DNA of 64,000 nt from Thermococcus sp. MAR1 (lineage in GTDB: Archaea; Methanobacteriota_B; Thermococci; Thermococcales; Thermococcaceae), in assembly GCF_012027305.1 (NCBI RefSeq), contig NZ_SNUF01000001.1, positions 1,240,001 through 1,304,000 of the forward strand, read 5' to 3'. The stretch's first letter is position 1; each line of letters begins with the position of its first letter. Below the pieces are notes generated by a model. The model did not search any database, was not told the origin of the DNA, and worked only from the letters and a program-made list of their open reading frames with translations. This document shows, one piece after another, positions 1 to 64,000 of the stretch. A program made the translations under genes and the position numbers.

Positions 1-1445
1 TCGGTGAGCTTCCTCTGCTTGTAGGGCAGGCCGGAGTGGTAGGGCTTGGCTTTAAGGCCTTTGCTCGTGAGGTAAGCCGCTAATTCGTGCGTCCTCTTGC
101 GCGAGAAGGTGAAGACTATCGTCTGCCCCCGGTAGCCCTGCGGGGATTTCCTCATCGCCTCGGCCCGGCAGAGGTTGGCTATGTGCCTCCACTTTTCCGA
201 TTCGTTCCGCGCTATAATTATGTGCCTCTCTAAATCAACCGGTCTCTCGTCGTACAGGACAAGCTTCAACCCGAGTTCCCTGGCCAGCTCGTCAGGGTTT
301 CCAACGGTCGCAGAGAGGCCTATGAACTGGGCATTTGGGTAGAGCCTCCTTAAGCGAGCTATTAAACCGTCCAGCCTCGGCCCGCGCTCTTCGTCGTCAA
401 GGGTGTGTATCTCGTCTATCACGATTGTTCCAACGTTACCGATTTTTCTTCCTGCCCTCAACAGGTAGTCTATTCCCTCGTAGGTTCCGACGATTATGTC
501 CGCGTCTATCCCAGTATCAACCACAACCAGCTCGTCCCGGGTCTTTATGCGGCTCATGCCAACCCTTATCGCCACGCGGAGGCCGAGCTTGGAATAGCGC
601 CGCTTGAAGTCCTCGTACTTCTGGTTGGCCAGAGCGACCAGCGGGACGAGGAAGAGGAGCTTTTTGCCTTTCATGGCCTTGGGGACACCTGCCAGCTCGC
701 CGATGAGGGTTTTACCGCTCGCGGTGGCGGAAACCACGAGTAAGCTTTCGCCCTCAAGGAGGCCGTTCTTTACAGCCAAACTCTGGACCGGGAGAAGTTC
801 GTTAACGCCTTCAGCTTTGAGAACGGATTTAAACTTCTCGGGAAGCGGGAGCTCGTCAACCTTTACCTTCTCCACCCTGAGATGCTTGGCCTTCAGCTCG
901 TCCCACTTTGTTACCTCCGGGTGCCTCGTCGGGTCGAAGCGCGGGTCAAAGGCGTAGAGAACCTTATCGAGGTCCCTGAACCTGTCAAGGAGCTTCTTCG
1001 CCTGGTCGAACATGGCAACGCTCTTGAACCTGAAGCGGAGCTCTCTCTTCAGTTCGTCCTCGGCACAGCGCTCGCAGATGTACTCGTTGTGGTATTTTAT
1101 CCTGTTCCCCTCGGTGAGGACGGTTATCCTGCCATCGAGGAGGCAGAGGCGGCATAGCTCGGCTTTTTCAACCCTCTTGTTTTGAAGCCTCCGCTTGAAG
1201 TAGTCCTCCCACTCGCCCGCATTAACGAGGACGATTCTTGCTTGACGAAGAAGCTTCTCAATCTCCTTGGGATTGCGATACTGACTCCCCTCAAGAACTT
1301 TGAAGAGCCTCCCCTCGCGCATTATGAAGCGGTATATAGCATCTGCCTTGAGGTTTCTCATCTGTGAGAGCTTTTCGGGCTCGTTCTCGATGAAAAATGC
1401 CTCAAGCTCGTTCTTCTTCCTCCCTGGTCTCACGACGAAGAGCAT
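1..1445 (-). CDS. Ski2-like DEAD/DEAH-box helicase (3' part cut off by window edge)
   Basis: This superfamily-2 helicase reads leftward off the window, so the C-terminal part is missing; about 481 residues are visible. An N-terminal region has a four-cysteine cluster (CRLC, then CERC some 20 residues later) that looks like a zinc finger. The ATPase core follows with a Walker A-like SATASGKT, a DEIH Walker B box, SAT motif III and the start of the second RecA domain. The layout resembles archaeal Hel308/Ski2-type DNA or RNA helicases, but the exact substrate cannot be read. The ATG at 1445 is preceded by GGCGGTGGG. It lies 21 nt downstream of the Lrp-type regulator on the same strand, so the two may be cotranscribed. 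Confidence 0.85.
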   Translation of the reverse strand, partial: MLFVVRPGRKKNELEAFFIENEPEKLSQMRNLKADAIYRFIMREGRLFKVLEGSQYRNPKEIEKLLRQARIVLVNAGEWEDYFKRRLQNKRVEKAELCRLCLLDGRITVLTEGNRIKYHNEYICERCAEDELKRELRFRFKSVAMFDQAKKLLDRFRDLDKVLYAFDPRFDPTRHPEVTKWDELKAKHLRVEKVKVDELPLPEKFKSVLKAEGVNELLPVQSLAVKNGLLEGESLLVVSATASGKTLIGELAGVPKAMKGKKLLFLVPLVALANQKYEDFKRRYSKLGLRVAIRVGMSRIKTRDELVVVDTGIDADIIVGTYEGIDYLLRAGRKIGNVGTIVIDEIHTLDDEERGPRLDGLIARLRRLYPNAQFIGLSATVGNPDELARELGLKLVLYDERPVDLERHIIIARNESEKWRHIANLCRAEAMRKSPQGYRGQTIVFTFSRKRTHELAAYLTSKGLKAKPYHSGLPYKQRKLT

Positions 1446-1466
1446 TCCCACCGCCTCGCCAAGCGA

Positions 1467-1940
1467 TCAGCGCCTCTTGCCCTCACTGGACACCCAGTTC
1501 TCCTTGAAGGTGTCTATTATGAGCGTAACCTCCACCCGCTCAAGGTTTTTGCCAAAGAACCGTTTGAGCCTTCCGGCGAAGGCCTTGACTTCATCTGTAT
1601 CGTGGAAGCTCGCCCTCACGAGTATCTGCCTCTCGCCGCTGCGCCGGTAGAGGCTCTGAACTTCCTCCAGCCGAGCAATCCGCCTCAGAATTGGGTCAAC
1701 GGTGTGGTCGTCTATGGCAAGCTTCAGCTCAAAGAACGCCTGAACGTATTCGTCGAGGAAAGCAGGGTCAACGATGGCTGAGTAGCCCCTAATTGCCCCG
1801 AGCTTCTCCAGCTTTTCTACCCTGTTCTTCACGCTCGCTGGGGATAGGCCAACCCTCTTCCCGAGCTCTGTGAGGGTTATCCTGCCCTCCTTCCGGAGGA
1901 TTCTGAGTATCTCCCTGTCCTTCTCGTCTATTCCCGGCAT
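1467..1940 (-). CDS. Lrp/AsnC-family transcriptional regulator
   Basis: A 157-residue protein with an N-terminal winged helix-turn-helix (DKDREILRILRKEG-like helix, then LTELGKRVGLSPASVKNRV) and a C-terminal RAM-type alpha/beta domain, the standard Lrp/AsnC layout and size. Such proteins form dimers or octamers, bind small effectors such as amino acids at the RAM domain, and control amino-acid and energy metabolism genes. I prefer the ATG at 1940 to the GTG three codons upstream because GGTGGAG sits just before it as a ribosome binding site and would overlap the GTG. The effector and regulon cannot be inferred. It sits between tyrS and a helicase gene, all on minus. Confidence 0.9.
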   Translation of the reverse strand: MPGIDEKDREILRILRKEGRITLTELGKRVGLSPASVKNRVEKLEKLGAIRGYSAIVDPAFLDEYVQAFFELKLAIDDHTVDPILRRIARLEEVQSLYRRSGERQILVRASFHDTDEVKAFAGRLKRFFGKNLERVEVTLIIDTFKENWVSSEGKRR

Positions 1941-1970
1941 CGGCTCCACCAGCTAAAAGGGAAGGAAAAA

Positions 1971-3098
1971 TCAGCGGGTAATCTTTATCTCCCGCATCAG
2001 CTCAAGGGGCTCCGGGTTCCTCTCGAAGTAGTCCCTGACCGGCTTGAGGAGCTCGATGAGGTACTCAGCGACCGCGTTCTTCAAATCGAGCGGGTGGAGC
2101 TTGCCCTCGGCGAAGTCCCTCTTGAGCTCCTCAATGGTCGTGTAGGTGACGTCGCCGCCGAACTTGGCCGGTCTGTGGATTGTGAACTCGACTGGTTCTT
2201 CACGGAAGATTATGTACTCGGCCCAATCTAAAACCGGGTTGTACTTGACCTCCTTAGCGGGGCAGAAGGCCTTCCTGAGTTTTTGCTTTATCTCCTCCGG
2301 CGTGTCGTGGATAAATACAGCGGAGTAGGGCTTGCTCTTGCTCATCTTCATCTGGGTCTTCAGCTCTTTGAACTGCTCCTCGCTCTCTATCGGCCAGACC
2401 GGCGGTTCCTGAAGGCCGAGCAGGAGGTGGTGGTGCAGAGCGACCGGCTTAAGCTTCTCCCCCTTCCACTCAAGGGGATGATATTTCAGCTTTTGAGCGA
2501 CTTCAATCGCTATAACGTGGGCCTTCCTCTGGTCCATTCCGGCGTGGGCTATCGTAACTCCCTGGTAGAAAATGTCAGCCACCTGCATCGCCGGGTAAAT
2601 CAGCTTGGCGAAGTCTATGGCCTCACCCATCTGCCTGCCCATTATCGTTATGGAGCGCATCATTCTCGCGAGGGTAACGTTCTTGGAGATGTCTATGACG
2701 GTCTGCCAGTAGTCACCTTTCTCCAGTATCTCGCTGGCCAGAACGAACTCGACCTTTTCCGGGTCGCCGCCCATTACCTTAATGCTCTGCTTCATGCCCT
2801 CCTTGAAGTAGCTCAGCGCGACCTTCTGGATGACCTCAAGGTCTCCACCGAGCTTGTCGTTTATCCAGCTGTGCCAGTCAGCTAAGAAAATTCTCGTCTT
2901 GATTCCAGCCTTCTGAAGGTCGGCTATCTTCGCCCCGGCCATCAAACCGGTTCCCAGATGAATGTAACCGCTTATCTCAAATCCGATGTAGTGCTGCATC
3001 GGAACGCCGACTTCGAGCAGGTGCCTGAGGTTTTCCTCGGTCAGGAGCTCCTCCGTGGGCTTTCTCTTGATAAGCTCTATCCTTCTCTCAATGTCCAT
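1971..3098 (-). CDS. tyrS: Tyrosine--tRNA ligase
   Basis: Class I aminoacyl-tRNA synthetase charging tRNA-Tyr. The Rossmann fold carries the HIGH-type motif HLGTG at residues 47-51 and the KMSKS loop as MSKSKP in the last third. The protein is 375 residues from the ATG at 3098, the usual archaeal TyrRS length, and closely resembles my memory of the Pyrococcus horikoshii enzyme along its whole length. The start is fixed by GGTGGTGAGT directly upstream; the reading frame extends a few codons further to a TTG, which would overlap this site. It lacks the separate C-terminal tRNA-binding domain of bacterial TyrRS, as expected for archaea. Confidence 0.96.
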   Translation of the reverse strand: MDIERRIELIKRKPTEELLTEENLRHLLEVGVPMQHYIGFEISGYIHLGTGLMAGAKIADLQKAGIKTRIFLADWHSWINDKLGGDLEVIQKVALSYFKEGMKQSIKVMGGDPEKVEFVLASEILEKGDYWQTVIDISKNVTLARMMRSITIMGRQMGEAIDFAKLIYPAMQVADIFYQGVTIAHAGMDQRKAHVIAIEVAQKLKYHPLEWKGEKLKPVALHHHLLLGLQEPPVWPIESEEQFKELKTQMKMSKSKPYSAVFIHDTPEEIKQKLRKAFCPAKEVKYNPVLDWAEYIIFREEPVEFTIHRPAKFGGDVTYTTIEELKRDFAEGKLHPLDLKNAVAEYLIELLKPVRDYFERNPEPLELMREIKITR

Positions 3099-3177
3099 AC
3101 TCACCACCAAGCCCAGAACGGTATAAGCCTTTAAGGACTTTACGGAACTTTTTCGAGACTGTTAAAGTTCAGATTCA

Positions 3178-3190
3178 TAAGATTTATAAC
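3178..3190 (+). promoter_or_regulatory. TATA promoter of the CGP-CTERM gene
   Basis: AAGATTTATAACT lies about 35-40 nt upstream of the ATG at 3221, the correct distance for an archaeal TATA box plus a short leader that still contains the GGTGAT ribosome binding site. Confidence 0.55.
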
Positions 3191-3220
3191 TCCCTGAGCC
3201 TTAAATACCCCGGTGATACC

Positions 3221-4267
3221 ATGAGGAAGGCTGCAATAATACTTGCGGTGTTTGTTTTCTTTGGAGTGTTTGGATTTGCCATGGCCAGTGCCACCACCAT
3301 CGGTGTTGACCTCTCCCATGGTGAAAGCGACAAGGGCCTGGCAGTGCTGACGGACAAGAACGGCAACGTCCTCGCCGAGGGAATGATCAAGACCATAACG
3401 GATGTCAACTGGGTTTACATCGGTGACCCCGCTCTCGCGGACCAGCTTGGAATACAGAGCGTCGGCGAGAAGATAACAGCCGATGCCCTCAAGGACGTTG
3501 ACTTCCTTATCATAGGCCAGCCCAGCCAGCCCTTCAGCAACGACGAGATAAAGGCCCTGGAAGACTGGTGGAACCAGGGCGGAAAGATCCTTTGGGTTGC
3601 GGCTGACAGCGACTACGGCGACGGTAAGGACAGGATTGACTACGCCGACTCAATTCTCGACGCCCTTGGAGTTCACCTGAGGGTTGATCAGGCTTCAGTT
3701 GAAGACGCCACCAGCAACGCTGGCGCTGGCTACCGTGTCGTCGGTCTCGTTAATCCCGAAGCCAACACCCCGAACAAAGATATGCTCACCAAGGACCTCA
3801 AGAACGGTGGAAAGGTTCTCTTCCACGGCCCGGGTGTCGTCGCTTACGTTGACGACGACGGCAACTGGAAACCGATACCGGGTGGAGGAGGCATCGAGAA
3901 CGTCTACGTCATCGTCACCAGCAGCGGTGATGGACAGATAGTTGAGAACACCGACCCAGCGGCCCAGGCCTACACCGCCGGTTCAACCGGCCAGTTCCCG
4001 CTCATGGCGGTTGAGGTTTTCCCAGACAAGAAGAACGTCCTCATCGTCAGCGGTGAGACCCCCTACGGCGGCTACGAGCCCATGTGGAGCCCGACCTACC
4101 ACGGCGTTGACCTCGACGGCCCGCAGTTCGTCACCAACTTCATCCACTGGGCCATCAACCTCCAGCAGAGCCTTGGCAAGGAGGAGGGTGGCGGAAGCAC
4201 CTGCGGTCCGGCCGCTCTCGTCGGACTCGCCCTCATACCAATCGCCCTCTACAGGAGGAAGAGGTGA
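3221..4267 (+). CDS. Secreted CGP-CTERM surface protein, possible GATase/DUF4350-like fold
   Basis: A 348-residue exported protein. It begins with a signal peptide (MRKAAIILAVFVFFGVFGFAMA) and ends with a glycine/serine linker, TCGPAALVG, a hydrophobic helix and RRKR. This is the CGP-CTERM signal used by Thermococcales to anchor or process surface proteins, probably by lipid modification of the cysteine. The middle contains an alpha/beta region (DVDFLIIGQPSQPFS, then LEDWWNQGGKILWVA) that recalls DUF4350/GATase1-like domains; this is inference. It stands just upstream of a binding-protein ABC importer and may act with it at the cell surface. The start has GGTGAT seven bases upstream. Substrate unknown. 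Confidence 0.85.
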   Translation: MRKAAIILAVFVFFGVFGFAMASATTIGVDLSHGESDKGLAVLTDKNGNVLAEGMIKTITDVNWVYIGDPALADQLGIQSVGEKITADALKDVDFLIIGQPSQPFSNDEIKALEDWWNQGGKILWVAADSDYGDGKDRIDYADSILDALGVHLRVDQASVEDATSNAGAGYRVVGLVNPEANTPNKDMLTKDLKNGGKVLFHGPGVVAYVDDDGNWKPIPGGGGIENVYVIVTSSGDGQIVENTDPAAQAYTAGSTGQFPLMAVEVFPDKKNVLIVSGETPYGGYEPMWSPTYHGVDLDGPQFVTNFIHWAINLQQSLGKEEGGGSTCGPAALVGLALIPIALYRRKR

Positions 4268-4285
4268 ATCTTTCCTCTTTTTCTT
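4268..4285 (+). terminator. T-rich transcription terminator after the CGP-CTERM gene
   Basis: Directly after the stop codon the plus strand carries a pyrimidine-rich stretch with a run of five T (CCTCTTTTTCTTT), typical of intrinsic termination in archaea. No hairpin is needed for such sites. Confidence 0.45.
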
Positions 4286-4359
4286 TAGCCCCTTGAACCA
4301 TTAATTTTTTATTGAGTTTGAGGAACTTCCACTGATTAAACATAACTGGGTGATAAACC

Positions 4360-5799
4360 ATGAAGAAATGGGCCTCATTCGGTCTTATCCTGCTTCTTGC
4401 CCTCAGTGTTGTAGCCAGCGGCTGCATCAGTGGCGGCGGTGGCGAAAGCAGCGGCATAACCCTCGTTATCGTCACCAGACACGACGCCACCATACAGTAC
4501 ATGGCCAAGCAGGCCTTCCTTCAGAGCGACATAGCCAAACAGTACAACATCAAGGACCTCAAGTTCATCAAAGTTCCCAAGAGCCTCTGGCCGAGCTATA
4601 TCGAGAAAGGAGCTGACGTTGGGTGGGGCGGAGGTCCGACCCTATTCGACGACCTCTACAAGGCCGGCTATCTCGCGCCGATAACGGACGAGAAGGTTCT
4701 CGGCCTCGTAGGCAACCAGATTCCGACCCAGCTCGCTGGAATGCCGATGATTAGAAAGGAAGGCGATAAGGTTTACTGGATAGCCGCAGCGCTTTCATCG
4801 TTCGGATTCACAGTCAACAAGGCCCAGCTCAAGAAATGGAACCTTCCGGTTCCGGAGAAGTGGGAGGATGTGGCCAGCGAGCAGTGGGCCCTCAATCCAC
4901 CCCAGTACGGCATAGCCGACCCAACTAGGAGCACGTCCAACACGAGGATTTACCAGATCATAGTCCAGGCATTCGGCTGGGACCAGGGCTGGCGCATAAT
5001 GACCCTCATAGCGGCCAACTCTAAGATATACATGCAGAGTGACGCCGTCAGGGATGCTGTTATAAACGGCGAGATAGCGGCTGGAAACACCATTGACTTC
5101 TACGGCTACACCGCCATGCAGCAGAACCCTGACTGCCAGTACATAGTCCCGAAGGGAGAGAGCATCATCAACGGCGACCCGATAGCTCTCCTCAAGAACG
5201 CCCAGCACCCGGAGGCGGCGCAGGCCTTCATTTACTGGGTTCTCACCGAGGGTCAGGCGGTCTGGATGAGCCCCGACGTCAACAGACTCCCGATCAACCC
5301 GAACATCTTCGACATGAAGATAACCAAGACCTACGCTGACGTCATATTCAAGGGCCAGCACGAGGGACAGACCTACGGTCAGGTCAGGCCAGCCCTCAAG
5401 AAGGCGTACCAGGACGCCATAAACGCCCAGGGAATACCCTTCGACGACAAGCGTGCCCTTGAGACCGTCAGCGCACTTCAGTACTACTTCAAGGCCACCC
5501 TCGTTGATCCGAACCAGAAGCTCCACGATGCCTGGGTTGCCATAGTGCAGGCATACAAGGACGGCAAGATAACCAAGGAGCAGTTCGAGCAACTCAAGGA
5601 CGAGCTCACTGCCCCGATACAGTTTAAGGACCCCGAGACCGGCCAGATGGTCACCTTCACCGAGGAGTACGCCAAGAAGATAAACGACAAGATAACCAAA
5701 GATAGGAACTTCCAGGACCAGCTCGTCCAGGAGTGGCGCCAGGCTGCCGGCAACAAGTATGACAAGGTCCTTCAGAACCTTCAGAGCATGACCGGTTAA
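4360..5799 (+). CDS. ABC transporter substrate-binding lipoprotein
   Basis: A 479-residue extracellular solute-binding protein. A signal peptide ends in a lipobox-like VVASGC, with Cys22 as the predicted lipidated residue, followed by a glycine/serine linker. The body has the two-lobe periplasmic-binding-protein pattern related to iron(III), thiamine and polyamine binding proteins (LVIVTRHDATIQYMAKQAF near the start; WALNPPQYGIADPTRS in the middle). The C-terminal 100 or so residues extend beyond the usual family length. It is followed by a fused double permease and an ATPase, so it is the capture subunit of this importer. Iron or thiamine is the usual cargo for this architecture, but the substrate cannot be proved here. 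Confidence 0.9.
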   Translation: MKKWASFGLILLLALSVVASGCISGGGGESSGITLVIVTRHDATIQYMAKQAFLQSDIAKQYNIKDLKFIKVPKSLWPSYIEKGADVGWGGGPTLFDDLYKAGYLAPITDEKVLGLVGNQIPTQLAGMPMIRKEGDKVYWIAAALSSFGFTVNKAQLKKWNLPVPEKWEDVASEQWALNPPQYGIADPTRSTSNTRIYQIIVQAFGWDQGWRIMTLIAANSKIYMQSDAVRDAVINGEIAAGNTIDFYGYTAMQQNPDCQYIVPKGESIINGDPIALLKNAQHPEAAQAFIYWVLTEGQAVWMSPDVNRLPINPNIFDMKITKTYADVIFKGQHEGQTYGQVRPALKKAYQDAINAQGIPFDDKRALETVSALQYYFKATLVDPNQKLHDAWVAIVQAYKDGKITKEQFEQLKDELTAPIQFKDPETGQMVTFTEEYAKKINDKITKDRNFQDQLVQEWRQAAGNKYDKVLQNLQSMTG

Positions 5800-5821
5800 A
5801 TTTGATATCTCCCTGAATATT

Positions 5822-5840
5822 CCTTCCCCTTTTTTCCTCC
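5822..5840 (+). terminator. T-rich terminator after the binding-protein gene
   Basis: A run of six T in a pyrimidine tract (CCCCTTTTTTCCTCC) lies 25-40 nt after the stop. A new TATA box follows at about 5872-5884, so the permease and ATPase probably have their own transcript. Confidence 0.45.
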
Positions 5841-5870
5841 GTTTAGATACCGGCGAATCAACAAATTTTT

Positions 5871-5886
5871 GGAAATATTTAAATAG
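5871..5886 (+). promoter_or_regulatory. TATA promoter of the permease-ATPase transcript
   Basis: GGAAATATTTAAATAG is a good BRE/TATA match about 65 nt upstream of the permease start. It shows that the downstream importer genes need not depend on read-through from the binding-protein gene. Confidence 0.5.
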
Positions 5887-5945
5887 AGTCCACCTCGACC
5901 CAATCAGAGTGACCGGGAGTTCAAAACAACGGAGGTTGATGCTCG

Positions 5946-7787
5946 ATGAAGGTTAGCAAATGGAGCGAGAATCTCTTTGGAACGCCCATCTTTGACCCTG
6001 TCGTGACGACATCGTTCCTGTTCCCCCTCCTGTACCTAGTGGCTTTCCTCATAATACCCGTGCTCACTATGCTGGCCATCGCCTTCGAGTACAACGGACA
6101 CCTCTCATTCCACTGGTTCACCAGCATCCTGACGTCGGACTATTACATCAGTTTCAGACCGACGGGCGAATTCTACAGACTTATCACGATGCCCAACGGG
6201 GAGCAGATATACTACGTTCAGGGCGTTGACTTTGGAGTTATCTTAAACTCCCTGCTTGTCTCGATAAGTGTCATGATACTGACGACGATTCTCGGAACGA
6301 TATTCGCCTTCGTCATGGCCCGTTACGATTTTCCGGGCAAAAACATCGTTAGGATTCTCCTCTTCGTGCCCCTCCTTGTCACGCCGTTCGTCAACGTCTT
6401 CATCGTCAAGAAGATGTTCCTCCCCAACGGCCTCATTAACTGGCTGTTCTACGACATGCTTCACCTGTTTCCACACAGGATCGTCATCGATGGCCTAGTC
6501 GGCGTCATAGTGGCCCAGACCATGACCTACTACCCGATAGTCTACCTCAACGCCTACGCGAGCTTCATAAACATCGACCCCACCCTCGAGGAGCAGGCGG
6601 AGAACCTCGGAAGCAGCAGCTTCCACCTCTTCAGAACGGTCACCTTCCCGCTCGCCCTTCCGGGAATCGCGGCCGGTGCAACCCTCGTCGGCATATTCAG
6701 CCTTGAGGATCTCGCTGCACCCATAGTCTTCCAGGGCAACGCCCTAGCGAGAAAGCTCATGTCCTTCCAGATCTACAGCGCGTTCACCAGCGGTTTCAAC
6801 GTTGGCAGCCCTCAGCTTGCAGCACTCGCCCTGATAATGCTCACTATAGCCATCCTGATGTTCCTCGGCATCAGGAAGTACGTTAGCCTGCGCCAGTACG
6901 CGATGCTCAGCAAGGGCGGAAGGTGGAAGCCGCGCGTGGCCAAGCCAAAGGGCTGGCAGGCCGCTTTGATTTACCTCGTCGTCCTCCCGATGCTCCTCAT
7001 TTCGATATTCCCCCAGGTGGGTGTGGTTCTCCTCGCCTTCAGCGAGAGCTGGTCCGGAACCTGGCCCCAGGGCTTCACCACCTCCCATATCCAGAGCATC
7101 ATCACGCAGCCCGACATCGAGAGGGTTATAATGAACAGCGTGATGTATTCCACAGCGGCCATAATCGTCATCCTCCTGCTCTCGCTCACTGCATCCTACG
7201 CGTCCAGCAGGTTCAAGAAGAGCAAACTCGGCCCGGTTCTCGACAGCCTCTCGACCATCCCGATAGCGGTTCCGGGTATCGTCATAGCTATGAGCTATTT
7301 CTTCTTCTTCGCCAAGGTGTTCCCGAACACGCCGCTTGACCCCACCAACCTGCTCGGCTTCAACCCGGCAATGGTCCTAGTGCTGGCGTACTCCATAAGG
7401 CGTCTGCCCTTCGCAGCGCGCTCCATATCGGCGGGAATCCAGCAGGTGCACGTGTCCCTAGAGGAGGCGGCACTCAACCTTGGCGCCGGAAGGTGGAAGG
7501 CACTCACGGGAATCCTCATGCCGCTGATACTCCTGAACCTTCTCGGTGGTGCAATGCTGAGCTTCGTCTACTGTATGAGCGAGACCAGCGTTGGAATAAC
7601 GCTCGGTTCAATAAACCCCGAGTACTACCCGATAACCGCCAGAATGGTCGAGCTCATGACGAGCGCCGTTGGAAGCGCAAACCTCGCGGCCGCGCTCGGT
7701 GTCTTCCTCATGACCGTGCAAATCATAGCCATTGTCTTGGCGAACGTGATAACCAAGCAGAGGTACTCATTCATAGGTCTCACATGA
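5946..7787 (+). CDS. Fused double-domain ABC transporter permease
   Basis: A 613-residue inner-membrane protein with two MetI-type permease halves in one chain, about 12 membrane segments in all. Each half has an EAA coupling loop that contacts the ATPase: EEQAENLGSSSFHLF near residue 215 and LEEAALNLGAGRWKAL near 505. Such fusions are typical of iron(III) (AfuB/SfuB) and thiamine (ThiP) importers. The start at 5946 is supported by GGAGGTTGAT upstream. The stop overlaps the ribosome binding site of the ATPase gene, so the two are translationally linked. It forms the channel for the lipoprotein encoded upstream. Confidence 0.92.
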   Translation: MKVSKWSENLFGTPIFDPVVTTSFLFPLLYLVAFLIIPVLTMLAIAFEYNGHLSFHWFTSILTSDYYISFRPTGEFYRLITMPNGEQIYYVQGVDFGVILNSLLVSISVMILTTILGTIFAFVMARYDFPGKNIVRILLFVPLLVTPFVNVFIVKKMFLPNGLINWLFYDMLHLFPHRIVIDGLVGVIVAQTMTYYPIVYLNAYASFINIDPTLEEQAENLGSSSFHLFRTVTFPLALPGIAAGATLVGIFSLEDLAAPIVFQGNALARKLMSFQIYSAFTSGFNVGSPQLAALALIMLTIAILMFLGIRKYVSLRQYAMLSKGGRWKPRVAKPKGWQAALIYLVVLPMLLISIFPQVGVVLLAFSESWSGTWPQGFTTSHIQSIITQPDIERVIMNSVMYSTAAIIVILLLSLTASYASSRFKKSKLGPVLDSLSTIPIAVPGIVIAMSYFFFFAKVFPNTPLDPTNLLGFNPAMVLVLAYSIRRLPFAARSISAGIQQVHVSLEEAALNLGAGRWKALTGILMPLILLNLLGGAMLSFVYCMSETSVGITLGSINPEYYPITARMVELMTSAVGSANLAAALGVFLMTVQIIAIVLANVITKQRYSFIGLT

Positions 7788-7797
7788 GGTGGTTGGG

Positions 7798-8862
7798 ATG
7801 GTTGACGTCAAGCTTGAAAACATCGTTAAAACTTTCGGAGAAACCGTTGCCCTTAAGGGGATAGACCTTCACATAAAAGCCGGCGAGCTCTTCACACTGC
7901 TCGGACCGAGCGGCTGTGGAAAGTCAACAACGCTGAGAATAATAGCCGGCCTAGACTTCCCGGACAGCGGAACAATATACTTCGGAGACGAAGAGGTCAC
8001 CTATCTCCCCTCCAGCAAGCGTGGAGCGGTGCTCGTCTTCCAGAACTACGCCCTCTGGCCGCACATGACCGTATTCGACAACGTTGCCTACGGCCTAAAG
8101 CTCAAGAAGCTCTCCAAGGAGGAGATACGGAAGAAGGTGGAGTGGGCGCTTGAGCTGGTCAAGCTCAAAGGCTTCGAGGACCGCTATCCTACACAGCTTT
8201 CCGGTGGTCAGCAGCAGCGTGTTGCCATTGCCAGGGCCCTTGTGGTGGAGCCGAAGGTTCTCCTCCTGGACGAGCCGCTGAGCAACCTCGACGCGAAGCT
8301 ACGCCTTGAGATGCGTTCGGAGATAAGGAGAATCCAGCGCGAGCTCGGAATTACAGTTATCTACGTCACCCACGACCAGGAAGAGGCCATGGCCATAAGC
8401 GACAGGATTGCCGTCATGAACGTCGGAACTGTCGAGCAGGTCGGAACGCCGAAGGAGATATACGAGAGCCCCAGGACCGAGTTCGTGGCAAGTTTCATGG
8501 GCAAGACCAACGTTATCCCGGCCAAGGTCGTGGAGAGGGAAGGCGACAAAGTCACTGTTGAATTCGAGGGTATAAGGCTCGACGGCCTTCACTACACAGA
8601 CAAGAGCGACGACGTTGTCATAGTCATCAGGCCCGAGAGGATACAGCTCAAACCGACTGAGAATGCAGTTTCCTTCACGGGAACCGTCGACCTCATCGAG
8701 TACTACGGCTTCTTCACCGAGGTCGTTGGCCTCTTCGGGGACACCAGGATAATTGCCAGGACGATAAGCGACAGGGAAGTCGCCAATCTGAGACCAACTC
8801 AGCCAGTGACCTTCTACGTCGAGAGGGATGACATAATCGTCCTTCCAAAGCAGCAGCTTTAA
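7798..8862 (+). CDS. ABC transporter ATP-binding protein with TOBE domain
   Basis: A 354-residue ATPase that powers the adjacent importer. Walker A is GPSGCGKST, the signature motif is LSGGQQQR, Walker B is LLLDEP and the switch histidine is in VTHDQ. About 120 further residues form a C-terminal TOBE-type regulatory region, as in the AfuC/PotA/UgpC group. The frame opens at a GTG (7789) right after the permease stop, but GGTGGT there is the ribosome binding site, so the ATG at 7798 is the better start. It follows the permease by only 10 nt. Confidence 0.95.
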   Translation: MVDVKLENIVKTFGETVALKGIDLHIKAGELFTLLGPSGCGKSTTLRIIAGLDFPDSGTIYFGDEEVTYLPSSKRGAVLVFQNYALWPHMTVFDNVAYGLKLKKLSKEEIRKKVEWALELVKLKGFEDRYPTQLSGGQQQRVAIARALVVEPKVLLLDEPLSNLDAKLRLEMRSEIRRIQRELGITVIYVTHDQEEAMAISDRIAVMNVGTVEQVGTPKEIYESPRTEFVASFMGKTNVIPAKVVEREGDKVTVEFEGIRLDGLHYTDKSDDVVIVIRPERIQLKPTENAVSFTGTVDLIEYYGFFTEVVGLFGDTRIIARTISDREVANLRPTQPVTFYVERDDIIVLPKQQL

Positions 8863-8894
8863 ATCCCCCTTTTCTATTCCCCTTTGGTGGTCGG

Positions 8895-9494
8895 ATGCTG
8901 GAGCTGTTTAAAGAGGGGCAGGTTTACGAGGTTCTTCTGGTCACCAAGTCAAACGTCACCCCAGTAGGAGTTGTGAGGAGAGGAAACAGACTGTTCTTCA
9001 GGCTCTTCGGCGGAAAGAGCGCAGAGGAGCTTAAGGAGTGCCCCTACGCATCGATACAGATAACCAACGACGCCGAACTCTTGGTGAAGTTAGGACTGAA
9101 CTTTCCGGTGAACCTTGAGTTTGAGGGAATCGAAAATTTCAGGTGGATAAAAGGACTACCCGGGTTCTACGGAAGGGTTGATGCCCACGAAGAGCCATAC
9201 GAGGACGAGCTTGGAGAGACTATGATTCTTGTGTGCTCCATGACCCCCGAGGGGGAGATAAGCGGAAATCTCCCGAGCAGGCCCCTCAGCAGGGCGGACT
9301 GCATGCTGATAGAGATGGCCGTTGATCTGACGCGACTCATCGTTGCCGTCGGTTCTGGAAAGAGAGAGCTATCGCTGAAGCTGGCTGAGAAAATAGATGA
9401 AAACTACGGCCTCTATCTTCGTTTCGGCGGAGGTTCAGAGACTGCGGAGAGAATCGTGGCATGGAAAAGGGAACTGCTGAGGGAAGTCCAGTAA
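8895..9494 (+). CDS. DUF447-like (flavin-reductase-fold) protein
   Basis: A 199-residue soluble protein. The N-terminal pattern VLLVTKSNVTPVGVVRRG is typical of DUF447, a small archaeal and bacterial family with a split-barrel, FMN-binding-like fold; no reaction is established. It is 32 nt after the importer ATPase with its own GGTGGTCGG site, so it is probably the last gene of that operon. A role in handling or reducing the imported substrate is conceivable but is only inference. Family assignment is from pattern memory. Confidence 0.7.
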   Translation: MLELFKEGQVYEVLLVTKSNVTPVGVVRRGNRLFFRLFGGKSAEELKECPYASIQITNDAELLVKLGLNFPVNLEFEGIENFRWIKGLPGFYGRVDAHEEPYEDELGETMILVCSMTPEGEISGNLPSRPLSRADCMLIEMAVDLTRLIVAVGSGKRELSLKLAEKIDENYGLYLRFGGGSETAERIVAWKRELLREVQ

Positions 9495-9558
9495 AGACCT
9501 TCCAGATATGGGAAGGAAAGCTTATAATTGAGTTGTGCCACCTCTTCTTGGTGATACC

Positions 9559-11541
9559 ATGAACGTTAAGAGGGCCCTTGCAATAATAGTTGCCCTTCTC
9601 GCCCTCGCGGCGGTTTTATCGGCTCCAGTTAGGGCAGAGACCTCAGTGATACCGGGAGAGATAATACTGAGACCCCTCCCGGGTGTTCCGGCAATAGGTC
9701 TCCCCGGGGACACAATAGAGGTGCAGCCGGCAGAAGGAGTCACAATCCAGGAGTTGCAGATAGTATCGATACTCCACGGCCCGTACGACCTTAAGATACT
9801 GGGAACCGAAGATGGTGTCGTCAAGGCAAAGATACCCGAGGAGGTGGCTCCAGACGTTTATTTCCTAATCGTGAAGAGCGACAAAGGAGAAGTGACAATT
9901 CCAAACGGCGTCTGGGTCATGAAAGAAGCACCAAAGGTTCTCAAGATCGCCCAGGGAAGCGATTTCCACGTGACGAGCGGCTCGAAGATGGGCTTCGTCT
10001 GTGGGGAGTACTTCCAGAAGAGCATCCCCGAGATACTCAAGTACTGCGACGACCCGATACCCATGCACAGCTACACCGCCACCGACAGCTTCATGACGTA
10101 CTACGCGATGGTCGACAGCGGTGAGGTAAACCTGATGGTAAGCACCGGCGACGACGTTGACACCAACGGTGACAAGAGGGGTTACCAGCTCTTCGATCTG
10201 GCAATCCTCCATGGAACCGCCGCTGGAATGCCCTTCATAGGTATCAAGGGCAACCACGACCACCCGCCGACCTACTACTCGAAGTACGTTGGCCCCAGGT
10301 ACTTCTACGAGGTCATCGGGAACTTCCTCATCATCGGTCTTGACAGTCGTGGCGAGGAGAGGCATCCCGAGATGGAGCAGCTCCATTGGATGGAGGATGT
10401 CCTTAAATCTCACCCGAACAAGACGGTCATAGTCCTGGTCCACCACCCCTTCTGGTACAAAACCGACGAGGGGAAGTACGGCACCATAAAGGGCTACACT
10501 GCCTTTGACGACAACGACTGGAGCGCCCTCATGAAGTATGTAAGCTGGGACTGGGCCGGCAGAGATGGCCAGTACCAGGACATAGCCAGGTACTTCCTCC
10601 AGCTCGTCGAGAAGTACAACGTCAGGCTCATCCTGGCGGGCCACATACACCACGACAAGCCGATACTGTACATCGACAAGGACGGGAACGAGCACTGGTT
10701 CTACACTCTAACCACCACGGGAGCGCCGGACAAGACCAGCAACCCTCCGAGTAAGGCGGATATCCAAAAGGGCTACAAGACCCCAAGCTGGTACGGTTCC
10801 CAAGTCATATACGTCTACCCAAACGGGACCGTAAGCTTCCCTGAGATGGACGATGTCCTCCACCCGGGAATAAGCTCCCTGCCGGTTCCACAGAAGTTCG
10901 TCGTCCTCAGGCAGAACGGTGAGGATGGAACCGCCGTTCACTTCTTCAACAACCTCGGCAAGGCCGTCAGCGGCCCTCTCGTGGTTCGGATACCCGAAGG
11001 CGCCAAGGTTGACCCCGACGCGACCACCATAACCTACAAGGTCATCGCGGAAAGAGAGATAGGCGGCAATTACTACATGCTACTGAACGTCACTGTGCCC
11101 GAAGGTGAGAGTCAGTTGGCGGTTGTCAAGGAGAAGGACACCCAGAAGCCGACCGTCGAGTTCGGCTACATCTCGCCAAGGAAGCCGAAGCCGGGAACGC
11201 TTATCAAGGTCTTCTTTGACGCCAACGACAACGTCGGAATAAAGAGCGCCAAGATTGAGGTCATCGAGGACGGAAAGGTCGTGGCAACGTACCCGGCGTT
11301 CTCGACCGATCCATGGGACGTCAAGGGCAACTACTTCAGCCAGTTCACAGTGAACTCCTCGAAATTCACCCTGAAGGTAATCGTGGAGGACTTCTACGGC
11401 AACACCGCCGAGACCACGTACGAGCACACTGCCACGACAACGACAACAACAAGCACCCCGTCTGAGGGTAAAGGTGTCTGTGGACCGGCCGCCCTGGTAG
11501 CGATAGCCATTCTTCCGCTTTTCTTCCGGAAAAAGAAGTGA
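9559..11541 (+). CDS. Secreted metallophosphoesterase with CGP-CTERM anchor
   Basis: A 660-residue exported protein. A signal peptide (MNVKRALAIIVALLALAAVL) leads into a beta domain of about 110 residues. A calcineurin-type metallophosphoesterase domain follows, with the metal-binding blocks SDFHVTSG, GDDVDTNGD, KGNHDH, VHHPF and AGHIHHD in the right order. A further Ig-like region, a threonine-rich stalk and the CGP-CTERM tail (GVCGPAAL, hydrophobic helix, FRKKK) end the chain. It probably hydrolyses phosphoesters outside the cell and stays surface-anchored. The ATG at 9559 has GGTGAT upstream and fits the signal peptide; the frame extends upstream without a better start. Confidence 0.93.
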   Translation: MNVKRALAIIVALLALAAVLSAPVRAETSVIPGEIILRPLPGVPAIGLPGDTIEVQPAEGVTIQELQIVSILHGPYDLKILGTEDGVVKAKIPEEVAPDVYFLIVKSDKGEVTIPNGVWVMKEAPKVLKIAQGSDFHVTSGSKMGFVCGEYFQKSIPEILKYCDDPIPMHSYTATDSFMTYYAMVDSGEVNLMVSTGDDVDTNGDKRGYQLFDLAILHGTAAGMPFIGIKGNHDHPPTYYSKYVGPRYFYEVIGNFLIIGLDSRGEERHPEMEQLHWMEDVLKSHPNKTVIVLVHHPFWYKTDEGKYGTIKGYTAFDDNDWSALMKYVSWDWAGRDGQYQDIARYFLQLVEKYNVRLILAGHIHHDKPILYIDKDGNEHWFYTLTTTGAPDKTSNPPSKADIQKGYKTPSWYGSQVIYVYPNGTVSFPEMDDVLHPGISSLPVPQKFVVLRQNGEDGTAVHFFNNLGKAVSGPLVVRIPEGAKVDPDATTITYKVIAEREIGGNYYMLLNVTVPEGESQLAVVKEKDTQKPTVEFGYISPRKPKPGTLIKVFFDANDNVGIKSAKIEVIEDGKVVATYPAFSTDPWDVKGNYFSQFTVNSSKFTLKVIVEDFYGNTAETTYEHTATTTTTTSTPSEGKGVCGPAALVAIAILPLFFRKKK

Positions 11542-11619
11542 GGGCTTTCCCCTTTTATTTTTGTACCTTCATACATCGCCCGGAGGGAAGAGTTTTTAAA
11601 CCGTCCCCACAAGCCCACC

Positions 11620-12243
11620 ATGGTGATGAAGGTGAAGTTCAAGGGCAAGGCCTTCGGTAACATCGTGAGGATGGAGTTCGACATCCTCACACTAAGCGAG
11701 CTTAAAATAGACGACCTGCGAGACTTTGATATAGACTCAATCAAAGTAGAACTCAAACCAACCTCATCGGGTATCAAGGTCATCGGCATCTGGGAAGGCA
11801 CTACAGAAGATGCCGGGGAGGGCATAAAGAAGGCCCTCCAAGAGAGCTACAAACTCCGCGAGAGGATTCTGAACAGGATAAAGAGCAAGACCGAGGCCAT
11901 AAGGAGCACCATGCACCAGCTCGGCTTCAAAGAGGAGGTCGAGGGCTACGGGAGCGTTCTCCGCTTCACCAAAAAGGTCGGTGCGTACGAGATAATAGTC
12001 ATAGCCTCGACGACGGAGGACGTTGTGCGCGTCGAGGTCTACGGAAACGACAAGAAGATAATCAGCCCGGAGATAGAGAGCATCTTCGAGGACGTTGAGG
12101 TCGAGGAGCTTGAGGTCTATGACTTCGACGAGGGCAAGGAGGAGAGGCTCGTCATAAACCTGGAGATACCCAAGAACGAAGAGAAACCAGAGCGAAAGAT
12201 AGTGGAAGCCATAAAAATGATAGAGAACATGCTGATGGCTTAG
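11620..12243 (+). CDS. Conserved hypothetical protein
   Basis: A 207-residue soluble protein that I do not recognise. It is mostly charged alpha/beta sequence with a helical middle (IKKALQESYKLRERILNRI) and an acidic C-terminal half (FEDVEVEELEVYDFDEGKEE). A possible TATA (TTTTTAAACC) lies about 30 nt upstream. The start may be the ATG at 11620 or the one at 11626, which has GGTG two bases nearer. It converges on the nuclease-like gene with no gap: its stop ends at 12243 and the other stop begins at 12244. Codon use looks like its neighbours. Confidence 0.75.
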   Translation: MVMKVKFKGKAFGNIVRMEFDILTLSELKIDDLRDFDIDSIKVELKPTSSGIKVIGIWEGTTEDAGEGIKKALQESYKLRERILNRIKSKTEAIRSTMHQLGFKEEVEGYGSVLRFTKKVGAYEIIVIASTTEDVVRVEVYGNDKKIISPEIESIFEDVEVEELEVYDFDEGKEERLVINLEIPKNEEKPERKIVEAIKMIENMLMA

Positions 12244-14382
12244 TCACTTGTATTTGCTCTCCAGCTGAATCTGCTTCAGTTTTGCCGTTATTCCCTTCAT
12301 GGGCACCATGTCCTCGCTTATTATTTTCCCCGTCCTGGTGTCTATCCGTGCGTAGTAGAACCTCTCAGTGCCGGAGACCTTGATGGTTATGTACCCCTTG
12401 TCCTTGTAGTGGGTCAGCCTCTCTGTCTTGACCTCCCTCTCTCCAAAGGCCATCCTCAGGTGCTCGTGGTACATGGCCTCTATCGCCATCTCCGTGAAGC
12501 GCACGTTCTCCTTGAGAACTTCCCCTGTGGCTCTGTGGAGAACCAGGGTCCCAATCTTCGTCTTGCCGGTGAACTCAACCTCCCAGTTGTCGTTCAGGGA
12601 TATTGAGGCTATACCCGCCTCTTCGTCGATCTCCCTCGCGCGCTCCAGGGCCATCTTCTCTGCCAGCTTCTTCCTCAGGACCCGGTCAACCTCCTCGACG
12701 AGCTTGCCGTCCTTGCTGAGCCGTATTGTCACCACGTGTTTTTCGTTCTCGGCCTTGAGTACGTACTCCGCCTCCTTCTCTTCAAGGGAGGTCATTTCAA
12801 AGTCGGGATACTTCCCGGCTACCAGCTCCTTGGCGCGTTCGGGGCTTATCTCGACGAGGTAGTCCAGAACGTCGCCCGTGGCGCCGTCCACCTTAACCAC
12901 AGCCCTACCATCTGGACTCTCAAGGGTCAGTTCTAGGTACTTGTGCTCCAGAACGCGGTACGATTTCATCTCAAGGTCCCTGAGAGGGAAGTTGCCCTCT
13001 ATGACCTCCTTGGCGTTTCTGAAGGCCTCCTGGGGTGACGGAAGCTTCCTAACCTCTGAGTGCTTCCCAGTGGTCAGGTCAACCTCGAGGACAGCTATGC
13101 CGTCGTCGAGGAGAATGTCAGTAACGGCAACCTTCTTGCCCTTCTCAAGGTTCATAACCTTCCCGCTCGGGTAGGCTTTCCGCAGAAGTTCATCCAGCGC
13201 CTCGTCGCTCAGCAGGGCCTCGAGGCTGAGGAGCTTTCCGGTGTACTCGTTAAAGGTCATCTCGAAGAAGAAGCTCTTGGTCCTGCCGGATATCTTCACC
13301 TTGCCCTTGTCCCTCTTCAGCTCCCTTTCGAGCACTTCCTCCCCGGTCTGTTTGAGGACTATCTCCTCGGTCTTTCCGACGAAGTACTCGTCCGGGAGGG
13401 GGCTTATCTCGAACTCGACCTTGCCATTCTCCAGGTTGACTGTGGCCTTTGCGGTGTTCTCACCAACCCTGAGGTCGAGCTTGGCGAGCTTCGGAACGTA
13501 GACCTTCTTCCGCTCGTGAATTGAGACCTTTCCCTCGGCGACGCTCAGTTCCCTGGCGGCCCGTTCCTTGAGTATCAGAACCGCCTCGCTTGGGCTTATC
13601 GGAACCTCTATGTACCTCTCGGTCGCCTGAATGGAGGAGAAATCGTTGAGGAGGGCCTTGGTCACCGGGACGCTGAGCCTCTTGTCCTCGGTTGCGCGCA
13701 GGACTATGTCCTCCCCCGAGAACACCACTGCCTTGTCCTTCTCCTCCCCTCCTTCAACGGACCAAGAGAATATGTAGGCGCTTGAGAGCGTCACGGAGAG
13801 GGTCTGGAGGCTCATCTCGGAGGGCTTGATCGGGTACTTGGATGAAGCAAAGGAGGCGGCCTTCTTAAATACATCCTGGGCGGAGAACTCGTAGAGGAGG
13901 GGGGCATCGAGCTCGAACTCGTTTAGGGGGCTCTTTTTCTCGGATTTCTTCTTGACGCTCTCGGCCATCTTGAGGAGCTCCTCCGGTGGCTCAAGCGAAT
14001 AGTTGTGGAAGAGCGAAATGAGCTTCTCACCATCCCATGGGATTATCCTTCCCCGGTATTCGCGAGAGATGAGAACCTTGGCATCCTTGGTGAAGCCAGC
14101 GGTCGAGATGAGTATCCCCTTGTCCGCCTTGTACTTGTCCACGAGTCCAGCGAAGACGTTGACGTCGCGAGACGAAGCGAGCCCCTTACGGTGAACGGCT
14201 ATGACGAGCTTCTCCATGCCTGCTATTGGATCGTCCCTTATGGCCACGATGTCTATTCCCCAGTCCTTCTTGCTGGAGACCTTTTCGTACTCCCTGAAAC
14301 CCATTCTCTTGAGCAGTTCGATTACGTTTTCAATGAGAACGTCCTCGGGTGCCAGCATTATTATATCCTGAGTCCACGGCAT
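12244..14382 (-). CDS. Mrr-like restriction-endonuclease domain fused to PepSY-like repeats
   Basis: A roughly 712-residue protein. Residues 1-130 look like an Mrr/PD-(D/E)XK nuclease domain: helix, then DWGIDIVA with Asp44, a strand ending in IAVHRKG where His64 stands in place of the usual Gln/Glu before the catalytic Lys66, then GILISTAGFTKDA. The rest shows repeated units of about 80 residues, each ending in a beta pair around a turn such as NEYTGKLLSL, DLTTGKHSEV, DGATGDVLDY, HRATGEVLKE and DTRTGKIISE. This is the signature of PepSY-like repeats. No signal peptide is seen, so the repeats are cytoplasmic. GGTGAGA upstream supports the ATG at 14382 or 14385. Confidence 0.75.
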   Translation of the reverse strand: MPWTQDIIMLAPEDVLIENVIELLKRMGFREYEKVSSKKDWGIDIVAIRDDPIAGMEKLVIAVHRKGLASSRDVNVFAGLVDKYKADKGILISTAGFTKDAKVLISREYRGRIIPWDGEKLISLFHNYSLEPPEELLKMAESVKKKSEKKSPLNEFELDAPLLYEFSAQDVFKKAASFASSKYPIKPSEMSLQTLSVTLSSAYIFSWSVEGGEEKDKAVVFSGEDIVLRATEDKRLSVPVTKALLNDFSSIQATERYIEVPISPSEAVLILKERAARELSVAEGKVSIHERKKVYVPKLAKLDLRVGENTAKATVNLENGKVEFEISPLPDEYFVGKTEEIVLKQTGEEVLERELKRDKGKVKISGRTKSFFFEMTFNEYTGKLLSLEALLSDEALDELLRKAYPSGKVMNLEKGKKVAVTDILLDDGIAVLEVDLTTGKHSEVRKLPSPQEAFRNAKEVIEGNFPLRDLEMKSYRVLEHKYLELTLESPDGRAVVKVDGATGDVLDYLVEISPERAKELVAGKYPDFEMTSLEEKEAEYVLKAENEKHVVTIRLSKDGKLVEEVDRVLRKKLAEKMALERAREIDEEAGIASISLNDNWEVEFTGKTKIGTLVLHRATGEVLKENVRFTEMAIEAMYHEHLRMAFGEREVKTERLTHYKDKGYITIKVSGTERFYYARIDTRTGKIISEDMVPMKGITAKLKQIQLESKYK

Positions 14383-14464
14383 CATTCTCACCTATGAAAG
14401 TGAAATCGAACACTGGAATATTTTTGAACCTCATTTTATAAATCTCTTTCCCCCGAAAATTCAT

Positions 14465-14481
14465 TATCACCAGAAGTGTTC
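14465..14481 (+). promoter_or_regulatory. Candidate Tgr (TrmBL1) site upstream of pgk
   Basis: TATCAC-CAGAA-GTGTTC matches 9 of 12 positions of the Thermococcales glycolytic motif TATCAC-N5-GTGATA. It lies just upstream of the likely TATA box (AAGTTTTTAA, about 14487-14496). In Thermococcus, sites upstream of TATA go with activation of gluconeogenic genes, which fits pgk. Confidence 0.5.
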
Positions 14482-14528
14482 AAAATAAGTTTTTAACGGT
14501 AGGAATTTAACACCGGTGTGGTGATGGA

Positions 14529-15764
14529 ATGTTCAGGCTCACGGACTTCAGCTATCACAACCGGACAGTGTTTCTGAGGGCCGATCTCAACTCCCCCGTC
14601 AAGGACGGAAGGATAATCAGCGACGCCAGGTTTAGAGCGGTTCTTCCGACGATAATATATCTCCTCGAGCACGGGGCCAAACTAGTCATAGGGACGCACC
14701 AGAGCAAGCCCTACAAGGGCGACTACATAACCACGGAGCAGCACGCCGAGATACTGAGCGGGCTTCTGGGCCAAGAGGTCGAGTACGTTGAGGACATCTT
14801 CGGAAAATACGCCCGCGAGAAGATAAAAGCCCTAGAGCCCGGCGAGGCCGTCATGTTAGAGAACCTCCGCTTTGCCGCGGAGGAGGTTAAATACAAGCCG
14901 ATTGAAGATTGCGAGAAGACGTTTTTTGTGAGAAAACTCGCGCCCCTGGTAGATTACGTCGTGAACGATGCCTTCGCGGCTTCGCATAGGAGTCAGCCCT
15001 CCCTGGTAGGATTCGCAAGACTGAAGCCCATGATTATGGGCTTCCTCATGGAAAGGGAGATTAATGCCCTTACCCGAGCATACAATACCGGAGAGAGGCC
15101 GAGGGTCTACGTGCTCGGCGGTGCAAAGGTTGACGACTCGCTCCGCGTTGCCGAGAACGTTCTAAGGAACGGCAGGGCCGAGGTCATACTCACCGGCGGG
15201 CTGGTAGGTCACGTGTTCACCCTCGCCAAGGGCTTCCACCTCGGCGATGCCAACCTGGAGTTTATGGAGAAAAAGGGCCTTCTCGAACTGGTGGACTGGG
15301 CAGAGGAGATACTCAACGAGTTCTACCCCTACGTGAGAACCCCCGTTGATTTCGCCGTTGATTACAGGGGGGAGCGCGTCGAGGTTGACCTGCTGAGCGA
15401 GGAGAAATGGCTGTTCGACGAGTATCCCATACTCGACATAGGTTCAAGGACCGTTGAGAAGTACCGAGAGGTGCTCATGGGGGCAAAGATAATAGTCGCC
15501 AACGGGCCTATGGGGGTCTTCGAGCGCGAGGAGTTCGCGGTAGGAACCGTCGGCGTCTTCAGGGCGATAGGGGAGAGCCCGGCCTTCAGCATAGTGGGGG
15601 GAGGCCACTCGATAGCGAGCATATACCAGCACAACATAACGGGCATAAGCCACGTCTCCACCGGCGGCGGCGCGATGCTCAGCTTCTTCGCCGGTGAAAA
15701 GCTCCCCGTCCTGGAGGCGTTCAAGATCAGCTACGAACGCTTCAAGGACCTGCTTGAAGGGTGA
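14529..15764 (+). CDS. pgk: Phosphoglycerate kinase
   Basis: Reversible transfer of phosphate between 1,3-bisphosphoglycerate and ADP in the cytoplasm. The 411-residue, two-lobed enzyme shows the N-terminal substrate site (FLRADLNSPVKDGRI, then THQSKP) and the C-terminal nucleotide lobe (VYVLGGAKVDDSLR; VGGGHSIAS; STGGGAML). In Thermococcales the glycolytic direction is bypassed by ferredoxin-dependent GAPOR, so PGK serves gluconeogenesis; the candidate Tgr site upstream of TATA agrees with this. The ATG at 14529 follows GGTGTGGTG. The 3' end overlaps a convergent membrane-protein gene by 23 nt. Confidence 0.97.
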   Translation: MFRLTDFSYHNRTVFLRADLNSPVKDGRIISDARFRAVLPTIIYLLEHGAKLVIGTHQSKPYKGDYITTEQHAEILSGLLGQEVEYVEDIFGKYAREKIKALEPGEAVMLENLRFAAEEVKYKPIEDCEKTFFVRKLAPLVDYVVNDAFAASHRSQPSLVGFARLKPMIMGFLMEREINALTRAYNTGERPRVYVLGGAKVDDSLRVAENVLRNGRAEVILTGGLVGHVFTLAKGFHLGDANLEFMEKKGLLELVDWAEEILNEFYPYVRTPVDFAVDYRGERVEVDLLSEEKWLFDEYPILDIGSRTVEKYREVLMGAKIIVANGPMGVFEREEFAVGTVGVFRAIGESPAFSIVGGGHSIASIYQHNITGISHVSTGGGAMLSFFAGEKLPVLEAFKISYERFKDLLEG

Positions 15765-16272
15765 ACAGCCAGACGAGGAGCACGGCGATTAAAACTCCGC
15801 CGAGGAGCAGCATCAGGAGCCACTCGACCCGCTCCATTAGTTTTCTGTTAGAGTAGAGAACGTGCCCTACGATTCCAAGGGCGAGGGATGAGACTATGAG
15901 CACCCTTTCCTCCGCCGATTCGACCCTGCTGAGAACCGCCTCAACACCCCAGAGAGCCAGGAACAGCAAAACGGCTCCGGTGACTGCGTAGCCGTGCCTC
16001 ATCGTTCTCGCGTTGGTTATGTAGAAGGTCGCGGCGAAGGCAATAAGGAAGATCACCATTGCCTGTATCTCGAGGGGAATCGGAACCGCCTTCGAATGCA
16101 CCGTCCTCTCATAAATCCATATGACTCCGGTGAGTATGGTGGAAACTATCAGCGCCATCACGAAGACCTTATGTACGTGGTCGGCTATGCCAAGGGCCTC
16201 TTCAAGCTCCTCCAGTTCCTCCCGTCTGGAGACTTCTCCCTCCACTTTGGCCCCTTCCACCATCGAACTCAC
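15742..16272 (-). CDS. Small multi-pass membrane protein
   Basis: A 176-residue protein I do not recognise. An acidic N-terminal cytoplasmic stretch (EVSRREELEELEEALG) is followed by about five hydrophobic segments, ending with LLMLLLGGVLIAVLLVWLF. The start may be the GTG at 16272 (GGAAGGGCA upstream) or the ATG at 16263. Its 3' end overlaps pgk on the other strand by 23 nt. No functional motif is visible; it is followed upstream by another membrane protein gene in the same direction. Confidence 0.65.
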   Translation of the reverse strand: MSSMVEGAKVEGEVSRREELEELEEALGIADHVHKVFVMALIVSTILTGVIWIYERTVHSKAVPIPLEIQAMVIFLIAFAATFYITNARTMRHGYAVTGAVLLFLALWGVEAVLSRVESAEERVLIVSSLALGIVGHVLYSNRKLMERVEWLLMLLLGGVLIAVLLVWLFTLQAGP

Positions 16273-16311
16273 TGCCCTTCCTACGCGCTTCGAGATTTAA
16301 GGGTATCGCGT

Positions 16312-16854
16312 TCAGTCAATTCCCGTTTTCTCGTAGAGCCTCCTGTACACACTCCTGAACTGAAAAACCATTATAACTGCGTAGACTACCACGAAGGATT
16401 TCAGGGAGAAGTGGCCGCCGAGAAAGTGATTCAGCAGGGCTATGGTACCTAGAACGGTTAGATAGGTTGTGATGACGTTGATAGCTGCCGCCAACGTTGC
16501 CCCGCGGCGGTACGCGAGCCACACCCAGAACGACGAGTTGAGCGCTACCAGCCAGCGGAGCCTGAGGGGTTCGTCCGGGGAGACCTCCACCGAGTAGGCG
16601 TCCCTCAGCATCTCCTTTCGGAACGCAATCGCGAGGCCGGCGGTGAGCAGCATTAATGCAAAGGAGCCGATTACAAGGGAGCCGCTGTCGAGGATTGCCC
16701 CAAAGGCCAGCATGACGACCCATGCTGTGAAGGCCAGGTAGACCATCAGGGATTTCGGTGAGAGCCGTCCCTTCCTGAAGAGGTAGGTGGGATATATCCC
16801 GAAGAAAGGGACGCCGACCATCAGAAGGATCGCGGCGAGGACTTCACTACCCAT
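16312..16854 (-). CDS. Small multi-pass membrane protein
   Basis: A 180-residue protein with about five membrane segments (for example LLMVGVPFFGIYPTYLF, YLAFTAWVVMLAFGAIL and SFVVVYAVIMVFQF) and a short basic tail. I do not recognise the family. A TATA-like CTTTTAATTTT lies about 30 nt upstream of the ATG, which would give a leaderless or nearly leaderless mRNA. It may share a transcript with the membrane protein at 15742-16272. Confidence 0.65.
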   Translation of the reverse strand: MGSEVLAAILLMVGVPFFGIYPTYLFRKGRLSPKSLMVYLAFTAWVVMLAFGAILDSGSLVIGSFALMLLTAGLAIAFRKEMLRDAYSVEVSPDEPLRLRWLVALNSSFWVWLAYRRGATLAAAINVITTYLTVLGTIALLNHFLGGHFSLKSFVVVYAVIMVFQFRSVYRRLYEKTGID

Positions 16855-16928
16855 TTCGCATCGAGGTTTTTAGAACCTGGAAAATTAAAAGGATTTCGAT
16901 TGAAAAGAGGAATAAAGGGGCGTGCCTC

Positions 16929-17693
16929 TCAGTCTATCGTCGCCTTCCTGAAGCCGAGAGCGGCAACTCCAGCGAACAGCGCCGCCAGACCAATGAGCAC
17001 GACCCAGTCCGTTGCGATTCCAAAGGCCGGCTCAACCCCGGCTAGATAATAGCGCGAGCCGTCCACGGCGTAGGTCAGCGGGTTCACCTTGGCCAACCAC
17101 TGCATCCACTCGGGCATCGTCTTTATCGGATAGAAGGCTCCGCTGAGGAAGGTCATGGGGAGCATTATCATCATGACGATCATCTGGAAGCCTTCCATGC
17201 TGCTCATCTTGAGGGCTATTGCAACCCCCATTCCGGCTATGGCGAGGCCCACCAGGAAGCTAAGGCCGAGAGCAGGGAGGATTCCGCTCACTTTGAGGTC
17301 GGCAAGGGCGAAGCTGAGGACCAGGATTATGACGCCCTGTATCATGGCCATGAGCGCTCCCCCGGTGATCCTGCCGAGTATCGCCTCGGTCCTGCTCGCG
17401 GGAGCTACCAAAATCTCCTTCAGGAAGCCGAACTGCTTGTCCCAGATGAGCGTTATGCCCTGCATGAAGCTCATGTTGAAGACCGTCATCGCTATTATTC
17501 CCGGCACAAGGTAAGTCATGTAGTCAACGCCGCCGAATATCTGAGACGCAAACGGGTTGTCGAAGACACCGCTCCAGCCCTTTCCGAAGAATATGAGCCA
17601 GATGAGAGGATTGATTATGCTCCCAATGACCCTCGCCCGTGAGCGGGAAAAGCGCTTCAGCTCGCGGTATATCATGGTGAAAAAGACCTGCAT
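16929..17693 (-). CDS. ABC-2 type exporter permease
   Basis: A 254-residue integral membrane protein with six predicted segments and the ABC-2 family pattern (RELKRFSRSRARVIGSIINP near the start; FLSGAFYPIKTMPEWMQW before the last segments). This is the DrrB-type partner of multidrug or antibiotic exporters. It begins 4 nt after the ATPase stop with GGAGGTGATGGC upstream. PadR regulator, ATPase and permease form one operon, so efflux of a toxic or signalling compound controlled by PadR is likely. The cargo is unknown. Confidence 0.92.
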   Translation of the reverse strand: MQVFFTMIYRELKRFSRSRARVIGSIINPLIWLIFFGKGWSGVFDNPFASQIFGGVDYMTYLVPGIIAMTVFNMSFMQGITLIWDKQFGFLKEILVAPASRTEAILGRITGGALMAMIQGVIILVLSFALADLKVSGILPALGLSFLVGLAIAGMGVAIALKMSSMEGFQMIVMMIMLPMTFLSGAFYPIKTMPEWMQWLAKVNPLTYAVDGSRYYLAGVEPAFGIATDWVVLIGLAALFAGVAALGFRKATID

Positions 17694-17697
17694 GCCA

Positions 17698-18675
17698 TCA
17701 CCTCCTCATACGGGCTTTCATTATCATCCTTGCCACGTTCTGCTCCCCGCCTTCGTCCCTGATCTCTCTGCCCGTCAGATGCAGGAAGACGTCGTTGAGC
17801 GTCGGCCGGTGATAGGTGACCTCAAGGATTTTGACACCCGATTCCTTTGCCAGCTCGAAGAGCCTGGGAAGGGCTTCAGCGGCGTTGTCCACGTCAAGGC
17901 GAACCCTCCCGTCGGGTAAAAGCCTGCAGCCCTTGATGAAATCCGCTTTGAGGCACTTGAGGTCCTCCCTTGCCTGGAGCTTCAGGTAGATTATGTCGTT
18001 GCCGACAAGTTTCTTCAGCTCTTCAGCCGTTCCTTCGGCGATTATCTTTCCGTGGTCCATTATCGCTATCCTGTCAGCTAACTGCTCCGCCTCGTCCATG
18101 TAGTGCGTCGTGAGGAAAATCGTCATGTTGTGCTCTTCCTTCATGGCCCTTATGTAGTCCCAGATGTGGGCCCTGGTCTGCGGGTCGAGGCCTATCGTGG
18201 GCTCATCGAGGAACAGTATTTCGGGCTCGTGAAGGAGGGAGCGCGCTATCTCAAGCCTTCTCTGCATTCCGCCGGAGAACGTCTTGACAGGTCTGTCTCG
18301 GAACTCCCACAGCTCGACGAACTTGAGGAGGCGCTCTATCTTCTCCCTCAGCTCCTTGACCCCGTATATCCTGCCGTGGATAAGCATGTTCTCATAGGCG
18401 GTAAGCTCTCTATCAACGCTCGGGTCCTGGAAGACTATGCCTATCTTCTTCCTAACCGCTATCGGCTCCTTAAGGACGTCGTGGCCGGCAACTATGGCCT
18501 TTCCGGAGGTCGGCTTGAGCAGGGTCGTGAGGACGTGGACGGTTGTGGTCTTCCCGGCCCCGTTGGGACCCAGAAAGGCAAATATCTCGCCCCGTCTCAC
18601 GTTGAAGGATATTCCCTTAACGGCCTCAAAATCCCCGTACTTCTTCACCAGGTTCTCAACCTCAATCGCGTTCAT
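17698..18675 (-). CDS. ABC-2 type exporter ATP-binding protein
   Basis: A 325-residue DrrA-type ATPase with Walker A GPNGAGKTT, signature FSGGMQRR, Walker B ILFLDEP and switch histidine in TTHYMDEAEQ. A C-terminal region of about 80 residues follows, as in daunorubicin-type exporters. The ATG at 18675 has GGAGGTGG upstream and lies inside the last codons of the PadR gene (14-nt overlap), which indicates translational coupling. It energises the permease encoded next. Confidence 0.95.
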   Translation of the reverse strand: MNAIEVENLVKKYGDFEAVKGISFNVRRGEIFAFLGPNGAGKTTTVHVLTTLLKPTSGKAIVAGHDVLKEPIAVRKKIGIVFQDPSVDRELTAYENMLIHGRIYGVKELREKIERLLKFVELWEFRDRPVKTFSGGMQRRLEIARSLLHEPEILFLDEPTIGLDPQTRAHIWDYIRAMKEEHNMTIFLTTHYMDEAEQLADRIAIMDHGKIIAEGTAEELKKLVGNDIIYLKLQAREDLKCLKADFIKGCRLLPDGRVRLDVDNAAEALPRLFELAKESGVKILEVTYHRPTLNDVFLHLTGREIRDEGGEQNVARMIMKARMRR

Positions 18676-19126
18676 ACCGTCCACCTCCAAGTAGAATCAG
18701 CCTGAGTTTCTTCGCGCAACCGGTGAACAGCTCCTTGATCTCCTCCCTCTGCTCGTCCGTCAGGTCATCCATCGACTCAAAGAGCTCCCTGAACGCCATC
18801 CTCAGCTCGTCGCCCCCCAGCTCAAGGAACGCCTTGTAGGCGCTCATTCTTCGTTTTGCCTCAATTAGCTCTTCCGCGTGCTCCGAGAGGTACTCCAGTC
18901 CCTTCTCTGTGATCACGTAGGTTTTTTTCTCCCTCTCCCCCCTGCCGGCCACCTCAATGAGCCCACTCTTCTTCAGGGACGCGAGGATTGGATAGACCGT
19001 GCCAGCGCTGAGCTTCATACCGTACCTTTCTTCCAGCTCCGCCATTATGCCGTAGCCGTGCATCGGCTCCCGGAGGAGGTCGAGGATAAGTACCTTCATA
19101 TGACCGCGAAAACTTGGGCGCTCCAT
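18662..19126 (-). CDS. PadR-family transcriptional regulator
   Basis: A 154-residue repressor with an N-terminal winged helix (LILDLLREPMHGYGIMAEL, then LSAGTVYPILASLKKSGLI, wing KKTYVITEKG) and a helical C-terminal dimerisation arm, typical of PadR. Members sense small hydrophobic ligands and usually repress an adjacent exporter. Here the next two genes are an ABC-2 exporter. The ATG at 19126 follows GGTGGAGAAA. A perfect 14-bp dyad between its TATA box and start suggests autorepression. Confidence 0.92.
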   Translation of the reverse strand: MERPSFRGHMKVLILDLLREPMHGYGIMAELEERYGMKLSAGTVYPILASLKKSGLIEVAGRGEREKKTYVITEKGLEYLSEHAEELIEAKRRMSAYKAFLELGGDELRMAFRELFESMDDLTDEQREEIKELFTGCAKKLRLILLGGGRYERD

Positions 19127-19139
19127 TTTCTCCACCGAT

Positions 19140-19153
19140 ATATCGTTCGATAT
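19140..19153. promoter_or_regulatory. Candidate PadR operator (perfect dyad)
   Basis: ATATCG-TT-CGATAT is a perfect palindrome about 14-27 nt upstream of the PadR start and downstream of its TATA box (TTTATAAGG on minus, about 19160-19168). It also lies in the 71-bp gap to the divergent gene at 19198, so one repressor could control both. Confidence 0.55.
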
Positions 19154-19197
19154 GTCATCCTTATAAACCTTCCCTCAGAGTACTCACGGGTGATGAG

Positions 19198-19629
19198 ATG
19201 AGGCTGGTTCTCAAGCCCCTCTTTGAGGCCGAGCTGCCGGCCGATTTCAGCGAGGTCATAAAGAGCAAGCTCATGGGGGAAGAACTCAGGACAGGTGAGG
19301 AAATCGAAGTTGAGCTCCTCGGAAAGCCCCTCCGATTCGAGGTCGTCCTTGCGGAGCCCTCGCCGCTGAAAGTCAGAAGGAACACGAGGATAGAGTTCTC
19401 GCATGGGGAGGTTGAAGTCATTGATTTTGAGTTCGATGAACCGGTTAAGGAGGTTATCCCCTTCGATGGTGGCTTCGTTGTTGTGCTCGAGAGGAAGGTT
19501 CTGATTCTGAACCAGGACGGGCAAAAGATTTATAGCGATGAGTTCGAGAACCTTAACAAAGTTAGGGTTTCCAAAGGAAGGGTGGTGATAATCCATGGAG
19601 AAAGAAAAATCAGGCTCGTTAAGCCTTGA
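19198..19629 (+). CDS. Conserved Thermococcales protein (possibly DUF6849)
   Basis: A 143-residue soluble protein, mainly beta. The N-terminal half (LKPLFEAELPADFSEVIKS, then TGEEIEVELLGKPLRFEV) resembles the second beta domain found in the Cdc48 N-terminal region and may be DUF6849; this is from memory and not certain. The ATG at 19198 has GGGTGATGAG upstream; the frame extends to 19114 across the PadR promoter, which argues against earlier starts. Its 3' end overlaps the endonuclease III gene by 35 nt, so the two are translationally linked. Confidence 0.7.
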   Translation: MRLVLKPLFEAELPADFSEVIKSKLMGEELRTGEEIEVELLGKPLRFEVVLAEPSPLKVRRNTRIEFSHGEVEVIDFEFDEPVKEVIPFDGGFVVVLERKVLILNQDGQKIYSDEFENLNKVRVSKGRVVIIHGERKIRLVKP

Positions 19630-20326
19630 AAAGTTCACCTTCGATGAAAGCTGGGAGGAGAAGAGAAAGCGTGCGGAGAGAATCGTCGAGATTCTGATGG
19701 AAACTTATCCGAGGGAGAAGCTCCTCATCGGCGACCCCTACAGGACCTTAATCCACTGCATAATCTCACAGCGCATGAGGGACGAGGTAACCTACAAGGT
19801 CTGGGAGAGGCTGTTTGAGAAATACGGAGACATCCGGGAGATAGCCAACACACCGGTCGAGGAGATGCAGGAGTTTCTGAGGAAGAACGGGGTCGGCCTC
19901 TGGAAGACCAAGGGCGAGTGGATTGTAAAGGCCTCGCAGATAATCCTCGAAAAGTATGACGGAAAGGTTCCAGACGACATTAGAAAGCTGATGGAGCTCC
20001 CTGGAATCGGAAGAAAGTGCGCCAACATAGTCTTAGCTTATGGCTTCGGAAGGCAGGCCATTCCAGTGGATACACACGTGAACAGGATAAGCAAGCGACT
20101 TGGTTTGGCTCCGCCGCGCGTTCAGCCGGAGAAGGTTGAGGAGTATCTTGCAAAGCTGATTCCCTACGAGAAGTGGATTTACGTGAACCACGCAATGGTG
20201 GACCACGGGAGGTCAATATGCAAACCAATAAGGCCGAAGTGCGATGAGTGTCCCCTCAGAGAGCTCTGCCCCTACGCGAAGGGCCTGGTGACTGATGCGG
20301 ACATAAAGGGAAATTCAAAGAAATGA
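19595..20326 (+). CDS. nth: Endonuclease III (DNA glycosylase/AP lyase)
   Basis: Base-excision repair enzyme that removes oxidised pyrimidines and cleaves the abasic strand. The 243-residue protein has the helix-hairpin-helix LPGIGRKCANIV with catalytic Lys141, the catalytic Asp159 in VDTHVNR, and a 4Fe-4S cluster motif C209-x6-C216-x2-C219-x5-C225. All key residues are present. The start follows GGTGGTGATAATCC and lies inside the preceding gene. An N-terminal extension of about 20 residues before the usual helix is common in archaeal homologues. Confidence 0.96.
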   Translation: MEKEKSGSLSLEKFTFDESWEEKRKRAERIVEILMETYPREKLLIGDPYRTLIHCIISQRMRDEVTYKVWERLFEKYGDIREIANTPVEEMQEFLRKNGVGLWKTKGEWIVKASQIILEKYDGKVPDDIRKLMELPGIGRKCANIVLAYGFGRQAIPVDTHVNRISKRLGLAPPRVQPEKVEEYLAKLIPYEKWIYVNHAMVDHGRSICKPIRPKCDECPLRELCPYAKGLVTDADIKGNSKK

Positions 20327-20327
20327 T

Positions 20328-20906
20328 TCACTCTTCCTCCTCCACTTCCTCGCCGGCCAGCTTCCTCAGCTTGTCGAGGTCGGAGCCAACCGCTATGAGA
20401 ACGTCGCCCTCCTGTATTGTGTCGTTTCTGCCTGGATTGTAGATGTACCTGCTCCCGCGCTTTATTGCCAGTATCCTAGTTCCTATTTTACTGGGGAGCT
20501 TGAGCTGTTCAAGTGTCCTGCCGTGCAGAACCGAGCCCTTGTGAACAGTTACCCTGCCGAGCTCCTCCTCAGTGTCCTCCATAATCCTCCTGATTATCGG
20601 ATGGGGCTCAACGTCCCTCAGCACGAGGTCAGAAATCTTGTAGGCGGCATCGCTTATCTGCTCGTTTATCTCGGCCATGTCCATGACGCTGAGAAGTCTG
20701 AGGGGGTCGTCCTCCTTCTTGGCCAGCAGGAGGGCCAGCTTCTTGACCTTGAGGGTCAGCTCGTCCATGCGCTCTTCGAGGAGATAGACCTCCTCAGCTA
20801 TGTCCTCGCTGTTGTACATGACGGAGGAGAAGGCTAAATCCACCATTAGAGATGACAGGTCTTTCATCTCTATGAGGCAGTTCTTAATTTCCTCAAGCTC
20901 ACTCAT
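20328..20906 (-). CDS. PhoU-like/TrkA-C ligand-binding regulatory protein (second of pair)
   Basis: A 192-residue cytoplasmic protein. The N-terminal 100 residues are helical and PhoU-like (IEMKDLSSLMVDLAFSSVM); the C-terminal 75 form a TrkA-C (RCK-C) domain (GSVLHGRTLEQLKLPSKIG, then IQEGDVLIAVGSDLDKLRKL). Such proteins gate or regulate ion channels and transporters by binding nucleotides or ions. The ATG at 20906 has GGTGATTGGCA upstream and overlaps the 3' end of its paralogue. Divergent MgtE-type transporter gene nearby suggests a joint role in cation control. Confidence 0.85.
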   Translation of the reverse strand: MSELEEIKNCLIEMKDLSSLMVDLAFSSVMYNSEDIAEEVYLLEERMDELTLKVKKLALLLAKKEDDPLRLLSVMDMAEINEQISDAAYKISDLVLRDVEPHPIIRRIMEDTEEELGRVTVHKGSVLHGRTLEQLKLPSKIGTRILAIKRGSRYIYNPGRNDTIQEGDVLIAVGSDLDKLRKLAGEEVEEEE

Positions 20907-21507
20907 TGCCAATCACCTTGATGTTGCCCCTCGCTATCTCCTTAAGGTAGTCTATGGATGTGTTCGTACCCCTACCGATGAGTATGTCACCTGGGAAGAT
21001 TTTGAAATCCCCGTCGGGGTCAAAAATCCAGCGTTTGCCTCTCCTCACCGCCACTATCCAGACGCCGGTGTTGGTTGCTAGGTCGAGCTCCTCAAGGGTT
21101 CTACCCACGAGTATTGAATCGGCGGAGACGTAGATTTTGCCTATTATCTCCTCGCTCCCCAGTATCGCCTCGGTGATCACGGGGTGGAGCTCGACGCCGT
21201 CGATGACCATTTTTGCGAGGTCAGCGGCGGCGTTCGACATGTCGTCTATGGCGTGCGCCATGTGGAGGATGGACGTTATCTGCTCCGCCTCCCTGGGGCT
21301 TCTCGCGGCCAGAACCGCGTGTACCATCAGGTGGTAGTTGAGCAGGTCGAGGTACTCCTCAAGCTCGAGTACCTCCTCGGCCATCTCCTCCTCGTTGAAG
21401 AGTATGGAGGAGTAGGCCAGGTCAACCATCAGCTCTGCGGTGTTCTTCATTTCAACGAAGATGTCCTTAACGTTCCTTGGAACCTCGATTTCGTCCCACT
21501 CTTCCAC
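20899..21507 (-). CDS. PhoU-like/TrkA-C ligand-binding regulatory protein (first of pair)
   Basis: A 202-residue paralogue of the next gene with the same order: PhoU-like helices (VEMKNTAELMVDLAYSSIL) then TrkA-C (DSILVGRTLEELDLATNTG; IFPGDILIGRGTNTSIDYL). It probably starts at the GTG at 21507, preceded by GGTGAGAGCCGG. The two proteins may form a heteromer. The operon diverges from an MgtE-domain transporter across a 107-bp gap with TATA-like elements for both directions, which suggests that they regulate that transporter. Confidence 0.85.
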   Translation of the reverse strand: MEEWDEIEVPRNVKDIFVEMKNTAELMVDLAYSSILFNEEEMAEEVLELEEYLDLLNYHLMVHAVLAARSPREAEQITSILHMAHAIDDMSNAAADLAKMVIDGVELHPVITEAILGSEEIIGKIYVSADSILVGRTLEELDLATNTGVWIVAVRRGKRWIFDPDGDFKIFPGDILIGRGTNTSIDYLKEIARGNIKVIGNE

Positions 21508-21617
21508 CCGGCTCTCACCGATGTGGGGAAGGAGGGGAAATCTTATTTAGTTTTCGCCTTCGAAAAGTTTAATACCCGCAAAGGTCAACGTCTACGGGGT
21601 GAGGGCTATGGAGAGTG

Positions 21618-22808
21618 ATGGCAGTGATCGGCGAGATTACGGGGGAGCTGAAGGAAAAGGTCAAGGAAGCCTACAGGGTTACGCTACCGTCCCTGTTCAC
21701 ATCACAGATATTCGGCCTGTTCGGCGGTACGTTTCTGGGTAAGTACTTCGAGATCATGAGAACCCAGTTTCCAGGTCTTCTGGTGGTCCTGCCGGGTATA
21801 ATGGGCCTTCGCGGCAACGTTTTCGGCTCGATGGCATCGCGCTTCTCGACCATGCTCTACCTCGGTGACCTCGAACCCTCCCTTCGGGACAGGAAGGTTC
21901 TCAAGGAGATAGTCCTGCGGATGCTCATCTCGCTCATCCCTATAGTTCTGCTGTGGGCCATAGGTGTTGCCACTGGGGTAAAGAAGAACGCCCTTGACGT
22001 CCTCCTCATAGTGGTCACCTCCACGATACTCGTGTCCTTCATCCTCGGCTACTTCACCTCCTTCGTCACGATATTCGCGTTCAAGCGCGGTACCGACCCG
22101 GACAGCGTTGCAGCACCGCTGGTCGCTTCAATGGGCGATTTCCTGACTGTTCCTTCACTGGTGCTGTTCATCCTCCTCATAGAACGCTCACCGGAGGGAT
22201 TCAGGCTCTTCAACTACGCAGTGCTGGCTCTCTTTGCCGCCGTGGCTGCTATAAGCCGGGTCAGGAAGGCGGAGTTCGTTGAGCTCAAGCAGGTCTTCAT
22301 AACGATAACCGGGCTGGCGCTCCTCTCGACGGTATCGGGTTCGATACTCGCGAGGTTCAGCGGGGTAATTCAGGCGTCGGTTATACTGAGCTTCATATAC
22401 CCCTCTCTCCTCAGCAGCTTTGGAAACTATGGCTCTATAATAGCTGCAAAAACCTCTACCAAGCTCCACCTCGGTGAGATAGAGAGCTTCGTCTGCTGGA
22501 AGCCCCTCACAGACATCCTGGCGCTCTTCACGACGGCGCCCATCATTGGAGCGACGAAGCTCCTCATAGGTATCGCCCTGGTGAAGCTGACTACCGGGAT
22601 GACGGTTCCGGGCTCCGCGTGGTTGATAGTTCTCACTTATCCGTTCATGGTACTGTTCATCATGCTCTACTCGTACACGGTCTCCTACTTCCTCTTCAGG
22701 AAGAACATAGACCCCGACCACGTGGCGATACCGCTCATCTCGAACAACAGCGATATATTCGGCACGATATACGTCGTGCTGATGGCCAAGCTCATGGTGG
22801 GTGGTTGA
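21618..22808 (+). CDS. MgtE/SLC41-type divalent cation transporter (two membrane domains)
   Basis: A roughly 396-residue membrane protein made of two tandem MgtE membrane domains without the N-terminal cytosolic gating domain of bacterial MgtE. Each half has a PG(I/L)MGLRGN-like or YPSLLSSFGNYGS-like substrate motif and GDFLTVPSL or SNNSDIFGTI near its end. It likely moves Mg2+ or another divalent cation. The start is doubtful: the good ribosome binding site GGGGTGAGG precedes an ATG at 21608 in another frame, whereas the ATG at 21618 has only GGAGAG. The adjacent PhoU/TrkA-C pair may gate it. Confidence 0.85.
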   Translation: MAVIGEITGELKEKVKEAYRVTLPSLFTSQIFGLFGGTFLGKYFEIMRTQFPGLLVVLPGIMGLRGNVFGSMASRFSTMLYLGDLEPSLRDRKVLKEIVLRMLISLIPIVLLWAIGVATGVKKNALDVLLIVVTSTILVSFILGYFTSFVTIFAFKRGTDPDSVAAPLVASMGDFLTVPSLVLFILLIERSPEGFRLFNYAVLALFAAVAAISRVRKAEFVELKQVFITITGLALLSTVSGSILARFSGVIQASVILSFIYPSLLSSFGNYGSIIAAKTSTKLHLGEIESFVCWKPLTDILALFTTAPIIGATKLLIGIALVKLTTGMTVPGSAWLIVLTYPFMVLFIMLYSYTVSYFLFRKNIDPDHVAIPLISNNSDIFGTIYVVLMAKLMVGG

Positions 22809-23576
22809 ATGATAGGTCTCTCCATGACGGCCTATCCCGGAAGAAACCTCCTCGGATTTGAGGAATGGGTAGGCAGGGCGAAAAAGCTTGGCTTTGATTT
22901 CGTTGAGATCCTGAGTGAATGGCCCCACTACCTGACGGGGAACAGCTACCGCCTCTTCGCCGAGGTTCTTGATGGATGGGGTATGAAAAGAACGGTCCAT
23001 GCACCCTTCAGCGACGTCAACATAGGCTCCTTCAACGACAGGCTGAGGAGAACCTCGCTGGAGATAATCCATGAAACAATCGAACTGGCGGCCGAGCTCG
23101 ACGCACTCTCCGTCACGATACATCCCGGGCACTGTTCGCCGGTCAGCGTGAAGAACAGGAGAAAGTACCTGGAGATACACAGGAAATCCCTGAGGAAAAT
23201 CTCCGAGTGGGGGCTTGAATACGGAATAAAGATTGGCGTCGAGAACATGCCCCGCTTCCCAATCCTCGATGCGCAGACCTGCGAGAGGCTGTGGGAAATA
23301 CTCGATGACGTCGATATAGGGGTGACTTTCGACGTTGGGCACCTAAACACCACAACGAGGAACTTTGAACGTTTCCTCGATCTCTTTGGGGATAAAATCG
23401 TTCACGTCCACCTCCACGACAACTCCGGGGATAAAGACGAGCACCTGGCCCTGGGCGATGGAACTGTCCCCTGGGTCAGGCTGATTCCAAAGCTCCCAAG
23501 GGTGACGTGGGCGCTTGAAGTCAACGACATCGAATCTGCCAGGAGAAGCCTCGAATTTTTGAAAAGCCTGCATTGA
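22809..23576 (+). CDS. Sugar phosphate isomerase/epimerase family TIM-barrel protein
   Basis: A 255-residue AP-endonuclease-2-like TIM barrel. Metal-binding residues are visible in TIHPGHCSP, IGVENMPRF, FDVGHLN and VHLHDNSGDKDEH, and the final barrel glutamate in WALEVND. These bind two or three divalent metals used for isomerisation of sugars or for phosphodiester cleavage. Family members are mostly isomerases; the lack of DNA-binding loops makes a nuclease role less likely. Its ATG directly follows the transporter stop (TGAATG), so the genes are coupled. Confidence 0.88.
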   Translation: MIGLSMTAYPGRNLLGFEEWVGRAKKLGFDFVEILSEWPHYLTGNSYRLFAEVLDGWGMKRTVHAPFSDVNIGSFNDRLRRTSLEIIHETIELAAELDALSVTIHPGHCSPVSVKNRRKYLEIHRKSLRKISEWGLEYGIKIGVENMPRFPILDAQTCERLWEILDDVDIGVTFDVGHLNTTTRNFERFLDLFGDKIVHVHLHDNSGDKDEHLALGDGTVPWVRLIPKLPRVTWALEVNDIESARRSLEFLKSLH

Positions 23577-23591
23577 TGGACGTTTCAGTTC

Positions 23592-23603
23592 ATTGGCGTC
23601 CAA
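23592..23603. repeat. ATTGGCGTCCAA element, copy 1
   Basis: This 12-mer recurs exactly at 58448-58459, and shorter forms occur at 45089-45098 (TGGCGTCCAA) and 56423-56432 (ATTGGCGTCC). All four are in gene-free DNA; this one is about 20 bp upstream of the TATA box of the ACD alpha gene. Confidence 0.4.
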
Positions 23604-23618
23604 TTTTTACAAAACGCA

Positions 23619-23630
23619 ACTCTTTTATAC
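23619..23630 (+). promoter_or_regulatory. TATA promoter of the ACD operon
   Basis: ACTCTTTTATAC fits a TATA box about 50-60 nt upstream of the ATG at 23680. The predicted transcript start near 23650 supports that ATG and rules out the earlier ATG at 23638. Confidence 0.5.
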
Positions 23631-23679
23631 ATTTAAAATGAAGTTCTTGCGAGAAGCAGTTTCTGACGGAGGGATACCA

Positions 23680-25098
23680 ATGGCGGAAAAGATAGTTGAG
23701 GAAATGAGGCCCTTCTTCGACCCGAAGGCGGTCGCTATCATCGGCGCAACCAACAAGAAGGGTAAAGTTGGAAACGTCATCTTTGAGAACTTCAAGATGA
23801 ACAAGGAGCGCGGAATCTTCAAGGGCAACATATACCCTGTTAACCCCAAGCTCGACGAGATAGAGGGTTACAAGGTCTACAAGAGTGTTGAAGAGCTCCC
23901 AGAGGACACGGACCTGGCGGTCATTTCGATTCCGGCCCCGTTCGTTCCAGATACAATGAGGCAGATAGCGAAGAAGGGAATAAAGTCAGTTATCATCATC
24001 ACCGGCGGCTTCGGTGAGCTCGGCGAGGAAGGAAAGAAGCTGGAGCGCGAGATTCTTGAGATAGCCAGGGAGAACGGGATAAGGGTCATCGGTCCGAACT
24101 GTGTCGGTGTTTACGTCCCAGACACTGGCGTTGATACCGTCTTCCTGCCCGAGAGCAAGATGGACAGGCCGAAGAGCGGACCGATAGCCTTCGTCAGCCA
24201 GAGCGGTGCCTTTGCGGCAGCCATGCTCGACTGGGCGGCCATGGCGGGCATAGGAATAGGCAAGATGGTCAGCTACGGCAACAAGCTCGACGTTGATGAT
24301 GCCGATTTGATGGACTACTTCATCCACGACCATGGCATAAACGTCGTCACCTTCTACATCGAGGGCGTCAAGGACGGAAGGAAGTTCATTGAAGCAGCAA
24401 AGAGGATAACCAAGGTCAAGCCGGTCATAGCCCTCAAGAGCGGAAGGACCGAGTACGGTGCCAAGGCAGCCTCTTCTCACACGGGTTCATTGGCTGGAGC
24501 CGACACTATTTACGATGCCGTCTTCAAGCAGACCGGAATAATCCGCGCCGAGGACTTCGAGCACATGTTCGACCTCGCAAAGGCCTTTGCCGCACTCAAG
24601 GACAAGCTCCCGAAGGGCGACAGGATAGGCATCATTACCGACGGCGGTGGAGCGGGCGTCATGGCCAGCGATGCGGTAGCGAAGTTCGGCCTCAAGATGG
24701 CCGACCTCAGCGAAGAGACGCTCAAGTTCCTCAGGGAGAACTTCCCGCCGCACGCCGTAGCTGGCAACCCGACCGACGTCGTCGGCGACACCGACGCCGA
24801 GAGGTATAGGATCGCCATCGAGGGCTTCGTCAATGACCCGAACGTCGATGCTATCCTCGTCATAGTCCTCTTCCAGGTTCCGCTCCTTGAGGAGGAAAAG
24901 ATAATCGACATCCTAGCCGAGTACCAGAAGAAGAGCGACAAGCCAATCGTTGCCGTTGCCATGGGCGGTAAAAAGACCGACCACTACGCAAGGCTCCTGG
25001 AGGACAAGGGGGTTCCAGTTTACCCGACCCCCGAAAGGGGAGTTAGAGCCCTGGCGGGCCTTGTTAAGTACGCTGAATACCTCAGGAGGGGGGCCTAA
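23680..25098 (+). CDS. Acetate--CoA ligase (ADP-forming), alpha subunit
   Basis: The alpha subunit of ACD, which converts acyl-CoA, ADP and phosphate to the acid, CoA and ATP, the main substrate-level ATP-forming step of peptide fermentation in Thermococcales. The 472-residue chain has a CoA-binding domain (AIIGATNKKGKVGN), two succinyl-CoA-synthetase-like flavodoxin domains (FVSQSGAFAAAM; GIITDGGGAGVMASD) and the phosphohistidine loop SSHTGSLAGA. The ATG at 23680 has GGAGGGATACCA upstream. The beta subunit follows after 26 nt. Which acyl-CoA isoform this is (acetyl, aryl or succinyl) cannot be settled by reading. Confidence 0.93.
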   Translation: MAEKIVEEMRPFFDPKAVAIIGATNKKGKVGNVIFENFKMNKERGIFKGNIYPVNPKLDEIEGYKVYKSVEELPEDTDLAVISIPAPFVPDTMRQIAKKGIKSVIIITGGFGELGEEGKKLEREILEIARENGIRVIGPNCVGVYVPDTGVDTVFLPESKMDRPKSGPIAFVSQSGAFAAAMLDWAAMAGIGIGKMVSYGNKLDVDDADLMDYFIHDHGINVVTFYIEGVKDGRKFIEAAKRITKVKPVIALKSGRTEYGAKAASSHTGSLAGADTIYDAVFKQTGIIRAEDFEHMFDLAKAFAALKDKLPKGDRIGIITDGGGAGVMASDAVAKFGLKMADLSEETLKFLRENFPPHAVAGNPTDVVGDTDAERYRIAIEGFVNDPNVDAILVIVLFQVPLLEEEKIIDILAEYQKKSDKPIVAVAMGGKKTDHYARLLEDKGVPVYPTPERGVRALAGLVKYAEYLRRGA

Positions 25099-25124
25099 TC
25101 CCCCAATCTTCCGGTGGTGGTATC

Positions 25125-25886
25125 ATGAAGGAGGAAGCCCTTAAAGTTATTGAAGAGGTTTTGAAGTCCGGAAGGACTTCGCTCGTTGAGTACGAGGCAA
25201 AGCAGGTTCTCAAAGCCTACGGACTCCCGGTTCCGGAGGAAAAGCTCGCCAAGACCCTTGATGAGGCACTCCGTTATGCGGAAGAAATCGGCTATCCCGT
25301 CGCTATGAAACTGATGTCCCCGCAGATTCTCCACAAGAGCGACGCCAAAGTCGTCCTTCTCAACATCAAGACCCCCGATGAGCTGAAGGAGAAGTGGGAG
25401 CTCATCCACGAGAACGCGCGCAAATACCGCCCGGACGCCGAGATACTCGGTGTCCTCATCGCACCGATGCTCAAGGTTGGAAGGGAGATAATCATAGGCG
25501 TCACCGAGGACCCCCAGTTCGGGCATGCAATAATGTTCGGCCTAGGTGGAATCTTCGTGGAGGTTCTCAAGGACGTCACCTTCCGTATAGTGCCGATAAC
25601 CGAGCGCGACGCCAGGAAGATGATCCAGGAGATAAAGAGCTATCCGATTCTCGCCGGGGCGAGGGGCGAGGAGCCGGCCGACATAGACGCCATAGTCAAC
25701 CTCCTCCTCAAGGTCAGCGACCTGGTCAACGACCTCAGGGACTACATCAAGGAGATGGATCTTAACCCGGTCTTCGTCTACGAGAAGGGCAAGGGTGCCG
25801 TTGTCGTTGACGCCAGGATAATCGTCAAGGAGCCGACCGAGAAGAAGGACGAGATAAACACTGAGTACAGGGAGAGGTGCGCCTGA
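25125..25886 (+). CDS. Acetate--CoA ligase (ADP-forming), beta subunit
   Basis: A 253-residue ATP-grasp protein, the nucleotide-binding partner of the alpha subunit just upstream. Typical blocks are YEAKQVLKAYGLPVPEE at the N-terminus, MKLMSPQILHKSDAKVV, the conserved GREIIIGVTEDPQFGHAIMF and LNPVFVYEKG near the end. With alpha it makes the heterotetramer that phosphorylates ADP. It has GGTGGTGGTATC before the ATG. Some family members have alpha and beta unlinked in the genome; here they are adjacent, which may help to identify the isoform. Confidence 0.93.
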   Translation: MKEEALKVIEEVLKSGRTSLVEYEAKQVLKAYGLPVPEEKLAKTLDEALRYAEEIGYPVAMKLMSPQILHKSDAKVVLLNIKTPDELKEKWELIHENARKYRPDAEILGVLIAPMLKVGREIIIGVTEDPQFGHAIMFGLGGIFVEVLKDVTFRIVPITERDARKMIQEIKSYPILAGARGEEPADIDAIVNLLLKVSDLVNDLRDYIKEMDLNPVFVYEKGKGAVVVDARIIVKEPTEKKDEINTEYRERCA

Positions 25887-25890
25887 TCCC

Positions 25891-25902
25891 TCTTTTTTTC
25901 AG
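25891..25902 (+). terminator. T7 terminator after the ACD operon
   Basis: A run of seven T (CCTCTTTTTTTCAGG) starts seven bases after the beta-subunit stop and overlaps the end of the convergent MFS gene. Confidence 0.5.
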
Positions 25903-27011
25903 GTTTTCTTTCTTGAGCGGGAGAGAAGAAACAGTCCCAGTGAGAGGATTCCGAATATCCCTATGAACGTAAAACCTCCACTAAGGCCAAGGAACCCTAT
26001 CAAAATCGGCCCCAGCGCCTGGCCGATGTCCTTTATGCTCTCCAAAAAGCCCAATGCAGTTCCACGAAGCTTCGAGACTTCCGTGGCCAGGGGCTTCGTT
26101 GAGGCCTCGCTTATCGAGGCGCCCACCGAAAAGACCACCGCACCCAGAACCACCAGCGGAAGGGAATCCGAGAGGGCAAGCATGAACATCGCCAGGCCAA
26201 CCATCGTCATGCCCACCGCTATCGGCTTCGTCCTGCCAATCCTATCGCTGAGATACCCCGCGTAGGGTTTAACAACCGCCATTATGGCGATCTCCACCGT
26301 CAGTATCAGCCCGGAGAGCCATGCCTTGTTCTGGAGGTAGTAGAAGAGGGGCAGGAACGTTTCTATGCCCTGGTAGGCCATGTATACTGCCGCATCTAGG
26401 AGGCCAATCAAGAGAAGCTCCCCGCTGAACGTGAACTCAAACCTCTCGGGCTCGCCCCTAGTCTCAGGGAATCTGAAGGTGAGGACAAAAACGGCCAGTC
26501 CAGTCAGCGAACAGAGGATGAAGACGACGGAAAACCCAAGGAAGTAGATAATGCTCCCCGCGATGACGGGGGCAAGGGCGCGGCCGACGAGGGTTGACGA
26601 GCTCAGGAACCCCATAAAGGTGCCCTTACTATGGGGATAAAGGTCGCTGACCAGGGCAAAGGATACCGGGACGAAGATTGCGGTTGCGACGCCGTAGTAA
26701 ACCCTGACAAGGGCGAGGGTTAAAGCATCGCCCGCAAGAAAGTACAGCAACGGTGCACTGAGAAAAACGAAACCGCTCATCTTGAGGAGCCTCTTTCTTC
26801 CGTAGAGATCGCTGAGAAGGCCCGATGTGAAGTTTATGAAGATCCCCGTCATGGTTGATGCGGCTGCAACGAGGCCAATTTCTCCCTTTCCGAGCCCTAT
26901 GCTCTGAGCGTAGAGAGGAAGTGTTGGGGACTTGCTCATTGTGGAACCAAGTATCGCGAAGAATCCCGCAAGGAAGATCAGGTGAAGGGTTCTATTCCCC
27001 ATCCACTTCAT
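25899..27011 (-). CDS. MFS transporter
   Basis: A 370-residue major-facilitator protein with about 11-12 membrane segments. The loop between segments 2 and 3 has SDLYGRKRLLKMSG and the equivalent loop in the second half has GYLSDRIGRTKPIAVG, the two MFS signature motifs. It most resembles drug or sugar efflux carriers of DHA1 type, but the substrate is open. The start at 27011 lies inside the end of the upstream small membrane protein gene (20-nt overlap), suggesting an operon that begins with the cysteine-synthase gene. Confidence 0.88.
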   Translation of the reverse strand: MKWMGNRTLHLIFLAGFFAILGSTMSKSPTLPLYAQSIGLGKGEIGLVAAASTMTGIFINFTSGLLSDLYGRKRLLKMSGFVFLSAPLLYFLAGDALTLALVRVYYGVATAIFVPVSFALVSDLYPHSKGTFMGFLSSSTLVGRALAPVIAGSIIYFLGFSVVFILCSLTGLAVFVLTFRFPETRGEPERFEFTFSGELLLIGLLDAAVYMAYQGIETFLPLFYYLQNKAWLSGLILTVEIAIMAVVKPYAGYLSDRIGRTKPIAVGMTMVGLAMFMLALSDSLPLVVLGAVVFSVGASISEASTKPLATEVSKLRGTALGFLESIKDIGQALGPILIGFLGLSGGFTFIGIFGILSLGLFLLSRSRKKT

Positions 27012-27351
27012 TTTCCGAGCTCCTTTCTGGCTCCTCTTCGGCTTCCTCTTCCTGTATCACCACCTTGATGTAGCTCAGGATGTCGTGGATTATGAAGAAG
27101 CTTATCGCCACCTCGACTAGGGCCATTGGGTTGCCGGCTATTAGGAACAGCAGGGAGAAGAAGAACGTTACACCGGCGTATATGAGGGCGACCTTGATTG
27201 CGGTCCTGTTTTCAACCCCCACACCGTATCCGAGTCCCATGTTGAATATCGCGAAGGTAAGATAAATCGGCGAGGCTAGGTAGTAGGTGTAGTAGAGGAG
27301 CAAAAAACCGCTGAGAAAAAGGAGAGAGGAAGCAACCCTAAGCCGTCTCAT
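26992..27351 (-). CDS. Small membrane protein
   Basis: A 119-residue protein with three or four hydrophobic segments (LLFLSGFLLLYYTYYLA; VALIYAGVTFFFSLLFLIAG) and a very acidic C-terminal tail (EEEAEEEPERSSENE). I do not recognise it. The gene overlaps both neighbours on minus, by 4 nt with the cysteine synthase and by 20 nt with the MFS gene, so the three are probably translated from one mRNA. Confidence 0.7.
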   Translation of the reverse strand: MRRLRVASSLLFLSGFLLLYYTYYLASPIYLTFAIFNMGLGYGVGVENRTAIKVALIYAGVTFFFSLLFLIAGNPMALVEVAISFFIIHDILSYIKVVIQEEEAEEEPERSSENEVDGE

Positions 27352-28248
27352 ACCATCCCCAGGTAGCTTTCAAAGACCTCCACGTATTTAAACCCATCGT
27401 CCGGGAAGATGAGGACGTAGGTCTTCTCGCCGAGTTCTCCGGCGATCTTCCCATAGGCCCTGAAAACGGCACCGGAGCTTAGGCCTATGAGAAGGCCGTC
27501 GCCTCTGGCGACGCGGATAGCTCCTTCGATGGCCTCTTTTCTCGTTATCTCCACGACCCTGTCTATCTCAACCTGGAAGTACCACTTGGGCCTCGTCTCA
27601 AGGCGCTTGATCCCGGGTATCTTCTCACCCTTCGCTGGAACGACGCCGATAACCTGCGTGTCGTAGCGCTCCTTGAAGTAGCTCGCTATGCCTGCTATGT
27701 GGCCCGAAGTGCCTATGCCTGCTATTATGACGTCGGGGGTTTTCCCTATGCTCCTCAGCTGTTCCTCTATCTCCCTGGCGGTTAAGCGGTGAGCCAGAAA
27801 GTTGTCGTCGTTTTCGAACTGATTGAGGTTAGCTGCTCCGGCCTTCTTCGCCTCTTCGACGACGTACTGAACCATGGCAGGGTCTATGGTCTCGAAGTCA
27901 CTCATGACGACCTCCGCACCGAGAACCTTCAGGAGAACCTGCGTGGCCTTGGGCGTTGGCTTCGGCAGATATGCCCTGAACTCGATGCCAAAAACGTTGC
28001 TCAAAGCCGCCAGAGAAATCCCGACGTTGCCGGAGGTTGCCTCAAAAAGTCTTTTCGTGCCGTTGATGTCCCCGCGCTCCAGGGCCTTCATAAGCATGTT
28101 AAAAACGGCCCTGTCCTTTATGCTCCTGCTGAAGGGGTTAAAGAACTCCAGCTTGGCAAAAGACATCCCCCCTCTCGGCTGAGAGTCTGACCAGGGGGGT
28201 CGGCTTGTACTTCTCGTAAAGCTCCAGTGTGCTGTTAAACACGTTCAT
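27348..28248 (-). pseudogene. Cysteine synthase-type PLP enzyme, split by a 1-nt frameshift
   Basis: The main frame (27348-28166) encodes a fold-type II PLP enzyme: SRSIKDRAV with the Schiff-base lysine, ATSGNVGISLAAL and GIGTSGHIAGIA for phosphate and cofactor binding. That frame lacks the usual N-terminus. The missing part, MNVFNSTLELYEKYKPTPLV, is intact in another frame starting at an ATG at 28248 with GGTGATGGCAA upstream. The frames join perfectly if one base of the four-base A run at 28158-28161 (T on the coding strand) is dropped, giving a 299-residue enzyme. It may be a real mutation, a sequencing error in the run, or less likely programmed slippage. Confidence 0.85.
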
Positions 28249-28326
28249 TTGCCATCACCGGAAACGGGTTGGAAGGGGGCTTTAAAAACTTTCCTAAAAC
28301 GAACAGTTATGGACAGAATTGGGTAA

Positions 28327-28917
28327 TCAAAGCACCCCTTTCCTCACGAGCTTCTCCTTTATCCTCTCGAACTCTCCGAGCGAGCCCCTAACAACAGGAT
28401 ACCTTGGAACGAAGGGGCACGGCTCTTCAGGCTCGATACTTATCTCGAACGTCCCTATCTCCCTGGCGATTCCCACTATCTCCTCCTTGTCCAGCCCTAT
28501 GAGCGGCCGCAGAATGGGCAAATCGCTCGCGATGCTTATTATCATGAGGTTGTCAAGTGTCTGGGAAGCCACTTGGCCAAGGCTGTCGCCGGTTACTATG
28601 GCCATGGCACCGATCTCATGTCCCACCCTGCACGCCTTCCTGAGCATCATGTATTTACAGAAGAGGCACGTCCACTTGGCCTTTCCCATCTCGGCGAGCT
28701 TTGAGAACACCGGAGCCTGCTCCTCGTAGGTATCAACTATAACTGGCTCGTTCAGTCTTCCGTACCTTCCAAGAATCTCGCAGAGCTCAAAAACCTTGGA
28801 CTCCTTCTTGGAACTCTGCCTGAAGTGAACGGGGGTCACTTCAAAGCCCTTTCTAAGCATGAGATAAACTGCAACAGGCGAGTCAATGCCCGAACTTAAG
28901 AGCGCCACTGCCTTCAT
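28327..28917 (-). CDS. ThiI-like PP-loop ATPase lacking the THUMP domain
   Basis: A 196-residue protein equivalent to only the C-terminal half of ThiI. It has the PP-loop SSGIDS (instead of SGGIDS), CLFCKYMM, GDSLGQVASQTL and LIGLDKEEIV, nearly the same blocks as the full-length ThiI at 31120-32262. Without THUMP it may modify a substrate other than tRNA or need a partner. I place the start at the ATG at 28917: the longer frame runs through the TATA box (CATATATAATT, about 28933-28944), and the distance implies a leaderless mRNA. Function beyond adenylation or sulfur transfer is unknown. Confidence 0.85.
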   Translation of the reverse strand: MKAVALLSSGIDSPVAVYLMLRKGFEVTPVHFRQSSKKESKVFELCEILGRYGRLNEPVIVDTYEEQAPVFSKLAEMGKAKWTCLFCKYMMLRKACRVGHEIGAMAIVTGDSLGQVASQTLDNLMIISIASDLPILRPLIGLDKEEIVGIAREIGTFEISIEPEEPCPFVPRYPVVRGSLGEFERIKEKLVRKGVL

Positions 28918-28966
28918 GATTGACGAAAGCGGGGGAATTATATATGAAGCTTTCCTCAACTTAAGG

Positions 28967-29611
28967 TTAAGGTCTCACGATACCCTCTTCAATCCTCCAG
29001 TCCTTTGACTCGTAGAGGGTTCCAAACATCAGGTAGAGCTCGTAAGGTACCTTCCACATTTTCAGAAACTCCTTGAAGCTGTAGGTGACCTCCACGGGGA
29101 GGAGAACCACCCACGGGGCGAGATAGCGTCCCCCCAGGTCTCTCAATATCCCAGTTTTTCCATCTCTACCCCTGAGTGCGAAGCTGAACTTGTTCTTTTC
29201 GTTTTTTGTCATTCCGCGGACATCGAGGATGAACAACGCATACCCCTCACCGTTCATCAACTCATGAAGGGGACGCCTCCTGATAAGCGAATAGCCGGTG
29301 ATAATCAGCCCTGGAACGGCGAGGTAGTTCGGATCCCACATCTGCTCAAGGCTCATCGCCTTAACGTCCAGCCTTTCATGTGGGAATCCCCTGTCAATCA
29401 GCATCTCCTTGAACTCGAAGGCAAGTTCAAACCTCTCCACATCATTTGCTCCGGTGAGGAGCACCATGAAGTCGAGATCGTTTGGGGCTTCTTTCCCCTG
29501 AGTCACGGAGCCATAGAGGATCACGTCAAAGACCCTCTCATGCTTCCTCCTAAAGTCCTCCGCAACCTTTTCCAGTTCACTTAATCTTGTCGGCAAGTTT
29601 GAGAACCTCAT
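28967..29611 (-). CDS. MNT-type nucleotidyltransferase of a HEPN/MNT pair
   Basis: A 214-residue protein whose first half is a minimal nucleotidyltransferase: GSVTQGKEAPNDLDF gives the GS...DxD metal site. The second half (about 110 residues) is not a known fold to me. In HEPN/MNT toxin-antitoxin modules the MNT protein neutralises the HEPN RNase, in some cases by AMPylation. Its start at 29611 lies inside the HEPN gene (35-nt overlap). The longer-than-minimal size is unusual for an antitoxin, so a housekeeping nucleotidyl transfer role is possible. Confidence 0.82.
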   Translation of the reverse strand: MRFSNLPTRLSELEKVAEDFRRKHERVFDVILYGSVTQGKEAPNDLDFMVLLTGANDVERFELAFEFKEMLIDRGFPHERLDVKAMSLEQMWDPNYLAVPGLIITGYSLIRRRPLHELMNGEGYALFILDVRGMTKNEKNKFSFALRGRDGKTGILRDLGGRYLAPWVVLLPVEVTYSFKEFLKMWKVPYELYLMFGTLYESKDWRIEEGIVRP

Positions 29612-29921
29612 TCCTCAACGCCCCCACCTCGTCCCTCGTGAGCCTCCTCTCATATGCATCCCTGTAGAAATCAAAGAACTTACTGACGATACGGTATAGG
29701 TCACGGTAATGGAGCCTCAAAATTGCAAATCGCTCACCGTGATTCTTGGGTTCTAGGTTCAAATCCCGCTTGATAATGTAGTCACATATTCCCACGAGAG
29801 CCTTGAAATACAGAATTGACGCGGAGTTGTACCTGCCCTTCTTGAAAGCGTCTTCTCCAGTTTCTATATACTCCCAGATGTTCTCCTTCAGGTCATCTAG
29901 GTTCACGGGCACGTCCTTCAC
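29577..29921 (-). CDS. HEPN-domain protein of a HEPN/MNT pair
   Basis: A 114-residue all-helical protein of HEPN type (WEYIETGEDAFKKGRYNSAS, then ALVGICDYIIKRD). The classical RX4-6H RNase motif is not evident; the corresponding helix reads FYRDAYERR. It may therefore be inactive as a nuclease or use another residue. It overlaps the MNT gene by 35 nt. It appears to start with GTG at 29921, though GTG codons at 29912 and 29906 are also possible. Its promoter is flanked by two related dyads, described separately. Confidence 0.78.
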   Translation of the reverse strand: MKDVPVNLDDLKENIWEYIETGEDAFKKGRYNSASILYFKALVGICDYIIKRDLNLEPKNHGERFAILRLHYRDLYRIVSKFFDFYRDAYERRLTRDEVGALRNEVLKLADKIK

Positions 29922-29930
29922 CGTGTAGCC

Positions 29931-29943
29931 ATTCCTACGGAAT
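29931..29943. promoter_or_regulatory. Dyad ATTCC-TAC-GGAAT at the HEPN transcript start
   Basis: A perfect inverted repeat with a 3-bp spacer, at the predicted transcript start of the HEPN/MNT operon (TATA at about 29949-29958 on minus, CATTTAAATAC). It shares ATTCCTAC with the second dyad upstream of the TATA box. Confidence 0.5.
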
Positions 29944-29951
29944 CACAGTAT

Positions 29952-30521
29952 TTAAATGTTTCTGTAGGAATTCCTACGAACCTCGAGCTGGAGCAGGCCG
30001 ATGTAGACGAACCACGAGAGTATTGTAAAAGCTCCAACCAGCTCTGGAATGGCTAAACCCCTGAAGACCCTCGCCTTAACGAGGTAGAGCATCAGGGCGA
30101 ACGTAAAGACGGCCAGGGCAGACCAGATGTAGCCCGCCGAAATACCGCTCCGGCCGAGTTTTATTCCGACGAGGGCTATGTCCGCCAGTGCGAGGACGTA
30201 GAATAAGACCGCCGCCGGGGCGTGGGGTGCGTACTCCTCCGGAAAGACCCCCACAAGGAACAGGAAGACCATAGCGAGGGGCATCAGGTAGCTCAGGCCG
30301 TTTCTCAGGGCTCCGATGGCGGCTATGAAACCGAGAACCGCGAAGAGCATCAGGAAGCCGTTGAAGTAGTAGTTCACCGGGTTCCTTATTGAACCCATGT
30401 CGCTCAGGGCGTTGTCTGTGAAGGAGAACCATGGGTTCTGGCTGAGAACGATGAGCAGTCCCACGATGAAGATGAGAGGAAGGGAGAAGCTGATATATGC
30501 AGAGAGCTTGATTTGATCCAT
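29952..30521 (-). CDS. DUF998-type membrane protein
   Basis: A 189-residue protein with about six membrane segments. The N-terminal block NPWFSFTDNALSDMGS followed by NGFLMLFAVLGF and VGVFPEEYAPHAPAA matches the DUF998 pattern, a family of unknown function sometimes linked to Frag1/DRAM-like proteins. The end of the gene contains the palindrome that also serves as a possible upstream operator of the HEPN/MNT operon. It follows the VapC gene by 12 nt on the same strand. Confidence 0.8.
   Translation of the reverse strand: MDQIKLSAYISFSLPLIFIVGLLIVLSQNPWFSFTDNALSDMGSIRNPVNYYFNGFLMLFAVLGFIAAIGALRNGLSYLMPLAMVFLFLVGVFPEEYAPHAPAAVLFYVLALADIALVGIKLGRSGISAGYIWSALAVFTFALMLYLVKARVFRGLAIPELVGAFTILSWFVYIGLLQLEVRRNSYRNI
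29964..29977. promoter_or_regulatory. Perfect palindrome GTAGGAATTCCTAC upstream of the HEPN promoter
   Basis: This 14-bp palindrome lies just upstream of the BRE/TATA of the HEPN/MNT operon, inside the last codons of the DUF998 gene. Its half-site matches the dyad at 29931-29943, so the two may be bound by one regulator and bracket the TATA box. Confidence 0.5.
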
Positions 30522-30533
30522 AACGTCATCACC

Positions 30534-30911
30534 CTATTTTACAAACTCCACATTTTCCATTCCTTCAAATTCCCTGTCGCCTGTCAGAAATCTAAGACCA
30601 AGGTCATTTGCTATGACATAGCCCAAGCAATCTATCAAAGACAATTTTTTGCCGTTACGTTTTTCTTTAAGTTTCATATCTGAGGCCTTTATATAGTGCT
30701 CCGTTGTCGGCGAGAGTATAATCAGCGTTGCCCTTACGAGAGTCAGAACACCCTTTGCCCGCTCCGACCCAAAGTCTCGTGTGAGAGCGTAAGAGAGTTC
30801 AAGGAGGTTGAATTCTGTGGAGTACAGTTCAAGGCCGGCGTATTTTGAATAGTTTGGGTTTCCCTTGAGAATTTCGATGAGCGCGTACGTATCGGCAAAG
30901 AACTTATCCAT
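30534..30911 (-). CDS. vapC: VapC-type PIN-domain toxin
   Basis: A 125-residue PIN nuclease. The acidic residues expected for the metal site are Asp7 (FADTYALIE), Glu in FNLLELSYAL, Asp in SLIDCLGYVIA and Asp in FLTGDREF. VapC toxins cleave tRNA or rRNA and are neutralised by VapB. The start overlaps the small upstream gene by 8 nt, the usual antitoxin-toxin arrangement. Target RNA unknown. Confidence 0.9.
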   Translation of the reverse strand: MDKFFADTYALIEILKGNPNYSKYAGLELYSTEFNLLELSYALTRDFGSERAKGVLTLVRATLIILSPTTEHYIKASDMKLKEKRNGKKLSLIDCLGYVIANDLGLRFLTGDREFEGMENVEFVK

Positions 30912-31077
30912 GAACCTCCCTCAGTTCATCTTTTACCCTTTGTGTGTCTACCTCCCATCCCCTCAGCAGGCCAAAGATTTCCACCCTGATGGTTACCTTC
31001 GTCTTGTCTGGAAGGTTGAGTTTTTTAAGGGGCTTGAACACTCCATCTTCATAGATTGCCTCAACGACGATTCCCAT
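30904..31077 (-). CDS. vapB: VapB-like antitoxin (AF2212/DUF104 type)
   Basis: A 57-residue protein. The N-terminal beta part (VVEAIYEDGVFKPLKKLNLP, KTKVTIRVE) is the AF2212/DUF104 antitoxin pattern; the basic C-terminal tail would wrap the toxin. The ATG at 31077 has GGGTGGGAGC upstream, and a TATA-like TTAAATAAT lies 30-35 nt before it. The frame extends upstream through that promoter, so earlier starts are not used. It pairs with the VapC gene. Confidence 0.88.
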   Translation of the reverse strand: MGIVVEAIYEDGVFKPLKKLNLPDKTKVTIRVEIFGLLRGWEVDTQRVKDELREVHG

Positions 31078-31119
31078 GCTCCCACCCGCCTCATTATCCG
31101 TAGAGGAATTATTTAACAC

Positions 31120-32262
31120 TTAGCACTCTCTCTTCCCCGGCTCCTCTCCAAAGACGGCTTTGTAAATCTTCCTGAACTCCTCCCAGGAGCCCCGTATCAC
31201 GGGGTGCTTCGGTATGAACGGAATCTCGTCCTCCGGCAGGGTTGAGAGCTCGAAGGTTCCTATCTCCTTCGCTATCCTCACGATTTCCTCCTTGTCGAGC
31301 CCAACGAGCGGGCGGTATATCGGCAGGTCCGTTGCCTGGCTGACTATGTACATGTTCTCAAGGGTTTGGCTGGCCACTTGCCCGAGGGAATCCCCCATGA
31401 CTATTCCCTTCGCCCCGAACTCCCTCGCCACTCTATCCGCGTGCCTCACCATCATGTACTTGCAGAAGACGCAGGTGTACTTCTCCTTCTTCATCTCGCG
31501 CAGCTTCTCAATGATTCTCTCGCGCTCCTTAGGTTTAACCACTATCAGCTCGCCCTTTCCGCCGTAGCCGTACTTCTTCAGCTGGGCCCAGATCTTCCTG
31601 ACCTTTTCGAGGGTCTTCTCGCCCATGTAGATGTGGACGGGAATAACCTCAACGCCGCGCTTCATCATGAGGAAGGCGGCAACCGGCGAGTCTATGCCGC
31701 CGCTTAGCAAAGCCACCACCTTGCCCTGGGTCCCTATTGGAAGGCCCCCCCAGGCGTAGATTTTGTCAACGAAGACGTAGGCTCTGCCCTCCATCAGTTC
31801 TATTCCTATCTCTATGTCGTACTCGTGCAGATTAACCTCGCTCCCCTCGTTCTCAAGGATGTATTCCCCAACCTTCGCCTGAACCTCAGGGCTCTTGAGG
31901 GGGAACTCCTTGGTGATTCTCCTCGCGGTGACTCTAAAGCGAGGCCTTTCAAGGCCGAGCTCGCGCTTCTTCCTCCTGAAGAGCTTGAGGGCCGTCCGGT
32001 TAATCTTATCCAGCTCGGCATCGACTTCCATCGCCGGGGAGAGCGACACTATGCCAAAAACCCTCCCAAGAACATCAACGGCATCTCTCGCTTTATTCGT
32101 CTTCACGAGAATCCTTCCGTGCTTCGCTTCGACCTTTTTGAACCCAATCCCCTCGCTCACCAAGGCCTCGCGGATGTTGTTCATGAGTATGCTCTCGAAC
32201 CATCTCCTTGTCTGTCGGGATTTCGTTCCTATCTCCCCGTATCTGACTATGACGACGTTCAT
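31120..32262 (-). CDS. thiI: tRNA sulfurtransferase ThiI (THUMP + PP-loop)
   Basis: A 380-residue enzyme making 4-thiouridine at tRNA position 8 and, in some organisms, feeding thiazole synthesis. The N-terminal ferredoxin-like and THUMP domains (residues 1-165) bind tRNA. The C-terminal PP-loop domain has SGGIDSPVAAF, CVFCKYMMVRH and GDSLGQVASQTLEN. There is no rhodanese domain, as usual in archaea; the cysteines of CVFC are the likely sulfur carriers. A THUMP-less paralogue lies 2.2 kb away at 28327-28917 with two toxin-antitoxin-like pairs between them. Confidence 0.95.
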   Translation of the reverse strand: MNVVIVRYGEIGTKSRQTRRWFESILMNNIREALVSEGIGFKKVEAKHGRILVKTNKARDAVDVLGRVFGIVSLSPAMEVDAELDKINRTALKLFRRKKRELGLERPRFRVTARRITKEFPLKSPEVQAKVGEYILENEGSEVNLHEYDIEIGIELMEGRAYVFVDKIYAWGGLPIGTQGKVVALLSGGIDSPVAAFLMMKRGVEVIPVHIYMGEKTLEKVRKIWAQLKKYGYGGKGELIVVKPKERERIIEKLREMKKEKYTCVFCKYMMVRHADRVAREFGAKGIVMGDSLGQVASQTLENMYIVSQATDLPIYRPLVGLDKEEIVRIAKEIGTFELSTLPEDEIPFIPKHPVIRGSWEEFRKIYKAVFGEEPGKREC

Positions 32263-32266
32263 GCTC

Positions 32267-32593
32267 TCACCCCAGTGCGTGCGGGAACTTGATGACTATC
32301 TCCACGTACTTCTGTATGACGACGTAGAGAACCACCGATATCAGGTAGGACGAGAGAAGGATGAGCTCGTTCATCTCAAATATGTGCGCGGCTATGGCCT
32401 TGGCCCTCGGTGTGGCATCGACTATGGCGTGCATGTACTTCTCCTTGAGCCAGTGGTTTATCTGAATCGCCGCGACCAAGAGGAGCACACCCGCTAACCC
32501 CCAGGTCTTGCCCAGGGCCAGCATGAGGAAGAGGGTTGAGGCCACTATTATCCAGCCACCGATGACGCCCAGCAGTATCACGAACTCTATCAT
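32267..32593 (-). CDS. Small membrane protein
   Basis: A 108-residue protein with three or four hydrophobic segments (FVILLGVIGGWIIVASTLFL; GLAGVLLLVAAIQI; LLSSYLISVVLYVVIQKYV). I do not recognise the family. It ends 4 nt before the thiI start on the same strand, so the two are probably cotranscribed. Confidence 0.68.
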   Translation of the reverse strand: MIEFVILLGVIGGWIIVASTLFLMLALGKTWGLAGVLLLVAAIQINHWLKEKYMHAIVDATPRAKAIAAHIFEMNELILLSSYLISVVLYVVIQKYVEIVIKFPHALG

Positions 32594-32634
32594 CCTTCCA
32601 CCAGGAGGAGTTGAGGGGGAGGGAATAAAAACGT

Positions 32635-33255
32635 TTAGATGAAGACCAGCACCTCATCGAGGGTCTTTCTCCTCTTCCGGGGTTTGACTTTGCCCTTGGG
32701 ATAGCCGACCGGGATGACTCCAACGAGGTAGTGGTTCTCATCGAGGCCCGAAAGCTCTCTGACCTCATCCTCTATTCCCGGGAAATTAGTAACCCCTATG
32801 TAAACCGTTCCGAGGCCGAGCTCAACGGCTTTGAGCATGAGGTTCTGAATCGCCATCGCAGCACTCTCAACGCTCCAGATGAACTCGGGCTCGTCGAATT
32901 CTTCCCCGGGGAGGAAGCGGACGTTCTTGTCGATAAAGACGGCGATGTATATGGGTGCACGATACATACCCTGTTCATACATACGCCTTCTGAGCTTCCC
33001 TATCTTCTCCTCCGGGAGGTTCACGGCGCGGTAGTATCGAGTCATACCCTCGGCTATGAGATTGTAGAGTTTTTCCCTCGCGTCCCTACTCTTGAAAACA
33101 ACGAACTTCCAGTTCTCCAGGCCGCTCGCGGTGGGCGCCCTTATCGCCGCCTCGATCAGCGCCCTAATGTCCTCCTCCGGAACGTCTCTCTCTTCGAAAT
33201 ACCGCACGGAGGTTCTCTTCAGTATCGCATCCTCAAGCTCCACGGTATCACCCAT
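32635..33255 (-). CDS. Nitroreductase-family FMN enzyme
   Basis: A 206-residue flavoprotein with the family opening KRTSVRYFEERDVPEED, the FMN-binding RAPTASGLENWKFVV, and near the C-terminus LGLGTVYIG and VGVIPVGYPKG. Such enzymes use NAD(P)H to reduce nitro groups, quinones or flavins; the true substrate is open. It probably works as a homodimer. The ATG at 33255 follows GGGAAAGCTTC. The gene diverges from the maleate-isomerase-like gene. Confidence 0.9.
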   Translation of the reverse strand: MGDTVELEDAILKRTSVRYFEERDVPEEDIRALIEAAIRAPTASGLENWKFVVFKSRDAREKLYNLIAEGMTRYYRAVNLPEEKIGKLRRRMYEQGMYRAPIYIAVFIDKNVRFLPGEEFDEPEFIWSVESAAMAIQNLMLKAVELGLGTVYIGVTNFPGIEDEVRELSGLDENHYLVGVIPVGYPKGKVKPRKRRKTLDEVLVFI

Positions 33256-33337
33256 GAAGCTTTCCCGCAGACCTTAATCAGCCTTTCCAAAACCAAAGGT
33301 TTAAGAGAATTCTAGAGTAATCCCAAGAGGTGAAAGC

Positions 33338-34051
33338 ATGTACGGATGGAGAGGTAGGCTTGGACTCATAGTTCCCTCATCGAACACCACCATGGAGATG
33401 GAGCTTCATTCTGCAATTCCCAATGGGGTCTCGCTCCACACCGCGAGGGTTCCGCTGAGGAACGTAAGGGAGGAGGAGCTCATCAATATGAACGCCCTCT
33501 CCGTCGAGGCGGCGAAGCTTCTGCGCGATGCAGGTGTTGAGATGATCCTCTACGGTTGCACCAGTGGGTCGTTCATCGGTGGGAAGGATTACGAGAAGGA
33601 GCTTGAGTCCAAGATAGAGGAAGAAGTAAACGTCCCCGTTGTCAGCACCAGCACAGCCGTGGTGGAGGCCCTCAAGATGCTCGATGCAAGGGATGTGCTG
33701 GTCATAACCCCCTACATGGACGATATAAACGTCCGCGAGAGGGAGTTCCTGGAGGCAAACGAGTTCAACGTGCTCGACATAAGGGGACTTGGAATAGAGG
33801 ACAACACCCAAATCGGAAAGCTCGAACCCTACGAGGCCTATCGCCTCGCCAAGGCCAGCTTCATGGACGAGGCAGACGCGGTCTTCATCAGCTGCACGAA
33901 CTGGAGAACGTTTGAGATAATCGAGCCTCTCGAGGAAGACCTCGGCATTCCAGTCGTTACGAGCAATCAGGCATCTCTGTGGCTTGCTCTGAGAGAGATG
34001 GACGTCATGGAGCGGATCCCCTGGCTTGGAAGACTTTTCACAGAGTTCTGA
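33338..34051 (+). CDS. Maleate isomerase/Asp-Glu racemase-like enzyme
   Basis: A 237-residue protein of the Asp/Glu racemase superfamily, closest to maleate cis-trans isomerase and arylmalonate decarboxylase. It has the N-terminal LGLIVPSSNTTMEME and the two catalytic cysteines in LYGCTSGSFIGG and ISCTNWRTFE, which act as acid and base on either side of the substrate. The substrate in Thermococcales is not known. A TATA-like element precedes the gene, which diverges from the nitroreductase gene. Confidence 0.85.
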   Translation: MYGWRGRLGLIVPSSNTTMEMELHSAIPNGVSLHTARVPLRNVREEELINMNALSVEAAKLLRDAGVEMILYGCTSGSFIGGKDYEKELESKIEEEVNVPVVSTSTAVVEALKMLDARDVLVITPYMDDINVREREFLEANEFNVLDIRGLGIEDNTQIGKLEPYEAYRLAKASFMDEADAVFISCTNWRTFEIIEPLEEDLGIPVVTSNQASLWLALREMDVMERIPWLGRLFTEF

Positions 34052-34119
34052 GCCTTCAACATTTTCCCTCAACCGCTTCCGAAACCCTTTTAAGAATTCA
34101 CCCGAATTTCTTAGACGTT

Positions 34120-34136
34120 AGTCACTGAGGGTGATA
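34120..34136 (+). promoter_or_regulatory. Candidate Tgr (TrmBL1) site at pfkC
   Basis: AGTCAC-TGAGG-GTGATA matches 10 of 12 positions of TATCAC-N5-GTGATA. It is downstream of the likely TATA (CCTTTTAAGAA, about 34086-34096) and touches the ribosome binding site, the position at which Tgr represses glycolytic genes. Confidence 0.55.
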
Positions 34137-34139
34137 CAA

Positions 34140-35519
34140 ATGGAGCTCCTCGACGAGGCAAGGAAGCTTTCGATATATACCGCCTACAACACGAACGTTG
34201 ATGCGATAACCTTTCTGACCGGCGAAACTGTGCAGAGGCTCATAGACGAGCTGGGGGCTGAAACCGTCAGGAAAAGGATGGAAGATTATCCTAGGGAGAT
34301 AAACGAGCCCCTCGACTTCGTCGCAAGGCTGGTTCACGCCCTCAAGACCGGAAAGCCCATGGCGGTGCCCCTGGTTAATGAGGAGCTCCACACCTGGTTC
34401 GATTCTCACTTTAAATATGACATCGAGAGGATGGGCGGTCAGGCGGGGATCATAGCGAACCTCCTGGCCAACCTCGACTTCAACAGGGTAATCGTCTACA
34501 CCCCCCACCTGGCCAGAAAGCAGGCCGAGATGTTCGTGGATAAGCCCAACCTCCTCTATCCAGTCATCGAGGACGGCAGGTTGGCCTTCAAACATCCCCG
34601 CGAGGCCTACAGGGAGGGCGACCCGCTAAAGGTGAACCGCATCTTTGAATTCCGTGCCGGAACGACTTTCAGGCTAGGGGACGAGACCATACAGGTTCCC
34701 TTCTCTGGCAGGTTCATCGTCTCGGCGAGATTCGAGAGCATAAGGATATACACCGAGCCCGAGCTTAAACCGTTCCTGCCAGAGATCGGCCTTCAGGTTG
34801 ATGGGGCCATTCTCTCAGGCTACCAGGGGATAAAGCTCCGCTATTCCGATGGAAAAGATGCCAACCACTACCTAAAGGAGGCCAAAAAGGACATACTCCT
34901 GCTCAAGCGTGAGAAGGACGTGAAGGTTCACCTCGAGTTCGCCTCAATACAGAACCGCGAGCTCAGGAAGAAGGTGATCTACAACCTCTTTCCCCTGGTG
35001 GAGAGCGTGGGGATGGACGAGGCGGAGATAGCCCACGTCCTCAACGCCCTCGGCTACTCCAAGCTCGCGGAGAGGATATTCACTTACAACCGCATAGAGG
35101 ACACAGTTCTGGGCGGAAAAATCCTCGTTGACGAGATGAACCTGGAGGTGCTCCAGATACACACGATTTACTACATCATGTACATCACCCACTCGGACAA
35201 CCCGCTGAGCGAGGACGAGCTGAGGAGCAGCCTTGAGCTCGCAACAACCCTGGCCGCGGCGAGGGCTTCCCTCGGGGACATAAGGAGTCCTGAAGACGTA
35301 AAGGTCGGTATGAAGGTTCCGTACAACGAGTATGGAGAGTTCGTGAAGCTCCGCTTCGAGGAGGCGAAGAGGCGCTTGAGAACCAGGGAGTATAAGGTCG
35401 TGATTATTCCCACAAGGCTCGTCAAAAAACCTGTTTCGACGGTCGGCCTGGGCGATACAATCTCGGCCGGGGCCTTCACAAGCTATCTGGCAATGCTGGG
35501 GGAGAAGGGGGAGCTCTAA
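34140..35519 (+). CDS. pfkC: ADP-dependent phosphofructokinase
   Basis: Phosphorylates fructose 6-phosphate with ADP as donor, the modified Embden-Meyerhof step of Thermococcales. The 459-residue ribokinase-fold enzyme carries LSIYTAYNTNVDAI at the N-terminus, RMGGQAGIIANLLA, SGRFIVSARFESI and the C-terminal GLGDTISAGAF with the catalytic aspartate. It agrees with my memory of the P. horikoshii PFK rather than ADP-glucokinase, especially around residues 160-200. The ATG at 34140 has GAGGGTGATACAA upstream. The ribosome binding site is part of the candidate Tgr site. Confidence 0.95.
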   Translation: MELLDEARKLSIYTAYNTNVDAITFLTGETVQRLIDELGAETVRKRMEDYPREINEPLDFVARLVHALKTGKPMAVPLVNEELHTWFDSHFKYDIERMGGQAGIIANLLANLDFNRVIVYTPHLARKQAEMFVDKPNLLYPVIEDGRLAFKHPREAYREGDPLKVNRIFEFRAGTTFRLGDETIQVPFSGRFIVSARFESIRIYTEPELKPFLPEIGLQVDGAILSGYQGIKLRYSDGKDANHYLKEAKKDILLLKREKDVKVHLEFASIQNRELRKKVIYNLFPLVESVGMDEAEIAHVLNALGYSKLAERIFTYNRIEDTVLGGKILVDEMNLEVLQIHTIYYIMYITHSDNPLSEDELRSSLELATTLAAARASLGDIRSPEDVKVGMKVPYNEYGEFVKLRFEEAKRRLRTREYKVVIIPTRLVKKPVSTVGLGDTISAGAFTSYLAMLGEKGEL

Positions 35520-35529
35520 CCCATATTAC

Positions 35530-35541
35530 ACTGTGGACAGT
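35530..35541. promoter_or_regulatory. Operator copy 1, ACTGT-GG-ACAGT
   Basis: This dyad (CACTGT-GG-ACAGTG when extended to 35529-35542) lies just upstream of the TATA box (CCTTTAAATACC, about 35544-35555) of the secreted-protein gene. A second copy is 38 bp further on. Confidence 0.6.
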
Positions 35542-35567
35542 GACCTTTAAATACCATAACAGAGTAT

Positions 35568-35579
35568 ACTGTTAACAGT
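35568..35579. promoter_or_regulatory. Operator copy 2, ACTGT-TA-ACAGT
   Basis: A perfect palindrome of the same ACTGT-NN-ACAGT type, downstream of the TATA box at the expected transcript start and 6 nt before the ATG at 35586. The pair brackets the promoter, centre to centre 38 bp. Confidence 0.6.
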
Positions 35580-35585
35580 GGTACT

Positions 35586-36770
35586 ATGAAAAAGAAAGTG
35601 CTTGCTATTCTGGTAGTCGGTTTAGTTTTTGGATTTTTCGTAAGAGCAAGCATTAATGAGCCTCCAGCAATAATGGCCATTGAGATCCAAAACTCAACAG
35701 AAGCAAAGATTTTTGCCAAGGCGCTGTATCCAGAGGGATTCAGGGAGATTAAACCCACTGCCGTAAGGGGAGAGACTTTGTACTTTGACCTTTCCGGACT
35801 GAGGAAAGCATGGGATGACAACATCAAAAAACACGGCTACGGTGCCGAGCCCTTTATCGTACTTACGATTGTGAAGGATGGCAAAGTCGCTGTTCAGGGA
35901 ATTTCACTTAAGGGAGAGGGCCGATACCAAAAAATAACGGTCTATCCAGAGTACAAACCCCTGAAAACTACCAAAGAGGTCTCCTCGGAAACCATTTCCG
36001 ATGGGAACGTCCAGCCAATGGACAACTACTGGCAGATACTGGAGGAATATCACGAAGAAACAATACCAGTGGTCGTTGCGGAGATAATCAACGCAGACTA
36101 CAGCTGGGGCCAGATAACGTACAGCTACACGGCCAACGCACACGTTGGGTTTGGAGTTTACGCATTTCTAACCAGCGAATGGTCACATATTGGAACTCAT
36201 TACACCTACAATGTGAATGGCGGGGGTTTATCCCATGCAGCTTTTGACCGCGGCCAAGACGTTTACATCTGGATGGACTTTATTTATAGGTACGAAAGGT
36301 GGAAAATCCACATTGACGGGCAAGACTTTTACGAGGAGTACGTCTTCGTGAAGAGCTTTGACCCAAACTCACTTTCATGGGCTTATTACAGGCCCTCAAA
36401 CGTAAGACCGGCACCCATAAACTCGTGGGTCTTTGAGGTAAGAAATCTTTCAGAGACATACACACGTCCTTACTACCAGTTCTCCCTCGAAAATCTTAGT
36501 TCTGATGCATTTTCGATAGACGCTTTGGGTTTTATCTCAATCCTGTCCTCCGCTGGAATAATCTCCCCGCTGGCCGCAACGGCCGCAAACAGTGCAAACA
36601 TGTTTATCGACGTAAATTATGAATACAGCAACATACAAGCATTTGTTTGCACTCTGGACTTATATGGAGAAACCGGAACATATCACAGGGTTTGGAGAGG
36701 ACAATCGGAAACAACGGTGAACAACATAAACACAGTACCCGTTGTTGGGTTCTACATTTCCCAGGGATGA
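35586..36770 (+). CDS. Secreted protein of unknown function
   Basis: A 394-residue protein with a signal peptide (MKKKVLAILVVGLVFGFFVRA) and no recognised domain. The mature part is rich in aromatic and polar residues (YSYTANAHVGFGVYAFLTSE; HIGTHYTYNVNGGG), suggesting a beta-rich extracellular fold; a short hydrophobic stretch rich in alanine lies near residue 320. The base composition is visibly richer in A and T than neighbours, which hints at transfer. It has no CGP-CTERM signal. The mRNA would have almost no leader, and its promoter is bracketed by two operators. Confidence 0.78.
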   Translation: MKKKVLAILVVGLVFGFFVRASINEPPAIMAIEIQNSTEAKIFAKALYPEGFREIKPTAVRGETLYFDLSGLRKAWDDNIKKHGYGAEPFIVLTIVKDGKVAVQGISLKGEGRYQKITVYPEYKPLKTTKEVSSETISDGNVQPMDNYWQILEEYHEETIPVVVAEIINADYSWGQITYSYTANAHVGFGVYAFLTSEWSHIGTHYTYNVNGGGLSHAAFDRGQDVYIWMDFIYRYERWKIHIDGQDFYEEYVFVKSFDPNSLSWAYYRPSNVRPAPINSWVFEVRNLSETYTRPYYQFSLENLSSDAFSIDALGFISILSSAGIISPLAATAANSANMFIDVNYEYSNIQAFVCTLDLYGETGTYHRVWRGQSETTVNNINTVPVVGFYISQG

Positions 36771-36930
36771 TTCCTACATTTCAGCATTTCTTTCGACATT
36801 TTTACACCCATTGCAAATCTCGCTGGTTTGATGCATGTGATATGCAAAACTGTATACTTACCCCTGATCCCTGAGATAGTATGGCATGCCAAATGCTTTT
36901 AAAGTTTGGTCCAGCACAACGTACCATTTT

Positions 36931-37773
36931 CTACTCCATCAGCCCCTCTATCAGCCTCGCCTTCTCCTGAGCCTTTCTGAGGTGCTCAACGGTAACCTTG
37001 GTGTAAATCTGCGTCGTCGAGAGGTTCGAGTGGCCGAGGAGCTCCTGAATGGCCCTTATGTCAACGCCGTTTTCGAGCATGTGAGTCGCGAAGCTGTGGC
37101 GGAGCATGTGTGGCGTGACCCTGATGCCGGCCTTCTGCCCGTATTTCCTGAGGAGATACCAGACGGTCTTGGGTGATATCCTGTCCTTTTCCCTGCGCCC
37201 CTCCTCGACGATAAGGTACTCACTGTCGTCATCGCGGCTCTCAATGTAGGACTTGATCTCCTCCAGAAGGAATCCTGGAATAGGCACGACACGGTCCTTG
37301 GCACCCTTGCCGCCTCGCACAACTATCAGCGAGCGCTCGAAGTCAACATCCGATTTTTTGAGGTTACACAGCTCGCTTACCCTAAGGCCCGCCCCGTAGA
37401 GCAGGAGAAATATCAGCCTGTCGCGCCTTCTCGTCGGGGGTATTACCGAGAGCAGCTTTCTGACTTCCTCGCGGGTTAGGGCCTTCGGCAGACTCCTGGG
37501 GACCTTTGGGGGCTTAAGCTTCTCTGCTTCCTCTTCAGCACCCTCAAAACGGAAGTAGGAGCGCAAAGCTTGGACGACCAAGTTTAAGCTTTTGTTGGAG
37601 TAGCCTTCCTTTCTAAGCCTCGCGAGAAAACGGAGGGCGGAGCGGGAGTTAAGCTTTCCGCCCCACTTAAGGTAGCGCCTCACGTAGTATGAGTACATCC
37701 TAATCGTGTTGGGGCTCTTCCCCTCAAGGTCAAGGTACGTCTCATATTCTTCCAGGGTCTCATTGAGGTCCAT
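36931..37773 (-). CDS. xerA: Tyrosine recombinase XerA
   Basis: A 280-residue integrase-family recombinase that resolves chromosome dimers at dif in archaea. The N-terminal SAM-like domain (residues 1-85) is followed by the catalytic domain with Arg131 (GAGLRVSEL), Lys156, His222 and Arg225 (PHMLRHSF), His248 (LLGHSNLST) and nucleophile Tyr257 (TQIYTKV). All catalytic residues are present. I saw no convincing dif near the gene. The ATG overlaps the stop region of the TOPRIM gene (TGATATG), so the two are cotranscribed. A phage or integrated-element integrase is less likely given the single-copy XerA-like length. Confidence 0.93.
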
Positions 37774-37774
37774 A

Positions 37775-38671
37775 TCACAGCCCCTTCAGGAGTCCCTCGA
37801 TGTCGTCGGGCTTTACCTCGGCGTTCTCAACGACCTCCGGCTCGCTTCGCTCGGACTCCTGGGGCTTCGGCGGTTCTTCCACCGGAGGCCTGGGAGGCTT
37901 GGGAGACTCCTCCTTTATGCTTAGGCTAAGGTAAACCGTCCTGAGAAGTTCATCCACGAGAGCCTTGTCCTCGGCAAAGATGTAGCCCTGCCCGACTATC
38001 ACCTTACCCGCAAGCCCGAGTTTCTCGACGGCCTTTCCGATGTACGCCTCGTCCGGGACCGGCTCGGCGGGGAAGAGGGACCTCCATGCCTCGTCAACGC
38101 GGTAAATGTTCTTGGCACTCTCTAAGAGGGCCTTAAGTCCTTCGTTCTCCTCCTTGAGCCTCGCGTTCTCCTCCTTCAGCTCTTCAAAGGCCTTTGTGAC
38201 CGCCTCGTACTCATCCCTGAGCTTTCTGTACTCCTCACCAAGGCCGTCGTAGCGGCCCTTGAGGTCGAGAAGCTGGTTCCTGAGCGCCATATACTCCGGG
38301 AGTATCTGGAGGCTCTTGAGGCCCGCTCTGACGAGGGTGTTCTTGAGCTCCTTTCTGACGAGCTCAACGTCAACGTGCTCCAGATCGTGGCCGAGGGGGA
38401 GCTTCATCCTTTCAACATGCCCTACCATCTCCCCCAGCTCGCTGAAGAGCCTCTCGGCCAAGTCCCGTCCGACCCGGTCGGCGTCGGTCGCTATGATGAG
38501 GAGGTCCGCCCCGGCAGCTGCGCTCTTCGCTATCTCAACATTCGTCGTTGGGATTATCGAGGATATCGTTATGTTGTACTCGCTTCCCAAAGCGAGACCC
38601 TGAAGGGCTTTGCTTACGACCTCCACGTCGCTCGCACCTTCAACTAGGATTCTAACATCGACTATGGCCAT
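37775..38671 (-). CDS. TOPRIM-domain protein with coiled coil
   Basis: A 298-residue protein. The N-terminal 100 residues form a TOPRIM-type fold with the glutamate in ILVEGASD and the DxD in ATDADRVG. A long coiled coil follows (about 120-190, [19 protein letters not shown]), then a mixed region and a proline-rich, acidic tail ([18 protein letters not shown]). TOPRIM occurs in primases, topoisomerases and OLD nucleases; this combination is not one I know well. ATG at 38671 follows GAGGTGATAAAA. Its operon with xerA suggests a DNA-processing or chromosome-segregation role. Confidence 0.8.
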
Positions 38672-38713
38672 TTTTATCACCTCAACCTCTCTGTAGTTTT
38701 TGTAATCACATGC

Positions 38714-39433
38714 TTAAAAATCCTCCCCAAGTTCAATCTCTAAGTTCGGCCTCTCAAGAACGACCCTTCCATCCCGCAGGAGGGAGATGCTGAGCGCATG
38801 GATTTCAACGCCCGCCCCCTCTGCCTCTTTAAGGAGCCTCGCTATCTTCGGGTCGCCCCTCTCGAAGGGCCTGAACTTCCTAACGCCGGGCATCGCACCT
38901 ATGAAGAAAATCATGGCCCTCTTTCCGGCTTTTGAAAGCTCTATAAGCTCCCTGATGTGTTTCTGTCCCCTGACGCTCGGACAGTCCGGATACATCGCGT
39001 ACTCCCCTTTTTCACCCCCGCGCAGGACAGCGCTCTTCATCTCGGCGTAGACCTCGCCATGGGGGCATTCGAAGAGGTAATCGAGGCGCGATTTACCAAG
39101 AGGTATTTCCTTCCGTTTTATCCGACAGTTCCTCAGCCACGGAACCAGACCGAGCTCCAAAGCCCGCTCGAAGGCTTTGGCCTGGGTTCTGGTGTCTATT
39201 ATAGCACCTTTTCCCTCCAAGTCCTCGAAGGCAACCAGAACGAAGTCCGTCTTTCCACCGGACTTGGGCCTGCAGAAGGCCTTCCTGCCAGGAACCATGA
39301 ACTCCTCCAAGCGACCGGTGTTGGTCACCAGGGCTCTCCTCTCCTGGCCCTCAACCTCGACCAGTGCCACGAAGCGGTTGAGCCTTTTGAGGAAGGTGCA
39401 GGGGACGACTTTGAGTTTGAGCAGAGTCGTCAT
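38714..39433 (-). CDS. sfsA: SfsA-family DNA/RNA nuclease
   Basis: A 239-residue protein of the SfsA family, first named for sugar fermentation stimulation in E. coli. It has an N-terminal OB-like part with the pattern TNTGRLEEFMVPGRKAF and a PD-(D/E)XK nuclease core with SRLDYLFECPHGEVYAEMKS. Homologues have been described as nucleases. The start is either the ATG at 39433 or the GTG two codons upstream. It diverges from the next gene across a TATA-containing gap. Confidence 0.92.
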   Translation of the reverse strand: MTTLLKLKVVPCTFLKRLNRFVALVEVEGQERRALVTNTGRLEEFMVPGRKAFCRPKSGGKTDFVLVAFEDLEGKGAIIDTRTQAKAFERALELGLVPWLRNCRIKRKEIPLGKSRLDYLFECPHGEVYAEMKSAVLRGGEKGEYAMYPDCPSVRGQKHIRELIELSKAGKRAMIFFIGAMPGVRKFRPFERGDPKIARLLKEAEGAGVEIHALSISLLRDGRVVLERPNLEIELGEDF

Positions 39434-39500
39434 TTTCACTCCCAGAGATTCTCCATGGGAGGACTTTTAACGATAGCGCCGTATCGGACACGGTGGGAAC

Positions 39501-40097
39501 ATGCTCCCAGAGGAGTTCATCAGATACGCTTTTGAGGAAAGGGTGGAGGGGATAAAGCGCCTCCTGAACGGAAAGTTTGGCCCGGAAGTCCTGATAAGCT
39601 TCACACGGCACAACGCGGCGATAATCACCTGCGGGCCGGCAGGGACGAACGGTTCCATTAAAGGCGTGGGCTTCATACACAGGGAGGAACTTCTCGCTGA
39701 GACAATCGAAAAGATGAAGGAGGAACTCAGAAGGCCTTACAACCCACTAAACGCAGGCAGGTTTCTCCTGGAGGAAATCTACGTGAAAGAAAGAATAGAC
39801 TTCACAAAACTGGTGTCCCTCGAGCTCGCCAGAAAGCACACCTGGAAAAACCTAACCGAGGGAAGGAAAGAGGCAACGGTGCTCTTCTTTACCCCACCGA
39901 GCACATCCTACGAGGTCAGATGCGACGTGGAGATACACGAAGATGGCCCCGTGTGGGAGTACGCCAACGCCCTCCATGACATCTTCCACCGGCCAAAAAA
40001 GCCAAGGGACTGGAGCAGGACCCCGGCGTACCTCTTCAAGATCCGGGAGATATACGATAACGGCGAGGACAAAATGGGGGTTAGGATTTACCCCTGA
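39501..40097 (+). CDS. Conserved hypothetical protein
   Basis: A 198-residue soluble protein I do not recognise for certain. It contains ITCGPAGTNGSIKGVGF near residue 45, a helical middle and a C-terminal block (EATVLFFTPPSTSYEVRCDV; ALHDIFHRPKKPRDWSRTP) that faintly recalls split-barrel FMN-binding proteins. A TATA-like ACTTTTAACG lies about 35 nt upstream. It diverges from sfsA and shows normal codon use. Confidence 0.7.
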   Translation: MLPEEFIRYAFEERVEGIKRLLNGKFGPEVLISFTRHNAAIITCGPAGTNGSIKGVGFIHREELLAETIEKMKEELRRPYNPLNAGRFLLEEIYVKERIDFTKLVSLELARKHTWKNLTEGRKEATVLFFTPPSTSYEVRCDVEIHEDGPVWEYANALHDIFHRPKKPRDWSRTPAYLFKIREIYDNGEDKMGVRIYP

Positions 40098-40144
40098 GGC
40101 AACAGTGTGAATCCCACCTAAAACCTTAAATATCTCAGACATAA

Positions 40145-41576
<1,432 letters not shown>

Positions 41577-41625
41577 ACCGCTCACCTGGGGAAAAGTTAA
41601 AAGCGAGCCGTTAAAACTCTTTCCC

Positions 41626-43545
41626 ATGAGCGAAAGCGGAACACCGGAGTACTTTCCCTACGAAGAACTCAGGCCCCATCAGCGAGAGTTCATAGAGCTC
41701 GTCTCAGAGGCCGTTAAAAACGGAGAAAACGCTATAATCGAAGCCCCTACCGGCTTTGGAAAGACCGTGAGCGTTTTAGCCGGAATCCTGCCTTACGCCA
41801 AGGAGATGGGTTACAAGGTTCTCTATCTGGCCAGAACCCACAGGCAGATGGACAGAGTCATTGAGGAGCTGAAGGCAATAAACAAGAAGGACCCCGTCTC
41901 TGGAGTCGAGCTGAGGAGCAGGAAGGACCTCTGCCTTCACACATACCTCACCCAGTTCACGAGCGACGCCTACACCGCCATGGTCGTCTGCAAGAACCTC
42001 AAGAAGCTCGGCAAATGTGAGTTCTACGAGAACGAAAAGAAGAAAAAGACGGAGTTCGACGAGCTAGTGAAGTTCTTCCTGAGCGAGCCGAGTCATCCGG
42101 CCGAGATTCTGAGCTACGCGGAAACCTTAGAGCTGTGCCCCTACGATCTGACCAAGAGGATAGCGGAGAGGGCAGACGTCATAGTGGCCAGCTACCTCTA
42201 CCTCCTCAGCCCAACCATTCGGGAGAACTTCATAAGCTCCCTCGACGTTGACTACTCAGACCTGATAGTGGTTTTTGATGAGGCCCACAACCTGCCTGAC
42301 CAAGCCATCTCAGCCTTGAGCGACCGGATAAGCATACATACGGTAAACAGGGCGATAAAAGAGGCCGACGAGTACAACGAGCACGAGATAGCCAACTTCC
42401 TCAGCATTTTCGGCCGCGGATTGGAGATGCTCTACGACGAGAAGCTCAAGGACAGGGACGTGCATGAAACCCCCATCCAGCCGGAGCTGGTCTTCGCGCA
42501 CGTCGTTGATATCCTGAGCCTCGACACCCGTGGCCTCGTCAGGATTCTCAACGACATGGTCGCCGTTGGCGACGCCATAAGGGAGGACAGGATAGAGAAG
42601 GGCAAGCCGCCGCGCTCTTACATCGGCAGGATAGGCGAGTTCCTCCTCTTCTGGATCTCGCTCATTGGACGGGAGGACTACCTATTCCTCATGAGTAGGG
42701 ACAAAGGGCTGAGCCTTGAGCTGGTTGCTTTAGATCCATCGAAAGCTCTGGGCTTCATCAGAAACGTCCAGAGTGCGGTTTTCATGTCCGGAACCCTCAC
42801 CCCGATGGAGGCGTTCCGCGACGTCATGGGAATCGAAAACGCCCGAATGAAGAAGTTCCCGAGGATGGTAAAGAGAGAGAACGCACAGGTTTTAGTGGCT
42901 AAAGACGTATCGACGAGGGGTGATGAGCGCTCGCTCCAGGTTTACAGGCGCATGGTGGACTACATCGTCGAGGCGGCCAGACTCATACCGAAGAACGTCG
43001 GAGTCTTCACTGCTTCCTACGAGGTTCTCCAGGGCCTTCTCTCGGCGAACCTTCAAGTCAGGCTTGAGGAAACGGGAAAGGCGATATTCATTGAGAAGCA
43101 GGGCGCCAGCTCAGCAGAGAACGATGCGATGATAGCGAGCTTCAAGGCCCACGCCAGGGGGAAGGGAGCGGTGCTCCTCGGAGTCATGGGTGGAAGAAAC
43201 AGCGAGGGGCAGGACTACAGCGGCGATGAGATGAACGGTGTGATCCTCGTTGGAATACCCTATGCGAGGCCGACGCCGAGGGTTCAGGCCCAGATAAGGT
43301 ACTTCGAGGGGAAATTCCCCGGAAAGGGCCGATACTACGGCTATTACCTGCCGGCCCACAGGAAGCTGGTTCAAGCTGCCGGAAGGGTTCACCGCTCAGC
43401 CGAGGAAAAGGGGTCAATCATAGTCCTCGACTACCGCCTCCTCTGGAGCTCGATAAAGAAGGACCTGCCGGACTGGATGAAGGAATCTTTAAGGCCGGTT
43501 GATTTACCAAGGATGAGGCTGTATTTGAGGAGGTTCTGGGGTTAG
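41626..43545 (+). CDS. xpd: XPD/Rad3-type DNA helicase with 4Fe-4S cluster
   Basis: A 639-residue 5'-3' DNA helicase of superfamily 2. Walker A is APTGFGKT (40-47); the iron-sulfur cysteines Cys103, Cys122, Cys131 and Cys171 are all present in the expected domain; the DEAH box is at 218-221. The Arch domain and second RecA domain follow with SGTLTPMEAF and the motif VI block QAAGRVHRS. It acts in DNA repair or R-loop and damage sensing. The ATG at 41626 lies about 27 nt after a TATA (AAAAGTTAAAAG), indicating a leaderless mRNA. Confidence 0.95.
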   Translation: MSESGTPEYFPYEELRPHQREFIELVSEAVKNGENAIIEAPTGFGKTVSVLAGILPYAKEMGYKVLYLARTHRQMDRVIEELKAINKKDPVSGVELRSRKDLCLHTYLTQFTSDAYTAMVVCKNLKKLGKCEFYENEKKKKTEFDELVKFFLSEPSHPAEILSYAETLELCPYDLTKRIAERADVIVASYLYLLSPTIRENFISSLDVDYSDLIVVFDEAHNLPDQAISALSDRISIHTVNRAIKEADEYNEHEIANFLSIFGRGLEMLYDEKLKDRDVHETPIQPELVFAHVVDILSLDTRGLVRILNDMVAVGDAIREDRIEKGKPPRSYIGRIGEFLLFWISLIGREDYLFLMSRDKGLSLELVALDPSKALGFIRNVQSAVFMSGTLTPMEAFRDVMGIENARMKKFPRMVKRENAQVLVAKDVSTRGDERSLQVYRRMVDYIVEAARLIPKNVGVFTASYEVLQGLLSANLQVRLEETGKAIFIEKQGASSAENDAMIASFKAHARGKGAVLLGVMGGRNSEGQDYSGDEMNGVILVGIPYARPTPRVQAQIRYFEGKFPGKGRYYGYYLPAHRKLVQAAGRVHRSAEEKGSIIVLDYRLLWSSIKKDLPDWMKESLRPVDLPRMRLYLRRFWG

Positions 43546-43547
43546 AC

Positions 43548-43613
43548 ATGCCGATAAACTACACACTGGAGGAGATAATGAAGGAGATAACGTTAATTCT
43601 GGATTCTTCTTAG
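43548..43613 (+). other. 21-codon ORF, possible gene remnant
   Basis: Just 2 nt after the XPD stop an ATG opens a 21-residue frame (MPINYTLEEIMKEITLILDS). Its amphipathic sequence looks like the beginning of a real protein rather than random DNA, but no ribosome binding site is seen and it ends at the ATPase gene. It may be a leftover of a deleted gene. Confidence 0.25.
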
Positions 43614-44717
43614 CTACGCCCTAATTCTCAAGGCCGCTTCCTGATAAAAGCCATATTTGAACCGGTAGATGCTCACCACCTTACTCTTGGATTCCTTTTC
43701 AACTATCCCCATTTCCAGAAGGGTCTCGAGCGTGTTAACGACGCTGACTTCCGTCAATCCAGACAGCCTTGCAAGTGACGATGGCCTGGAAACACCCTCA
43801 CCCATGGCGTTTAAGAGCGCTATCACTTTTCTTTGATACTCCCTTTGTGGGCGCAACCCGACAAAACTCTTGAGTTCACTCATGGCTCTCTTAACGGCTT
43901 CTTCATGGGCGTTTTTAAGGGCCCTTCCGTGAGTCAGCCCATCAATCCTCCCCCTGCCGTAAGATGAGAGGTAACCCGGAAAACCACCCAGTTTAATAGA
44001 CGCCTCCCGAAGCTCGTCAATGGAAAAATCCACGTTTCCCGCCGCGAGGAGGCCTCTTTTTAAGAACTCAATCCCAGTTTGAACGTCCCAAGGCTCAACG
44101 TCCACCCTTACCGGAGCACGTCCATAGAGATAATCGTCGTATTCGGGATTCAGAAGCTTCTTGAAGAGCCCCATGGCGGAGCCCGTGAAGATTATTATGG
44201 GTCTTTTCTCCGCCAGAACGTTATGAAGCCTCCACAGTGCAGCGAGGAGCTTGTTTCTTTCCGTCCGCATGTCCTGAACCTCATCCCATACCAGCAGGCT
44301 TCCCTCGGGAAGAGCCCTCATGACTTCATCAAAGAGGGCCGCGGGATTCTTGGGGGCTATGGAGATGTTTTCCTCCCTTTCGAGAACCGCTTCGAAGAAC
44401 TTAATACCCAAAGAGACCCTCCTGAGCTTGAGTTTATCCTCGTGCACTAAATTCATTACGTCCAGCCCGAACCTCTCCACGAATTCGGTAAAGTTGTGAA
44501 TGCCAGCAAAGTTTGAATAAACCGCGGGGTTACCCGTTGTGGAAGAATAGTGGGTTGCGAACGCCCTCGCGAGGCTGGTCTTCCCAACGGCCCTTGGCCC
44601 TATGATCGCCACCCACCGTTTCTTTTCGAGGACAAGCTGATGCAACTGGGAAACTTCCCTCTCCCTGCCATACAACTCCTCAACTTTAATTATCGGGGTT
44701 TCTGGAAAGGGTTTCAT
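43614..44717 (-). CDS. Archaeal ATPase_2 family protein with winged helix
   Basis: A 367-residue STAND-like AAA ATPase of the archaeal ATPase family (PF01637 type). The N-terminal YGREREVSQL is followed by Walker A GPRAVGKT, Walker B SLLVWDEVQD and IIFTGSAMGL as sensor 1. The C-terminal 90 residues form a winged helix (PSSLARLSGLTEVSVVNTLETL) that probably binds DNA. These proteins are common, variable accessory genes in Thermococcales; substrates are unknown. The ATG at 44717 has GGTGGATGGT upstream. A dyad lies between TATA and start. Confidence 0.87.
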   Translation of the reverse strand: MKPFPETPIIKVEELYGREREVSQLHQLVLEKKRWVAIIGPRAVGKTSLARAFATHYSSTTGNPAVYSNFAGIHNFTEFVERFGLDVMNLVHEDKLKLRRVSLGIKFFEAVLEREENISIAPKNPAALFDEVMRALPEGSLLVWDEVQDMRTERNKLLAALWRLHNVLAEKRPIIIFTGSAMGLFKKLLNPEYDDYLYGRAPVRVDVEPWDVQTGIEFLKRGLLAAGNVDFSIDELREASIKLGGFPGYLSSYGRGRIDGLTHGRALKNAHEEAVKRAMSELKSFVGLRPQREYQRKVIALLNAMGEGVSRPSSLARLSGLTEVSVVNTLETLLEMGIVEKESKSKVVSIYRFKYGFYQEAALRIRA

Positions 44718-44729
44718 ACCATCCACCAC

Positions 44730-44749
44730 ATTTTTTAAGATTAAAAAAT
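44730..44749. promoter_or_regulatory. 9-bp inverted repeat in the ATPase promoter
   Basis: ATTTTTTAA-GA-TTAAAAAAT is a perfect dyad located between a TATA-like element (CTTAAATAAC on minus, about 44753-44763) and the ATPase start. It could be an operator, but its A/T bias also allows a chance origin. Confidence 0.4.
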
Positions 44750-45222
44750 CTGTTATTTAAGTGTTTTGAAGCTTTGAAATGGCCTAAGAGAGGATTGGAA
44801 AGCCCATTACAGAGGACTTTTAACGTGCTCAAAAAATTGGGTAATAATGAACATTAAGATTCATACAAAATCCAAAGGAGCGAGCGAAACCCCTAAATAC
44901 CCCCACGCATACAATCTCCTGAGACAGTACGGCGCCGAGGCGCTCTGAGCTTCTTATTTTCCTTCCAGACAAGGCCTTAACCAAGTTTTTCTTTCAAACT
45001 GGCAGGAGCCAAAGCGTGCAATCTAAAATTTGCCCGTGAAGAGGGTTTGGCTTTAAAATAGGCCATTAATCAGGTTTCAACTTTGTTCTGGCGTCCAAAG
45101 GACGCCTTGTGGGGGTGAAACTCTTCAGAGCTGTAATTGTGGAATAAACCCGTAGCAAAATCGCCCGTTTTAACGTGCACGAACTATAAAATCTGCCCCA
45201 CAAACAGTCAGAACCTTTTGAT
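44750..45222. other. Gene-free stretch with TATA-like and hairpin elements
   Basis: No protein gene is supported between the ATPase start and tRNA-Met. Visible elements are a TATA-like CCCTAAATAC (44891-44900) followed by a GC-rich hairpin (GCGC-CGAG-GCGC, 44932-44943) and a T-rich tract (TTCTTATTTTCC), which may be a small RNA unit. There is also a perfect 7-bp stem GGCGTCC-AAA-GGACGCC (45090-45106). Nothing else is recognised. Confidence 0.4.
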
Positions 45223-45246
45223 GAAACTTTGCGTCAGCAAAGTTTC
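45223..45246. repeat. 10-bp inverted repeat just downstream of tRNA-Met
   Basis: GAAACTTTGC-GTCA-GCAAAGTTTC is a perfect 10-bp stem with a 4-nt loop, only three bases from the CCA end of tRNA-Met on minus. It may aid processing or termination of the tRNA transcript, or be a copy of a dispersed intergenic repeat. Confidence 0.5.
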
Positions 45247-45249
45247 AAT

Positions 45250-45356
45250 GGTGCCGGGGCGGGGCTTTGAACCCCGGACCTCTCGGTTTCTCAGGCTCCC
45301 CCGAAGGGAAGCGGCCCTATGAGCCGAGCGCTCTGACCAGGCTAAGCTACCCCGGC
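45250..45356 (-). tRNA. tRNA-Met (CAT), elongator type, with a 29-nt intron
   Basis: The acceptor stem GCCGGGG/CCCCGGC, D-arm, anticodon stem CTCGG/CCGAG, T-arm CGGGG-TTCAAAG-CCCCG, discriminator A and encoded CCA are all present. The anticodon CAT is at 45321-45319. The anticodon loop is interrupted after position 37 by an intron (about 45317-45289) that folds into GCTTCCC-TTCG-GGGGAGC, consistent with a bulge-helix-bulge substrate. An intron in this tRNA is known from related Pyrococcus. A TATA (GATTTAAAAATGCC) lies 35-45 nt upstream. Confidence 0.93.
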
Positions 45357-45445
45357 ACTGCCCGAGCGCCCGGGTTATACCTTCAGGAGGGCATTTTTAA
45401 ATCTTTCGATGGACACGAACCCGATGCTCTTTCGCTGGGGAACTG

Positions 45446-45455
45446 TTTTATAATC
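45446..45455 (+). promoter_or_regulatory. TATA promoter of the transglutaminase-like gene
   Basis: TTTTATAATC lies 21-30 nt upstream of the ATG at 45475, and there is no ribosome binding site. The mRNA is therefore probably leaderless. Confidence 0.5.
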
Positions 45456-45474
45456 CCTCCCTCCAAGTTGGTTC

Positions 45475-46644
45475 ATGATGGGAAGGTTCCTCGCGGCGTT
45501 TGCCATCGCGTTCATTGTCATCATCGCGGGCTGCCTCTCGGCCACTCCGGAGACCGGAACGCCCGAAAGTACCGCATACCAATCTACAACTTCAACCACT
45601 CCGTTCTCCACTCCAACGCCTGGTTCATCCCCCGCAACCTGGACTAATCCCCTTGTGAGCTGGGAGAACGTGACCGTGTCTCTCCCGGGCCAGGACGCCG
45701 AGCTCAGCTGTCCGGGAATCCTCTGGCGCTACATCCTCAGGGATGCACTTTCCTGTATGCTGGGCAGGGAAGAGCTTGAGGTCATATCACCCCTCGCGGA
45801 GGAGCTCAAGGGTGAAGACCTCGCCCAGAGTGCCTGGAACGTCCTAGCCTGGGAAGGAGAGTGGCTGAGCTACGACTGGGAGAAGGCCAAACAGCCCTTC
45901 GCCAAGGTCATAATATACCCCGACGGAAGAGAGGAGGTTGTTGAGGGGCAGAACAACACCATTCAGACCCCCTACGAGACGATAATGCGGAGAACCGGTA
46001 TATGCACCGACTACACAGTTCTCACGGATGCCCTGCTCCTGGCCATGAACTACTCGCCGGTCTACGCGATGGCCATAAACCTCACCGATTTGGGGCACGC
46101 CACGGCGTTGGTAAAGATAAACGGATGGTACTTCACCCTCGACCAGCACCTCCCGCCCATGGATTTAGGTGCCTACTACCACTACTGGGAGCGGCAGGGG
46201 AGCAGGATAGTTAACGCCACCCTCTACGAGATAACACCGGGCGAAGAGAAGGCCAACATAAAGGTTCTGGGCGTCGTTGCCGGCGAGGAGTTCCTCAACC
46301 AGGACTACACCATGGGTGATGCCGACGCGAGGAATTTAGCCGTTTCCATGATGAATCTGCTCTATGAGGGATTCGGCCTGAAGGCCGACGAATCCCTGAA
46401 AAGACTCTCCGACGGAAAGCTCCCGAGGGGGTACAGGGCCGGCTGGACGTGGGGGGTTACCTACTACAACCTGGCCGACTACTACCACCCCTTCTTCCAT
46501 GAAGAGTACGCCGAGTGGCTGGTCTCCCAGATGCTTTCTGACCAAGAGTTCGCGGGCTACGTCCAGAAGAGCGACGCGGTCTGGATAGAGGTCCGGATAG
46601 AGGGCGAGGATTTAATCCTCACCATCTACCTCGGGAGCTCTTAG
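45475..46644 (+). CDS. Transglutaminase-like lipoprotein
   Basis: A 389-residue exported protein. The signal peptide ends in the lipobox-like IIAGC with Cys20 as likely lipid site, and a threonine/proline/serine-rich stalk of about 40 residues follows. The catalytic triad of the papain-like transglutaminase fold is visible as Cys in RTGICTDYTVL, His in LGHATALVK and Asp in FTLDQHLPP. In archaea such domains are thought to act as proteases or peptide ligases at the surface. The 3' end overlaps the convergent DEAD-box gene by 26 nt. The target is unknown. Confidence 0.88.
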   Translation: MMGRFLAAFAIAFIVIIAGCLSATPETGTPESTAYQSTTSTTPFSTPTPGSSPATWTNPLVSWENVTVSLPGQDAELSCPGILWRYILRDALSCMLGREELEVISPLAEELKGEDLAQSAWNVLAWEGEWLSYDWEKAKQPFAKVIIYPDGREEVVEGQNNTIQTPYETIMRRTGICTDYTVLTDALLLAMNYSPVYAMAINLTDLGHATALVKINGWYFTLDQHLPPMDLGAYYHYWERQGSRIVNATLYEITPGEEKANIKVLGVVAGEEFLNQDYTMGDADARNLAVSMMNLLYEGFGLKADESLKRLSDGKLPRGYRAGWTWGVTYYNLADYYHPFFHEEYAEWLVSQMLSDQEFAGYVQKSDAVWIEVRIEGEDLILTIYLGSS

Positions 46645-47854
46645 AATAGCCCCGGGAGTTCCTTGGATAGCGGGAGTTTCTTCTTCCGCTTCTCCCGTAG
46701 TAACCGGAGCGATCACTTTCATACCTCTCGCGGTACTCCCTCGGGATCTCCTCGCTGAGCTCGGACTTCCTTATCTCCACGCCGGCTACCTGTGCAATGT
46801 AGCGCAGCCTCTTGAACTCACCGGGCATTATGAAGGTTATCGCCCTTCCCCGCTTGCCCATCCTGCCGGTTCTCCCTATCCGGTGGACGTAGTCCTCGGC
46901 AGTCATGGGCAGGGAGTAGTTGACGATGTGGCTTATGTCCTGAACGTCGAGGCCCCTCGCCGCAACGTCGGTCGCAACTAAAATCCTTGTTCTCTTCGTC
47001 TTGAAGCGCCAGAATGTCCTTTCCCTCGAGTTTTGGCTCATGTCGCCGTTTAGAGCCTCGGCGCTGTAGCCGGCTCTCCTGAGCCTCTCACTCAGCTCCC
47101 TGGTTTCCCTCTTGGTGGCGCAGAAGACTATGCCGTAGAAGTCGTTGCCGAGTATCTTCTTCAGCACCGTGAACTTCCGCGCTGGGACGACCTCCACGTA
47201 CTCCTGATCCACCATTTCCGGAACCAACTCGTCGCTGCTGACGCTTATCACCTCATGGTTCTTCATGTAACGCCTCGCGAGCCTTCTAATCTCTGGGGGC
47301 ATGGTGGCAGAGAACATCAGCACCCTCTTCCTCCGTGGCGTCTCCCTGAAAATCGCCTCTATGTCGTCTATGAAGCCCATGTCGAGCATCCTGTCGGCCT
47401 CGTCAAGGATGAAGAACTTCACCGAGCTTAAATCGAGGGTTCCGCGCCTTATGTGGTCGAGAACCCTGCCGGGAGTTCCAACGACGACGTGGGTTCCCCT
47501 CTCAAGGGCCCTTATCTGCGGCCCTATCGGCTGGCCGCCGTAGACGGCATATACGTAAACCCTCTTCCTCCCGCGGAGGCTCTTGATTTCATCCGCCACC
47601 TGGAGGGCAAGCTCCCTCGTGGGGGTCAATATTATCGCCTGAACGGCCTTTATATTCGGATCAATCGCCTCGATTATTGGAAGCGCAAAGGCGGCAGTCT
47701 TTCCCGTCCCGGTCTGGGACTGGCCGATTATATCGACGTCGCCCGATAGAAGGCGGGGGATTACCTCCCTCTGAATGTCCGTTGGGGTCTCAAAACCCTT
47801 CTCTCTAACCGCCACTAACGTGGCCTCTGATAAGCCCAATCTTTCAAAACTCAT
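46619..47854 (-). CDS. deaD: DEAD-box RNA helicase
   Basis: A 411-residue ATP-dependent RNA helicase with all core motifs: Q-motif region (FETPTDIQREVIP), Walker A SQTGTGKT, PTREL, TPGR, DEAD, SAT, ATDVAARGLD and HRIGRTGR. A basic, arginine/serine/tyrosine-rich tail (SGYYGRSGRRNSRYP) would bind RNA. The Thermococcus homologue is described as cold-inducible. The ATG has TAAGGAGTTAGGAAA upstream. No TATA is seen in the 69 nt up to tRNA-Lys, so it may be cotranscribed with that tRNA. Confidence 0.94.
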   Translation of the reverse strand: MSFERLGLSEATLVAVREKGFETPTDIQREVIPRLLSGDVDIIGQSQTGTGKTAAFALPIIEAIDPNIKAVQAIILTPTRELALQVADEIKSLRGRKRVYVYAVYGGQPIGPQIRALERGTHVVVGTPGRVLDHIRRGTLDLSSVKFFILDEADRMLDMGFIDDIEAIFRETPRRKRVLMFSATMPPEIRRLARRYMKNHEVISVSSDELVPEMVDQEYVEVVPARKFTVLKKILGNDFYGIVFCATKRETRELSERLRRAGYSAEALNGDMSQNSRERTFWRFKTKRTRILVATDVAARGLDVQDISHIVNYSLPMTAEDYVHRIGRTGRMGKRGRAITFIMPGEFKRLRYIAQVAGVEIRKSELSEEIPREYRERYESDRSGYYGRSGRRNSRYPRNSRGYSKSSRGRW

Positions 47855-47923
47855 TTTCCTAACTCCTTACGTTGCTCAAACGCATCCCTTCTCAAGCGGA
47901 ACGCGTCGAGAAGAAACGCGGTC

Positions 47924-48001
47924 TGGCGGGCCGGGGGGGATTCGAACCCCCGACCACGGGATTAAGAGTCCCGCGCTCTAACCATGCTGAGCTACCGGCC
48001 C
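47924..48001 (-). tRNA. tRNA-Lys (CTT)
   Basis: Acceptor stem GGGCCGG/CCGGCCC, D-arm (TAGCTCAGCATGGTTAGAGC), anticodon stem CGGGA/TCCCG with loop CTCTTAA giving anticodon CTT, T-arm GGGGG-TTCGAAT-CCCCC, discriminator G and encoded CCA. No intron. The TATA AATTTATAAAG lies about 30-40 nt upstream (48030-48042). Confidence 0.95.
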
Positions 48002-48111
48002 TCAACCCGAAGTCATAGACGGGAGGTTGCTTTATAAATTTTTTGGTCAGAGGCCGGAAATTGGACAGGGAAAACTTTATAAAGCCTCTCCGAGCGTTAT
48101 ACTTTGGCAAC

Positions 48112-48199
48112 GCGGGGGTTGCCGAGCCTGGTCAAAGGCGCGGGATTGAGGGTCCCGTCCCGTAGGGGTTCCGGGGTTCAAATCCCCGCCCCCGCACCA
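48112..48199 (+). tRNA. tRNA-Leu (GAG)
   Basis: A class II tRNA with acceptor GCGGGGG/CCCCCGC, anticodon stem CGGGA/TCCCG with loop TTGAGGG giving anticodon GAG, a long variable arm (TCCCGTAGGGGTT), T-loop TTCAAAT, discriminator A and encoded CCA. The TATA CTTTATAAAG lies 28-37 nt upstream (48075-48084). It diverges from tRNA-Lys. Confidence 0.95.
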
Positions 48200-48405
48200 G
48201 AAACGTTTCTGTCTCGAATTATCATTTGAATCACAAAATTCTCACAGCCTTTCTCGGTCGATAACGAAAAAAACAGTTAGATTCCCAGAACACACGTCCT
48301 GGTTAGCCCGCTATCCAGTTGAGGCCCTATACAGTTCCATTCTACTCAAAACGACTTTTGGCGCATAAAAACGGAAATGTAAAAAACGGGTTGCTCATGA
48401 GGGAA

Positions 48406-49017
48406 TTACCATCCGTAGCCGTACATCCTCGCCATCAGGTGCCTCTTGATTTGCCTGCCGTAGTAGTAGCCTATGGCCATTCCAACGAGGAGCCCGCCCA
48501 GGTGGGCGTAGACGTTGACGCCCGGCAGGATGCTGTTTATCAGGAAGAGCACGAAGGCGTTTATCAGCGCGGCCTGCATGTTGCCTCCGACGACGCCCGT
48601 TATGAGTATCAGCGCCCCGACTATGCCGAAGAGGGCTCCACTCGCACCGGCGCTGGCCGAGTTGGCTGGCAGCAGGAGGAGCGTCAGCAGGTTTCCGGCT
48701 AAACCAGAGACGAGGTAGACCATGACGAGCCTCTTCGGCCCGAGGATTCCCTCAAGCTGTCTGCCCATCATCAGGAGGAAGTACATGTTGAAGCCTATGT
48801 GGAGTATGCCGACGTGCACGAACATCGCGGTTATTAGTTGCCACCAGGCACCATTGATGACGGCGTAGTTCCACTGGCCGAGCCTTGCAAGGACTCCGAT
48901 GCTTATACTGAGCGGGTTCCCGCTGAGGATTGCCTCGACTATGTAAACGGCCACGTTTATCAGGAACAGCGTAAACGTCGCCTTCCCGTAGCGGGCAAAA
49001 TACTTCTCAAGACTCAT
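48406..49017 (-). CDS. Rhomboid-family intramembrane serine protease
   Basis: A 203-residue membrane protease with six core segments. The catalytic dyad is Ser126 in AGASGALFG and His172 in VNVYAHLGG, and the oxyanion residues lie in HIGFNMYFL (Asn77). It cleaves substrates within or near membrane helices; targets in archaea are unknown. The 3' gene boundary is followed by about 200 nt of AT-rich DNA up to tRNA-Leu with no further gene. Its start overlaps the end of the FBPase/IMPase gene by 11 nt, so they form an operon. Confidence 0.94.
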   Translation of the reverse strand: MSLEKYFARYGKATFTLFLINVAVYIVEAILSGNPLSISIGVLARLGQWNYAVINGAWWQLITAMFVHVGILHIGFNMYFLLMMGRQLEGILGPKRLVMVYLVSGLAGNLLTLLLLPANSASAGASGALFGIVGALILITGVVGGNMQAALINAFVLFLINSILPGVNVYAHLGGLLVGMAIGYYYGRQIKRHLMARMYGYGW

Positions 49018-49789
49018 TTTCCAGCTCCTCCAGAATCATGTCGAGCAGGTAGCGGTCGTTGACGGCTATTACGTTTGTCTTGCTCGTTGCGTCGAGCCTC
49101 AGCTCCAGCTCCTTCCCCCTCTCGTCCGTGACTATCGCCCCCGCCTCCCTCGCTATCAGCACTCCTGCCGCTATATCCGTCGTCCTCACGTAGTTCCTTA
49201 TGTCCAGGACACCGTCGAGGGCCCCCTTTGCCAGGTAGGTAAGCTCAACGGCTATCGCACCGAGGACGCGGACGCGTTTGACTCTCCTTATTAGGCCCAA
49301 ACACCTGCCGCGCGTGTAGAAGCTGAGTGCCTCCTTTCCGCGCTCGGGTTTCCTGACTCTTATGGGCTTTCCGTCCATGTAGGCGCCTTCCCCAGGCAGG
49401 GCCTCGTAAAACGTCTTTGTGGCGAACTCGTATATCGCACCATAGATGGGCTTCCTTCCTTTAAAGACGGCGAAGCTGAAGGCGAATATTGGTATGCCTG
49501 CGGCGAAGTTGTACGAGCCGTCTATGGGGTCAACGATGACCGTGTAGTCGCTCCCGTTGTCTATGAAGCCTATCTCCTCGCTGACGACATTAACGCCCAG
49601 GGGCTGAAGTCTGCTAAGAACAACGTCTTCAGCCACTTTGTCAACGTATTTGGTAACGTCTCCGCTGACGTTCTCTCCTATCGCCTCCCCTGCCTTGGGA
49701 GTGCCGAAGAGGGGCATTACTTCCTTTTCAACCTCCCTCGCGGTTTCGAGGGCGACCTCGTTCCACGGGATTTCCGTATTAGTTTTCAT
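49007..49789 (-). CDS. Inositol-1-monophosphatase/fructose-1,6-bisphosphatase
   Basis: A 260-residue archaeal dual-activity phosphatase of the IMPase family. Metal-binding motifs are VSEEIGF, VDPIDGSYNFAAG and, near the end, TTDIAAGVLIAREAG. In Thermococcales it can make myo-inositol for the compatible solute di-myo-inositol phosphate and also hydrolyses fructose 1,6-bisphosphate, although a separate class V FBPase serves gluconeogenesis. The ATG at 49789 follows GGGTGGTTAGT and lies next to the stop of the DUF63 gene. Confidence 0.92.
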   Translation of the reverse strand: MKTNTEIPWNEVALETAREVEKEVMPLFGTPKAGEAIGENVSGDVTKYVDKVAEDVVLSRLQPLGVNVVSEEIGFIDNGSDYTVIVDPIDGSYNFAAGIPIFAFSFAVFKGRKPIYGAIYEFATKTFYEALPGEGAYMDGKPIRVRKPERGKEALSFYTRGRCLGLIRRVKRVRVLGAIAVELTYLAKGALDGVLDIRNYVRTTDIAAGVLIAREAGAIVTDERGKELELRLDATSKTNVIAVNDRYLLDMILEELENES

Positions 49790-49790
49790 A

Positions 49791-50600
49791 CTAACCACCC
49801 ATCAGCATTATCAACAGGTTCCTCGTTCCCGGCCCGAAGCCGAGGATGAACATCGTGAGCTTCACGAAGTTGATCAGATCTGGATCCTCGTCCTTCATCC
49901 ACCTGTCGAGTATCCACACCACAGGCAACAGTATTAGGAACTTCTCGGCGTATATAACCGCCGGCGTCCCGAAGGCATCCATAAGCCACCTTGCGAGGAC
50001 GTGCTGCTCCCAGAAGCCAAGGAACTGGATTCCTACAAATGTGGTTGTAGCGTCGTAGAAGTGGGTGTAAAAGAGGAGCGAGTTGTCCCTGACGAGGGTG
50101 AGCTTCTTTGAGACGAGCCATATAAATGCCTCGGCTATTATCAGCGCCGGAATGAAGTACTTGAAGACCTCCGGGTTGAAGTTAACCCTTCCCAGGTTTA
50201 TTATCAGGACGAAGACTAACCCACCGAGCAGAACCCAGCCGAAGTCCCTATAGAGAGGATAAAACTTCTCTCCGGAGCAATGCCTCCACACGGCGTAGAG
50301 AGACGCTATCGCAAAGGCCGCTATGACGAAGTAGCCGCCGGGGCTGACGGTCAGGTAAGTCCTTGGGAGGATTCCAACGTCGGTCATGCTCCGCATCAGC
50401 GGGCCAAGGATTATGTACGGAATGAGCGCTTTGAAGAAGCGGTCGTCAACCTTTATTCCCATCCGTTTGAGCATCTTGTAGAGGAGCATCACAGCTATGC
50501 CCAGGATTATGGCGTAGACAACCGTGTTCACGGGATTGTAACCCTGGTTTTCCTGTATCGGTTTTATGAAGTACTCGTAAAAGAACTCGTAGAGCCCCAT
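49791..50600 (-). CDS. DUF63 family membrane protein
   Basis: A 269-residue protein with about seven membrane segments. It matches the DUF63 pattern: NPVNTVVYAIILGIAV near the N-terminus, the conserved YIILGPLMRSMTDVGIL, and DATTTFVGIQFLGFWEQHVL. The family is archaeal and has no assigned function. The ATG at 50600 has GGTGGTCGA upstream; a longer frame crosses the promoter. It starts the operon that continues with the phosphatase and rhomboid. Confidence 0.87.
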   Translation of the reverse strand: MGLYEFFYEYFIKPIQENQGYNPVNTVVYAIILGIAVMLLYKMLKRMGIKVDDRFFKALIPYIILGPLMRSMTDVGILPRTYLTVSPGGYFVIAAFAIASLYAVWRHCSGEKFYPLYRDFGWVLLGGLVFVLIINLGRVNFNPEVFKYFIPALIIAEAFIWLVSKKLTLVRDNSLLFYTHFYDATTTFVGIQFLGFWEQHVLARWLMDAFGTPAVIYAEKFLILLPVVWILDRWMKDEDPDLINFVKLTMFILGFGPGTRNLLIMLMGG

Positions 50601-50674
50601 TCGACCACCATAGACCGTTGTTCCGATAGCCTTAAAGCTTTTCCCACCCATTATCTATCTGGACGGTGGTTGAG

Positions 50675-51715
50675 ATGCATCTGATGCAGCTGCCCAGAGA
50701 GGTGCTGCTGGGCGAAAATCTGAAGGGAGAGGCCGTTAACGTCGCGAAGAGGCTTGGTCTGGGTGAGAGAGCTTTAGTGCTCTATGGGCCGAAGACGAAA
50801 GAGATAGCCGGAAAGGACATCGAAAAGAGTCTCAGGGAGTCGTTTGAGGTGAGCGCGCTGGTAATCCGGGAGGCCAACATGGAGGAGGTCGAGAAGACCC
50901 TGACTAAAATTAGGGACGATAACTCTGACTGGCTCATAGCCGTTGGAGGGGGTAGCATAATCGACGTCGCCAAGCTTGCCTCGTTTAAAGCCGGAGTTCC
51001 CTTCATCAGCTTTCCCACTACAGCTTCCCACGACGGCATAGCGAGTGCAAACGCATCCATCAAGGACCTCGGGACCAAAACGTCGGTCAAGGCCGTGCCT
51101 CCGGTGGCGGTGATAGCCGACGTGAGGGTCATCAAGACCGCCCCCTACCGCTACCTCGCGGCTGGCGTTGGCGACATGATAAGCAACCTAACCGCTGTAA
51201 AGGACTGGCAGCTGGCCCACAGGATAAAGGGCGAGTACTACAGCGAGTACGCGGCTTCACTGAGCCTGATGAGCGCCAAGATGGTGATAAAGAACGCGGA
51301 CATAATACGCCTCGGCAACGAGGAGAGCGTGAGGAAGGTTGTGAAGGGTCTTATTTCGTGTGGCGTGGCCATGAGCATAGCCGGCTCTTCAAGGCCAGCC
51401 AGCGGTGCGGAGCACCTCTTCAGCCATGCGCTCGATGCCATAGCGCCAAAACCGGCCCTGCACGGTGAGCAGGTCGGAGTTGGGACGATAATAATGGCGT
51501 ATCTCCACGGGCTCAAGTGGGAGCGGATTAGGGAAACCTTAAAGAAGGTCGGGGCGCCAACTAACGCATACGAGCTTGGGATCGACCCGGAGTATATAAT
51601 TGAGGCCCTCACGATTGCCCACACGATACGGCCCGAGAGATACACGATCCTCGGAAAGGACGGCCTCACGCGAGAAGCCGCCGAAAAGGCCGCTAAAATC
51701 ACAGGGGTCATCTGA
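50675..51715 (+). CDS. egsA: sn-glycerol-1-phosphate dehydrogenase
   Basis: Makes glycerol 1-phosphate from dihydroxyacetone phosphate with NAD(P)H, the step that sets the stereochemistry of archaeal lipids. The 346-residue iron-alcohol-dehydrogenase-like enzyme has the N-terminal [11 protein letters not shown], cofactor motif [30 protein letters not shown] and the metal histidines in [12 protein letters not shown] and [10 protein letters not shown]. The ATG at 50675 follows GGTGGTTGAG. It diverges from the DUF63 gene. Confidence 0.96.
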
Positions 51716-51747
51716 AGATCACCGCTTCAAAAACGGAGGTGTTTGGA

Positions 51748-52182
51748 ATGGCAATAATCACGTTAGTTGGGGAAAAGCTGGCAAGACCTGGGGTTGAGTT
51801 CATATATTACGGCCCGGCAGAACCGTGCAAGACGTGCAAATTAGCTGGAGTCTGCGTCGGAAACCTGGAACCCGGCAGGAGGTATAAAATTCTCAGGGTA
51901 AGGAGCATGCCCTCTCACTCCTGCCCGCTTCACGAGGGCAAGGTTCGCGTCGTCGAGGTCGTCGAGCCGAGCATCGAGGTCGCGATAGAGCCGAGGCTGG
52001 CCATAGCCGGTTCCGTGATAAAGCTTCACTTCGCGGACTGCAGCGACAGGGAAAAAGCGGATCTGTTCAGGCCGGAGGGCCTCTTCGAGGGCGACCACGT
52101 GAAGATAATAGAGATCCTCGACGATGTCGAGTGCGGTGGCAGGACATACAAGGTCGTCAAGGTCATGCGCAAGAAGGACTGA
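51748..52182 (+). CDS. UPF0179 family protein
   Basis: A 144-residue archaeal protein of unknown function. Several conserved cysteines are visible ([35 protein letters not shown]), suggesting a metal or iron-sulfur site, although no activity is known. The ATG at 51748 has GGAGGTGTTTGGA upstream; it probably shares the transcript of egsA, whose stop is 33 nt away. Confidence 0.9.
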
Positions 52183-52184
52183 CC

Positions 52185-53186
52185 TCATTCTTTTTCCACT
52201 TTTGTGAACGCAATCAGCTCTTCTTCCCCCGTTCTTATTCTGTAAATGCGCATCTTCCCATCGAGGAAGTTCCTAATGGCCATCAGAGTTTTCTCGCGCC
52301 TAATCAGCAGCTCCCAGGCTTCGTCAACACTCACCGCCTCAAACCTCAGCCTCTCCCCCGGCCTGCTCTGTGCAACTATGGGAAGATCGGCCGTTGAAAC
52401 GACGGCTATCTTGGCGTAGCCGCCGGTTGTCTGGGCGTCGTGAAGCATCACTATCGGCTTTCCGCTGGACGGCACCTGAACCGTTCCAGGCAGCAGGGGC
52501 TCCGTAACGATGTCCGCGCCCCTCTCGGAGTGTTCTATGGTCTTTCCATCGAGGCGGTAGCCCATCCTGTCGGACTCGGGAGTTACGGTATAGGACTCGC
52601 TCAGGAAGGTCTCTATCCCCTCTTCGGTGAAGTGGTCGAGGCCGGGGCCGAGGACGACGCGGACGGTCTTTTCCTTAGAAGAATAGTCCGGCCTCAGCTC
52701 GGAGGGAAGGTATCTCCCTTCCTTCCCGGCTAGTATCGCGTAGCCGAGGCTTAGCCTATCGCCGGCCTCCAGTGGCCTTCCGAGACCGGCCTTGGGATAG
52801 GCCGAGCAACTGCCAAGGAGCCTTTCGCACTTTATCCCGCCGGCGAAGGCTATGTATCCGTAGAGGCCGCTCTTCAAGGCGCCAACCTCAAGGATGTCGC
52901 CCCTCTTGGCCCAGTAACTCCTCCAGGGTTCAATTGGGACGCCGTTTAGCTTCACCTCAACATCCCCAGCGATAGCAAAGACTGCCGAGGAATTGAATCT
53001 AAGCGTTGGGCCGGCCAGAAGGAACTCAAGGAGCGGAGCATCGCCGGGGTTTCCGACGAGGTAGTTCGCTATCCTCGCGGAGTAGTCGTCCATGAAGCCT
53101 GAAACCGGAACGCCGAGCTTTCGGTAGCCTCTCCTGCCTGAGTCCTGGACGGTTAGAAGCGAGGGCACTTTTAGGAGCTCAATCAT
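52185..53186 (-). CDS. pxpC: 5-oxoprolinase subunit C (biotin-dependent carboxyltransferase family)
   Basis: A 333-residue subunit of the PxpABC 5-oxoprolinase, which hydrolyses 5-oxoproline to glutamate with ATP. Family blocks include SLLTVQDSGRRGYRKLGVP at the N-terminus, PLLEFLLAGPTL, and SDRMGYRLDGKTIE with PSSGKPIVMLHDAQTTGGYAKIA in the C-terminal half. It is equivalent to KipA/urea-amidolyase C domain. The ATG at 53186 has GGGGTGAAAGGA upstream and overlaps the pxpB stop by 8 nt, so expression is coupled. Confidence 0.93.
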   Translation of the reverse strand: MIELLKVPSLLTVQDSGRRGYRKLGVPVSGFMDDYSARIANYLVGNPGDAPLLEFLLAGPTLRFNSSAVFAIAGDVEVKLNGVPIEPWRSYWAKRGDILEVGALKSGLYGYIAFAGGIKCERLLGSCSAYPKAGLGRPLEAGDRLSLGYAILAGKEGRYLPSELRPDYSSKEKTVRVVLGPGLDHFTEEGIETFLSESYTVTPESDRMGYRLDGKTIEHSERGADIVTEPLLPGTVQVPSSGKPIVMLHDAQTTGGYAKIAVVSTADLPIVAQSRPGERLRFEAVSVDEAWELLIRREKTLMAIRNFLDGKMRIYRIRTGEEELIAFTKVEKE

Positions 53187-53865
53187 TCCTTTCACCCCAT
53201 TCACGCTCGTAGAGCTCCCTGAATTCATCTTCGTCTACTGGGACGAACCTCACCCTGTCACCCGGCTGGAGAAGAGTTGGCGGCTCTTTCGATGGATCGA
53301 AGAGTCTCAGGGGAGTCCTGCCTATAAGCCTCCAACCCCCGGGGCTTTCGAGGGGGTAAATACCGGTCTGCTTTCCCGCTATTCCCACAGAGCCTGCTGG
53401 CACTTTCAGGCGAGGCTTTTCAAGTCTTGGTGTCGCTATCCTATCGTCCATTCCGCCGAGGTATGCAAACCCTGGGAGGAAGCCGAGGAAGTAGACGCGG
53501 TAGACCGGCCTCGAGTGAATTTCTATGACCTCATCAACGCTCAGGCCATTGTATTCCGCCACGAACTCCAAATCGGGACCGTATTCACCGCCATAAACGA
53601 CTGGAACCTCCACGAGTTTCCCCTCGAAGCGCTCTGAAGTGAACTCGACCCCCTCAACGGCCCGCTTGACGCTTTCGAAGTCTATCAACACAGGATTGTA
53701 AATTACAGCGAGGGATGAATAAGCCGGAACGACTTCGACGAGCCACTCAAAGTTGGCCTTCTCTATTGCCCTCGCGAGGGAGTGTATTTTCTCGTTTAGC
53801 TCCTCGTCTATAACCTCGCCGAAGGAAATCAGCAGGGCGGAATCGCCGAGGGGTTTGAATTTCAT
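53179..53865 (-). CDS. pxpB: 5-oxoprolinase subunit B
   Basis: A 228-residue KipI-like subunit. Typical blocks are LGDSALLISFGEVID at the start, LVEVVPAYSSLAVIYNP, FLGFLPGFAYLGGMD and VPAGSVGIAGKQTGIYP. With PxpC it forms the carboxylase/hydrolase core. The ATG at 53865 has GGTGAGACC upstream; the longer reading frame upstream overlaps a small separate ORF. It lies between that ORF and pxpC. Confidence 0.94.
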   Translation of the reverse strand: MKFKPLGDSALLISFGEVIDEELNEKIHSLARAIEKANFEWLVEVVPAYSSLAVIYNPVLIDFESVKRAVEGVEFTSERFEGKLVEVPVVYGGEYGPDLEFVAEYNGLSVDEVIEIHSRPVYRVYFLGFLPGFAYLGGMDDRIATPRLEKPRLKVPAGSVGIAGKQTGIYPLESPGGWRLIGRTPLRLFDPSKEPPTLLQPGDRVRFVPVDEDEFRELYEREWGERND

Positions 53866-53869
53866 GGTC

Positions 53870-54001
53870 TCACCTTTTGCGGTCAAATTCCTTCCGAATC
53901 TCCTTCGGATTAAAATCCTTCTCAAAGATTCCGAACGCAGATTCTAGGTCTCGCTGGAACGCTTCAATCTTTTTCTTATCCCAAGTCCTCTTGGGTTTCA
54001 T
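53870..54001 (-). CDS. 43-residue ORF inside the pxp operon
   Basis: A short frame between pxpA and pxpB. It starts at an ATG that overlaps the pxpA stop as ATGA and ends 4 nt before the pxpB ATG; its stop TGA is part of the pxpB ribosome binding site region. The product ([20 protein letters not shown]..., ending DRKR) is basic and helical. I know no such protein. The placement and coupling at both ends argue for real translation, either as a small subunit or as a coupling device. Confidence 0.6.
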
Positions 54002-54765
54002 CGTATAAACTCCCCCATTGGCACTATCTTAACGCCCTCCTCCTCAAGAACCTCCCTGATGTGCTTTGCTATCTCAACAGCTTTTGGATTGTCGCCGTGC
54101 ACGCAGATGGTATCAGCTTTCAGCTCAATCCACTCGCCGTTTATCGCTTTCACCCCCCCATCCTTGACCATCGAGATAACGCGCTCGGCTATCTCTTCTC
54201 TGTCGTGAATTACTGCCCCGGGTTTCGAGCGCGGGACGAGTGTTCCGTCCGGGTTGTATGCCCTGTCGGCAAAAACCTCGTGGGCCACCTTAACTCCCAT
54301 CTCCTCCGCTATTTCAGCCGGCCTTGAGCCCGAGAGGGTAACGAATATCAGGTTCTTATCGAAGTCCGCTATACCTTCTATCACAGCTCTCGCGAGTTCC
54401 TCTTCTCTGACTAGGGCGTTGTACAAAGCACCGTGTGGCTTGACGTGCTGTAACTCAAGGTCCTCAGCCCTCGTGAAGGCATAAAGCGCCCCAATTTGAT
54501 AGAGGATGTAGTTCCTCGCTTCCTCCGGTGAAAGCTTCATGTACCTCCTTCCGAATCCGAGCAAATCCGGGTAGCCCGGGTGAGCACCGAGGGCCACGCC
54601 CTTCTCCTTCGCGAGCCTCACGGTTTTTCTCATGACCAGCGGGTCGCCGGCGTGCCAGCCGGTAGCTACGTTGGCGCTCGTGATGTGGTTCATGACCTCC
54701 TCATCGAGACCAAGCTTGTAACGGCCGAAGCTCTCCCCGAGGTCAGAGTTCAGGTCAACCTTCAT
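53998..54765 (-). CDS. pxpA: 5-oxoprolinase subunit A (LamB/YcsF family)
   Basis: A 255-residue TIM-barrel-like subunit. It begins [19 protein letters not shown], followed by [40 protein letters not shown] and [14 protein letters not shown], the conserved order of the family. It supplies the ring-opening activity with PxpBC. The ATG at 54765 has GGTGAGAGC upstream; longer extensions cross the divergent nob1 promoter. It heads the operon. Confidence 0.95.
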
Positions 54766-54823
54766 GCTCTCACCACTTTCATTTCGACGGAAATCTAAAA
54801 AAGGGTTTCTCCGAGTTAGGGGT

Positions 54824-55318
54824 ATGAAGGCCCAGGTCATAGACACCGCGATATTCATCCAGGGGGTTGATGTTGAGGGCGTTACGACGCCGAAGGTCGT
54901 CGATGAGGTGAAAGACCCGGAGTCGAGGCTTTTCTTGGAGGGACTGATTAGTGCGGGCAAGGTCAGGGTTCTCCAGCCGTCGAGGGAAAGCATTAGAGCC
55001 GTAATGGAAGCTGCCAAAAAGACGGGAGAACTTGGAGAACTCAGCGAGGCAGACCTTGAGGTTCTTGCCCTGGCGTACGAGCTTAAAGGGGTTCTCCTCA
55101 CAGATGACTACAACCTCCAGAACATAGCGAAAACCCTCGGTATGGAGTTTAAAACCCTCAAAAGAGGGATAAAGCGCGTAATCAGGTGGAACTACGTCTG
55201 CATTGGCTGTGGGAAGCGCTTCAAGGAGATGCCCCCCGAAGGAGTCTGTCCCGACTGTGGGAGTCCGGTAAGGCTAATCCCTAAGAGAAAACGAAAAAAG
55301 AGGAGGTTTCATCCGTAG
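54824..55318 (+). CDS. nob1: rRNA-processing endonuclease NOB1 (PIN + zinc ribbon)
   Basis: A 164-residue PIN nuclease that matures the 3' end of 16S rRNA in archaea. Asp7 (QVIDTAIFI), Glu in VVDEV, Asp in [11 protein letters not shown] and Asp in [12 protein letters not shown] form the metal site. A zinc ribbon follows (CIGCGKRF and CPDCGSP), then a basic tail (KRKRKKRR). It diverges from pxpA and its end overlaps the convergent amidase gene by 10 nt. Confidence 0.94.
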
Positions 55319-56283
55319 ATATCGACGACTATTCTATCCGGGCCGCTCAGCGTGAAGTCCCTGTATGGAAGGTATGGAGTGTTCAGCTCAACGACGATGA
55401 ATACGTAACCGCTGCTCTCGGTGGCGTATATCACAGGGGCGATGTAGGAACCCGTGTAGGTGTACTGCCAGTTGCCGTAGGTCTGCCAGCCGAGGTCTGA
55501 GAGTCTGGCGTTATCAAGTTGGATAACGAGATGGTAGCCGTTCGAGTAGGAGGTGTAGTAGGTGTGGTAGCTAACCGCCTTGCTGAGATCAACCACCAGC
55601 CTGAAGTAGCCGTCGTGCTGGGCGAACCTTATGCCCATAACCGTCGGAACCGGGTCGTGAACCGGAACACCAAAGTACCGCTGAACCCCGTGGAGTATCG
55701 CGTAAGCGTAGCGCCACTGGTAGTTCTCGTCGGTTATTACCCTCACGTCGTAGGTGTTCGTCACAAAGCCGGTCTCGATGAGTATTGCCGGCATGGAGGT
55801 ATACTTGAGGACGTAGAAGCCGGCCTCCTTAACGCCCCTGTTGTTGAGCGGGATCACCTTGGCTATTTCCCCATCAACGTAGGTCGCGAGGAGGTTGCCC
55901 CTGTACGAGCCGTAGTAATGGTAGACCTCAAAACCGCTCGCAGAACTCGGCCCGGAGTTGGCGTGTATGCTGATGAAGATATCGCAACCGGCGGAGTTTG
56001 CTATCTGCACCCTTCCGGAGAGGGTGACGAAGTAGTCACCGTCCCTGGTGAGGACAACCCGCGCGCCGTCATCTTGGAGAACCTTAGCGACTTTGAGCGC
56101 TATTGCAAGGTTGATGTCCTTCTCCTGAACGCCGTTGGCGACCGCTCCGGGGTCCGTTCCTCCGTGTCCGGCATCGACGCAGATGGTGTAGCCACTCAAA
56201 TCCGTCCCCGAGGCGGAAGTGGGAACCGGGACTATGGCGAGTGCCAGCAGAACTACACCCAAAACCACGGCAGCTTTCCTCAT
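55309..56283 (-). CDS. Secreted N-acetylmuramoyl-L-alanine amidase-like protein with AMIN-like domain
   Basis: A 324-residue exported protein. After a signal peptide ([20 protein letters not shown]) there is an Amidase_3 zinc hydrolase with ligands His40 (VDAGHGGTD), Glu54 (VQEKDINLA) and His107 (ISIHANSG) and catalytic Glu170 (LIETGFVTN). The last 100 residues look like an AMIN-type beta domain ([23 protein letters not shown]). Archaea have no murein, so it may act on bacterial peptidoglycan or on another amide. Zinc and catalytic residues are intact. Confidence 0.92.
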
Positions 56284-56422
56284 ATTTTATCCCCCCAGAT
56301 AGCGAAACTAACTTCTAAATCCCTTTCCAAGCTTTATAAAACTTGTCAGAATTGTTCTGTTCATGGCATTGATGGATAAAAATGAGCATGAATAAAGACA
56401 TGGAACTAATTAGAAATGGCAG

Positions 56423-56432
56423 ATTGGCGTCC
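56423..56432. repeat. ATTGGCGTCC element, short copy
   Basis: A shorter form of the element found at 23592 and 58448, here at the 3' edge of the second C/D box RNA candidate on minus; part of it is in the closing stem. Confidence 0.3.
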
Positions 56433-56510
56433 CGGACGGGCTCGGCGCTCATAGGGTACGTCACCGCTATTGCTCAGCCCGTCTTGGAATCGTCACGGCC
56501 CGTCCGGGAC
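56429..56510 (-). ncRNA. Second C/D box-like RNA inside a 13-bp closing stem
   Basis: On minus the order is: stem GTCCCGGACGGGC (56510-56498), C-like box GTGACGA (56496-56490), guide TTCCAAGACGGG (56489-56478), D' box CTGA (56477-56474), linker, C'-like GTGACG (56464-56459), guide of about 13 nt, D-like CCGA (56445-56442), stem GCCCGTCCGGGAC (56441-56429). The boxes are degenerate except D'. The first guide is complementary to CCCGTCTTGGAA, close to the CCCGUCUUG segment I recall from archaeal and eukaryal large-subunit rRNA. The long stem is unusual for C/D RNAs. Confidence 0.55.
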
Positions 56511-56514
56511 GGCG

Positions 56515-56570
56515 TCAGGGCCAGTCCTCGTCATCACAACGCTCGGTGCAATTCGCTGTCATCATCCGCG
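56515..56570 (-). ncRNA. C/D box guide RNA
   Basis: On minus, directly after the stop of the RHH-like gene: C box ATGATGA (56565-56559), guide CAGCGAATTGCA (56558-56547), D' box CCGA (56546-56543), C' box TGATGA (56536-56531), guide CGAGGACTGGCC (56530-56519) and D box CTGA (56518-56515). Both guides are 12 nt, the normal archaeal spacing for 2'-O-methylation guides bound by L7Ae, Nop5 and fibrillarin. No separate promoter is visible, so it probably comes from the upstream operon by processing. Confidence 0.75.
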
Positions 56571-56572
56571 GT

Positions 56573-56971
56573 TCAACCTTGGAGGTAGTAGGATATAAGC
56601 TTTCTCAGCTCGACGTTGCGCTCGGGCTTCATTCTCAAAAACCTCTTAAGCTGGCTGTTCTCGGCAAGTAATCCGGAAAGCTCGATGGCGAGTATCTTGT
56701 TGTCCTCGCTCAGGCCGTAGGCCTTGAAGCGGAGCGGGGCGTACTCCTTCTCAAGCTCCCACGTCCTTTCCTCAAGCTCCCGTGCTTTTCTTTCAAGCTC
56801 CTCAAGGTTTCCCTTCGGCTCACGGAACTCGCCGGTCAGGGCTATCTCAATGACCCGCTCAACGGGAACTCCATACCTCTCACTGAGGCGCTTGAGTTCT
56901 CCCCACAGCTCTTCGTTTATCTCGGCCTCAATTTTTCCAAAGCCCTTGTTCGGCTTGATGATGAGCCTCAT
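56573..56971 (-). CDS. Ribbon-helix-helix-like protein with coiled coil
   Basis: A 132-residue protein. The first part (KIEAEINEELWGELKRLSER, then YGVPVERVIEIAL) has the strand-helix-helix pattern of ribbon-helix-helix DNA-binding proteins. A coiled-coil region follows (NLEELERKARELEERTWELE), then a leucine-rich end. I know no named family. The ATG at 56971 is preceded by GGAGTG, which lies in the loop of an inverted repeat. It is the last protein gene of the glycosylase operon. Confidence 0.7.
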   Translation of the reverse strand: MRLIIKPNKGFGKIEAEINEELWGELKRLSERYGVPVERVIEIALTGEFREPKGNLEELERKARELEERTWELEKEYAPLRFKAYGLSEDNKILAIELSGLLAENSQLKRFLRMKPERNVELRKLISYYLQG

Positions 56972-56974
56972 CTC

Positions 56975-57013
56975 GTTCACACTCCGTGAACGATTTGTTC
57001 ACGATCCGTGAAC
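56975..57013. promoter_or_regulatory. Array of four alternating GTTCAC/GTGAAC half-sites, 11-bp period
   Basis: Half-sites at 56975-56980 (GTTCAC), 56986-56991 (GTGAAC), 56997-57002 (GTTCAC) and 57008-57013 (GTGAAC), each separated by exactly 5 bp. They span the stop of one coiled-coil gene and the start region of the RHH-like gene. In the RNA, GUUCAC-GGAGU-GUGAAC forms a hairpin with the ribosome binding site in its loop. It could be a protein-bound operator, an RNA switch, or both. Confidence 0.6.
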
Positions 57014-57331
57014 CTCCTCAAGCTCTCTCCTTTTCTCCTCGACCCTCTTCCTCAGTTCAGCGTTTTCCACCCTGAGCCTGTCGCGCTCGGCCATCATGAA
57101 CTCCTTATCCCTCAAAGCCTTCTCGTAGAACTCCTTAAGATCTTCAATCTCACCCTCCATCTCGCGGAGCTTCTCCTCCAGCTTGGAGACCTTCTCCCTC
57201 AGGAGATCCTCACGCTCTGCCTGGAGGGTCTCTTCAACTCTGGGGAGGCTCTCGCGGAGGAAGGAGGTGATATCTTTGCCCTTGAGGGCTTTGAACCTTT
57301 CCTTGGGCAGGATAATCCTGATTTCGCTCAT
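56999..57331 (-). CDS. Coiled-coil protein
   Basis: A 110-residue protein. A short N-terminal strand-helix (EIRIILPKERFKALKGKDIT) leads into a continuous coiled coil of about 80 residues (SKLEEKLREMEGEIEDLKEF; RDRLRVENAELRKRVEEK). The ATG at 57331 overlaps the stop of the DNA glycosylase gene as ATGA with GGAGAGGAAG upstream. The sequence is not recognised; it may dimerise and pair with the RHH-like protein encoded next. Confidence 0.7.
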   Translation of the reverse strand: MSEIRIILPKERFKALKGKDITSFLRESLPRVEETLQAEREDLLREKVSKLEEKLREMEGEIEDLKEFYEKALRDKEFMMAERDRLRVENAELRKRVEEKRRELEEVHGS

Positions 57332-58158
57332 TTCTTCTTCCTCTCCATCTCGGTCTTCCTGTCGTAGCAGAGGATGTAAAATGCCAGAAGCCCCTTCCAC
57401 TTCCCGTAGGGTTCAATGACCTCGCGGACGTCTTTCTCCTTAACCTCTTTAAGGCTCCTCCCAAAAATCTTTGCTATCCCGCGCCTCAGCCCGAGGTCTC
57501 CGGCAGGGTAGACGTTCTTTCTGAGGCCATACGCGAGGAAGAGCTCGGCGCTCCACTTCCCTATGCCCCGGAACTCTGTGAGGTACCTGATAGCCTCATT
57601 AACGCCCCAGTCCCAGAGTTCGAGGTCGAGCTTTCCGGCAAGGTAAAGCTCCGTCAGGGACTTTATGTAAGCGGCGCGATAGCCGAGCTTGGCCCTTTTC
57701 AGCTCCTCCTCGCTCAGGGACGCTATCCTCTCCGGAGAGGGGAACGCGTGTAAATCCCCCACCTGCCTGCCCGCGAGCCTCACGAGGTTCTCTATGGTCC
57801 TCTGGGCGAACTCAAAGCTCACCTGCTGCTGGGCTACCGTCTCAACCAGCGCCTGGTAAGGGCTCGGCGCGGCAGGGACGGTCAGACCGTAGAACTCGTC
57901 AATCAGGAAGGAAAATGGGGAGTCGATTATTTCGGCGTAGAAGGAGTCCAGATTTGTGTTAAGGCCGAGGATGAAGGTCAGCTTTTCCTTCGCGGATTTT
58001 CGTTCCCTTCTGCCCCACGAGTCGGGAAAAATGAAGTTCCCTCCATCGTAGCCGGCGATACCGCTCTCAAAAGCTTGATAGAAAACACCGTCTTCGAACT
58101 TCCACGTGCCGTTGCGTATCATCTCGCCTGTGGTCTTCTTCAGGTCAATCTCAGCCAT
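57328..58158 (-). CDS. AlkA-like HhH DNA glycosylase
   Basis: A 276-residue base-excision repair enzyme of the HhH-GPD superfamily. The N-terminal beta domain resembles that of AlkA/OGG1; the helix-hairpin-helix is FRGIGKWSAELFLAYG and the catalytic Asp lies in PAGDLGLRRG. It probably removes alkylated or oxidised bases; a lysine at the AP-lyase position is not evident (WSAEL region has Lys-Trp), so it is likely monofunctional. No iron-sulfur cysteines are seen. It overlaps the 99-residue gene upstream by 19 nt and the coiled-coil gene downstream by 4 nt. Confidence 0.88.
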   Translation of the reverse strand: MAEIDLKKTTGEMIRNGTWKFEDGVFYQAFESGIAGYDGGNFIFPDSWGRRERKSAKEKLTFILGLNTNLDSFYAEIIDSPFSFLIDEFYGLTVPAAPSPYQALVETVAQQQVSFEFAQRTIENLVRLAGRQVGDLHAFPSPERIASLSEEELKRAKLGYRAAYIKSLTELYLAGKLDLELWDWGVNEAIRYLTEFRGIGKWSAELFLAYGLRKNVYPAGDLGLRRGIAKIFGRSLKEVKEKDVREVIEPYGKWKGLLAFYILCYDRKTEMERKKK

Positions 58159-58439
58159 CGGTCGAGCCTAACGGGGTTCTCCCTTATATCCTTTAGGGTC
58201 GAGACGTAAAGTCTCTTACCGTCAATGGAGCGTTTGATCTGGAGCTCCCCCTTTTCTTCGAGGAAGCGGAGGGCGTCTTTAACGTCCTCGGCACGGACAT
58301 CAAAGTTCTGCTTGAGGAACTCCCAGTACGGCTCGCGGTTGGAATATCTAGCCGCCTCCCTCACGAGCTTCCAGGCTCGTTCAACCTTCTCATCACCCCT
58401 GGCGACGCGATAGAGCTTGGCGAGGGTCTTCAAATTCAT
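58140..58439 (-). CDS. Small winged-helix-like protein
   Basis: A 99-residue protein that looks like a winged helix: three helices (KVERAWKLVREAARYSN; EDVKDALRFLEEKGELQ) and a wing (KRSIDGKRLYVSTL). I do not know the family. It starts the glycosylase operon. Its promoter TATA (GATTTATATG on minus, about 58460-58470) is close enough for a leaderless mRNA, and the TTGGCGTCCAA element lies between TATA and start. Confidence 0.68.
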   Translation of the reverse strand: MNLKTLAKLYRVARGDEKVERAWKLVREAARYSNREPYWEFLKQNFDVRAEDVKDALRFLEEKGELQIKRSIDGKRLYVSTLKDIRENPVRLDRWLRLT

Positions 58440-58447
58440 ATTAGAAG

Positions 58448-58459
58448 ATTGGCGTCCAA
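58448..58459. repeat. ATTGGCGTCCAA element, copy 2
   Basis: Identical 12-mer to 23592-23603, here between the TATA box and the transcript start of the glycosylase operon, the position of a repressor site. Confidence 0.45.
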
Positions 58460-58530
58460 CATATAAATCACTTTTGGCGAGCAGGCAAAAGATTTAAACC
58501 ATTGAGTGGTATTATTATCAGGCGATAGGA

Positions 58531-59868
58531 ATGAGACTGAAAATTGCCCTGGTTGCTCTGATGATGCTCGTCATGCTCCTGCCGAGTGTCCATGGCCAAG
58601 GCAACGTGGTTTACGTGGCCAAAGTTGACGGTATGATTACTGGCTACACCGTTGACCAGTTTGACAGATACATCAGCGAAGCCGAGAGGAACAACGCAGA
58701 GGCAATAATAATCGAGCTCAACACCCCAGGTGGCCGCGCCGATGCAATGCAGGCCATCGTTACGAGAATCCAAAACTCAAAGGTTCCTGTCATAATCTAC
58801 GTTCATCCCTCCGGAGGGATGGCGGCCTCTGCAGGCACTTACATAGCACTGAGCTCCCATCTGATAGCGATGACACCTGGCACTGTCATAGGGGCCTGTA
58901 GGCCTATACTCGGCTACGGCCAAAACGGGAGCATTGTCGAGGCCCCGCCAAAGATAACGAACTTCTACGTGGCCTACCTCAGGGAGCTCGCGAGGATGAG
59001 CGGGAGAAACGAGACACTCGCCGAAGAGTTTATAACGAAAGATAGGAGCGTCACTCCGGAGGAGGCACTGAGATACGGTGTCATCGAGGTTATTGCAACT
59101 AACGTTGACGAACTTCTCCAGAAGGCCGATGGAATGGAGACAAAGATACCCGTGGCTGGAAGGGGGAAGGTAACCCTGCACCTCAGGAACGCGAGACTCG
59201 TCTACATCGAGCCGTCCTTCAGGGACACGGTAGTCAAGTACATAACTGACCCGACGATAGCGTACCTCCTCCTCAACCTTGGATTCATCGGCCTAATATT
59301 CGGCTTCCTCACACCCGGCTGGCACGTTCCTGAAACAGCAGGTGCCATAATGCTCGTTCTCGGCCTCATAGGCCTGGGATATTTCGGTTACAGCAGCGCG
59401 GCATTAATACTCATCGTGCTCGCCATGATATTCTTCATAGCCGAAGCACTGACGCCGACCTTTGGCTTGTTCACCGTAGCGGGCGTCATAACCTTTATTC
59501 TGGGTGGAATCATGCTCTTCAGCGGAAACGGGGGTGAATACCTGGTGACCGGTGAAACGTACTCGATACTCAGAATAGCCATCATCGTCATGGCAATACT
59601 CCTTGGACTGTTCTTCCTCTTCGGTGCGGCGACAGTGATCAAAGCACACAGGAAGAAGCCAGAGGCCGGAAGGGAGGAGCTCGTGGGAGAGGTCGGTAAG
59701 GTAGTCGAGGACCTCGACCCTGAAGGAGTCGTCAAGCTCCACGGTGAACTCTGGAAGGCGGAGAGCAAGGATGGAAATAGGATACCCGTTGGAGAAAAAA
59801 TTAGGGTTGCTGAAGTCAAGGGGCTCACCCTTATCGTTGAAAGAATTGAGGACAGGAGGGAGGAATGA
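58531..59868 (+). CDS. nfeD: NfeD-type membrane serine protease (stomatin operon partner)
   Basis: A 445-residue membrane protein. Signal peptide (1-21), ClpP-like protease domain with catalytic Ser100 ([12 protein letters not shown]) and Lys141 (APPKITNFY), about five membrane segments (residues 240-375) and a C-terminal OB-fold NfeD domain. The Ser-Lys spacing of 41 equals that of the P. horikoshii homologue PH1510 as I recall it, which cleaves the stomatin encoded next to it. The stop overlaps the stomatin ATG (ATGA). Confidence 0.95.
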
Positions 59869-60719
59869 GTATGGCCCTTGTAAGCGCCGGAAATGTTGTG
59901 TTGGCCATCGTTTTGTTGTTTGTGTTAATTATACTGGCAAGCGCCATAAAGATAGTCAAGGAGTACGAGAGGGCAGTGATATTCCGTCTCGGAAGAATAG
60001 TTGGGGCCAGAGGGCCTGGACTGTTCTTCATAATCCCGATATTCGAAAAGGCAGTAATAGTTGACCTTCGTACCAGGGTCCTGGACGTGCCCGTCCAGGA
60101 GACCATAACCAAGGACAACGTCCCCGTCAGGGTCAACGCGGTCGTTTACTTCCGCGTTATAGAGCCAGTCAAAGCGGTTACCCAAGTCAGCAACTACATC
60201 ATGGCCACCAGCCAGATCGCCCAGACGACGCTGAGAAGTGTCATCGGTCAGGCGCACCTCGACGAACTGCTCAGCGAGAGGGAGAAGCTTAACCTCCAGC
60301 TCCAGAAGATAATTGACGAGGCCACCGACCCATGGGGAATAAAGGTCAGTACGGTCGAGATAAAGGACGTTGAGTTGCCAAGCGGAATGCAGAGGGCAAT
60401 GGCGAGGCAGGCAGAGGCTGAGCGTGAGAGACGTGCTAGGATACTCCTTGCTGAGGCCGAGCGCCAGGCCGCCGAGAAGCTCCGTGAGGCCGCTGAGATA
60501 ATCTCGGAGCACCCCATGGCACTCCAGCTCAGGACGCTCCAGACCATAAGCGATGTTGCCAGCGACAAGAGCAACGTCATCGTACTCACCCTGCCGATGG
60601 AGATGCTGAAGCTCTTCAGGAGTCTCGCCGACACTGCAGAGGTCGCCAAGGTAAAGCTTGAGAAAGAGGTCCGTGAGGAAGCTGAAAAGGAAGCCGAGAC
60701 GAAGGCTGAGCAAGAGTAA
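59865..60719 (+). CDS. Stomatin/prohibitin (SPFH) family protein
   Basis: A 284-residue membrane-anchored scaffold protein. An N-terminal membrane segment ([20 protein letters not shown]) is followed by the SPFH domain ([36 protein letters not shown]) and a long coiled coil ([19 protein letters not shown]). The C-terminal hydrophobic piece around residue 235 ([12 protein letters not shown]) corresponds to the NfeD cleavage region in Pyrococcus. The ATG overlaps nfeD with GGAGGGAGGA upstream. It organises membrane domains together with NfeD. Confidence 0.95.
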
Positions 60720-60811
60720 GGTGTGAATGGCTTTTCTTCCATCTTTTCTTTTCCGTCCTGGATGAACCGCAAAAAATAAAAGCATTGCCTGCATACTTCA
60801 TACACACAGAG

Positions 60812-60822
60812 ACACCACTCCG
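60812..60822 (+). promoter_or_regulatory. Possible TATA of the MinD transcript
   Basis: CGTATAAAATT lies about 70-80 nt upstream of the TTG start of MinD; a second candidate (CGCTTTATGGG) is at about 60847-60857. The gap after stomatin has no gene. Confidence 0.35.
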
Positions 60823-60892
60823 TATAAAATTGAAGAACTTCAGGAACGCTTTATGGGAAAGAGCGCCAATGCTCATACCGGGGGTGTTAACT

Positions 60893-61672
60893 TTGGAAGG
60901 TCGTTCGATTGTTTTTGCATCGGGAAAGGGTGGAACGGGTAAAACAACGACTGTTGCCAATCTGGGTGTTGCCCTTGCCCAGTTTGGAAAGGAGGTTATC
61001 CTGCTGGATGCTGATATAACCATGGCAAACCTCAGCCTTGTTCTCGGTATGGAGGATATTCCAATAACACTCCACGATGTTCTGGCAGGAGAGGCCGATC
61101 TCAGGGATGCGATCTACGAAGGCCCGGCCGGGGTTAAGGTCATCCCCGGTGGGCTGAGCCTTGAGAAGATAAAGAAGGCCAAGCCAGAAAGGCTCAGGCA
61201 GCTTATCAGAGAAATCGGCCAGATGGCGGATTTTGTCCTCATCGATGCCCCAGCGGGCCTTGAGATGACGTCAGTTACAGCACTCCTCATTGGAAAGGAG
61301 CTTATAATCGTTACAAACCCCGAGATATCGGCCATCACGGACTCTCTCAAGACAAAACTAATCGCCGAGAAACTTGGAACCCTTCCGCTCGGTGCGATAC
61401 TCAACAGAGTCACCAACGAGAAGACCGAACTGACTCAGGAGGAGATAGAGGCCATACTTGAAGTTCCAGTCTTAGCCATGATACCCGAGGATCCGGAGGT
61501 CAAGCGTGCTTCCGCCTACGGTGTGCCCCTCGTCATCAAGAACCCGACCAGCCCTGCTGCCATAGCGATCAAGCAGCTCGCGGCCAAACTCGCGGGAATC
61601 AAGTGGCAGGCACCCGAGCCAGAGAGCCCGATAAAGAGGGTGTTCAAAGCACTGTTTGGAGGGAGGAAGTAA
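60893..61672 (+). CDS. minD: MinD/ParA-family ATPase
   Basis: A 259-residue deviant Walker A ATPase. The P-loop is ASGKGGTGKTT near the N-terminus, followed by LLDADITMANL and FVLIDAPAGLE, the A' and B motifs of MinD. Archaeal MinD proteins position membrane machinery such as chemosensory arrays or archaella rather than FtsZ. The frame runs back to 60785, but a TTG at 60893 with GGGGGTG six bases upstream places M just before EGRSIVFASGKGG, the family's usual N-terminus. A C-terminal tail (ESPIKRVFKALFGGRK) looks like an amphipathic membrane-targeting helix. Confidence 0.92.
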   Translation: MEGRSIVFASGKGGTGKTTTVANLGVALAQFGKEVILLDADITMANLSLVLGMEDIPITLHDVLAGEADLRDAIYEGPAGVKVIPGGLSLEKIKKAKPERLRQLIREIGQMADFVLIDAPAGLEMTSVTALLIGKELIIVTNPEISAITDSLKTKLIAEKLGTLPLGAILNRVTNEKTELTQEEIEAILEVPVLAMIPEDPEVKRASAYGVPLVIKNPTSPAAIAIKQLAAKLAGIKWQAPEPESPIKRVFKALFGGRK

Positions 61673-61920
61673 TGGCCAGCGTGTTGCTCTATGGAATAGT
61701 GGTCATTCTCATAGTGCTCAACATCGTCCTCCTCATGCTCTACTACTCAGCCAAGAGCAACCCGTACTACGTCGTTTACGACGAGGAAACCAAGAGCGCC
61801 CTCAAAAGGCGTGTCACCAGCCTCAAGGAAGACCTTGAGAGTGAGCTCGTTGACTTCGATGTCGAGGAGTGGGAGAGAACCCTCGAGGAGTCGATAGACG
61901 AAGAGGTCAGGAACCTCTGA
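61672..61920 (+). CDS. Small membrane protein coupled to MinD
   Basis: An 82-residue protein with one N-terminal membrane helix (LLYGIVVILIVLNIVLLMLY) and an acidic cytosolic tail. Its ATG overlaps the MinD stop (TAATG), with GGAGGGAGG upstream, so the two are translated together. It is unnamed; it could be a membrane anchor or partner of MinD, which is inference from the coupling only. Confidence 0.78.
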   Translation: MASVLLYGIVVILIVLNIVLLMLYYSAKSNPYYVVYDEETKSALKRRVTSLKEDLESELVDFDVEEWERTLEESIDEEVRNL

Positions 61921-62010
61921 ACTTTTCCGTTCCTTTTGTTATTAAACATTTCTGGGGCGTTAAATTTTAAAAACCCATCAGTATTAATTCCATTCTGGGG
62001 GTGGGGCGCT

Positions 62011-62259
62011 ATGAAGGTTAGACTCGGCTATCCAGATAGGATAGTCGAGGTAGAAGACAAGATGGTCCGTGTTTTTAAGGGCCGACTCGTAAGCGCCCCG
62101 CTGAGCGAGGTCATCGGCTACTACCTCAGGGGAGAAGGACTTCTGCCGCCGGCGGTAAGGGAGATAGTCCCCGATGTCGTGAGGGTTCTCCTCAGCACCG
62201 GCGAACTCCAGAACAAAGTAGCTCCGGTGGTCGAGTACAGCCAAGGCCTCAGCGGCTGA
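62011..62259 (+). CDS. Small conserved hypothetical protein
   Basis: An 82-residue soluble protein (MKVRLGYPDRIVEVEDKMV...) with a mixed alpha/beta sequence and no known motif. The ATG at 62011 follows GGGGGTGGGGCGCT, and a TATA-like TTAAATTTTAAAAACC lies about 40-50 nt upstream; the frame extends to 61936 across that promoter, so earlier starts are unlikely. Function unknown. Confidence 0.68.
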   Translation: MKVRLGYPDRIVEVEDKMVRVFKGRLVSAPLSEVIGYYLRGEGLLPPAVREIVPDVVRVLLSTGELQNKVAPVVEYSQGLSG

Positions 62260-62385
62260 CCTTTTTACATTTCCCTGCCAAGCTTTATGAATGACTGTGC
62301 TCATTTTGACGACCAATCAGTTGAAAACATTTAAGTACTCTTCTGACCAATACTGTGAACTCGTGTGTGAAAGGGAGGGATGATA

Positions 62386-63897
62386 ATGAAGGCCAAGGTT
62401 AGGATACTCGACATGTACAGCGGGAGGTATTCAGTCTTTATCAACGAGAAGGAAGCCAAGAAGGCCAAACTCCACCCGGATGACCTCGTGAAGATAGAGG
62501 CCGGAAAGAAAACCGTCTACGGAAGCGTTGTCGTGAGCAACCTCGTGAAGGAGGGGGAGATTGGGATAAGCAGGGACATACTCGGGCTCCACAGCTTCTC
62601 CGAGGGAGAGGTCGTCACCGTCATACCCAGCGGTACCCCCGAGAGCGTCCGCTACATAAAGAAGAAGATGCACGGAGGAAAACTCAGGAAAGTCGAGATA
62701 GAGGCGATAATCAAGGACATCGTGGACAGAAAGCTCCGTGACATCGAGATAAGCTCTTTCGTTACCTCGCTTGAGATAAACGGCCTCGACATGGATGAGA
62801 TTGCCGCACTGACGATAGCGATGGCCGAGACCGGAGACATGCTCGACATAGACAGAAAGCCGATCATGGACGTCCACAGCATCGGAGGCGTCCCCGGAAA
62901 CAAGACCAACATACTCGTCGTGCCGATAGTTGCAGCCGCGGGATTGACGATACCCAAGACCAGCTCGAGGGCAATCACTAGCGCCGCAGGCACCGCCGAC
63001 GTGGTTGAGGTTTTCGCAGAGGTTAGCTTTTCCCTCGACGAAATAAAGCGCATCGTGGAAAAGATAGGCGCCTGTATGGTCTGGGGCGGTGCTCTGAACC
63101 TCGCCCCTGCCGACGACATTACGATAAAGTCCGAACGCGCGCTGAGCATCGACCCAACTGGCCTCATGCTGGCAAGCATAATGTCAAAGAAGTATGCGAT
63201 GGGAAGCCAGTACGTCCTCATCGACATCCCAACGGGCAAGGGCGTCAAGGTGGAAACGGTCGATCAGGCGAGAGCCTTGGCCAGGGACTTCATAGAGCTA
63301 GGCAGAAGGCTCGGCCAGTACGTAGAGGTGGCTATAACCTACGGCGGTCAGCCGATAGGCCACACCGTCGGTCCCGCCCTAGAGGCCAGAGAGGCCCTTT
63401 CAGCACTCATGACCGGGAAGGGCCCAGGAAGCCTGATAGAGAAGGCCACCGGGCTGGCAGGCATTCTCCTTGAGATGGGCGGAGTTGCTCCGACAGGGAT
63501 GGGCAAGAAGATGGCGAGAGAAATCTTGGAGAGCGGAAAAGCCTACGAGAAGATGAGGGAGATCATAGAGGAACAGGGTGGAAACCCCGACATCAAGCCG
63601 GAGGAGATACCGATAGGCGATAAGACCTACACCTTCACGGCCCCTATCAGTGGCTACATAACCGGAATAGACAACAAGGCAATAACTGCGATAGCCAGGG
63701 CCGCCGGTGCCCCCGAGGACAAGGGGGCTGGAATAGAACTATACGTCAAAGTCGGAGAGAAGGTCAAGGAAGGCGACCCCCTATTCACGATACGCGCCGA
63801 GAGCGAGGCCAGACTCGACCAGGCAATAGTCCTTGCCAGGAGAACAGAGCCGATAAGGATAGAGGGAATGGTGCTACAGAGGATAGGGAACATCTGA
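62386..63897 (+). CDS. deoA: AMP phosphorylase
   Basis: Phosphorolyses AMP (and CMP/UMP) to the base and ribose 1,5-bisphosphate, which then enters the archaeal type III RuBisCO pathway for nucleotide breakdown. The 503-residue protein has an N-terminal extra domain of about 85 residues, typical of the archaeal group, and the thymidine-phosphorylase core with [28 protein letters not shown] and [14 protein letters not shown]. The length equals that of the T. kodakarensis enzyme as I recall it. The ATG at 62386 follows AGGGAGGGATGAT. Confidence 0.95.
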
Positions 63898-63898
63898 G

Positions 63899-64000
63899 TT
63901 ATTCCCTCTTTCCGTGTCTCTCGTACCATCCCCATTCTTTTTTGGAGCCAAAGGCACGAACACCTTTCTGGACTAGGGTTATACGGAGCTCTTTGGCCAT
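63899..64000 (-). CDS. C-terminal end of an unidentified protein (cut by window edge)
   Basis: On minus a frame stays open from the right edge of the window to a TAA at 63899-63901. The last residues read ELRITLVQKGVRAFGSKKEW and end GWYERHGKRE. The first codon at the edge is ATG, but whether that is the start or an internal methionine cannot be known. It converges on AMP phosphorylase. I do not recognise the fragment. Confidence 0.45.
   Translation of the reverse strand: MAKELRITLVQKGVRAFGSKKEWGWYERHGKRE

Follow-up and report, generated by a model that had tools for sequence, protein, structure and literature searches.

Murein hydrolases of archaea that kill bacteria have already been published (PMC12352652, PMC4241558). 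Woldo and Danwoldo of the halophile Halogranum salarium, built from M23, glucosaminidase and PG_binding_1 domains, combine a signal peptide with a catalytic and a wall-binding domain in an archaeal host without murein (PMC12352652). The peptidoglycan hydrolases (PGHs) reported with them are patchily distributed and of bacterial origin, and two kill a bacterium; a signal peptide is present in 32% of the archaeal modular PGHs of Strock et al., and patchiness and fast turnover are consistent with a use of archaeal murein hydrolases in bacterial conflicts (PMC12352652). A further likeness to the present case is offered by the GH25 muramidase of Aciduliprofundum boonei, an archaeon of hydrothermal vents. 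This enzyme groups with those of Firmicutes, is antibacterial and is expressed more strongly when the archaeon grows together with a Thermotogae bacterium (PMC4241558). The protein described here shares the patchy presence of the archaeal modular PGHs and joins an Amidase_3 domain to AMIN. It differs from Woldo and Danwoldo in its domains (Amidase_3 and AMIN-like) and in belonging to a hyperthermophile genus, and from the A. boonei enzyme, which is of a glycosidase family, in being an amidase.

The gene lies in the window, the 64,000-nucleotide stretch of Thermococcus DNA analyzed here. The initial annotation had proposed an intact, secreted enzyme of murein amidase type with zinc ligands, a catalytic glutamate and an AMIN-like domain, in a host expected to have no murein. 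Each of these points was borne out: the 324-residue open frame matches Amidase_3 and begins with a putative signal peptide recognized by eye, the four active-site residues (H40, E54, H107 and E170) are present in all 15 intact copies, and the AMIN-like domain, to which we add its C-terminal position, passes its Pfam cut-off. The host belongs to the genus Thermococcus, which as an archaeon makes no murein. The features are as follows.

55309..56283, minus strand: whole gene, encoding a 324-residue, apparently secreted Amidase_3/AMIN-like protein (open frame, Pfam, 15 intact copies in the genus)
56333..56340, minus strand: TTTATAAA, a TATA-like element some 50 nt upstream of the start codon (by eye, unscored)
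56289..56296, minus strand: G-rich Shine-Dalgarno-like stretch GGGGGGAT (by eye)
56212..56283, minus strand: putative Sec signal peptide, residues 1–24 (by eye and hydropathy)
55681..56184, minus strand: Amidase_3 catalytic domain, residues 34–201 (Pfam; structure matches to CwlV, AmiC2 and YrvJ, Z 30–32)
56164..56166, minus strand: zinc ligand H40 (invariant, 15/15)
56122..56124, minus strand: zinc ligand E54 (invariant, 15/15)
55963..55965, minus strand: zinc ligand H107 (invariant, 15/15)
55774..55776, minus strand: catalytic E170 (invariant, 15/15)
55318..55644, minus strand: C-terminal AMIN-like domain, residues 214–322 (PF24837 over cut-off; model matches PilQ AMIN)
54764..55318, plus strand: flanking gene for a PIN/Zn-ribbon protein (PRK12496) that bounds the slot on one side (conserved gene order)
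56573..56980, minus strand: flanking gene for a short protein without a Pfam match, the other border of the slot (conserved gene order)

The open frame starts with ATG, has no internal stops and encodes the only Amidase_3 match in the whole genome. Transcription probably begins at a promoter of the gene's own, because the start codon is preceded by a TATA-like element and a G-rich ribosome-binding site. It is convergent with the PIN/Zn-ribbon gene, and the two ends overlap by ten bases. Contamination is not the explanation, since the gene sits in a 1.39-Mb contig whose surrounding gene order is common to other genomes of the genus. The putative signal peptide consists of MRK, a hydrophobic core and TSA|SG, without a lipobox cysteine (judged by eye). 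With a KD19 value of 2.5 (at most 1.3 elsewhere), it is the sole strongly hydrophobic stretch in the protein, which would be exported through the Sec system and carry no anchor.

The match to Amidase_3 (PF01520) is strong (E 2.3e-57; 194.3 bits against a cut-off of 27). All 15 intact Thermococcus copies keep the three zinc ligands and the catalytic glutamate unchanged, and they are 66–98% identical to the copy in the window. The same residues are widely kept in 78 other Amidase_3 open frames (bacterial, viral and two archaeal; 74 are distinct and four are second copies): H40 in 73, E54 in 77, H107 in all 78 and E170 in 76. C35 and C100, the sole cysteines of the protein, are also invariant in the 15 intact copies, and both positions are cysteine in just 2 of the 78 other frames; our guess is that they form a stabilizing disulphide. 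The autoinhibitory insert is absent: residues 99–150 of the enterobacterial AmiB chain 8c0j fall between query residues 124 and 126, so that 50 AmiB residues face a single residue of the query. In Escherichia coli AmiA, AmiB and AmiC, a helix of this type of insert blocks the active site (PMC10268282). The absence of this division-amidase element suggests that the enzyme needs no activator.

An AlphaFold model was built from an alignment of 17 sequences, in which just two rows extend over the C-terminal domain. It has a pLDDT of 86.8, with the lowest values in residues 1–25 (below 50) and near 307–313. Residues 22–207 match a YrvJ model (Z 31.8), Clostridioides difficile 4rn7 (31.1), Nostoc AmiC2 (30.2) and CwlV (1jwq; Z 30.0, rmsd 1.1 over 175 residues), and the structure of AmiP (7b3n) is matched at Z 24.1. 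The predicted fold is that of murein amidases. Residues ~212–324 match the AMIN domain of PilQ in three entries (Z 12.2 over 96 residues, 11.7 and 11.4) and a Synechocystis protein (Z 11.2); Foldseek places the C-terminal domain with PilQ entries at E 0.003–0.006.

At the sequence level, residues 214–322 score 37.9 bits against PF24837 (cut-off 27). AMIN PF11741 reaches 38.7 bits against a cut-off of 20.5, with no single stretch passing alone. In the genus, PF24837 is found in this protein alone, at one place in each of 15 of the 61 genomes. By analogy with its bacterial relatives, the domain would bind bacterial peptidoglycan. The catalytic domain precedes AMIN here, whereas the AMIN-bearing bacterial homologues that were examined have AMIN first. 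We sought the same architecture in bacteria with a profile of the Thermococcus C-terminal domain, without success: the profile was never found behind the catalytic domain in the 78 Amidase_3 frames, and its nine matches at E ≤ 0.001 in 398 Bacillota genomes lie before a phosphodiester glycosidase (NAGPA) in six cases and before Amidase_3 in three. The best matches to the C-terminal domain were E 0.07 for plasmids (2 records) and E 0.2 for phages (3 records), and a search of viral contigs with this domain found none. Within this sample, which is mostly Bacillota, the order of catalytic domain followed by AMIN appears unusual.

The gene is present in 16 of 61 Thermococcus genomes and intact in 15. 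None of the 33 remaining genomes of the family carries it. An HMM search of 101 relatives found two further, divergent Amidase_3 proteins, one in a genome of the same class (G078, 70 bits) and one in a genome of the same domain (G100, 122 bits). The latter, from a distant archaeon, is a 1016-residue open frame with a different architecture (loci L016 and L036). In 14 of the 15 intact carriers the gene is bracketed by the common flanking pair; the copy of G042 is elsewhere. Thirty-four loci have no amidase at the slot (33 non-carrier genomes and G042). Both flanks are present in 33 of them and one locus ends at a contig end; no remnant of the amidase was detected at these loci (tblastn, 1e-4). 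Among the slot carriers, the amidase is on one side of an optional kinase in five, on the other side in four, and the kinase is absent in five. The gene was therefore inserted at two or more points, not counting its location in G042.

The contents of the slot (55309–56573 of the window; loci L020–L034 and L071–L104) vary between Thermococcus genomes within its conserved flanks. It may hold the amidase; a radical-SAM/DUF512 gene, an AAA kinase or both; or the gene for a 512-residue protein that looks secreted and has no Pfam match (L027:7331–8869). Beside the slot in another genome (L023:7116–8079), a nucleotidyltransferase/HEPN pair of toxin-antitoxin-like type stands between two short genes and gives PADLOC matches to the candidate systems PDC-M05 and PDC-S09. 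The amidase itself matches none of the defence-system models. In G016 a truncated amidase with stops adjoins the usual flank where the contig ends (L034:1–407). The gene pxpA is beside the slot in all 14 slot carriers. A functional link between the two was considered and is unsupported, as pxpA is present in 29 of the 34 amidase-free loci too.

Presence of the amidase was mapped onto a tree of the rpoB region (48 tips, 15 carriers), with genomes omitted if less than 90% complete, more than 5% contaminated or lacking the rpoB stretch. Twelve changes were needed, against 13.0 ± 1.3 with shuffled labels; 98 of 300 shuffles need as few, so presence shows no detectable clustering. With all 56 tips and 16 carriers, 13 changes were counted (unshuffled). 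On 47 tips, the slot kinase, used as a control, gave 2 changes (shuffles 15.9), the HEPN/NTase pair one gene from the slot 13 (shuffles 12.9) and the secreted 512-residue slot protein 4 (shuffles 4.85).

The tree of the amidase itself conflicts with that of rpoB. The close amidase pairs G014 + G059 and window genome + G001 are unpaired on the rpoB-region tree. Conversely, rpoB pairings forced on the amidase alignment were rejected by the AU test for G014 + G005 (p = 8e-4), G000 + G046 (2e-58), G042 + G020 (4e-4) and G056 + G059 (2e-9), these four having been picked after both trees were seen. Agreement is partial, as G019 and G002 are paired in both trees. Identity between G014 and G059 peaks at 98–99% over the amidase and is lower on both sides. 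Between the window genome and G001 (locus L025) it is 95% over 48408–53874, 91% over 54016–57253 and 82% over 57336–63897. The 5.5 kb at 95% identity suggest that DNA on the amidase's pxp side recombined as a block. In this pair (the window genome, G000, and G001) similarity extends beyond the amidase itself, which may therefore have arrived together with neighbouring DNA.

Selection was assessed over 105 pairs of copies. Median dN/dS is 0.10 for the catalytic domain (maximum 0.21) and 0.26 for the C-terminal domain (maximum 0.65), by a Nei-Gojobori count that covered all 105 pairs for these two domains and, with 42 pairs saturated, 62 for the signal region, which has the highest ratio of the three parts. 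This count was used in place of YN00, which gave values for 23, 12 and 9 of the 105 pairs. Taken with the contradiction between the amidase and rpoB trees, from which movement follows, these comparisons indicate that the gene moves between Thermococcus species under purifying selection.

The 15 Thermococcus catalytic domains form one clade (100/99) amid Bacillota enzymes, in an unrooted tree with weak deeper forks whose bacteria are mainly Bacillota, with other phyla barely sampled. The nearest row is a plasmid-borne amidase of Monoglobus (95/91 in one tree and 98/88 in the other). For the first tree, 10 of the 78 homologues were dropped (the four second copies and others that were partial or highly divergent, both archaeal rows among these); for the second, 22 of 78 were dropped, and the two archaeal rows and 6 of the 15 Thermococcus rows were used. 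In the best tree neither G078 nor G100 groups with the Thermococcus clade, but both proteins are too divergent for a firm placement, and the AU test does not reject a clade with G100 (p = 0.39). These results agree with the suggestion in the initial annotation of a transfer from Firmicutes (Bacillota), within that sampling of phyla. Nor do they show the old archaeal clade that it would have counted against its proposal: at E ≤ 1e-5 the protein has no match in the 54 genomes from the rest of the phylum. For the Thermotogales, the other source that it named, the control genome of Thermotoga maritima has no Amidase_3 match, while eight of the 14 control genomes have one.

Two other origins were considered. 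A recent transfer from a bacterium is rejected because bacterial catalytic domains are 35–50% identical among the matches listed and the Thermococcus copies have diverged into a clade of their own. Derivation from a phage lysin was also set aside: the phage and viral sequences sampled fall in other clades, with identities of 26–47% in one set and up to about 41% among the matches listed in another, and the slot is bordered by conserved chromosomal genes rather than a phage endolysin neighbourhood. Most likely, the sequence trees suggest, the gene was acquired from bacteria once, probably from a Bacillota donor, before most carrier lineages diverged, and moved within the genus later.

On this basis we think it reasonably probable that the protein is a zinc-dependent N-acetylmuramoyl-L-alanine amidase, secreted and used against bacteria, whose gene came from bacteria (probably Bacillota); its murein-cleaving activity is predicted from its family. 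It would leave the cell by the Sec route, unanchored, and the AMIN-like domain would hold bacterial peptidoglycan while the catalytic domain hydrolyses the amide bond joining N-acetylmuramic acid to L-alanine, so that nearby bacteria would be weakened or lysed. The benefit would most likely be antagonism toward bacteria and then feeding on the released material. As an archaeon without murein, the producer would therefore need no immunity. If the gene pays only where suitable bacteria co-occur, repeated gain by recombination and repeated loss would follow. The attack on competitors suggested in the initial annotation would fit this turnover. A stronger form of this proposal is offered tentatively, as somewhat short of an even chance: the protein may be a mobile antibacterial weapon, an activator-free and heat-adapted murein amidase of inverted domain order that passes between species mostly through one slot and is scattered like the HEPN/NTase pair. 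If true, this would mean a standing conflict between archaea and bacteria toward the upper end of the temperatures at which bacteria live. Against a use on live bacteria it counts that Thermococcus grows near 80–100°C, where living bacterial targets are fewer.

The same domain, residue and structure evidence would serve a murein scavenger equally well. Such an enzyme would apply the same chemistry to the peptidoglycan of dead or dying bacteria as a source of peptides and amino sugars, leaving living competitors unharmed. Thermococcus feeds on peptides, and patchiness fits scavenging, or any niche-dependent gene, too. Strock et al. leave scavenging possible and find PGH-bearing archaea more often with the full OppBCDF-MppA uptake set (PMC12352652). 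A nutrient gene, however, need not scatter like the HEPN/NTase pair (13 changes, shuffles 12.9), and pxpA, the tested neighbour with a possible role in amino-acid use, occurs in 29 of the 34 amidase-free loci as well. We regard scavenging alone as unlikely and rank antagonism, alone or with feeding, as most likely.

The absence of murein from the host also raises the idea that the target is a polymer of Thermococcus or of other archaea (S-layer glycan, exopolysaccharide or an amide-linked part of the envelope), cut, for example, when cells separate or release vesicles. The higher dN/dS of the C-terminal domain than of the catalytic one (0.26 versus 0.10) points to faster evolution, and the ligand of this domain may therefore differ from those of bacterial AMIN domains. 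Yet the catalytic residues and fold are of murein amidase type, 45 of the 61 genomes of the genus (some incomplete) have no match, with empty sites in 32 non-carriers, and presence is scattered like random labels. We consider this quite improbable; the "different polymer" of the initial annotation is possible as a substrate, with nothing further found in its favour. It is more improbable still, to the point of being hard to credit, that the gene is a selfish or neutral passenger, a bacterial gene of no use to its host in a recombination-prone slot. That slot does take other optional genes, and 1 of the 16 copies is broken (G016, cut at a contig end), but 15 of 16 are intact, are 66–98% identical to the window copy and are under purifying selection.

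Among known enzymes, the bacterial Amidase_3 proteins of CwlV/YrvJ/CwlD type and AmiC2 type share the catalytic fold, residues and compact domain of the Thermococcus protein. AMIN lies in front of the catalytic domain in the AMIN-bearing bacterial homologues found and behind it here. AmiA, AmiB and AmiC of E. coli have Amidase_3 in common with it and differ in their autoinhibitory insert. AmiB and AmiC carry AMIN at the N terminus; residues 36–61 of AmiC (4bin) match the Thermococcus C-terminal profile weakly (E 0.011). The heat-stable Amidase_3 enzyme AmiP of a Thermus parvatiensis prophage, by contrast, is a phage lysin of a bacterium (PMC9929850). Among the matches listed from the open literature on Thermococcus amidases or peptidoglycan hydrolases and on archaeal AMIN amidases, no title or abstract opening describes the protein. 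The main text of PMC12352652 does not contain the string "Thermococc", and the protein may still stand in its supplementary list.

The protein is a candidate heat-stable murein amidase. Genetically tractable strains of Thermococcus exist, and with carrier and non-carrier species at hand they open the question of fighting or eating to deletion and co-culture. Genetic manipulation of A. boonei was not feasible for Metcalf et al. (PMC4241558). What the present case adds to the archaeal enzymes already published is its uncommon order of domains, together with an exceptionally clear trace of gene movement inside a single archaeal genus.
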